Below, piece by piece: positions 1 to 33,273 of a stretch of DNA of 33,273 nucleotides. The first letter of the stretch is position 1. Every line of letters starts with the position of its first letter. Below the pieces are notes generated by a model, which saw nothing but the letters and a program-made list of their open reading frames with translations, ran no database searches and was not told where the DNA came from. A program made the translations under genes and the position numbers. Location of the stretch: contig JAHEEU010000007.1 of the NCBI GenBank assembly GCA_024640545.1, positions 1 to 33,273 on the forward strand. The letters run 5' to 3'. The stretch comes from Geobacteraceae bacterium. GTDB lineage: Bacteria; Desulfobacterota; Desulfuromonadia; Desulfuromonadales; BM103.

Positions 1-226
1 CATGGTCAATGCTAAACGCTTCGAGAGTTTTCCGGATAGTGCCCATGGTGTTGATGGCCACGGTGCGCTTGGCTTTGTTGACGTAACCGTAATAGGCCGG
101 GATGGCGATTGCCGCGAGTGTACCGATGATCGCCACGACGACCAGCAGTTCAATCAGGGTGAACCCCCTGGTCCGCCTGCCAGGCTTTGCCGGATGTTGA
201 ACGACGGATGGTAACCGGTCATGCAT
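1..226 (-). CDS. Type IV pilin / pseudopilin, N-terminal part (cut by window edge)
   Basis: The reverse strand reads from an ATG at 226 off the window edge at 1, giving about 75 residues. After a 21-residue basic leader comes the prepilin peptidase site, RG followed by FTLIELL, with the conserved Glu at mature position 5. A hydrophobic helix of about 20 residues rich in V, A and I follows, then the start of the amphipathic part ([11 protein letters not shown]). This is the N-terminal methylation domain of pilins and type II secretion pseudopilins, processed by PilD and assembled at the inner membrane. GAGGGG lies about 8 bases before the ATG. The leader is longer than in PilA of most Geobacter, and the missing C-terminus prevents telling a major pilin from a minor pilin or pseudopilin. 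Confidence 0.88.
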
Positions 227-349
227 GAGATGGCCCCTCGTTTGTGGGGTTTGCCAGATCGAATGCTGTTGGCAGATGTGACAAGCCCCGCCCAGGAAAT
301 TCATGAATAAAGATGTCCCGGGCTTTCGAAATTAAACATCAAAAGCACA

Positions 350-370
350 AAAAGCAACAATCAGACCAAA
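350..370 (-). promoter_or_regulatory. Candidate sigma-54 (-24/-12) promoter of the pilin gene
   Basis: On the minus strand the sequence reads TTGG, eight bases, then TTGCTTTTT. The GG (366-367) and GC (354-355) are separated by exactly ten bases, as RpoN promoters require. The CAC after TGG is not conserved. Transcription would begin near 342, leaving a leader of about 115 bases before the pilin ATG. Pilin genes are often RpoN/PilR dependent, which supports the reading; no activator site was identified. Confidence 0.45.
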
Positions 371-691
371 AATGGATATTCACGGCAAACGACATGGTCC
401 TCCGGTGGCTTCTCGTGCCCTCACAACTGTTCGCAGGCCGCGTGAAACTTTTGCCCTCTCCCTGACGTAAATCGACGTCGACAAATCCTTCCAGTGCTTG
501 TTATCTCTCAAAAAAAACAGGCGGTTATAGTCACTTTTCAGGTTCTCTGAATGCCCGGTCCATGGACTATCTGAGTTGCTCAGACGCTTTGCAGGGACGT
601 TGCCGGCGTTGCGGACATGACACGGAAAGGGGCCCGGGCTCCAATATCGGCAGACAGGGAAAATTTGCTTTTGGCAGGGGTCAATGAACTT

Positions 692-716
692 GAAATTGTC
701 TAGAAGTGACAATTTC
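692..716. repeat. Perfect 9-bp inverted repeat, 7-base loop
   Basis: GAAATTGTC (692-700) and GACAATTTC (708-716) are perfect complements around TAGAAGT. It is AT-rich with no following T-run, so it looks more like a protein-binding palindrome or RNA hairpin than an intrinsic terminator. Its role is unknown. Confidence 0.6.
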
Positions 717-768
717 TGCTTGGGCGAAAGAGCAATTATCGCTCCGGTTGTTTATCTGAGGAGGGCAG

Positions 769-807
769 AAAAATCTCAGGCCACCCGGCGCGAGAACGGT
801 GCGGCCT
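769..807 (-). terminator. Probable intrinsic terminator after the small Cys-rich gene
   Basis: On the minus strand, just downstream of the gene ending at 858, AGGCC (803-807) pairs with GGCCT (778-782) around a GC-rich interior that can pair further. A run of five T follows (769-773). The stem has internal mismatches, so confidence is moderate. Confidence 0.45.
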
Positions 808-857
808 GGGCCGGGGATCCTAATGGCTGGCGAGCCCCCGCCCGGCATCAGGTGGCT

Positions 858-1070
858 TTAGCCATGCCAAAGAGTCCAGGGCAGGTCGTTTTTATTGGAG
901 CTCTGGGTAAATTTCGCCTTGCAGGCCACGCACTGGTAGTCCTGCTCTTCGAATCCCCTGGGTTTTTTGCCGGTGAAAATTCGGCACGTGCCGATCTTCA
1001 CCAAATATTCATGCGGCTTGCCATTAAGCGATTTCTTGGCCTGATCTTCACACAGTTCACAAAGATTCAT
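858..1070 (-). CDS. Small Cys-rich protein, 70 aa, function unknown
   Basis: A 70-residue protein with Cys at 4, 7, 29, 47 and 50, in CELC and CVAC pairs. The two CxxC knuckles suggest a small zinc-ribbon fold, probably cytoplasmic since there is no signal peptide. The ATG at 1070 is preceded by GGGGAG two bases upstream, a plausible though close ribosome site. It lies 43 bases downstream of the 134-aa zinc-finger gene on the same strand and may be co-transcribed with it. A probable terminator follows its TAA. I do not recognise the family by name. The Cys spacing and ribosome site make it more likely real than a chance frame. Confidence 0.65.
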   Translation of the reverse strand: MNLCELCEDQAKKSLNGKPHEYLVKIGTCRIFTGKKPRGFEEQDYQCVACKAKFTQSSNKNDLPWTLWHG

Positions 1071-1113
1071 GTCTCCCCACCTGATTGCCGGACCAATGGC
1101 GTGACGTAACAGA

Positions 1114-1518
1114 CTATTTGCAGCGCATCGTTTTCTTGCCGTCTTCGAACAGGACTTCGACCTTGCGTGGGCCGACCAGGCGCTGTACCAGTCCGAGGCC
1201 GAAAACCGGGTGATTCATCAGGGACTTGACCTTGAAGGCCGTCGTCATGGAATAGTCGGTCGCCCGTGCACTGTCCATAGTCGGTCGCAGGGCTTCCCAC
1301 TCCTTGGACTCGGCGATCCTGGGGTCAACCGTACGGCGTGGCGCGGTCTTTTTCGCTACGGTCGGCGGCCGGTACTTGTGTTGTCGGCTGCAGTTGCTGC
1401 ATTGGACCTGGTCTGGCCCTGCTTCGGACATGCTGACGATGGTGTGCTCGGCGTTTTTACGGCATTTGGTGCAGCGGGCTTCGATCGCGTCACCTGTGGA
1501 CAGTGTGCTGTTTGACAT
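1114..1518 (-). CDS. Zinc-knuckle protein with C-terminal KOW/CarD-like module, unknown function
   Basis: A 134-residue protein. The N-terminal half has two CxxC knuckles (Cys16/19 and Cys40/43), consistent with one bound zinc. A basic Pro-rich linker (about 50-62) follows. The C-terminal 45 residues contain HPVFGLGLVQRLVGPRKVEV followed by LFEDG, a compact beta-rich module of the type seen as a tail in many delta-proteobacterial proteins and resembling small KOW/CarD-type nucleic-acid or polymerase-binding domains; that likeness is my inference. An upstream ATG at 1548 lacks a ribosome site, whereas the ATG at 1518 has AAGGGAG seven bases before it, so I chose 1518. A role in transcription or RNA binding is possible but unproven. 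Confidence 0.75.
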   Translation of the reverse strand: MSNSTLSTGDAIEARCTKCRKNAEHTIVSMSEAGPDQVQCSNCSRQHKYRPPTVAKKTAPRRTVDPRIAESKEWEALRPTMDSARATDYSMTTAFKVKSLMNHPVFGLGLVQRLVGPRKVEVLFEDGKKTMRCK

Positions 1519-1786
1519 GGAAGAACTCCCTTGCTTGGGGTTGGCCATAAAATGTCCAATAAAAACCAGGGGGAGCGCTGGAGTCTACCGGGCAGGTATG
1601 ACATCGGCGTGCCTGCACAACCCGCAGGCCTTGTCGGGTCGTGCCGCTCTGTAACGTCATCTCCGTACGATGTGGAGGGCTGCAGTGGTTTCCTGGAGGG
1701 TTTGGGGATTGCGTTACCAGTGCATTGTACATGTTTCCCCGGGGAAAAGATACCTGCATCCTGGGCGGTGCCAGGCAGCGGTCTGT

Positions 1787-2584
1787 TCAACGGGCGCTGC
1801 GCCTGTTCAACTCATCCTGGGCGAGCTGCTTTTGCGCCGGCCTCAGGCGACGGGAATTGATCAGGTCGCGTACTTCGGGGGCGCGCAGCTGGGGGAGCAG
1901 GAGAGTGAACCAGATGTCTGGGGTCTTCCGGTTCTTGAGAATGGCCAGCCTCAAGTTGGGACGTGCTTTCCACTTGGGGTGCCTGGCGATCAGGGAGATC
2001 GTCTCGGCCGTTGCCTTGGCGCTGTTGAGGAACTGCAGGATGGCCACCTCGCGCAGGCGTGGACTGTTCAGGCAGGCCTCCATCAGGCGGGGTTCGCCTT
2101 CACTGAGAATGGCTGCGACGACCGCGGCAGTCGCACGGCGGGCCAGGGTCATCTTGTTCCCCAGTTCCGTGGTCGGCAGGCGCTGCAGGATGGTCCGTTC
2201 GGCGGCGAATTTCTGGTCGGGGGTCACGCCCGGAATCGTACAGAGGTCAACCAGTTCAAAGAGATGCAGGTGCGGTAGCAGGACGAGCATGACCGGACCT
2301 GGCGTCCCGGGGTTCTTCGCCAGGGCGATCCGCAGGCGATGACTGTGCCTGGACACGTCCAGCTGGGAAATGGCTTTGAGGAGGTCCTCGCCGAGGTCCC
2401 GTCGCTTGAGCAGGACCATGAGGTGGTCCTCGTTCAGGTTCCGGTTCTTCAGGAGTGAGCGCAGCACCTGCCTGTCGGGGTCGAGCAGCAGCTGGAAGAG
2501 CTCTGCTCCGGTGGCCGTGAGTGCTTTGTAGAGGCGCCTGCCGAGTTCGGTGCCGATCTCTGATGAGCGGGGTTCTTCAGCCAT
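1787..2584 (-). CDS. All-helical repeat protein (HEAT-like), unknown function
   Basis: A 265-residue, Leu/Arg-rich protein without signal peptide or membrane segment. It appears to consist of repeated short helices: patterns such as LLKNRNLNEDHLMVLLKRRD, IALAKNPGTPGPVMLVLLPHL and LRLAILKNRKTPDIWFTLLL recur about every 35-45 residues, each with a conserved Asn and a turn Pro. This is typical of HEAT or DUF2336-like solenoids that bind other proteins. It begins 31 bases downstream of the tgt gene on the same strand and is probably translated from the same message. No catalytic motif is visible. A link to tRNA modification is suggested only by position. Confidence 0.7.
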   Translation of the reverse strand: MAEEPRSSEIGTELGRRLYKALTATGAELFQLLLDPDRQVLRSLLKNRNLNEDHLMVLLKRRDLGEDLLKAISQLDVSRHSHRLRIALAKNPGTPGPVMLVLLPHLHLFELVDLCTIPGVTPDQKFAAERTILQRLPTTELGNKMTLARRATAAVVAAILSEGEPRLMEACLNSPRLREVAILQFLNSAKATAETISLIARHPKWKARPNLRLAILKNRKTPDIWFTLLLPQLRAPEVRDLINSRRLRPAQKQLAQDELNRRSAR

Positions 2585-2615
2585 GCTTCAAGTATGCGGA
2601 TTGCAGAAGCAGTCG

Positions 2616-3740
2616 TCAATGCCCTGAGCTGCCGTCATCACGCAGGTACTCACCGAGGAAGTCGGCCTTGAAGCCGGCGTAGTCATTGGCTTCGATGGCG
2701 GCGCGCGCCCCGGCGACCATGTCGAGATAAAAACGCACATTGTGGATCGCCGAAAGGGTCGCCGAGAGCACCTCGTTGGCGCTGAACAGGTGGTGGAGGT
2801 AGGCCCGGGTGAAGTTGCTGCAGCAGTAGCAGCTGCACGATGCATCGACCGGGAAGAAGTCGCGACGATAGCGGCGGTTGGTCAGGCGGATCTTGCCGCG
2901 CCTGGTAAACAGGGTGGCGCTGCGGGCGTAGCGGGTCGGAATCACGCAGTCGAACATATCCATGCCGCGCTCGATGCTCTCCAGGATGTCTTCCGGCAGG
3001 CCGACACCCATCAGGTATCTGGGCTTGGCCTCGGGCAGGAACGGCTCGGTGTAGTCCACGACCTTTTTCAGCAGCTCAATCCCCTCGCCGACACTGACGC
3101 CGCCGACCGCATAGCCGGGAAAATCCATTGCGGTGAGGGCTTTGGCGCAATCGCGGCGCAGGTCGTCGTACACGCTGCCCTGAACGATCCCGAACAGGGC
3201 CTGGTCCGTCCGGCCATGGGCCTTGAGACACTCTTCGGCCCAGCGCAGGGTTTTGCGAATCGATTTGCTGGCGTAATCATGGGTCGCGGGGTAGGGGATG
3301 CATTCATCGAACGCCATGATGATATCGGCCCCGAGCTGGTTCTGGATGCTGGTCGCCTCGCGGGGGCCGAGGAAGATGCGGTCGCCGTTGATTTCGTGCT
3401 TGAAAAAGACCCCGCTCTCGGTAATCTCCTTCTGGGGGAGCGAGAAGACCTGGAACCCGCCGCTGTCGGTGAGGATCGATTTCGGCCAGTTCATGAACCG
3501 GTGCAGGCCGCCGGCCTTGGCCACCAGGCCTTCTCCCGGCTTGAGGTGCAGGTGATAGGTGTTGGAGAGGATAATCTGGGCTCCAGCGTCATCGACCTGG
3601 GCCGGAGTCATCGCCTTGAGGGCGCCATGGGTCCCCACCGGCATGAAGATCGGAGTTTCGATCGTGCCGTGCGGCGTCGTCACCCGCCCGCGGCGGGCGC
3701 GGGTCCCTTGATCTTTGGCAAGCAGTTCAAATTGCAGCAT
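2616..3740 (-). CDS. tgt: tRNA-guanine transglycosylase paralog 1
   Basis: A 374-residue TIM-barrel enzyme of the TGT family, which exchanges guanine 34 of GUN-anticodon tRNAs for preQ1 in bacteria. The base-binding Asp92 ([11 protein letters not shown]), Asp145-Glu-Cys147 (FDECIPYPAT), GGVSVGE (213-219) and nucleophile Asp264 (FDCVIPTR) are present. Zinc ligands Cys302, Cys304, Cys307 and His333 are complete, so it should be active. Cys147 is the residue usual in preQ1-type enzymes. It differs from the second TGT in this window: GGV for GGL, PTRYARSAT for PTRNARNGV, and CCSNFTRAYLHHL for [13 protein letters not shown]. The N-terminus starts directly at the barrel. The ATG has only a weak ribosome site. 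It is divergent from a Cas6-like gene. Confidence 0.93.
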   Translation of the reverse strand: MLQFELLAKDQGTRARRGRVTTPHGTIETPIFMPVGTHGALKAMTPAQVDDAGAQIILSNTYHLHLKPGEGLVAKAGGLHRFMNWPKSILTDSGGFQVFSLPQKEITESGVFFKHEINGDRIFLGPREATSIQNQLGADIIMAFDECIPYPATHDYASKSIRKTLRWAEECLKAHGRTDQALFGIVQGSVYDDLRRDCAKALTAMDFPGYAVGGVSVGEGIELLKKVVDYTEPFLPEAKPRYLMGVGLPEDILESIERGMDMFDCVIPTRYARSATLFTRRGKIRLTNRRYRRDFFPVDASCSCYCCSNFTRAYLHHLFSANEVLSATLSAIHNVRFYLDMVAGARAAIEANDYAGFKADFLGEYLRDDGSSGH

Positions 3741-3755
3741 GTTATATTAATTTCT

Positions 3756-3784
3756 TTGGCGTAAAGGTGGCCCTGTTAAATAAT
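3756..3784 (+). promoter_or_regulatory. Candidate sigma-70 promoter of the Cas6-like gene
   Basis: TTGGCG (3756-3761) and AATAAT (3779-3784) are 17 bases apart. Transcription would start near 3791, which would exclude the upstream GTG at 3790 as start codon and favours the ATG at 3844 or 3853. Confidence 0.4.
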
Positions 3785-3843
3785 AACCGGTGAGCGATGC
3801 GGCGGACTCTATCAGAATTCTACAAGGACTACAACAACCCGCA

Positions 3844-4803
3844 ATGGTTGCCATGAACGATTTACTGCTGCCGGCATGGCCGGATATGCTGCAAAGCGTC
3901 GATGTCGTGCAGGTGCGATTTGTCCTCGACTTTGTCACGCCGTGCCAGGTGCGGCCCGCCGATTTTCTCGGCATCGGCCGCAGCCTGTGTGTGGCGGCGA
4001 AGCAACTGCCCGGTGCACGGGATACCGCTGCCGCACGGCAATGGGACACTCTTTTCCAGCCGGCGCTGAGCGACGATCCGGTCGCCAGGCGGAAATTTCA
4101 GAAGCCGGCGCCCGGATTCGTCGTCACCATGCCTGTCTCCGAGGAAAAGCATTTCGCTCCCGGTGACCGCCTTGAACTGCCGGTCCTGTTCCTCGGCACT
4201 AGCATCCCGCTGATTATCGACTTTTTGCGCAGCCTGGTACAGCTCGGCCGTCAGGGGCTGGTTGCCGGTGATGGCTGTTTCGAAGTGTCCGAAGTCTACA
4301 GCAGGGACTCTGATCGGAGCGATGCCCTGGTCTGGAGGCAGACCGACCCCTTCGAGCCTTTGTCCTGTTCCGTCCAGCCCTTGAACTGGCTGCTGCAAAA
4401 ACATTGCATCACAAGGTGCTTGACCGTAAAGTACTTGACACCGACCCGCCTGCTGGTCAACGGCAAACCGCTCAGAAAACCGGGTTTCGCCCAGGTTTTC
4501 CCGTTCATGCTGCGGCGTGTCACCTCGATGCTGTATGCTCATGGCGGCGTCGAAGCGCTCGATGAGCCAGCGCAACTCTTGGCCCTGCTCCGAGAGCTGG
4601 AAGTGCATGACACGCAGTTCCACTGGCACGATTGGCGGCCTTTGCCGGGTCGCCAGGGGCTCATGGTCGGTGGGTTTGTCGGCCAGACGCATATTTCCGG
4701 TCAGGCCCTTGAAGAGCTTTACTGGGTGCTTGCGGTCGCTGCCCTGCTCGGCATTGGCAAGGGGGCGCCATACGGTGCAGGACACTTCGCTCTGAGCCCC
4801 TGA
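3844..4803 (+). CDS. Solitary Cas6-like RAMP protein
   Basis: About 319 residues from the ATG at 3844; GTG 3790 and ATG 3853 are in-frame alternatives and none has a good ribosome site. It matches the layout of the Cas6 family with the DUF2276-type C-terminal domain (pre-crRNA endoribonucleases). An N-terminal ferredoxin-like strand (VQVRFVLDF) leads to a Gly-rich turn and strand (LGRQGLVAGDGCFEVSEVY, about 134-152). LTPTRLLVNGKPL (about 198) is followed by a helix with FPFMLRRVTSML, then GGFVGQTHISG (about 276) and the terminal glycine-rich RAMP loop GIGKGAPYGAG (about 303-313). No cas1, cas2, effector genes or repeat array is present in the window. It may process crRNA from an array elsewhere or have another RNA target. 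Catalytic residues could not be assigned by eye. Confidence 0.72.
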   Translation: MVAMNDLLLPAWPDMLQSVDVVQVRFVLDFVTPCQVRPADFLGIGRSLCVAAKQLPGARDTAAARQWDTLFQPALSDDPVARRKFQKPAPGFVVTMPVSEEKHFAPGDRLELPVLFLGTSIPLIIDFLRSLVQLGRQGLVAGDGCFEVSEVYSRDSDRSDALVWRQTDPFEPLSCSVQPLNWLLQKHCITRCLTVKYLTPTRLLVNGKPLRKPGFAQVFPFMLRRVTSMLYAHGGVEALDEPAQLLALLRELEVHDTQFHWHDWRPLPGRQGLMVGGFVGQTHISGQALEELYWVLAVAALLGIGKGAPYGAGHFALSP

Positions 4804-4809
4804 ATCTTG

Positions 4810-4837
4810 TTGCTTCTCTGCAAGTGATTGTTATAGT
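4810..4837 (+). promoter_or_regulatory. Candidate sigma-70 promoter of the zinc-ribbon gene
   Basis: TATAGT (4832-4837) is a good -10. TTGCTT (4810-4815) lies 16 bases upstream. It sits right after the Cas6-like stop codon and 32 bases before the next ATG. Confidence 0.4.
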
Positions 4838-4869
4838 TAGACAATACCGCCATGCCCAGGAGGCGAGCG

Positions 4870-5181
4870 ATGACCGATGCATGGGAAGAGCGGAAAAAGG
4901 CTTTAGAAAATAAATATTTTCATGACCTGGAAAAAGAACTGATTGAAAAAATCAAGACGGAAACCCGGGGAAAACTGATCCGTCAGTATTGTCACAACCG
5001 GTGTCCGAAGTGTGGTGACAGGATAGAACCTATCGATTTCAGGGGAGTTCCCATGGATAAATGCCTCAACTGCGGTGGGGTATGGCTGGGCCCGAACGAT
5101 CTCAGAGTCCTCTCTGCGAAGGACCATCGGACTTGGTTTGACCGCTGGTTTAAAGAGGAGGCGGTTGACGCCAAGCCATGA
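4870..5181 (+). CDS. TFIIB-type zinc-ribbon protein
   Basis: A 103-residue protein with a charged coiled N-terminal half (WEERKKALENKYFHDLEKEL) and a C-terminal zinc ribbon. The four Cys are CPKCG and CLNCGG, with the family phrase GVPMDKCLNCGGVWLGPNDL, typical of the zf-TFIIB family of small bacterial proteins of unknown role. The start is set by AGGAGG at 4858-4863, six bases before the ATG at 4870; the ATG at 4852 would put that ribosome site inside the gene. It stands between the Cas6-like gene and the GGDEF gene, 39 bases from the latter, and may share its transcript. Confidence 0.85.
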   Translation: MTDAWEERKKALENKYFHDLEKELIEKIKTETRGKLIRQYCHNRCPKCGDRIEPIDFRGVPMDKCLNCGGVWLGPNDLRVLSAKDHRTWFDRWFKEEAVDAKP

Positions 5182-5220
5182 CTCCCCAGCAATTGACCAG
5201 CCCTCCCCGCCAGGACCGGT

Positions 5221-6195
5221 ATGCACTTTAACCTGGTACGTTACATTATCATCAGTTTCCTGGTCGCGGTTGCCGGTTTCATGCTGGCCTGCCTGCTGGC
5301 CATGTCTTCTCTGGAGCAGGTCGCCACCCAGCTGGTGGGAACGGATGTCAAGGGCTCTCTCGACGCGGTGCGCCATTGTCAGTTGGGTGTGCTGATTCTG
5401 GGCCTGGGCGGTCTCCTGGGCAGTCTGGTGGCCATGACCTTCGCCGTTCAGCAAGCCTCAGGGATTGTCACGCGCCTGCGTCAGGCCACCAGGTATCTTG
5501 GCGAGGTGGTCCTCGACGAGATGTCACCCAGTGAATTCCTGACCGCCAGCGACGGCCTTGATCGTGAAATCCAGGAGATGATGCTGAAGATCAAGGACAG
5601 TCAGCAGCGTTACCTGGATGCCAGTCCGTTAACTCGCCTGCCGGGCAACATGGCCATCGAGCAGGTGCTCAAGGAAAAGATGGAGCGGGGGGAGAAGTTT
5701 GCGCTCTGCTATATCGATCTGGATGATTTCAAGGCTTTCAATGACAAGTATGGCTACGCCAAGGGGAGTGAATTGATCAAGATGACGGGTGAAGTCATCT
5801 ACCGCGCCAAGGACAAATACGCCCACAAGCAGGATTTTGTCGGGCATATCGGTGGTGACGACTTTGTCCTGGTGACGTTTCCGGACCGGGTCAACGAAGT
5901 CTGTCAAGCAATTATCAGCGAGTTTGACCGGCTGATCCCCGGATATTATCATGCCGAAGACCGTGCCAAAGGTTTTATCGAGGGGACGGATCGCTACGGA
6001 GTAAAGCGGCGTTTTCCACTGATGTCGATTTCGATTGCTGTGGTTTCAGATGTCAGGCGTTCCTTTAACTCGCCCATAGAAATTGCCCGTGTGGCATCGG
6101 AGATCAAGGACTATGTCAAGAGCCTTCCCGGCAGCAACTACCTGGTCGATCGGCGGGGCATCTCCCGCAGAGATGACGGCCCTCCCGGAAACTAA
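5221..6195 (+). CDS. Membrane GGDEF nucleotidyl cyclase, candidate Hypr (cGAMP-type)
   Basis: 324 residues: transmembrane helices about 8-28 and 52-75, a HAMP-like linker helix, and a GGDEF domain from about 135 (SPLTRLPGN) to 310. The signature is GGDDF (211-215) and metal Asp166 is present, as is guanine-contacting Asn174, so catalysis is expected. Aligned with PleD, the second guanine contact (Asp344) falls on Ser183 in GYAKGSELI. Asp-to-Ser here is the change described for Hypr GGDEF enzymes of Geobacter (GacA), which make 3',3'-cyclic AMP-GMP beside cyclic di-GMP. The inhibitory RxxD site reads HKQD (202-205), so product inhibition may be weak. There is no obvious periplasmic sensor, only a loop of about 25 residues. 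A weak AGGA precedes the ATG. Confidence 0.88.
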   Translation: MHFNLVRYIIISFLVAVAGFMLACLLAMSSLEQVATQLVGTDVKGSLDAVRHCQLGVLILGLGGLLGSLVAMTFAVQQASGIVTRLRQATRYLGEVVLDEMSPSEFLTASDGLDREIQEMMLKIKDSQQRYLDASPLTRLPGNMAIEQVLKEKMERGEKFALCYIDLDDFKAFNDKYGYAKGSELIKMTGEVIYRAKDKYAHKQDFVGHIGGDDFVLVTFPDRVNEVCQAIISEFDRLIPGYYHAEDRAKGFIEGTDRYGVKRRFPLMSISIAVVSDVRRSFNSPIEIARVASEIKDYVKSLPGSNYLVDRRGISRRDDGPPGN

Positions 6196-6225
6196 AAAGC
6201 GGCAGGGCACTTGAAGCCCTGCCGC
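6194..6225 (-). terminator. Intrinsic terminator of the AMMECR1 gene
   Basis: A perfect 10-bp stem (GCGGCAGGGC 6199-6208 with GCCCTGCCGC 6216-6225, 7-base loop). On the minus strand it is followed by five T. It may also slow plus-strand transcription from the GGDEF gene, but no T-run exists on that side. Confidence 0.85.
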
Positions 6226-6249
6226 CTTGCCGATTACAGAAGCCGCCAG

Positions 6250-6810
6250 CTATTTTGCCGGGTCCTCGCCGAAGACCTGGGCACTGAAAACATAGATCTC
6301 AGCATCGTCAGCTTCCCAGGCGTCGGTGGGCAGTCCTGCCTTGATGCAGGTCTGTTTCAGAAATGTCTGGCGATCCCAGTCGTGCTCCGTTGCCACCTGC
6401 GGCAGGAGCACACCCCGGTAAAAGCTCTTCTCGATGTACACACCATGTCTTCCGACTTCGATTTCCTGGATGTCCTCTATCTTGTGCAGAGGTGACAGCA
6501 CCGAGATTTCCAGGGTGAAGTTGTTCAGGTCTTCTTCTTTGAGAGGGTAGAAACGAGGGTCCTTGGCCGCCGAAGCCTGGGCCATGTGGGCAACCTCTTT
6601 GAAGAGCGGCAGTTCAGACTGGAAATTGCCGATGCACCCGCGCAATTGTCCATTCTGCTTGATGGTGACAAAGCATCCGTTGCGTTGGTTGAGGGCTTTT
6701 TCTTCGCGGGGTTCAACGTACTCCTGCCCGGTTTGCACGCCGTGTACGATGGCCTGGCGGGCAATGGCCAGAAGGACTTGCTTTTCGTGAGCGTTTAACT
6801 CTCGTTCCAC
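6250..6810 (-). CDS. AMMECR1-domain protein (AmmeMemoRadiSam protein A type)
   Basis: A 186-residue protein spanning the whole AMMECR1 domain. It shows GCFVTIKQNGQLRGCIGNFQ with the invariant LRGCIG, then a stretch ending DPRFYPL and LEISVLSPLHKI. The family's molecular activity is not settled. In many bacteria it is encoded with a MEMO-domain protein and a radical SAM protein (AmmeMemoRadiSam), but those partners are not next to it here. The start is a GTG at 6810 with GGAGG four bases upstream. A good promoter lies at 6860-6888 and a terminator directly after the gene, so it is probably a single-gene transcript. Confidence 0.88.
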   Translation of the reverse strand: MERELNAHEKQVLLAIARQAIVHGVQTGQEYVEPREEKALNQRNGCFVTIKQNGQLRGCIGNFQSELPLFKEVAHMAQASAAKDPRFYPLKEEDLNNFTLEISVLSPLHKIEDIQEIEVGRHGVYIEKSFYRGVLLPQVATEHDWDRQTFLKQTCIKAGLPTDAWEADDAEIYVFSAQVFGEDPAK

Positions 6811-6859
6811 GCGGCCTCCGATATGTCAGGGATGAATGCTTTGACTTGAGAACGGGCCA

Positions 6860-6888
6860 ATCATAGTGCCATACCATGATTTTTTCAA
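6860..6888 (-). promoter_or_regulatory. Sigma-70 promoter of the AMMECR1 gene
   Basis: On the minus strand TTGAAA (6883-6888) and TATGAT (6860-6865) are separated by 17 bases, five of six matches in each box. Transcription would start about 6853, 43 bases before the GTG. Confidence 0.65.
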
Positions 6889-7024
6889 GGTATCTCAGCT
6901 CGTTCCGGATTAATTTTGCCAGATTGAGCCAGGGGCCGTCTCCATTTTGCGCGTGAGGACACAAGTCATCGCGCAAGCCGTACAGTGTTGGCCGTGAAAA
7001 ACTGCAGGTCTGCGCCTGATGACG

Positions 7025-8152
7025 TTAAATCTGCGGGGCAGCGTTTTCTGCGGCGACCCTGTCGACTATGCAGTGGATGCCTTCGCCCTTGAGTCCCGGT
7101 CCGAAGCAGCCGTTGCAGGAGATGCAGGTGGCTGTGTAACCGTCGTCCCGGCGCCAGATATCCGGCAATCCGGGTTCCCTGATCAGCGGCCGGGAGAGGG
7201 CGAAGAGGTCGGCATCGCCTTCCCAAAGCAGTTTCTGCATGACGCCGCACGAACGCAGTCCGCCCACGACAATGACCGGGACGGTGACGGCCTGTTTGAT
7301 CATGCGTGACAGCTCGGCGTTGTAAGCTTCCTTTTCGGGGCCATCGATTTTCTGCCGGACGGGACTCTTAACCCCGGACGCTGAGCTTCCCGAGCTGACC
7401 TCGATGGCATCGATGCCGAGTTCTTCGAGGCGCTTCGCGATGGCCACGCCATCCTGTGGCTGCAGCCCGCCAGGCAGGTGGTCGGCGGCGGTCAGTTTGA
7501 TCGTGACCGGGTAGTCGCTGCCAACGGCGGCCCTGACCGCGGCAAAGACCTCTTCGAGAAACATCATGCGTTTTTCCAGCGTGCCGCCGTAGGCATCCCG
7601 ACGCTGGTTGCAGAGTGGCGAGAGGAACTGATTGATCAGGTAGCCGTGCGCGCCGTGCAGTTGGACACCGTCGAATCCGGCATGCCTGGCACGGGCCGCG
7701 GCCCCGGCGAAGGCGGCAACGATTGCTCTGATGTCAGCAGGACTCATCTCTTTCGGCGGCTCCTGGTAGCCGGCGAAATCCGTCGCCGAAGGGGCCAGCG
7801 GCTGGCAGCCGATGACCTTGCTGGAGGTCTGCCCGCCGGCGTGCACCAGCTGACAGAAGATCACTCCGCCTTCCTGGTGGACGGCTTCGGTCAAATGCTG
7901 CAGCCCGGGCAGGTGGGAGTCATGGCAGATGCCCATCTTGCCGGGAAGCTGCTTGCCGTCGGCACGCACGTAGCTGTAGCCGCTGGTGATCAGGCCTGTA
8001 CCACCCATGACCAGGCCGCGGTAGTAGGCGACCAGCTTCTGGGTGACCTTGCCGTCATCATCGCACATCCCCTCCCAGGTGGCGCTGCGCACGAAGCGGT
8101 TGTTCAGGGTGATATTGCCGATCCGGGTGTTGTCGAACAGGGTTTTTTCCAT
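7025..8152 (-). CDS. FMN-dependent NADH:flavin oxidoreductase, Old Yellow Enzyme family
   Basis: 375 residues from the ATG at 8152, which has GAGGAG six to seven bases upstream; the frame is open 14 codons further but without a ribosome site. The TIM barrel begins with LFDNTRIGNITLNNRFVRSA. It has the family's substrate/FMN motifs: QLVHAGGQT, FDGVQLHGAHGYLINQFLSP, then NQRRDAYGGTLEKR, and VPVIVVGGLRS near the phosphate site. Near the C-terminus is CISCNGC followed by another Cys eleven residues later. This is reminiscent of the iron-sulfur motif linking OYE barrels to 2,4-dienoyl-CoA reductase-type modules, yet the flavin/NAD half of those enzymes is absent. It probably reduces an activated C=C bond; the substrate is unknown. 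Confidence 0.9.
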   Translation of the reverse strand: MEKTLFDNTRIGNITLNNRFVRSATWEGMCDDDGKVTQKLVAYYRGLVMGGTGLITSGYSYVRADGKQLPGKMGICHDSHLPGLQHLTEAVHQEGGVIFCQLVHAGGQTSSKVIGCQPLAPSATDFAGYQEPPKEMSPADIRAIVAAFAGAAARARHAGFDGVQLHGAHGYLINQFLSPLCNQRRDAYGGTLEKRMMFLEEVFAAVRAAVGSDYPVTIKLTAADHLPGGLQPQDGVAIAKRLEELGIDAIEVSSGSSASGVKSPVRQKIDGPEKEAYNAELSRMIKQAVTVPVIVVGGLRSCGVMQKLLWEGDADLFALSRPLIREPGLPDIWRRDDGYTATCISCNGCFGPGLKGEGIHCIVDRVAAENAAPQI

Positions 8153-8367
8153 CGGGGCTCCTCGCGGACGGACGGAGGGAAAAACACCCACCATCCTGAA
8201 AATGCTCTATTCATAACACGTTTCGGCACTGTTTACCATGCGGCCGTCAGGGTTTTGGCCGTGGGTCAGTGTTCGGAGAGACTTTTTGTATAGCAAAGCT
8301 TTTCAGCGTTTTTTCAGGTCAGGGGGCTGTCCCTGGGTTGTCTTCAGTCAGAGTCAACACCATAAAA

Positions 8368-8395
8368 GGGACAGTCCCCGTGCGGGGACAGTCCC
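8368..8395. repeat. REP-like palindrome, type A
   Basis: GGGACAGTCCCC, a GTGC spacer, then GGGGACAGTCCC. The whole is an almost perfect 28-base palindrome. A copy with one difference occurs in opposite orientation at 33182-33209. A partial copy (GGGGGCTGTCCC) lies just upstream, near 8322-8333. Such elements are typical of REP/BIME families spread by RAYT-type Y1 transposases; none is encoded here. Confidence 0.75.
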
Positions 8396-8449
8396 TGAAA
8401 CCGGCGGGTCGCGTCCCGCCAGACGCCATACTTTTGCCCGTCAGCAAAA

Positions 8450-8477
8450 GGGACAGGCACCTGCGGAGCCGGTCCCT
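8450..8477. repeat. REP-like palindrome, type B
   Basis: GGGACAGGC and GCCGGTCCC arms enclose ACCTGCGGA. It matches 25 of 28 positions of the element at 29615-29642. It lies 55 bases from the type A copy, as in paired REP (BIME) structures. The stretch 8153-8633 otherwise holds no gene that I can support. Confidence 0.75.
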
Positions 8478-8587
8478 GTACGCGCAACTCGCAGACGACC
8501 CGGCTGCCCGCTGGGACCGGCGGTTCTGATTCTGGTTTTGACTGAGGTTTATTTTGGGGTTTTACGTGTGATCCCGATTTGCCGGGC

Positions 8588-8622
8588 AAAAAAAGGGGCC
8601 GCCCACGCACGGGGGCGGCCCC
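8588..8622 (-). terminator. Intrinsic terminator of typA
   Basis: A 10-bp GC stem (GGGGCCGCCC 8595-8604 with GGGCGGCCCC 8613-8622, 8-base loop). On the minus strand seven T follow (8588-8594). It begins 12 bases after the typA stop codon. Confidence 0.9.
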
Positions 8623-8633
8623 TGGGGGCGGGC

Positions 8634-10445
8634 TTACTTGGCTTTTTTAACCGCTTTCTTGCGCTCGTTCTCGTCGAGCAGCCGCTTGCGCAGGCGAATT
8701 GATTTCGGCGTGACCTCGACCAGCTCATCCTGGTCGATGAACTCCAGGGCCTGCTCGAGGGTCAGGTCGCGCGGCGTCGTCAGGCGAATCGCTTCATCGC
8801 TGCCCGAGGCGCGCACGTTGGTCAGCTTCTTCCCTCTGCAGGCATTGACGACCAGGTCGTTCTCCTTGGCATGCTGGCCGATGATCATCCCTTCGTAAAC
8901 GTGGACGCCGGCGCCGAGAAAGAGAAGCCCCCGATCCTGCAGGTTGAAGAGCGAGTAGGCAACCGTCTCGCCGTCCTCGATGGCGATCAGGACCCCGTTC
9001 TTGCGCCCGGGGATCGCGCCTTTCCAGGGGGCATAGCCATGGAAGGTATGGTTCATGACGCCGGTGCCGCGGGTATCGGTCAAGAATTCACTGCGGAAAC
9101 CGATCAGACCGCGGGCCGGGATTATGAACTCGAGGCGGTTGACGCCCTCGAGGGCGTTCATGGCGACCATCTCGGCTTTGCGGGGGCCGAGCTTTTCGAT
9201 CACTGTCCCCTGGAACTCCTCGGGGACGTCGATGACCAGGTACTCCATCGGCTCGCACTGTTCTCCAGCGATCTCCCTGCAGATAACTTCCGGCTTGGAA
9301 ACGGCCAGCTCGAAGCCTTCACGACGCATGTTCTCGATCAGGATCGACAGATGCAGTTCGCCACGACCGGAAACCCGGAAGGTGTCGGTGTTGGCGGTTT
9401 CCTCGACACGCAGGGAGACGTTGGTGCGCAGCTCCTTGAAGAGGCGGTCGCGAATATTGCGCGACGTCACGTATTTCCCCTCACGGCCGGCAAATGGCGA
9501 GGAGTTGACGATGAAGTTCATAGCCAGGGTCGGCTCGTCGATGGAGACATAAGGGAGAGATTTCGGCTTTTCAACACAGGCCAGGGTCTCACCGATGCCG
9601 ATATTCTCGAAGCCGGCAACGGTGACGATATCGCCGGCACTGGCCTCGGTCAGTTCGATCTGCTTGAGCCCTTCGTAACCGAGCAGCTTGGTAATCCGCC
9701 CGCGGGAGATTTCGCCGCTTTTCATGATCAGGGCAACGGTTTCGCCGGTGTGCACCCGGCCGTTGAAAATCTTGCCGGTAGCGACCCGTCCAAGGTAGTC
9801 GTTGTAGTCGATCGACGTCACCAGCATTTGGAAGGGGGCATCGGCATCGGCAACCGGTGGCGCGACCCGCTCGCGGATCATTTCGAACAGCGGCTCGAGG
9901 TTGTTGGACTCGTCCGCGAGTTCACGCTTGGCGAAGCCCTGCTTGGCACTGGTGTAGACGATGGGGAAGTCCAGTTGCTCCTCGTCGGCGTTAAGCTCGC
10001 AGAAGAGGTCGAAGACCATGTCGACGACCTTTTCCGGCCTGGCCCCGGGCCGATCGATCTTGTTGATGACCACGATCGGGCGGATGCCGAGGTCGAGGGA
10101 TTTCTTCAGGACGAAACGGGTCTGGGGCATCGGCCCGTCAAAGGCGTCGACCAGCAGCAGGACCGAGTCGACCATTTTCAGGACCCGCTCCACTTCGCCG
10201 CCGAAATCGGCGTGGCCGGGGGTGTCGACGATGTTGATCTTGAGTCCGCCGTGTTGAATCGACAGGTTCTTGGACAGGATCGTGATGCCCCGTTCCTTCT
10301 CGAGATCGTTGCTGTCCATCACCCGTTCGGTGATGACCTGGTTCTCACGGAAGACTCCGGATTGTTTGAGCATGGCGTCGACCAGGGTGGTTTTGCCGTG
10401 GTCGACGTGGGCGATAATGGCGATGTTGCGCAGAAAACTTGTCAT
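8634..10445 (-). CDS. typA: Ribosome-associated translational GTPase TypA/BipA
   Basis: 603 residues, the usual length. GTPase motifs are all present: AHVDHGKTT (G1, residues 12-20), RGITI (G2), [14 protein letters not shown] (G3), NKID (G4) and SAKQG (G5). Domain II and the EF-G-like domains III and V follow, then the BipA-specific C-terminal domain with [18 protein letters not shown] and [20 protein letters not shown]. TypA binds the 70S ribosome at the EF-G site and helps 50S assembly and growth under stress such as cold. The start ATG at 10445 has AAGG about eight bases upstream. It has its own promoter and a strong terminator, so it is monocistronic. Confidence 0.97.
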
Positions 10446-10499
10446 GATTGATACCTTAATTTATATAGACCTTGTGGGGTGCAGTTGTTCGGGCGGGAC

Positions 10500-10527
10500 A
10501 TAATAGTCGCTTGGCTGGGAAAAGCAA
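10500..10527 (-). promoter_or_regulatory. Candidate sigma-70 promoter of typA
   Basis: On the minus strand TTGCTT (10522-10527) and TATTAT (10500-10505) are separated by 16 bases. It lies about 55 bases before the typA ATG. Confidence 0.45.
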
Positions 10528-10608
10528 GCAGCTTTTTTGCGGCAACTTTGCTTGACCGGTCAATCACCGGGTTGCGTGAAAGAAAGTTGCCGTCCGCGGG
10601 TCTTGGGC

Positions 10609-10637
10609 TTGTCTGTTGCCCGGGCATGTCCTAAGAT
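10609..10637 (+). promoter_or_regulatory. Weak candidate sigma-70 promoter of the TPR lipoprotein gene
   Basis: TTGTCT (10609-10614) and TAAGAT (10632-10637) are 17 bases apart, four of six matches in each box, 38 bases before the ATG. Confidence 0.3.
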
Positions 10638-10674
10638 GCATATCCCGACTCGAGGATTGTAACGGAATGATACC

Positions 10675-11766
10675 ATGTTGACCCGAATCCAGATAAAAAC
10701 CCTGGCCCTGATTAGTTTCGCCATTTTCCTGACCTGGCTGGGCGGTTGCGGTGGTTTGACGCCGCCGGGTCCCGCCGCAGCGCCGCAGCTGTCTGCTGAG
10801 CAGCACGTTCGTGCGGGTGCGGCCGCGGCAGAAAAGCTGGTCCAGATCCTTGGCGGGCCCTACCACGACAAGCGGCTTGCCGCCGACCTCAACCGTTTGG
10901 CTGCTCGCCAGGCGTCCCGGCCGCTGGTGATTGCCGTGGCCGACCGCTCTGCTGCGGAGCTCTACGCCCTGCCGGGCGAGAGGATCGTCATGACCCGCGG
11001 CTTGCTCGCCGGGCTGCGCAGCCGTGCCGAACTCGACTCTCTTCTGCGTTATGCCGCCCAGCTTGCCGGGAATGCCTACCGCGCTCGCCTGCCACGTGGC
11101 ATGGTCGAGGCCGCAGGGCAGGTTTTGTCCACGACAAACCCGGTCTTCGACCCCGATGCCCCCGAGATTCGCCTGGCCCGCCTGGTTGCCAGGGAGCCCT
11201 GCGCCCAGGACTGCCTGGCTCCGGTCCTGGTCGATCCTGCCAGGGCGGGGACGCCGGGATCACCGCCGCTGCCCGAATCGGTCCGGCGTCTCGCAGGGCT
11301 GCAGCCTGGTTTCGAACTTCTGGCCAGCGCGCGGGAATACGAACAGCGTGAGGACCAGGGCAAAGCCATTGCCACCTATCTGCAGGCGGCGGCAATAACC
11401 CCCGATGAGCCTTACCTCCTCGGTGCCCTGGGGCTGGCCTACCTGCGGGCCGGGCAACTGCAGCCGGCCCGTCTGCATTTGCAGAAGGCGGTCGAATTGC
11501 AGCCCGATTACTACCGGACCCTGATGGGCCTCGGCTACCTGTCCCTGCAACAGGGGAAATATCAGCAGGCGAATGAGCTCCTGGCCGAGAGCGTTCGTCT
11601 GCTGGCGGTGGCCGAGAACCTCTTTCTGCTCGCCGAAGCCAGGGAGAACAGCGGGGATGCTGCCGGTGCTACAGCACTTTACCGGCTGGTTGTCGAAGCC
11701 GACCGCTACGGCAAGCTGGGTCGCAGTGCCGCCGAGCGGCTGGCGCAGACGGCGGGGGCCCAATGA
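10675..11766 (+). CDS. TPR lipoprotein with a degenerate M48 (BepA-like) domain
   Basis: 363 residues. A signal peptide (hydrophobic 9-22) ends at lipobox LGGC, so Cys25 would be lipidated. Residues about 84-150 resemble the M48 metalloprotease domain of BepA: YALPGERIVMTRGLLAGLRSRAEL corresponds to the family stretch before the zinc helix. Where HExxH should stand the sequence reads RYAAQ (126-130), so the zinc site is lost and it cannot be an active M48 protease. From about 215 there are three or four TPR repeats (AIATYLQAAAITPDEP, LGLAYLRAGQLQPARLHLQK, then GYLSLQQGKYQQANELL). It probably acts as a scaffold or chaperone at the cell envelope. Its stop overlaps the next ATG (ATGA). Confidence 0.82.
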   Translation: MLTRIQIKTLALISFAIFLTWLGGCGGLTPPGPAAAPQLSAEQHVRAGAAAAEKLVQILGGPYHDKRLAADLNRLAARQASRPLVIAVADRSAAELYALPGERIVMTRGLLAGLRSRAELDSLLRYAAQLAGNAYRARLPRGMVEAAGQVLSTTNPVFDPDAPEIRLARLVAREPCAQDCLAPVLVDPARAGTPGSPPLPESVRRLAGLQPGFELLASAREYEQREDQGKAIATYLQAAAITPDEPYLLGALGLAYLRAGQLQPARLHLQKAVELQPDYYRTLMGLGYLSLQQGKYQQANELLAESVRLLAVAENLFLLAEARENSGDAAGATALYRLVVEADRYGKLGRSAAERLAQTAGAQ

Positions 11767-12278
11767 GGAGGGAACTTGGGTTGAACGATGGAGAGCTGGT
11801 CCGCTGGGAAGGCCGGCCGGCACCACGCTGCTACACCTTCAGGCACTGGCGGCATTCCATTTTCGGCTGCATCTTCCTGGCGGTCACCGGTTGCTGGCAG
11901 GTGCTGGGCATCGAGATGGCGTCGACCTACGCCACCGCCTGGCTGGCCTGGCTGCCGCTGCCTTTTCTGCTGCTGGGTGGCTACCTCTCTGTCGGCCACC
12001 TCCTCCAGGCCCGTCTGGAGTGGGACCGTGTCCTCTACGTGATCACCGACCGTCGACTCCTTGCCAAACGCGGCCTGTTCAAGCCTTGGGTCGAATCGAT
12101 GGAGTTGGCCGCGGTGACCTATTTCAGCCTGCATCACCAGGGCGAACAGCTCGGCACACTGCGCGTTTACCGGGAGAAGGAGCAGAGGCTGATCCTGCAT
12201 TGCATCGAACATCCGCGCCGGGCGGCAGAACTGCTCGAGGCGGCGATCAATCAGGGGAGCGCGAAGGGGGAGGGCTGA
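11763..12278 (+). CDS. Membrane protein with bacterial PH domain
   Basis: 171 residues. Two hydrophobic segments (about 32-50 and 58-80) form a helical hairpin. A C-terminal PH-like (bPH2/YdbS type) domain follows, with the family phrase YVITDRRLLAKRGLF (about 95-110) and later LGTLRVYREKEQRLILHCIEHP. The N-terminus GELVRWEGRPAP is also typical of this group. The start ATG overlaps the stop of the TPR lipoprotein gene by four bases, so the two are translationally coupled and probably act together at the envelope. Function of the family is not established. Confidence 0.82.
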   Translation: MRRELGLNDGELVRWEGRPAPRCYTFRHWRHSIFGCIFLAVTGCWQVLGIEMASTYATAWLAWLPLPFLLLGGYLSVGHLLQARLEWDRVLYVITDRRLLAKRGLFKPWVESMELAAVTYFSLHHQGEQLGTLRVYREKEQRLILHCIEHPRRAAELLEAAINQGSAKGEG

Positions 12279-12425
12279 AAAGGCGGCCCTCCAGCCCGAT
12301 TCTTTTGGCCCTTCCTGGAGGGGTTGGTCCCGTGCGGGGCAATCCCCAGCCGTCTTTGCTGTTGCGTTTACCGGGCTTTTTGATTACCCTCTAGCACCTT
12401 GAACCGGACCAAAGGGCTTAACCTT

Positions 12426-13754
12426 ATGAATAATAAAGCTTTTTACCTTGAAACCTTCGGCTGCCAAATGAACGTGGTCGATTCGGAGCGGATCGTCGAT
12501 CTGCTCGGTAATATCGGCTATCGCCAGGTCGACGAGCCGGGGCAGGCCGGCCTGATCCTGCTGAACACCTGTGCCGTGCGCGACAAGGCGGTCCGCAAGG
12601 CTTATGGACACCTCGGCCGATTCAAGCCGCTCAAGGATCGCGACCCGACGCTGATCCTCGGCATGGGCGGCTGTATTGCCCAGCAGGAGGGGAAGCAGTT
12701 GCTGGAAGAGTTTCCCTACCTGGACCTGGTGTTCGGCACCCACAACGTTCACCGTCTTCCGGAAATGGTCCAGCAGGTCGCCGAGCAACACGTGCGCTGC
12801 GAAGAGACAGAGTTCCTCGACCGTGAAACCCGCCTGCAGCTCTTTCCGGTGCGCAGCGGCCAGGAGGCCTTCACCCGGTTCGTTACGGTCATGCAGGGTT
12901 GCGACAACTTCTGCAGCTATTGCGTGGTGCCTTTGGTGCGTGGCCGGGAAATCAGCCGTCCCAGTGGTGAAATACTCGCAGAAATTCGCGATCTGGCACG
13001 GCAGGGTGTCCGCGAGGTGACCCTGATCGGCCAGAATGTCAACTCCTACGGCACCAAGGAGGCGGCCGAGCTCAGCTTCGCGGCGCTCTTGGATCAGGTC
13101 AACGCGATTGACGGCATCGACCGGATTCGCTTTACCACCTCGCACCCGAAAGATCTTTCCGACGAGCTGGTCGAATGTTTCGGCCGCCTCGAAAAGCTCT
13201 GCTGGCACCTGCACCTGCCGGTACAGTGTGGCTCCAATCAAATTCTGCGGGCCATGAACCGCGGCTATACCCGCGAACGGTACCTGGAGATTGTCAGGCG
13301 TCTGCGCAACGCCTGCCCGGAAATCCGACTGACTTCGGATATCATCGTCGGTTTCCCCGGCGAAACGGAAGCGGATTTTGCCGCGACCATGTCCCTGCTC
13401 GAAGAGGTGCGCTACGCGGAAATCTACTCTTTCATCTACTCTCCGCGCCGGGGAACGGCCGCTGCCGAGATCGTCGACACCACGCCGGCAAAGGACAAAC
13501 AGGAGCGTTTCGATCGCATGCTTGCCCTGCAGCAGGAGATCAGCCGCCAGACCTGGGAAGCCGACGTCGGCACGGTCCAGGAAGTTCTGGTCGAAGGAGA
13601 GAGCAAGCTGGGCGAGGGCCAGCTTTTCGGCCGCTCCACCTGGAACCGGATCGTTAATTTCTCTGGCCCCGCTGAGCTTGCCGGGAGCCTGGTGCCGGTA
13701 AGGATCACCAGGGCCTATCGCAATTCCCTGCTGGGCGAGAGGGTGCTCCCATAA
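12426..13754 (+). CDS. miaB: tRNA-2-methylthio-N6-dimethylallyladenosine synthase MiaB
   Basis: 442 residues. It adds the methylthio group to i6A37 of tRNAs reading UNN codons. The N-terminal methylthiotransferase domain carries the auxiliary-cluster cysteines (Cys13 in ETFGCQMN, Cys49 in LNTCAVR, Cys83 in MGGCIAQ). The radical SAM motif is Cys159-x3-Cys163-x2-Cys166 (GCDNFCSYC). TSHPKDLSDELV and LPVQCGSNQILRAMNRGYTR are typical of MiaB rather than RimO or MtaB. A C-terminal TRAM domain closes it. The frame is open to a TTG at 12399, but the ATG at 12426 has AAAGGG nine bases upstream and gives the usual N-terminus. Confidence 0.95.
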   Translation: MNNKAFYLETFGCQMNVVDSERIVDLLGNIGYRQVDEPGQAGLILLNTCAVRDKAVRKAYGHLGRFKPLKDRDPTLILGMGGCIAQQEGKQLLEEFPYLDLVFGTHNVHRLPEMVQQVAEQHVRCEETEFLDRETRLQLFPVRSGQEAFTRFVTVMQGCDNFCSYCVVPLVRGREISRPSGEILAEIRDLARQGVREVTLIGQNVNSYGTKEAAELSFAALLDQVNAIDGIDRIRFTTSHPKDLSDELVECFGRLEKLCWHLHLPVQCGSNQILRAMNRGYTRERYLEIVRRLRNACPEIRLTSDIIVGFPGETEADFAATMSLLEEVRYAEIYSFIYSPRRGTAAAEIVDTTPAKDKQERFDRMLALQQEISRQTWEADVGTVQEVLVEGESKLGEGQLFGRSTWNRIVNFSGPAELAGSLVPVRITRAYRNSLLGERVLP

Positions 13755-13755
13755 A

Positions 13756-13791
13756 GTCAGACCCGTCAGACCGGTCAGACCGGTCAGGCCA
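13756..13791. repeat. Four tandem 9-base units
   Basis: GTCAGACCC, GTCAGACCG, GTCAGACCG and GTCAGGCCA follow each other directly after the miaB stop codon. They fill half of the gap to the next gene and look like a small variable-number tandem repeat. Confidence 0.85.
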
Positions 13792-13826
13792 GAGTTTCTC
13801 CTGCCCCGAGATCAAGGAACAACGTT

Positions 13827-14894
13827 ATGAACCAACAGGATTTTCAGTTTTTCAAGGAACTGGTGGAAGCCCCGAGCCCTTCCGGCTTTGAACAGCCGGC
13901 CCAACGGGTGATCCGCAAAGCCCTCACCGGAGTGGTCGATGACATCCGGACCGATGTCATGGGCAACGTGGTTGCCCATATTGAGGGTCCCAAGGGGGCG
14001 CCACGCCTGATGCTGGCCGGGCACTGCGACGAAGTCGGCTTCATGGTCAAGTATATCGATGACCAGGGCTACCTGTTCTTCGCGCCGATCGGTGGAGTTG
14101 ACGCGCACCTGGTGCCGGGCCAGCGGGTCACGGTACATGCCGTCGGCGGACCGGTTCCGGGAGTGGTCGGCAAACGGCCGATCCACCAGATCGAAACCAA
14201 GGACCGAGACAAGGTGGTCCCTTTCAAGAGCCAGTTCATCGATGTCGGCTGCATGGACAAGGCCGAAGCGTCCAGCCTTGTGTCAATCGGCGACCCCGTC
14301 ACCTTCAGCGTCGGTGTCGAGCGCCTGCAGGGGACCCGGCTGACTTCGCGGGCCCTGGATGACAAGATGGGCGCCTTCATCGTCGCCCAGGTCCTGCGTG
14401 AAGTGCGCCGGCGGAACAACCTGGCCGTCGATCTTTACGGGGTTTCCACGGTCCAGGAGGAAATCGGCCTGCGCGGCGGCACGACCAGCGCCTACGGGAT
14501 CCATCCCGATATCGGCATCGCTGTCGAGGTCGGTTTCGCCAGCGACTATCCCGACGCCGACCACAAGGACTCCGGCGAGATTCGCCTCGGCAAGGGGCCG
14601 ATCCTTGCCCGGGGCCCGAATATCAATCCGGGGCTCTTTGATCTGCTCAGGACAACCGCTGCAGAGGAGAACATCTCCTGCCAGGTGATGGGGATTCCCC
14701 GTGCCACCGGGACCGACGCCAACGTCATGCAGCTTGTCCGTGGCGGTGTCGCAACTGCTCTGGTCAGCATTCCGCTGCGTTACATGCACACCCCGGTGGA
14801 GGTCCTCGACTGGACCGATCTCGAAGGCGCCGTGGCTCTCCTGTCGGCGCTTTGCAGCAGGATTCCGGCGGGCCAGTGCTTCGTGCCGAATTAG
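13827..14894 (+). CDS. M42 family aminopeptidase (glutamyl aminopeptidase/CelM-like)
   Basis: 355 residues, the normal length for the dinuclear M42 peptidases that form tetrahedral dodecamers and trim peptides in the cytoplasm. Metal ligands and catalytic residues appear in order: His66 and Asp68 (AGHCDEVGF), bridging Asp in RALDDKMG, the catalytic Glu pair in VQEEIGLRG, a ligand in VEVGFAS where many members have Asp, and His in RYMHTPVEV. The start is an ATG with AAGGA nine bases upstream. It follows miaB by 72 bases, largely tandem repeat, so co-transcription is possible. Confidence 0.92.
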   Translation: MNQQDFQFFKELVEAPSPSGFEQPAQRVIRKALTGVVDDIRTDVMGNVVAHIEGPKGAPRLMLAGHCDEVGFMVKYIDDQGYLFFAPIGGVDAHLVPGQRVTVHAVGGPVPGVVGKRPIHQIETKDRDKVVPFKSQFIDVGCMDKAEASSLVSIGDPVTFSVGVERLQGTRLTSRALDDKMGAFIVAQVLREVRRRNNLAVDLYGVSTVQEEIGLRGGTTSAYGIHPDIGIAVEVGFASDYPDADHKDSGEIRLGKGPILARGPNINPGLFDLLRTTAAEENISCQVMGIPRATGTDANVMQLVRGGVATALVSIPLRYMHTPVEVLDWTDLEGAVALLSALCSRIPAGQCFVPN

Positions 14895-14942
14895 CTTTGC
14901 GGCCGGCTGCAAAATTTACTGTCGCTCTGGTCGAAAAAAAGC

Positions 14943-14971
14943 TTGACAACACTGGGCCTTTTGACTAGATT
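14943..14971 (+). promoter_or_regulatory. Sigma-70 promoter of rplM-rpsI
   Basis: A perfect TTGACA (14943-14948) and TAGATT (14966-14971) are 17 bases apart. The leader would be about 45 bases. Confidence 0.6.
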
Positions 14972-15024
14972 TCCAGTTTCTGTGAGCCCCGTTAACTTAC
15001 AGATTTGATATAGAGAGGATAGCA

Positions 15025-15453
15025 ATGAGCACTCCAGTTGCCAAAAAAGCAGAACTCCAGAAAGACTGGTACGTTGTCGATCTGGAAGATAAGGTCCTGG
15101 GCCGGGCGGCTACCGAAATTGCCCGGGTCCTGCGCGGCAAGCACAAGGCCATTTACACGCCGAGCGTTGATACCGGTGACTTTGTCATCGTCCTCAATGC
15201 GGAGAAGATACGTCTGACCGGCAACAAGCTCAGCCAGAAGATGTATTACCGCCACAGCGGCTACACCGGTGGACTGACCACCATTCCCGCCGGCAAGATG
15301 CTTGAGAAGACCCCCGAAGAGCTGATCAAGAGAGCGGTCAAGGGGATGCTGCCGAAGAACAAGCTCGGCCGTCAGATGTTCAGAAAACTCAAAGTCTATT
15401 GCGGCGCCGACCACCCGCATCAGGCACAGCAGCCCAAAGAACTTCAGGTTTAA
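15025..15453 (+). CDS. rplM: 50S ribosomal protein L13
   Basis: 142 residues, normal length. Family landmarks are [19 protein letters not shown], the [20 protein letters not shown] segment, [13 protein letters not shown], and the C-terminal [21 protein letters not shown]13 is an early assembly protein of the 50S subunit that binds 23S rRNA. GAGAGGA lies five bases before the ATG. It is followed after 23 bases by rpsI, the conserved bacterial pairing, and shares its promoter. Confidence 0.98.
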
Positions 15454-15476
15454 GGGAATTCAGGAGATATTAGGCG

Positions 15477-15869
15477 ATGGCCGAACAGAAATTTTACGCC
15501 ACCGGTAAGAGAAAAACCTCTGTCGCCCGTGTTTGGATTAAGCCGGGAACCGGGGAAATTACCATCAACAAGCGCACGATCGACGAGTACTTCGGGCGTC
15601 CGACATCCAAGATGGTTGTCCGCCAGCCCCTCGAACTGACCGAAAATATCGGCAAGTTCGATGTCAGCGTCAACGTTTCCGGCGGAGGCCCGTCCGGTCA
15701 GGCCGGTGCGATCAAGCACGGCATCACCAAGGCGCTCCTCGAAGCCGATCCGGAACTGCGCGCATCGCTCAAGAAGGCTGGTTTCATTACCCGCGACAGT
15801 CGTATCAAGGAGCGTAAGAAGTACGGTCGGCGTGCAGCCCGCCGCAGCTTCCAGTTCTCCAAGCGTTAA
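15477..15869 (+). CDS. rpsI: 30S ribosomal protein S9
   Basis: 130 residues. It shows [20 protein letters not shown] at the start, [19 protein letters not shown] in the middle and the basic tail [17 protein letters not shown], whose last Arg contacts the P-site tRNA anticodon stem. AGGAGA precedes the ATG. It is the second gene of the L13-S9 operon and is followed by a strong hairpin. Confidence 0.98.
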
Positions 15870-15907
15870 TCTCCAGCGGCCCTGCCGGCCGCCGGGATAT
15901 TTGGTTG

Positions 15908-15935
15908 GAAAGGGAAACCTGCGGGTTTCCCTTTC
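15908..15935 (+). terminator. Terminator of rplM-rpsI
   Basis: A perfect 12-bp stem (GAAAGGGAAACC with GGTTTCCCTTTC) and a TGCG tetraloop, 38 bases after the rpsI stop. The only T-run is inside the 3' arm, so termination may be partial. Confidence 0.7.
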
Positions 15936-16096
15936 GTCGTTCAGGGCGCGATACCCTGGCAAGGCACCGGAACCCCGCCACCGGAACACCGGGAACGAGG
16001 AAAGGCCCGAAGAAAAACGAATTTGAGCGTTTCTCTTTGTGTCCTGGAGCCTTAGTGGCTAAATCTCTGTAGCAGTGAAACATCAAGGAGAAAACG

Positions 16097-17134
16097 ATGC
16101 ATCGGATCGCTGTCGTTGGCGCAAGCGGCTACACCGGTGTCGAGCTGCTGCGGCTGCTTGCACGGCACCCCGATACCCGGCTGGTGAGCGTGACTTCACG
16201 GCAATCTGCGGGGCAGGCGGTGAGCGAGGTTTTCCCATCGCTCCAGGGGAGCCTCGATCTGGTCTTCGAGGATGTCGACCCTGCCAGGCTGGCGGACCTC
16301 GCCGACCTGGTGTTCACGGCAGTGCCTCACCAGGCCGCCATGGGGATGATCCCGACCCTGCTCGATGCAGGTTGCCGGGTGGTCGATCTCTCGGCGGACT
16401 TCCGTATCAGCGACCGGACCGTTTACGAAGCCTGGTACCAGGAGCATACTGCTCCTGAACTGCTCGCCGAATCCGTCTACGGGCTGCCGGAACTGTTCCG
16501 CAACCAGATCTCCTCGGCCCGCCTGGTCGCCAATCCCGGCTGTTATCCAACCAGCGTCGCCCTGGCCCTGGCCCCTCTCCTGGAGAACCGTCTGATCGAT
16601 CCGGCGACCATTATCGTCGACAGCAAGTCGGGGACCAGCGGTGCCGGCCGCGCGGCCAAAGTCGACAGTCTCTACTGTGAGGTCAATGAAGGCTTCAAGG
16701 CATATGGCCTGCCGAGGCACAGGCACACTCCTGAAATCGAGCAGACGTTGAGCAGGCTGGCCGGCAGGGAGGTCACGATCAGCTTCACGCCGCATCTGCT
16801 GCCGGTGAACCGGGGCATCCTCAGTACCTGCTACGCCAACCTGACCGGGCCGCAGTCACTGGATGCTCTGCACGCCCTTTTCCGCCAAAGGTATGCCGCC
16901 GAACCCTTTGTCAGGGTCCTTCCGCAAGGGCGTCTGCCCAACATCTCGCAGGTAGCCGGCAGCAACTATTGCGACATCGGTCTGGCGCTGGACGAGCGGA
17001 CCGGGCGGGTGATCGTGCTTGCGGCGATTGACAACCTGGTCAAGGGGGCCGCCGGACAGGCCGTCCAGAACATGAACCTGATGCTCGCTCTGCCGGAGAC
17101 CGAAGGGTTGCTGGCCCCGCCGGTTTTCCCTTAG
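16097..17134 (+). CDS. argC: N-acetyl-gamma-glutamyl-phosphate reductase
   Basis: 345 residues. It catalyses the NADPH-dependent third step of arginine synthesis, giving N-acetylglutamate semialdehyde. The Rossmann start is [18 protein letters not shown]. Catalytic Cys149 lies in NPGCYPTSV, the [11 protein letters not shown] loop follows, and the conserved His is in [27 protein letters not shown] and the closing [15 protein letters not shown] are typical of type 1 ArgC. AAGGAG lies seven bases before the ATG. No other arg gene is adjacent, though a GNAT/M20 pair lies 11 kb away. Confidence 0.97.
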
Positions 17135-17182
17135 CCCGGTTCGTCAAAAAGCAGTCTCTGGGGCCGGCGTGCTTCGCTGGCA

Positions 17183-17224
17183 GAACGACCAAGGCCACCT
17201 GATCCCAGGTGGCCTTGGTCGTTC
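17183..17224. terminator. Perfect 19-bp hairpin between argC and the convergent HD-GYP gene
   Basis: Arms 17183-17201 and 17206-17224 are perfectly complementary around a four-base loop. There is no T-run on either side. Its place after argC and before the end of a convergent gene suggests a bidirectional terminator. Confidence 0.6.
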
Positions 17225-17359
17225 CTGTGCGCGTCTCGTGTATCAACCCGGGGCTTCTCCGGCGTTCAGGACGTGAAGCAGCCTGGCATGGCGCAGACCA
17301 AGGCGCGCCGGGCTGGTTCGGTGAAGCGACTCATCAATAGGGAGTAGCAGACGAGATTC

Positions 17360-19399
17360 TCAGCCGGGGAGTTGTCCTTCACTGCATAATTCAATAAATG
17401 CGGTGGCCACTTCCGGATCGAACTGGGACCCGGCGTGGTCAATGATTTCCTGGATGGCAATCTCGTGGGTCAGGGCTTTGCGATACGGTCTGTCGGATGT
17501 CATCGCATCGTAAGTGTCGCAGACGGCGAGGATCTTCCCCTCGATACGCCATTCTGAACCGCTCAGCCCCTTCGGGTAGCCGTTGCCGTCGAACCGCTCA
17601 TGGTGCTGCTCGATGATGTCGCGAACCGTACCGAGGAAATGAATCGGCTCGAGTATGCGTACGCCGATCGATGGGTGCAATTTGAGGACATCGATGTCAG
17701 CGGCGGTGAGCTTCTCTTTCTTGTGCAGCAGCGCCACGTCGATGCCGATCTTGCCGATGTCATGCAGTACCGCGGCCTGCTCGAGCTGCTTGAGAGGCTC
17801 ACCGTCCAGTCCGATCTTCTTGGCCAGCGCCACGCTGTAGCGGGTCACCCGATCAGAATGACCGCGGGTGTATGCATCGCTGGCTTCGATTGCCGAGACG
17901 AGCGCCCGGACGGTGTTGAGATAGGAGGTCTCCTGCTCTTCGTAGAGGCGGGCGTTGCGAATGGCAACACTTGCCTGGGCGGCAATGGTCGATAGCAGTT
18001 CAAGGTCGGCTTGGCCGAAGTACGAGCCGTCGACAGGATTGGCGATGGTGATCGTGCCGATGACCTTCTGCTTGTCGGTCAGGGGAGCACATATGACCGA
18101 TTGCCGAGCAAAGCCCAGTCGGCTGGTCTTGTTGAACTCGTGCGACTTGTCGATGTCCTCGACGAGTTTTGCCTGCCTGTTGTTTATGACCCAGTGGGAG
18201 ACGCCGCCAGGTTCGAGTGCGATCTCCCTGGAACGATCCAGCTCATCGCTGAGACCGGCCGCCCCGCCGATAGCCAGTTTGCCGGTTTTTTCGTTGAGGA
18301 TGAGGATGTAGCTGACCTGGGACTTCAGCGTCTCTCCGCTTTTCCTGCAGAGCAGGTCCAACAACCTGTCGAGGTCGACGGTGGCATTGATGGCCAGCCC
18401 CATCTTGTTGAGAGCCTGAAGGCGGTCTACCGCCCGGGTGAGACCGACGTTCTTTTCGTCCAGCTCGCTGGCGAGGTCGGCAATTCTGTAGTTGGCTTCT
18501 TCGATCTCCTCGATGCGCTCCTCGAGGTTGATATTCAGGTATTCAATTTCCAGGAGACGTTCCTGCAAGGACATTTTCATCGCCTGGAGTTCTTCGTTAT
18601 GGGCGAGTTTCTCATGGCTGACAGCGAGCTCGCGTTCTTGTTTGACGGTATCAGCCATGAGCTCGCGCAGGCGCTGTACCATGGCATTGAACTTGGCGGA
18701 GAGCAGGGACATTTCATTGGAACTGCTGACCGTCGCATGGGCCAGCTCAAAGTGGCCCTGTTCAACCTGGTCCATGGCGTTGACTAGCTTGCGAATCGGC
18801 GTATCGACGTAAACGACTAGAAATATTGTGATTGTCAGTAGAAGAATCACTAGCATGACCCCGGAGGTGATCATGGTGGCATTGCGGCCGCTGGTCTGCA
18901 TGTCGGCCAGGTTGTCAAGGGACAGCTGCAGGTTCAGGATGCCCAGCACCTTGATGCTTTGATCGTGACAGGCATAGCAGGGCTGCTGGTTGTAGATCGG
19001 CACGATGGAGTTGAAGTGTTCATGATCGGACATGCTGCTGATATACGAGTAGTTGCCGGAACGATAGGCCGCCAGTTCCGCTGCCGAGACCTGGGTGCCG
19101 ATCTCTTCGGGGTGCGCTGCCATCAGGATGCGCCCCGACTCGTCGAATATCCGCACATTGTCAATGGCCGGTTCATCTTTGATGTTGTCGAGGATATGAC
19201 CGACATTTTCGTTCTTGCCGCTGGCCATGTCCGAGATGATGCTGTTGCGGACCGTTTCGGCCAGCATGCGACCATGTTCGGTCGCCAGATTGCTGAGCAA
19301 GGTTTTTTGAGTCTGCAGGTTGTACCAGGTCGTCAGGCCAATAGAGGCCAGCATTATGATGCAGCACAAACCGAGAAATTTGATCTTGAGAGAATTCAT
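17360..19399 (-). CDS. Membrane HD-GYP phosphodiesterase with periplasmic heme c motif, HAMP and GAF
   Basis: 679 residues. TM1 is about 8-26 and TM2 about 175-198, enclosing a periplasmic domain of 145 residues with CYACH (141-145), a c-type heme attachment motif. HAMP (about 199-250), a long coiled coil (about 252-330) and a GAF domain (about 335-485) follow. The HD-GYP domain has GHS (513), HDIGKIG (HD 546-547) and HHERFDGNGYPKGL (599-612), all metal ligands apparently intact. Such enzymes hydrolyse cyclic di-GMP, and some in Geobacter prefer cyclic AMP-GMP. The heme suggests redox, NO or ligand sensing outside the inner membrane, passed by HAMP to the output domain. The ATG has no clear ribosome site. 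Confidence 0.93.
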   Translation of the reverse strand: MNSLKIKFLGLCCIIMLASIGLTTWYNLQTQKTLLSNLATEHGRMLAETVRNSIISDMASGKNENVGHILDNIKDEPAIDNVRIFDESGRILMAAHPEEIGTQVSAAELAAYRSGNYSYISSMSDHEHFNSIVPIYNQQPCYACHDQSIKVLGILNLQLSLDNLADMQTSGRNATMITSGVMLVILLLTITIFLVVYVDTPIRKLVNAMDQVEQGHFELAHATVSSSNEMSLLSAKFNAMVQRLRELMADTVKQERELAVSHEKLAHNEELQAMKMSLQERLLEIEYLNINLEERIEEIEEANYRIADLASELDEKNVGLTRAVDRLQALNKMGLAINATVDLDRLLDLLCRKSGETLKSQVSYILILNEKTGKLAIGGAAGLSDELDRSREIALEPGGVSHWVINNRQAKLVEDIDKSHEFNKTSRLGFARQSVICAPLTDKQKVIGTITIANPVDGSYFGQADLELLSTIAAQASVAIRNARLYEEQETSYLNTVRALVSAIEASDAYTRGHSDRVTRYSVALAKKIGLDGEPLKQLEQAAVLHDIGKIGIDVALLHKKEKLTAADIDVLKLHPSIGVRILEPIHFLGTVRDIIEQHHERFDGNGYPKGLSGSEWRIEGKILAVCDTYDAMTSDRPYRKALTHEIAIQEIIDHAGSQFDPEVATAFIELCSEGQLPG

Positions 19400-19527
19400 T
19401 TATGCGGTTTCAGTGGTACGCGGGAGCAAACCCCGTTGCAATTGACTGCATAACCTGCTTCGCAGCGATAAAATGGCAAGAGCCCTGCGGCCCTGAAAAT
19501 GTCTGGTGCCGACAAAAGCGTCTTGTC

Positions 19528-19556
19528 TTGACACATTAAAGACAACTCTATACGAT
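19528..19556 (+). promoter_or_regulatory. Sigma-70 promoter of the DUF2065-queA-tgt operon
   Basis: A perfect TTGACA (19528-19533) lies 17 bases before TACGAT (19551-19556). The leader of about 115 bases can fold: GCGTGG (19558-19563) pairs with CCACGC (19589-19594) around an inner TGCC/GGCA stem. Confidence 0.5.
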
Positions 19557-19677
19557 TGCGTGGTTTTGCCGCTCAGGCAGCGATCTTGCCACGCAAGACC
19601 GTGATCTTTGGCCGGATTATAGGCTAAAAAGCGTTTCAAGGCATCCCATTTTAACAGTTAAGGACATTTTCTTTAAT

Positions 19678-19866
19678 ATGTTTGGCGAACTGCTCATTGT
19701 CCTCGGTGTTGTCCTGATCGTCGAAGGTGTCCCGTGGTTCCTTTCACCGCGCCGGACCAAGCGCATGCTGAGTGAGCTGTTCCGGATGAACGACAACACA
19801 CTGCGTGCTCTCGGTCTCGTCTTCATGCTTGCGGGCCTGCTGATTGTTTATCTGGCCAGGAAATAA
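19678..19866 (+). CDS. Small DUF2065 membrane protein
   Basis: 62 residues made of two transmembrane helices (about 3-20 and 42-59) joined by a basic loop, PRRTKRMLSELFRMNDNTLR. This is the pattern of the DUF2065 (YjeT-like) family: GVVLIVEGVPWFLSP at the start, then LRALGLVFMLAGLLIVYLAR. The function is unknown. AAGGA lies about ten bases before the ATG. It ends 43 bases before queA and is probably the first gene of the queA-tgt-yajC-secD-secF transcript. Confidence 0.85.
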   Translation: MFGELLIVLGVVLIVEGVPWFLSPRRTKRMLSELFRMNDNTLRALGLVFMLAGLLIVYLARK

Positions 19867-19909
19867 TGAAAAGATCTATCGATATGCATGTGCAAGAGCA
19901 GAGACACCA

Positions 19910-22155
<2,246 letters not shown>

Positions 22156-22225
22156 TGCTTTAACCGGTTCCCTGTGACAGCGTCTTCAACTTTTATTTGT
22201 CCATAACTTTAAGGAGGAAAGAATT

Positions 22226-22552
22226 ATGTTTGCAACGAATGCTTATGCCATGGCAGGTGGTGCAGGACAGCAGTCTGGAGGATCCGGGATGGAAGGGATC
22301 ATCATGCTGGTTGTCATGTTTGCCATCTTCTATTTCTTGCTGATCCGTCCGCAGCAGAAACGTGCCAAGCAGCACAAGGAACTGGTGAACAGCCTCAAGG
22401 CCGGGGACCAGGTGGTAACCGCCGGCGGGATTCACGGCAAGGTCGTGGCGGTTCAGGATGCTCTGGTGACCCTGGAGATCGCCAGCAACGTGCGCGTCAA
22501 GATCAGCCGCAGTTCCATCGTCGGCACCAAGTCCGATCAACTGGCTGAATAG
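22226..22552 (+). CDS. yajC: Sec accessory protein YajC
   Basis: 108 residues. A short N-terminal segment is followed by one transmembrane helix (about 28-47, GIIMLVVMFAIFYFLLIRPQ). The cytoplasmic part has the family phrase RPQQKRAKQHKELVNSLKAG and GDQVVTAGGIHGKV. YajC associates with SecD-SecF and YidC at the translocon. AAGGAGG lies eight bases before the ATG. It is 63 bases from secD on the same strand. Confidence 0.96.
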   Translation: MFATNAYAMAGGAGQQSGGSGMEGIIMLVVMFAIFYFLLIRPQQKRAKQHKELVNSLKAGDQVVTAGGIHGKVVAVQDALVTLEIASNVRVKISRSSIVGTKSDQLAE

Positions 22553-22615
22553 CGCTGACGGATACAAACAGGACGGCCCGTGAGCTGCGGGCCGGTTGAA
22601 AGGAGACGCAACAGA

Positions 22616-24214
22616 ATGTCCAATAGCCTCAAGATTAGGACCGGCATGGTGCTGGCCTGCCTCGTGCTGGCCCTGGTCTCGCTCGGGCCGACCCTCTTTG
22701 GCAGCAGTCTGCCGGACTGGTGGCGCAAGGCCTTTGATCCGATTCACCTCGGGCTCGACCTGCAGGGCGGCATGCACCTGGTGCTTGGCGTCGATGCAGA
22801 TAAAGCCGTGGAGAGCCGTCTCGATACGATTGTCGACCAGTCCGAGGACCTGCTGCGCGAAAAGGATGTGACTTTCAAGCGGGTCGACCGGCTTCCCGGC
22901 GAACGTATCGTCATCACCGTCTACGACGAGGACGCGGGCAAACAGGCCGATGCCATCATGGCCGAATCCTTTCCCAGCCTTGAGCCGATGACGCTGACCG
23001 CCGACGGCGGCTACATCCAGAAGAACTACCGTCTGAGCGACAGCGAAATCGAGGCGGTCCGTGAGTATGCCGTGCGCCAGGCTCTCGAGACGCTGCGCAA
23101 CCGCGTTGACCAGTTCGGCGTCAGCGAGCCGACCCTGCAGCGTCAGGAGGACAACCGCATCCTGATCCAGCTGCCGGGCGTCAAGGACCCGCAGCGTGCC
23201 ATCGACCTGCTTGGTAAGACGGCGCGTCTCGAATTCAAGATGGTGATGGAGAATGCCAACCCGCAGGACGCAGTGGCCGGCAAATTACCTGCCGGGGGGC
23301 AACTGCTCTATGAACGCCGGGTGGACCCGCGCAGCGGAACCGCCACCGAAATCCCCCTGGTGGTGGAGAGCAAGACCGTCCTGACCGGCGACCTGCTTTC
23401 CAACGCCCAGGTACGCATTGACAACCGCTTCAACGACCCCTACGTGGCCATCGACTTCAACGCCATCGGGGCCAAACGCTTCGACCAGATTACTGCCGCC
23501 AACGTCGGCAAGCGCATGGCGATCGTCCTCGACGATACCGTCTATTCGGCACCGGTCATCCGTGAACGCATCTCCGGCGGCAGCGCCCAGATCAGCGGCA
23601 ACTTCACCGAGCAGGAAGCCACGGACCTGGCGATCGTCCTGCGTGCCGGCTCACTGCCGGCCCCGGTCAATATCCTCGAAAACCGCACCGTGGGCCCGTC
23701 CCTCGGCCAGGATTCGATCAACCAGGGGGTCCTCTCGGTTCTGATCGGCGGTTTCCTGGTCGTTTTGGCCATGCTCATCTACTACAGGGTCTCCGGCCTG
23801 GTGGCCAACGTGGTGTTGGTCCTGAATGTGATCTTCATCATGGCCATGCTGTCGATTTTCGGTGCGACTCTCACCTTGCCCGGCATTGCCGGTATCGTCC
23901 TGACGATCGGCATGGCGGTTGATGCCAACGTGCTGATCTTTGAGCGAATCCGCGAGGAGCTGCGCCTGGGGCGGACTCCGCGGGCGGCGCTCGAGGCCGG
24001 CTACGAAAAGGCCAAGCTGACGATTATCGACGCCAATGTCACCACGCTGATTGCCGCCCTGGTGCTTTTCCAGTTCGGTACCGGTCCGGTCAAGGGCTTC
24101 GCCGTGACCTTGTCGATCGGCATTATCTCGTCGCTCTTTACCGCGGTCATTGTTTCGCGGCTTATTTTCGACCTTTACCTGTCACGCGGTAAGGTGAACC
24201 GGTTGAGCATCTAG
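22616..24214 (+). CDS. secD: Protein translocase subunit SecD
   Basis: 532 residues from the ATG at 22616, which has AAAGGAG about nine bases upstream. It has an N-terminal transmembrane helix (about 10-30), the LGLDLQGGMHLVLGVD motif, a large periplasmic P1 region with RQALETLRNRVDQFGVSEP and LPGVKDPQRAIDLLGKTA, and five C-terminal helices. TM4 carries the GMAVDANVLIFERIREE motif whose Asp is needed for proton-driven pulling of substrates. SecD works with SecF to complete export through SecYEG. The next gene, secF, begins nine bases after its stop. Confidence 0.97.
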   Translation: MSNSLKIRTGMVLACLVLALVSLGPTLFGSSLPDWWRKAFDPIHLGLDLQGGMHLVLGVDADKAVESRLDTIVDQSEDLLREKDVTFKRVDRLPGERIVITVYDEDAGKQADAIMAESFPSLEPMTLTADGGYIQKNYRLSDSEIEAVREYAVRQALETLRNRVDQFGVSEPTLQRQEDNRILIQLPGVKDPQRAIDLLGKTARLEFKMVMENANPQDAVAGKLPAGGQLLYERRVDPRSGTATEIPLVVESKTVLTGDLLSNAQVRIDNRFNDPYVAIDFNAIGAKRFDQITAANVGKRMAIVLDDTVYSAPVIRERISGGSAQISGNFTEQEATDLAIVLRAGSLPAPVNILENRTVGPSLGQDSINQGVLSVLIGGFLVVLAMLIYYRVSGLVANVVLVLNVIFIMAMLSIFGATLTLPGIAGIVLTIGMAVDANVLIFERIREELRLGRTPRAALEAGYEKAKLTIIDANVTTLIAALVLFQFGTGPVKGFAVTLSIGIISSLFTAVIVSRLIFDLYLSRGKVNRLSI

Positions 24215-24223
24215 GAGTTCTCA

Positions 24224-25156
24224 ATGCAGATTATCAAGCATGATATCAATATCGACTTTGTCGGCAGGCGCAAGCTGGCCCTGATCCTGTCCGGCATCGT
24301 GATTCTCATCGGCATAGTGTCGCTGGTCGCCAAGGGCGGCCCGGATTACGGGATCGATTTCGTCGGCGGGACGCTGGTTCAGGTCAAGTTCACCGAGAAC
24401 ACCGACGCTGCCAAGATCAAGGACAGCCTGGCCGCGCTGGACCTAGGCAGCGTGCTGGTCCAGCACTTCGGCGATGATGCCAACGAATTCCTGATCCGCA
24501 TCCAGAAAACCACCGAGGACCGGGACCTTTCGGCCCTGGTGTCCGGCAGCCTCGAAACGAGCTACGGCAAGGGCAGCTACGATATTCGCCGGCTGGAGAT
24601 GGTTGGCCCTCAGGTCGGCAAGGATTTACGCGAAAAGGGCTTTCTGTCGGTGGTCTACGCGATGATCGGCATACTGGTCTACGTCTCATGGCGTTTTGAA
24701 CTGCGCTTTGCCATCGGCGCCGTCGTCGCCCTGATCCACGACGTGCTGATCACGCTCGGCGCTTTTTCAATCACCGGTCGGGAAATCGACCTGCCGATCA
24801 TTGCCGCTTTTCTGGCGATCATCGGCTACTCGCTGAACGACACGATCATCGTCTACGACCGGATCCGCGAAAATTACGGCAAGCACCAGAAGCAGGGCTT
24901 CGCTTCGGTCGTGAATCATTCCATCAACGAGACCCTGTCGCGGACCATCCTGACCTCCGGCACGACCATGCTGGTGGTTATCGCACTGTTTATTTTCGGC
25001 GGTGGTGTGATTCACAACTTCGCCTTCGCCCTGCTCATCGGCATACTGGTCGGCACCTATTCTTCGATTTTCGTCGCCAGCCCGGTCTTGATCTTCTGGG
25101 ACGATTATCGTGCCGGAAAAAGGAAACCGGCGGTCGCACAAGGGAGTGCCAAATGA
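24224..25156 (+). CDS. secF: Protein translocase subunit SecF
   Basis: 310 residues. It shows TM1 (about 17-37), the FVGGTLVQVKF start of the periplasmic domain and RRLEMVGPQVGKDLREKG before TM2. The C-terminal helices include LPIIAAFLAIIGYSLNDTIIVYDRIREN, the SecF counterpart of the SecD TM4 motif, followed by NHSINETLSRTILTSGTT. It is the SecD partner. The stop overlaps the ATG of the following TPR gene by four bases. Confidence 0.97.
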   Translation: MQIIKHDINIDFVGRRKLALILSGIVILIGIVSLVAKGGPDYGIDFVGGTLVQVKFTENTDAAKIKDSLAALDLGSVLVQHFGDDANEFLIRIQKTTEDRDLSALVSGSLETSYGKGSYDIRRLEMVGPQVGKDLREKGFLSVVYAMIGILVYVSWRFELRFAIGAVVALIHDVLITLGAFSITGREIDLPIIAAFLAIIGYSLNDTIIVYDRIRENYGKHQKQGFASVVNHSINETLSRTILTSGTTMLVVIALFIFGGGVIHNFAFALLIGILVGTYSSIFVASPVLIFWDDYRAGKRKPAVAQGSAK

Positions 25157-25722
25157 AAAAAGAGACGCTGCTGATTGCTGTCGTGACCCTGGTTGCGGGG
25201 TTGATCATCGGCTTGGTCGTCGGCAAGAAAACTACCGGCCCGGCTGTTCCGGCAACCTCGGCGGCAGCGCCCGGCCAGATGCCGATCGTCAACCTCCAGC
25301 AGAAAATCAACGAGCTGAAAAATATCGTTGCGGCCGACCCGGGCAATTTCCAGGCATGGACTGCACTCGGCAACGAGTACTTTGACAGCAACCAGTCTAT
25401 GGATGCGATCGAAGCTTATGACAAGGCGCTTGAAATCCGGCCTAATTCACCTGACGTGCTTACCGACCAGGGTGTTATGTTCAAACGGCTCGGATGGTTC
25501 GACCGGGCGATTGCCAACTTCACCAAGGCCAGCGAGCTCGATCCGACCCACGCCACCAGTGTTTACAACCTCGGCATTGTTTACCGCTATGATCTTCAGG
25601 ACTTCGCCAAGGCCCAGCAAGCCTGGACACGGTTTCTGGAAATCAACCCGACCGGGCCCGGCTCGGACCGGGTCCGCCAGGACCTGGAACTCCTGCGGAC
25701 CAACCCGCCGGTCAAGCAATAG
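25153..25722 (+). CDS. Membrane-anchored TPR protein coupled to secF
   Basis: 189 residues. An N-terminal membrane anchor (about 5-24, LLIAVVTLVAGLIIGLVVG) is followed by a flexible Ala/Pro linker and three TPR repeats (about 63-165): AWTALGNEYFDSNQSMDAIE, VLTDQGVMFKRLGWFDRAIA and VYNLGIVYRYDLQDFAKAQQ. Its ATG overlaps the secF stop (ATGA), so it is translationally coupled to the Sec genes. The layout resembles periplasmic, Sec-linked TPR proteins such as YfgM; the link is inferred from position and shape only. Topology is not certain from charges. A strong terminator ends the operon after it. Confidence 0.87.
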   Translation: MKKETLLIAVVTLVAGLIIGLVVGKKTTGPAVPATSAAAPGQMPIVNLQQKINELKNIVAADPGNFQAWTALGNEYFDSNQSMDAIEAYDKALEIRPNSPDVLTDQGVMFKRLGWFDRAIANFTKASELDPTHATSVYNLGIVYRYDLQDFAKAQQAWTRFLEINPTGPGSDRVRQDLELLRTNPPVKQ

Positions 25723-25731
25723 AGCAACTGC

Positions 25732-25768
25732 AGGCCGGGCCGGAACTTTTTCCGGCCCGGCCTTTTTT
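25732..25768 (+). terminator. Intrinsic terminator of the queA-tgt-secDF operon
   Basis: A perfect 14-bp stem (25732-25745 with 25750-25763) and CTTT loop are followed by five further T after the arm. It begins ten bases after the stop of the TPR gene. Confidence 0.93.
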
Positions 25769-26011
25769 GCATACAGCCCCGCGCGGGCAGCAGGAACCGT
25801 CGGTAATACGTGGCCGGTCGCCCGACGGCCTGCGCCCACAATACCAGATTGGCTGCCTTGACCTTGCCTCGCTCTTGATCGATATGTTTATCAGGATATC
25901 TTCCCTCTGCCGTTTGCTGCCCTGTCCCAGCCACGCTTTCTGTGAAGGCCGACGCGGGCTCTCTTCCGGTCGCCGGTTTCTCGAGTGGCCGTCTGGCCCG
26001 GCAGGTCAAGC

Positions 26012-27742
26012 ATGCAACCGGTAGTCGAACGCGGCTGGGCGGCCCGCAGTGAATCAGCCGATTTTGCAGAGATCGACGACTTCTGTGCGCGTCTGCAACT
26101 GGCGCACCTGGTCGCCCGGCTGCTGATCGGCCGCGGCCATTCCATCGAGTCGGCACGCCAGTTGCTCGCTGCCCGGCTGGCCGACCTGCCAGACCCCTTC
26201 CTGCTCCCCGACATGGATAAAGCTGTCAGCCGTCTCCAGGCGGCACTTGTGAACGGCGAGAAGATCGCCGTCCACGGCGACTATGATGTCGACGGAATTA
26301 CCGGGACCGTGCTGCTCTTTGCCGGCCTGGCTGCGATGGGCGGGCGTGCGCCCGAGTACCATATCCCGCTGCGGCTGCGTGATGGCTACGGGCTCTCGGC
26401 TGAGGCCTTGCAAGCAGCTGCTGGTCGAGGCGTGGAGGTGGTCGTTTCCGTAGACTGCGGCGTTTCGGCCCACACCGAAGCTGTCCTGGCCGGAGAGCTC
26501 GGCATCGACCTGATCATCACGGATCATCACCAGCCGCCCGCAGTCCTGCCGGAAGCCCTGGCCGTCATCAACCCGCAACGCGCAGAGTCGCGCTTCCCGT
26601 TCCCGGACCTGGCCGGAGTCGGCGTGGCGTTCTTCCTGCTGGTCGCCCTGCGCAAGCGTTTGCGTGAAGCCGGCTGGTTCACTGACCGCGAGGAGCCTGA
26701 CCTGCGCCATTACCTGGATCTCGTGGCGCTCGGTACGATTGCCGACCTGGTCCCGCTGCGGGATATCAATCGCACCCTGACCCGACATGGCCTCGGCCTC
26801 CTGGAATCGGGCCGGCGCCCGGGCGTGCGGGCACTCAAACAGGTCGCTGGGGTCAAAACGGTCAATTGCGGGGTGGTTGGTTTTCAGTTGGCCCCGCGCC
26901 TGAATGCCGCGGGCCGCATGGAGGATGCCGGGCTTGGCGTCGCCCTGCTCCTCGAAGAGGACATGGTCAGCGCCCTGCGGGCGGCGCGCTACCTCGACCA
27001 ATGCAATCGCGAGCGCCAGGAGCTGGAGAAACGGACCTTGCGCGAAGCAGAGGCGGCTGTTGCGGGTCTTGCCGACGAGCATACCCATGCCATCGTCCTG
27101 GCTGGCGAAGGTTGGCATCCAGGCGTGATCGGTATCGTCGCCAGCCGCCTGGTCGAACGCTATTACCGCCCGACCGTGCTGATTGCCCTGGACGGCGAGA
27201 GCGGCAAGGGTTCGGCACGCTCAATCCGCGGCTATCACCTCTACCAGGGACTGCAGGCCTGCGCCCAGCATCTTACCTCCTTCGGTGGCCATGAGATGGC
27301 GGCCGGAATGTCCCTGGGCAAAGGCCAGCTGGCCGGCTTTTCCGCCGCCCTGGAGGCCCATGTCCGGGGTGAAATGTCCGCCGAAGACCTGCTGCCGAAG
27401 CTGCGCCACGATGGAGTCATGCTGCTCGAGGAACTTGATCTCGAAACCCTTCGCCAGTTGGAAGGGCTGGCCCCTTTCGGCATGGGCAACCCCGAGCCTT
27501 TGCTGGTCGTAGAAGGGGCCCGGGCCATGCAACTGCAGGTGGTCGGCGACAACCACCTGCGCTTTACCGCCTGCCAGGGCGCTTTCAGCCACCCGGCCAT
27601 CGCCTTTGGGATGCTCGACCGTCGTGAGGAATTCCGGGGCGAGATCGATTTGCTGGTTACCCCGCAGATCAATCTTTACCGTGGGCGCGAGTCGATTCAA
27701 CTCAGGATCAAGGATGTCAAACGCCACGAGCCCGCGACATGA
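26012..27742 (+). CDS. recJ: Single-stranded-DNA-specific exonuclease RecJ
   Basis: 576 residues from the ATG at 26012; a GTG at 25985 in frame is the alternative. It digests single-stranded DNA 5' to 3' in recombination and mismatch repair. DHH-family motifs are HGDYDVDGITGT (about 89-99), VVSVDCGVSAHTEA, ITDHHQPP (DHH 171-173) and LVALGTIADLVPL. The DHHA1 domain shows GWHPGVIGIVASRL, KGSARSIRGYHL and TSFGGHEMAAGMSL. An OB-fold near the C-terminus has LAPFGMGNPEP. It lies 243 bases after the previous terminator, in a gap where I see no other gene. Confidence 0.96.
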   Translation: MQPVVERGWAARSESADFAEIDDFCARLQLAHLVARLLIGRGHSIESARQLLAARLADLPDPFLLPDMDKAVSRLQAALVNGEKIAVHGDYDVDGITGTVLLFAGLAAMGGRAPEYHIPLRLRDGYGLSAEALQAAAGRGVEVVVSVDCGVSAHTEAVLAGELGIDLIITDHHQPPAVLPEALAVINPQRAESRFPFPDLAGVGVAFFLLVALRKRLREAGWFTDREEPDLRHYLDLVALGTIADLVPLRDINRTLTRHGLGLLESGRRPGVRALKQVAGVKTVNCGVVGFQLAPRLNAAGRMEDAGLGVALLLEEDMVSALRAARYLDQCNRERQELEKRTLREAEAAVAGLADEHTHAIVLAGEGWHPGVIGIVASRLVERYYRPTVLIALDGESGKGSARSIRGYHLYQGLQACAQHLTSFGGHEMAAGMSLGKGQLAGFSAALEAHVRGEMSAEDLLPKLRHDGVMLLEELDLETLRQLEGLAPFGMGNPEPLLVVEGARAMQLQVVGDNHLRFTACQGAFSHPAIAFGMLDRREEFRGEIDLLVTPQINLYRGRESIQLRIKDVKRHEPAT

Positions 27743-27849
27743 TCTGCCGGGTCCTGCCGCCTCTGCCGCAACCACGAGCCTTAACGGATGAACCGGTACC
27801 CCGCAGCAAAAGGTCTCGCGACTTTACTTCTTTTAGCCGGTTTTTTATC

Positions 27850-27858
27850 TGCTATGCT
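27850..27858 (+). promoter_or_regulatory. Possible extended -10 promoter of the GNAT/M20 pair
   Basis: TGCTATGCT has the TG of an extended -10 and a TATGCT box. No good -35 was found at the right distance. Confidence 0.3.
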
Positions 27859-27909
27859 CTTTAATGACAAAAGCTTTTTCAACCTTCAAATTTTACCTGT
27901 GAGTGTATT

Positions 27910-28416
27910 ATGACCAAGATCATTGAAGAAGAACTGCTCGAGATTCGCGAACTGACCATCGACGATCTCGCGGCGGTATTTCACCTGGGTGAACGCCTGT
28001 TCACCTCTGATTTTTCGCCCAGCATGTACCGCACCTGGGATGAATACGAGATTACCACCCTGTTCAATTCGGACAATGAACTCTGCCTGGTGGCGGAGCT
28101 CGACGGCGAGATCGTCGGGTTCGCGCTCGGCACCACGGTGGATAAGGTGAACTCGGCCTGGAAGTACGGCTACCTGGTCTGGATCGGCGTACGTCCCGGC
28201 CTGCAGAAGGGCGGGGCAGGGCACAAGCTGTTTGCCGAGCTGAGAAAGCGCATGGTCGAGCAGGGCGTCCGCATGATCGTCATCGATACCGATGCCGACA
28301 ACGAGGCGGGCATCAACTTTTTCAAGAAACAGGGCTTCGGCAATATCCAGAAGCATGTCTACATGACCCTCAACCTGTCCCGTCCGCGGCAGAGACGCAA
28401 GTCGAGCCGGTCATGA
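27910..28416 (+). CDS. GNAT family N-acetyltransferase
   Basis: 168 residues with one GNAT fold. The start ELLEIRELTIDDLAAVFHLGE is the usual first strand and helix. VAELDGEIVGFALGTT forms the central strands. The acetyl-CoA binding loop is IGVRPGLQKGGAGHKLFAEL, close to the RxxGxG/A pattern. It ends DTDADNEAGINFFKKQGF, typical for amine acetylation such as RimI-like or small-molecule enzymes. The substrate is unknown. Its stop overlaps the ATG of an M20 hydrolase by four bases, so the two are coupled. No strong ribosome site is visible before the ATG. Confidence 0.9.
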   Translation: MTKIIEEELLEIRELTIDDLAAVFHLGERLFTSDFSPSMYRTWDEYEITTLFNSDNELCLVAELDGEIVGFALGTTVDKVNSAWKYGYLVWIGVRPGLQKGGAGHKLFAELRKRMVEQGVRMIVIDTDADNEAGINFFKKQGFGNIQKHVYMTLNLSRPRQRRKSSRS

Positions 28417-29534
28417 CCGAGCGCCTTGAAAAGGTCTGGGCCGCAATCGACCCGCAGCGCCTGCGTCGCACCCTCATGGAGATGATTGACATCTACTCGC
28501 CCTCCGGCAAGGAGGAGGATGTCCAGCTTTACCTCGAAGAGCGCCTGGCCGCAGCCGGAATCCCGGTCCACCGCCAGGTGGTCGAGGAAGAACGTTACAA
28601 CCTGGTGGCGACCATGGGCCGGGGGGAGCCGGAGCTCTACCTGGTTGGCCATGTCGACACCGTGACAGCCTGGGACATCGAGGAATACGCCGCGGTCGAG
28701 GAGTGGGGAGTGGTGCGCGGCCTCGGCAGCGCCGATATGAAGGGTGGCTGCGCGGCGATGGTCGAGGCCTGGCTGGCGCTGGCGACTTTGCCCGAAGATC
28801 AGCGCCCGGCACTCGGCCTGCTGCTGGTCGTCGGCGAGGAGGAGAACGGTGACGGCAGCGTGCGCTTCCTGCAGGAGAGCTGCCCGGCATGGGTGGTGAT
28901 CGGTGAGCCGACCTCGCTGCTGCCGGCATTCAGCCACTTCGGCTATATGGAAATCGCCCTGGTTACCCAGGGGCGGCGCACCCACTCCTCCCTGCCGGAA
29001 CTGGGCCACAATGCCATCGAATCGATGCTGCGGGTGCTGCTGCAGATGGAGCGCTCCTCCCTGTTCGACCAGGAGACCTCACAGCTGGTCTACTCGATTC
29101 GCGAGATGAGCTCTTCACGGGCCGGCTTCGTGGTCCCCGATCGTTGCGAGACCTTGATTGACCTGCACCTCTCGCCGAGCGTCAACCCGGCCCAGGTCCG
29201 CAGCGAGCTCGAAAACATCCTCGAGCAGGCGCGACGCACCATCAAGGGACTCGATCTCGAAGCCGCTTTCGATTTCGAGGCCGGCGGCTACCAGCTGGAC
29301 CTGGACAACCGGTTGCTGGCAATTCTCGAAGATGTCTGCCCGCGGCTCAACCTGCCGCTGGAGTTCGTGCCCTTCCGCTCCCACTCCGATGGCAACCTCT
29401 TTTTCCAGGCCGGCAGCAGGCCCCTCATCCTCGGCCCCGGTTCGCTGGAGACGGCGCACACGGCCGAAGAACAGACCAGCCTCGCCGAGGTCGAGGCGGC
29501 GGCGCGCATCTACGCGGCGCTGGCGCTCGGCTGA
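28413..29534 (+). CDS. M20 family metallohydrolase (ArgE/DapE/CPG2 type)
   Basis: 373 residues. Zinc and catalytic residues follow the M20 order: His and Asp in LVGHVDTV, bridging Asp in GLGSADMKGGCAAM, the catalytic Glu pair in VVGEEENGDGS, a ligand in GEPT, and His in PFRSHSDGNLF (standing in place of the usual HTxxE region). A lid/dimerisation domain begins at HFGYMEIALVTQGRRTHSS. These enzymes remove acyl or amino-acid groups from small amides. Coupling to an acetyltransferase suggests a pathway using an N-acetyl or similar blocked intermediate, but which one cannot be told. Confidence 0.9.
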   Translation: MTERLEKVWAAIDPQRLRRTLMEMIDIYSPSGKEEDVQLYLEERLAAAGIPVHRQVVEEERYNLVATMGRGEPELYLVGHVDTVTAWDIEEYAAVEEWGVVRGLGSADMKGGCAAMVEAWLALATLPEDQRPALGLLLVVGEEENGDGSVRFLQESCPAWVVIGEPTSLLPAFSHFGYMEIALVTQGRRTHSSLPELGHNAIESMLRVLLQMERSSLFDQETSQLVYSIREMSSSRAGFVVPDRCETLIDLHLSPSVNPAQVRSELENILEQARRTIKGLDLEAAFDFEAGGYQLDLDNRLLAILEDVCPRLNLPLEFVPFRSHSDGNLFFQAGSRPLILGPGSLETAHTAEEQTSLAEVEAAARIYAALALG

Positions 29535-29552
29535 CCTGCAGCATCGCAGCAT

Positions 29553-29587
29553 CAAAAAAAACGGGGACAGAATTGACCTCTGTCCCC
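29553..29587 (-). terminator. Terminator of the aminotransferase gene, built from a GGGGACAGA palindrome
   Basis: GGGGACAGA (29563-29571) pairs perfectly with TCTGTCCCC (29579-29587). On the minus strand the stem is followed by G and eight T (29554-29561). The arms share the GGGACAG core of the REP-like elements. Confidence 0.85.
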
Positions 29588-29614
29588 GTGTCCTGCGATG
29601 CAGTCTCGACACCG

Positions 29615-29642
29615 GGGACAGGCACCTTCGGAGCCAGTCCCC
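29615..29642. repeat. REP-like palindrome, type B
   Basis: GGGACAGGC and GCCAGTCCC arms around ACCTTCGGA, matching the copy at 8450-8477 at 25 of 28 positions and in the same orientation. Confidence 0.75.
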
Positions 29643-29679
29643 AGCCTCCAGCCTCCAGCCTCCAGCTTACAGCTTACAG
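29641..29679. repeat. 7-base tandem repeat running into the aminotransferase stop codon
   Basis: Units read CCAGCCT three times, then CCAGCTT and ACAGCTT, and a final ACAGC. On the coding (minus) strand this is GCTGTAA then GCTGGAG-type units, and the gene's own TAA is part of the first unit. Confidence 0.8.
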
Positions 29680-30861
29680 CCCGACATCCTTGGCCAGCTT
29701 CTCCCAGGCCGGCAGGCTGCGCTCGATGATTCCTGTCTCCACGCAATAGGCGATCCGGAAATAACCGGGGGCGCCGAAGCCGGCACCCGGAACGAGCAGG
29801 ATGTTGTGTTTTTGCGCCTGGCGTACGAATTCGACGTCATCGGCCAATGGTGATTTCGGGAAGAGGTAAAAGCCGCCGCCCGGTTTGACCATGGAGAACC
29901 CGAGCCTGGTGAGGTGTTTGTAGAGAATGTCGCGTTTCGTCTGGTACTCGCCGACATCGACACTCTCGCCCTGCAGGACGGCCACCAGGCGCTGCATCAA
30001 AGCCGGAGCGTTGACGAAGCCGAGCACCCGGTTGCAGAAGATGGCTCCTTCCATGAACAGCTTGGCGTCGTCCATGGCCGGGTTGGCGGCCAGGTAGCCG
30101 ATGCGCTCGCCCGGCAAGGCGAGGTCCTTGGAGTGGGAGGTCACCAGGATGGCGTTGCGGATGTACTTGAACACCGGCGGCACGCTGTTGCCGTCAAAGG
30201 CCAGACGCGCGTAGGGTTCGTCGGAGATCACGTAGATGCTCCGGCCGAGTTCCGCCTGCTTGCGCTCCAGCATATGCCCCAGCGCGGCGAGGGTCTCGGC
30301 ACTGTAGACGGCGCCGGTCGGGTTGTTCGGCGAATTGATGATCAGGGCCCGGGTGTTGTCGTTGATCGTGGCGGCAATGGCATCGATGTCCGGCTGGAAG
30401 GTCTCCGGGTCGGTCCAGACTTCGGTGGTGACGCCGCCGTGATTGTCGACGTAGAATTTGTACTCGACGAAAAACGGCGTCAGGATAATAACTTCCTCGC
30501 CGGGATTGAGCATTGTCTTCAGGGAGACATTGAGGGCCCCGCCGGCGCCGCAGGTCATGACCACGTGGCTCGATTTGACCGGCAGCCCCGAGTGTGCGGC
30601 AATCCTTCCGGCTATGGCGGCCCGGGTCTCTTCGTACCCGGCATTGTTCATGTAGCGATGCATGCCGGTGTAAGGATGCTCGGCGATGCGCAGCAATTCT
30701 CGATGAAAAGCCTTCGGCGGCTCCATGGAGGGATTGCCGAGAGTGAAGTCGAAGACATTTTCTGCGCCGTATTCGGCGATCAGGGCGGCGCCTTCCTCGA
30801 ACATGCGGCGAATCCAGGAAGAGCGTTCAATAGCACTGCGGACCTTGATGGCGACGGTCAT
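29674..30861 (-). CDS. Class I/II pyridoxal-phosphate aminotransferase
   Basis: 395 residues from the ATG at 30861, with AAGGAG six to seven bases upstream; the frame is open 52 codons further but that part is not protein-like. Fold type I signatures are VFDFTLGNPSMEPP, MTCGAGGALNVSLK, INSPNNPTGAVYS, ISDEPYARL (PLP-pyridine Asp about 214) and the PLP-lysine in TSHSKDLALPGERIGYLA (Lys about 245). The C-terminal GGGFYLFPKSP and PGAGFGAPGYFRIAYC include the Arg that binds the substrate carboxylate. It is divergent from pheA-tyrA, so phenylpyruvate and hydroxyphenylpyruvate are possible substrates; Asp or Ala specificity cannot be excluded. Confidence 0.92.
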   Translation of the reverse strand: MTVAIKVRSAIERSSWIRRMFEEGAALIAEYGAENVFDFTLGNPSMEPPKAFHRELLRIAEHPYTGMHRYMNNAGYEETRAAIAGRIAAHSGLPVKSSHVVMTCGAGGALNVSLKTMLNPGEEVIILTPFFVEYKFYVDNHGGVTTEVWTDPETFQPDIDAIAATINDNTRALIINSPNNPTGAVYSAETLAALGHMLERKQAELGRSIYVISDEPYARLAFDGNSVPPVFKYIRNAILVTSHSKDLALPGERIGYLAANPAMDDAKLFMEGAIFCNRVLGFVNAPALMQRLVAVLQGESVDVGEYQTKRDILYKHLTRLGFSMVKPGGGFYLFPKSPLADDVEFVRQAQKHNILLVPGAGFGAPGYFRIAYCVETGIIERSLPAWEKLAKDVGL

Positions 30862-31098
30862 GTTTGACTCCTTCAGTTGGACAGTTCTAGACGTCTGGTA
30901 AACTACCGAAAACTTGCCACAGGCTTCAATGCACGCTTGGGACCGGCTGAATTCAACCTGATAATCCTTATGGGTCCTGATGGCTTTTGGCCCGAGGTCC
31001 TGCTGTTCGGAAGCCATGGCACATGGGCTGTAAAATCCGAGTTGCGAGTTTAGCCGGTCGGCGGTTGCCGGTCAAGGGATGTTGACGGGGGCGGCCGC

Positions 31099-31127
31099 TT
31101 GCTTTTTCACGACTCATGGGATAAATT
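31099..31127 (+). promoter_or_regulatory. Weak candidate promoter of pheA-tyrA
   Basis: TTGCTT (31099-31104) and TAAATT (31122-31127) are 17 bases apart. No attenuator-like leader peptide was seen in the short space before pheA. Confidence 0.3.
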
Positions 31128-31160
31128 CACACTTTCAAAATTGCCGGAAAGGACAGCCCC

Positions 31161-32234
31161 GTGGACGAAAATCACCTGCAGCAGCTGCGCCAGCAGATCG
31201 ATGCTCTCGATGACCAGATTCTCGACATGCTCAACCGCCGTGCCGAAGTCGTGGTTGCGGTCGGCAAAGCCAAGCAGGAGAGTCGTGGCGAATACTATGT
31301 GCCGAGCCGCGAGAAGGCCATTTTCGACCGCCTGACCGCCAGGAACAGCGGCCCCTTTCCTGACGATGGGATCAGGCGCGTTTTCCGGGAAATCATCTCG
31401 GCGTCGTTGTCCCTTGAGCAGCCTCTCAAGGTGGCTTTTCTCGGGCCCCAGGCGACCTATACCCACGTGGCCGCCATGCAGCAGTTCGGCCTCTCCGCCC
31501 AGCTCGTCCCCCTGAAAAGCATCTCGTCGATCTTCGATGAAGTCAGCCGCGGCCGGGCCAGTTACGGTGTGGTCCCGGTGGAAAATTCCAACGAAGGGGT
31601 GGTCTCCCACACCCTCGACATGTTCATGTCGTCGGACCTCAAGGTGATTGCCGAGATCCTTCTACCGATTTCCCATGACCTGCTGAATCTCTCCGGGCAG
31701 GTGGCCGACATCCGCAAGGTCATCTCCCACCCCCAGGCGATCGGCCAATGCCGTGGCTGGCTGGAGGAGAACCTGCCCGACATTCCGCTGGTCGATGCCG
31801 CGAGTACCGCATCCGCCGCCCAGCAGGCGGCGGAAGATGCCAGCGTCGCCGCGATTGCCAGTGAATCGGCCGCCTCGCTGTACGGCCTGCGGGTGGTCAA
31901 GCACAAAATCGAGGACAACCCCAACAACTTCACGCGCTTCCTGATCATCGGCAGGGAAATGCAGGGTCCGAGCGGCAATGACAAGACGTCGATCATGTTC
32001 AGCGTCAAGGACCAGGCCGGCATCCTCTATCATATGCTGGAGCCCTTCAGCAAACGCAATATCAACCTGGCCAAGATCGAGAGCCGGCCGACCAAGGGCA
32101 AGGCCTGGGAATATATCTTCTTCCTCGACATGGTCGGGCATGTCCAGGATAAGAACATCGCCGAAGCGGTCGAGGAGCTGCGTTCCCATTGCCAGTTCCT
32201 CAAGGTTCTCGGAGCCTATCCGAGGGCCAGGTAG
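31161..32234 (+). CDS. pheA: Bifunctional chorismate mutase / prephenate dehydratase
   Basis: 357 residues, the standard P-protein. The AroQ chorismate mutase domain (about 1-88) has LRQQIDALDDQILDMLNRRA and the Lys-rich second helix. The prephenate dehydratase domain (about 89-275) shows VAFLGPQATYTHVAA, GVVPVENSNEGVVSHTLD and the catalytic TRF (258-260, in NNFTRFLIIG). The ACT domain (about 285-350) has GILYHMLEPFSKRNINLAKI and ESRPTKGKAWEYIFFLD, the Phe feedback site. It converts chorismate to phenylpyruvate. The start is a GTG with AAAGGA seven bases upstream. It is followed by tyrA after 39 bases. Confidence 0.97.
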   Translation: MDENHLQQLRQQIDALDDQILDMLNRRAEVVVAVGKAKQESRGEYYVPSREKAIFDRLTARNSGPFPDDGIRRVFREIISASLSLEQPLKVAFLGPQATYTHVAAMQQFGLSAQLVPLKSISSIFDEVSRGRASYGVVPVENSNEGVVSHTLDMFMSSDLKVIAEILLPISHDLLNLSGQVADIRKVISHPQAIGQCRGWLEENLPDIPLVDAASTASAAQQAAEDASVAAIASESAASLYGLRVVKHKIEDNPNNFTRFLIIGREMQGPSGNDKTSIMFSVKDQAGILYHMLEPFSKRNINLAKIESRPTKGKAWEYIFFLDMVGHVQDKNIAEAVEELRSHCQFLKVLGAYPRAR

Positions 32235-32237
32235 AAA

Positions 32238-32261
32238 ACGGGACGGGGGACGAGAGACGCG
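32238..32261. repeat. GGGACG-type repeat between pheA and tyrA
   Basis: Degenerate tandem units ACGGGACGG, GGGACGAG and AGACGCG begin three bases after the pheA stop. It belongs with the sequences at 20941-20971 and 33227-33252. Confidence 0.5.
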
Positions 32262-32273
32262 TAAAACCATTTA

Positions 32274-33155
32274 ATGAGCCTGGAGACCATGACGGATTTC
32301 TATATCGACAAACTGGCGGTGGTCGGGGTCGGCCTGATCGGCGGCTCCCTGGCCCTGGCCCTGAAAGAGGCCGGTGCGGTGGGCCACGTGGTCGGCATCG
32401 GCCGCGGCCTGCCGAACCTGGAAACGGCAAAACGGCTGGGCGTGGTGGACAGCTTCACCCGGGACCTGGCTGAAGGTGTCGCCGACGCCGACGTGATCTT
32501 CCTGGCCACCCCGGTGCTGTCGCTGGGCGGCGTGGCCGCGCAGGCCATGCCGCATCTCAAGGCCGGGGCGATCCTCACCGATGGCGGCAGCGTCAAGCAG
32601 GCGGTGATCGACGCCATCGAACCGCACCTGCGCGATGACGTCCAGTTCGTCCCCGGGCATCCGATCGCCGGCACCGAGAACAGCGGGGCGGAGGCGGCTT
32701 TCGCCTCGCTCTATTGCGACCGGCGCTGCATCCTGACGCCCACGGCGCGGACTTCCGCGGCGGCTCTGGAACAGGTGCGCCGCATGTGGCAGGTCGTCGG
32801 CAGCCAGGTCGTGGTCATGGATGTCGACAAGCACGACCGGGTCCTCGCGGCGATCAGCCATCTGCCGCACATGGTGGCCTATGCCCTGGTCAACGCTGTC
32901 GGTGCCTACGATCGCTACGATGAGAACATCCTCGCCTACTCGGCCGGCGGGTTTCGCGATTTTACCCGTATCGCTTCCTCGGACCCGACCATGTGGCGGG
33001 ATATTGCCCTGACCAACCGCGAGGCGTTGATCGAAATGATGGGGCAGTTCGAAACCTTCTTTGCCGAGCTCAAGGAGGATGTTGCCCTGGGTTCTAATGA
33101 GCGTCTCTACGAATTCTTCCGGCGCTCCAAGGAGAGCCGTGACGAGATCCTCTAG
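32274..33155 (+). CDS. tyrA: Prephenate dehydrogenase
   Basis: 293 residues. The NAD-binding loop is VGVGLIGGSLALAL (17-30). The active-site His129 lies in PGHPIAGTENSGAEAAF and the conserved His of the helical domain in AISHLPHMVAYALV. GGFRDFTRIASSDPTMWRDI completes the family signature. It makes 4-hydroxyphenylpyruvate for tyrosine. There is no fused chorismate mutase or ACT domain, so feedback control probably rests elsewhere. The ATG at 32274 has no ribosome site. The ATG at 32289 has GGAG only three bases before it, so the start is uncertain by five residues. Confidence 0.95.
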   Translation: MSLETMTDFYIDKLAVVGVGLIGGSLALALKEAGAVGHVVGIGRGLPNLETAKRLGVVDSFTRDLAEGVADADVIFLATPVLSLGGVAAQAMPHLKAGAILTDGGSVKQAVIDAIEPHLRDDVQFVPGHPIAGTENSGAEAAFASLYCDRRCILTPTARTSAAALEQVRRMWQVVGSQVVVMDVDKHDRVLAAISHLPHMVAYALVNAVGAYDRYDENILAYSAGGFRDFTRIASSDPTMWRDIALTNREALIEMMGQFETFFAELKEDVALGSNERLYEFFRRSKESRDEIL

Positions 33156-33165
33156 GGCCTGCACA

Positions 33166-33209
33166 GGGACTGCCCCCGATAGGGACTGTCCCCGCATGGG
33201 GACTGTCCC
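33166..33209. repeat. REP-like palindromes, type A, inverted copy plus a partial unit
   Basis: A partial unit GGGACTGCCCCC (33166-33177) precedes GGGACTGTCCCC, GCAT and GGGGACTGTCCC (33182-33209). The latter is the reverse complement of the element at 8368-8395 with one mismatch in 28. Confidence 0.78.
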
Positions 33210-33226
33210 TTGGTACTGCAGGAAGA

Positions 33227-33252
33227 GCGCGGGACGAGGGACGCGGGACGCG
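33227..33252. repeat. GGGACGCG-type tandem repeat
   Basis: Three consecutive units of GCGGGACGAG/GGGACGCG type, 18 bases after the REP-like copies downstream of tyrA. Related to 20941-20971 and 32238-32261. Confidence 0.6.
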
Positions 33253-33273
33253 AAAAATCAAAGTCGATTTTCA

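Follow-up and report, generated by a model that had tools for sequence, protein, structure and literature searches.

A candidate membrane-anchored GGDDF-type cyclic-dinucleotide synthase, probably related to GSU1937, in a Geobacteraceae bacterium

The window analysed here, a stretch of 33,273 nucleotides from a Geobacteraceae bacterium (contig JAHEEU010000007.1), contains an open reading frame at positions 5221–6195 of the forward strand (ATG start, 324 amino acids), which raises the question of which cyclic dinucleotide its product makes and to which of the known cGAMP synthases it is related. The sequence-only reading had described a GGDEF protein with two membrane helices and no receiver domain, and this description was borne out: the only Pfam domain found was GGDEF (PF00990, E=1e-12), and hydropathy indicated two hydrophobic helices at about residues 5–31 (5233–5313) and 52–77 (5374–5451), corresponding to helices 2–39 and 43–95 in the AlphaFold2 model. 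The stretch between the helices comprises only about 20 residues, and no 4HB sensor is present. The mean pLDDT of the model was 79.6, with values of 86–97 across most of the GGDEF domain, and residues of about 138–314 were aligned structurally with a Z score of 16.9 to both PleD (2WB4) and GacA (6D9M). Comparison of the gene with its nearest relative (86% identity) gave a dN of about 0.08 and a dS of 0.6–0.7 (dN/dS of about 0.11–0.14). This low dN relative to dS indicates that the gene is under purifying selection.

Asp166 (5716–5718), Asn174 (5740–5742), and Ser183 (5767–5769, codon AGT) aligned without gaps to Asp327 (metal), Asn335 (guanine edge), and Asp344 (base selectivity) of PleD, respectively; Asp166 was invariant among the relatives aligned. 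The residue at the position of PleD Asp344, equivalent to Ser348 of GmGacA, is thus Ser rather than Asp, as had been proposed from the sequence. The degenerate I-site HKQD (5824–5835) noted at that stage was also found, with Asp205 opposite Asp362 and His202 opposite Arg359 of PleD. Since the arginine of the RxxD motif is missing, the I-site should not mediate canonical product inhibition. On the other hand, the claim that the catalytic positions were otherwise intact has to be withdrawn, because the signature motif is GGDDF (5851–5865), with Asp214 (5860–5862) at the position of the general-base Glu. The motif is preceded by His-Ile (GHIGGDDF) instead of Arg-Tyr, and the C-terminal part of the domain has GSN where canonical domains have GRN, whose Arg corresponds to Arg446 of PleD.

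Active GGDEF enzymes have Glu as the fourth residue of the motif, and this Glu has been proposed to serve as general base across the dimer; GacA was inactivated by a Glu-to-Gln exchange at this residue, and natural enzymes whose PleD 344 position is Ser or Thr were found with GGDE[F/Y] only (PMC6456294). The window protein has the Ser of this Hypr definition and lacks its GGDE[F/Y] motif; therefore, it is not a Hypr enzyme under the rule of PMC6456294, a point overlooked in the sequence-only reading. A cross-dimer residue other than Arg (Tyr304 in GacA) is a further feature of Hypr GGDEF domains (PMC6456294). In the window protein, LPGN occurs where LxNxR is expected, with a local gap, and Asn143 is the ungapped partner of Tyr304. 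Since LPGN was also found in GGDDF proteins with Asp at the 344 position, it is not confined to the Ser forms.

All close relatives of the window protein carry GYxxGS and GGDDF, and the family was found in 244 of the 277 genomes of the class (E ≤ 1e-20). Among 142 pattern matches to the GGDDF superfamily, which were chosen by similarity to the window family, overlap at some loci, and are neither independent nor a census, 96 had Ser with GGDD[F/Y] and 41 had Asp, the Asp forms including EAL-CBS-GGDDF and receiver-GGDDF proteins. The EAL-CBS-GGDDF proteins (PA3258 type) share the LPGN and GHIGGDDF signatures of the superfamily with the window protein but differ from it in the residue at the 344 position, which is Asp, and in being joined to an EAL domain. 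In a 54-row tree, the window protein was placed inside a 32-row Ser clade (support 98/95), and the matching fork of a 131-row tree had a support of 94, with three members carrying Asn. Judging from these alignments and trees, Asp is common at this place across the superfamily, and one clade has fixed Ser. Nearly every member of that clade has retained Ser, together with GGDD[F/Y], Asp166, and the invariant Lys296 and Lys300; the retention of Ser and the low dN/dS show that Ser183 is not a product of chance. Actinomycetota records (Solincola and others; L134, L137, L140, and L160) form a small separate GGDDF group, which also has Ser at the Hypr position.

GacA and the GacA-type protein of the genome (L027) grouped together (100/97) among canonical GGDEF domains, wholly apart from the Ser/GGDDF clade. 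Forcing a common Ser clade cost 94 log units and was rejected (AU p = 3.5e-19, with a Ser set that left out L026, which has Ser), and two changes at the Ser position were counted on the tree. These results indicate that Ser at the PleD 344 position arose separately in both lineages. The domain tree and the AU test rule out the window protein as a GacA orthologue. It resembles GacA (GSU1658/Gmet_1914, PDB 6D9M) in the Ser and in the GGDEF fold, whereas GacA combines a receiver domain with a GGDEF domain whose fourth motif residue is Glu. Within the Ser clade, the window group stood beside a Geobacterales group (93/79 in the 54-row tree); the alternative pairing with a GGDDY paralogue group was not rejected (p = 0.14), and the placement suggested by the tree is thus not firm.

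The features of this clade recall GSU1937 of Geobacter sulfurreducens, the sole Ser-bearing GGDEF protein of that organism besides GacA, which combines a GGDDF motif with a HAMP domain and membrane segments and has numerous homologues among the Deltaproteobacteria. It was published in 2022 as the first active GGDDF enzyme and as a second source of cGAMP in G. sulfurreducens besides GacA (PMC8835794). Its deletion lowered a cGAMP reporter by about 25% on fumarate and 70% on Fe(III) citrate; a GacA-GSU1937 fusion carrying the GGDDF domain made cGAMP and c-di-GMP, and this activity was abolished in a GADDF mutant, whereas in E. coli neither the wild-type protein nor three of the four fusions showed activity (PMC8835794). 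The published deletion primers for GSU1937 translate to VQKLIAS...STPGSNY. VQKLIAS is the N-terminal end in three proteins of our set (L085, L101, and L104), PGSNY occurs in many Geobacterales clade members, and the Geobacterales members carry HAMP and GGDDF as GSU1937 does. Patterns derived from the primers had no match in the 277 genomes of the class and the genome contigs; the second pattern may cross a differing codon, and the lack of a match does not mean that the species is missing. Hence, the evidence that the clade contains GSU1937 appears strong but indirect, as it comes from published features and primer-coded ends.

The window protein has the GSU1937-type combination of Ser at the 344 position with GGDD[F/Y] and N-terminal membrane segments, without EAL or HD-GYP domains, and is about 44–55% identical over the aligned domain to the Geobacterales relatives of this type, whose ends match those coded by the primers. 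Unlike GSU1937, it has two helices joined by a short loop with neither a Pfam HAMP nor a 4HB domain, and it adjoins Cas6-like and zinc-ribbon genes. HAMP was found in L101, L105, L046, and L097 and is common in the clade rather than defining for it. By these comparisons, the window protein is a relative of the GSU1937 type, not of GacA, and belongs to a kind already described.

The Asp at the fourth motif position, the His ahead of the motif, and GSN in place of GRN would suit a GGDDF domain without catalytic activity, serving as a membrane receptor or scaffold through binding of an NTP or a cyclic dinucleotide. GGDDF-EAL relatives without a detectable cyclase effect point the same way, PA3258 having had no effect on c-di-GMP (PMC8835794), as does the clade member L056, whose GGDYY in place of GGDDY shows that the fourth residue can vary. 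However, the clade has almost no variation at the metal, base, and Lys positions, and the GGDDF domain of the presumed relative GSU1937 was active while its GADDF mutant was not (PMC8835794). We consider a dead domain quite improbable.

The window protein is instead probably a membrane-anchored GSU1937-type GGDDF enzyme that would convert GTP and ATP to 3',3'-cGAMP and also form c-di-GMP, either as a side product or as a co-product; we infer both the activity and the dominant product. In such an enzyme, two GGDDF half-sites would meet in a dimer, as in GacA, and are probably kept in contact by the helical linker that follows the second membrane helix. Ser183 would accept either purine, the metal would be held by Asp213 and Asp166, and Asp214 would stand in for the general-base Glu across the dimer. 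In favour of this reading, we count Ser183 at the Hypr position, the 32-row clade, the activity of GSU1937, purifying selection, the GGDEF fold, and an A20 riboswitch in the genome; the absence of the HAMP domain of GSU1937 and the unusual Asp at the general-base place count against it. The earlier suggestion of a second, membrane-placed source of cGAMP is well supported through the GSU1937-type clade, since GSU1937 contributes to cGAMP (PMC8835794), but the protein is not a variant of GacA, which lies with L027 among the ordinary GGDEF domains.

Ten GGDEF domains were detected in the genome, four of them with Ser: the window protein, a GGDDY paralogue (L002), the GacA-type L027 (best PDB match 6D9M, E=7e-48), and L026. 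The last (G000:C170), an open frame of 352 amino acids, is a second protein besides L027 with Ser and GGDEF. A genome scan for cGAMP-type GEMM riboswitches, which had been proposed together with the sequence-only reading, found nine GEMM-I riboswitches, eight with G20 (c-di-GMP type) and one with A20, the nucleotide that sets cGAMP selectivity (PMC6456294). The A20 riboswitch (L011, G000:C237, 1500–1590, reverse strand) is followed by a terminator-like stem and then an open reading frame with a receiver-like N-terminus. Together, the GacA-type proteins and the A20 riboswitch make cGAMP signalling machinery plausible in this genome, in which the window protein would not be the sole source, and GacA-type proteins could account for all of its cGAMP. 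With the threshold applied, 54 of 58 relatives had GacA-type proteins, and their motif pattern was matched by 23 of the 30 sequences examined, all 23 with Ser and GGDE[F/Y]. A comparison asking whether A20 riboswitches persist where GacA is missing had few such genomes to draw on, some of them incomplete.

The preponderance of G20 riboswitches fits a rival reading in which the window protein is a GGDDF diguanylate cyclase with c-di-GMP as its main product in the cell, and Ser183 relaxes base choice without shifting it. The F4 fusion of GSU1937 had c-di-GMP activity comparable to that of GacA and less cGAMP activity (PMC8835794). Yet Ser is held clade-wide while sister GGDDF groups keep Asp, and Ser-to-Asp reversions turned GacA and Bd0367 into strict diguanylate cyclases. 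Weighing both sides, we regard a mainly c-di-GMP-forming enzyme as unlikely, although somewhat less so than a dead domain, and retain the GSU1937-type cGAMP synthase as the preferred reading.

Upstream of the GGDDF gene lie a zinc-ribbon protein gene (PF13453; 4852–5181, forward strand), separated from it by 39 bp, and a Cas6-like protein gene (PF10040; 3790–4803, forward strand), both conserved neighbours by synteny. The f1 loci examined share the order Cas6-like, zinc ribbon, and GGDDF with a divergent tgt, other families retain it in full or in part, and tgt also adjoins the GGDDF gene in several Geobacterales loci. The periplasmic domain and HAMP signature are absent from the window protein and its close kin, and HAMP is still present in the syntenic relative L046. 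We considered that co-production with Cas6-like RNA-binding and zinc-ribbon proteins lets this branch of the GSU1937 clade, which has lost its sensor, couple cGAMP synthesis at the membrane to an RNA-related task and not to metal respiration; we hold this to be very unlikely.

The Cas6-like protein has a C-terminal G-rich stretch, GIGKGAPYGAGH. Its gene was kept in 52 of 58 related genomes, whereas Cas1 occurred in only 18, and this distribution suggests a core gene that does not depend on CRISPR adaptation. Cas1 was not found in the genome of the window (assembly about 88% complete), nor was an obvious CRISPR array in positions 1–9000 of the window, and a CRISPR link for this neighbour was set aside. 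Rfam gave no match in the window. Elsewhere in the window, two tgt paralogues encoding tRNA-guanine transglycosylase (2616–3740, reverse strand, and 20995–22155, forward strand) are 48% identical and lie 17 kb apart. At 17360–19399 (reverse strand), an HD-GYP protein (HHERFDGNGYP) with GAF and HAMP domains carries a CYACH heme-c motif in its N-terminal sensor; it is possibly a redox-sensing cyclic-dinucleotide phosphodiesterase.

The chemistry of a GGDDF cGAMP synthase and the existence of a membrane-bound second synthase have already been published; the present analysis adds the conserved gene neighbourhood, the reduced domain architecture, and the finding that this lineage is separate from that of GacA. 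If the window protein is active, the GGDDF cGAMP synthases, of which a single protein has been tested, would come to comprise a clade found in most genomes of the class. The separate origin of the base-selectivity Ser means that a rule of Ser with GGDE[F/Y] misses real candidates. With four Ser-bearing proteins among its ten GGDEF proteins, this genome is a good one in which to ask how parallel cGAMP synthases share their work.
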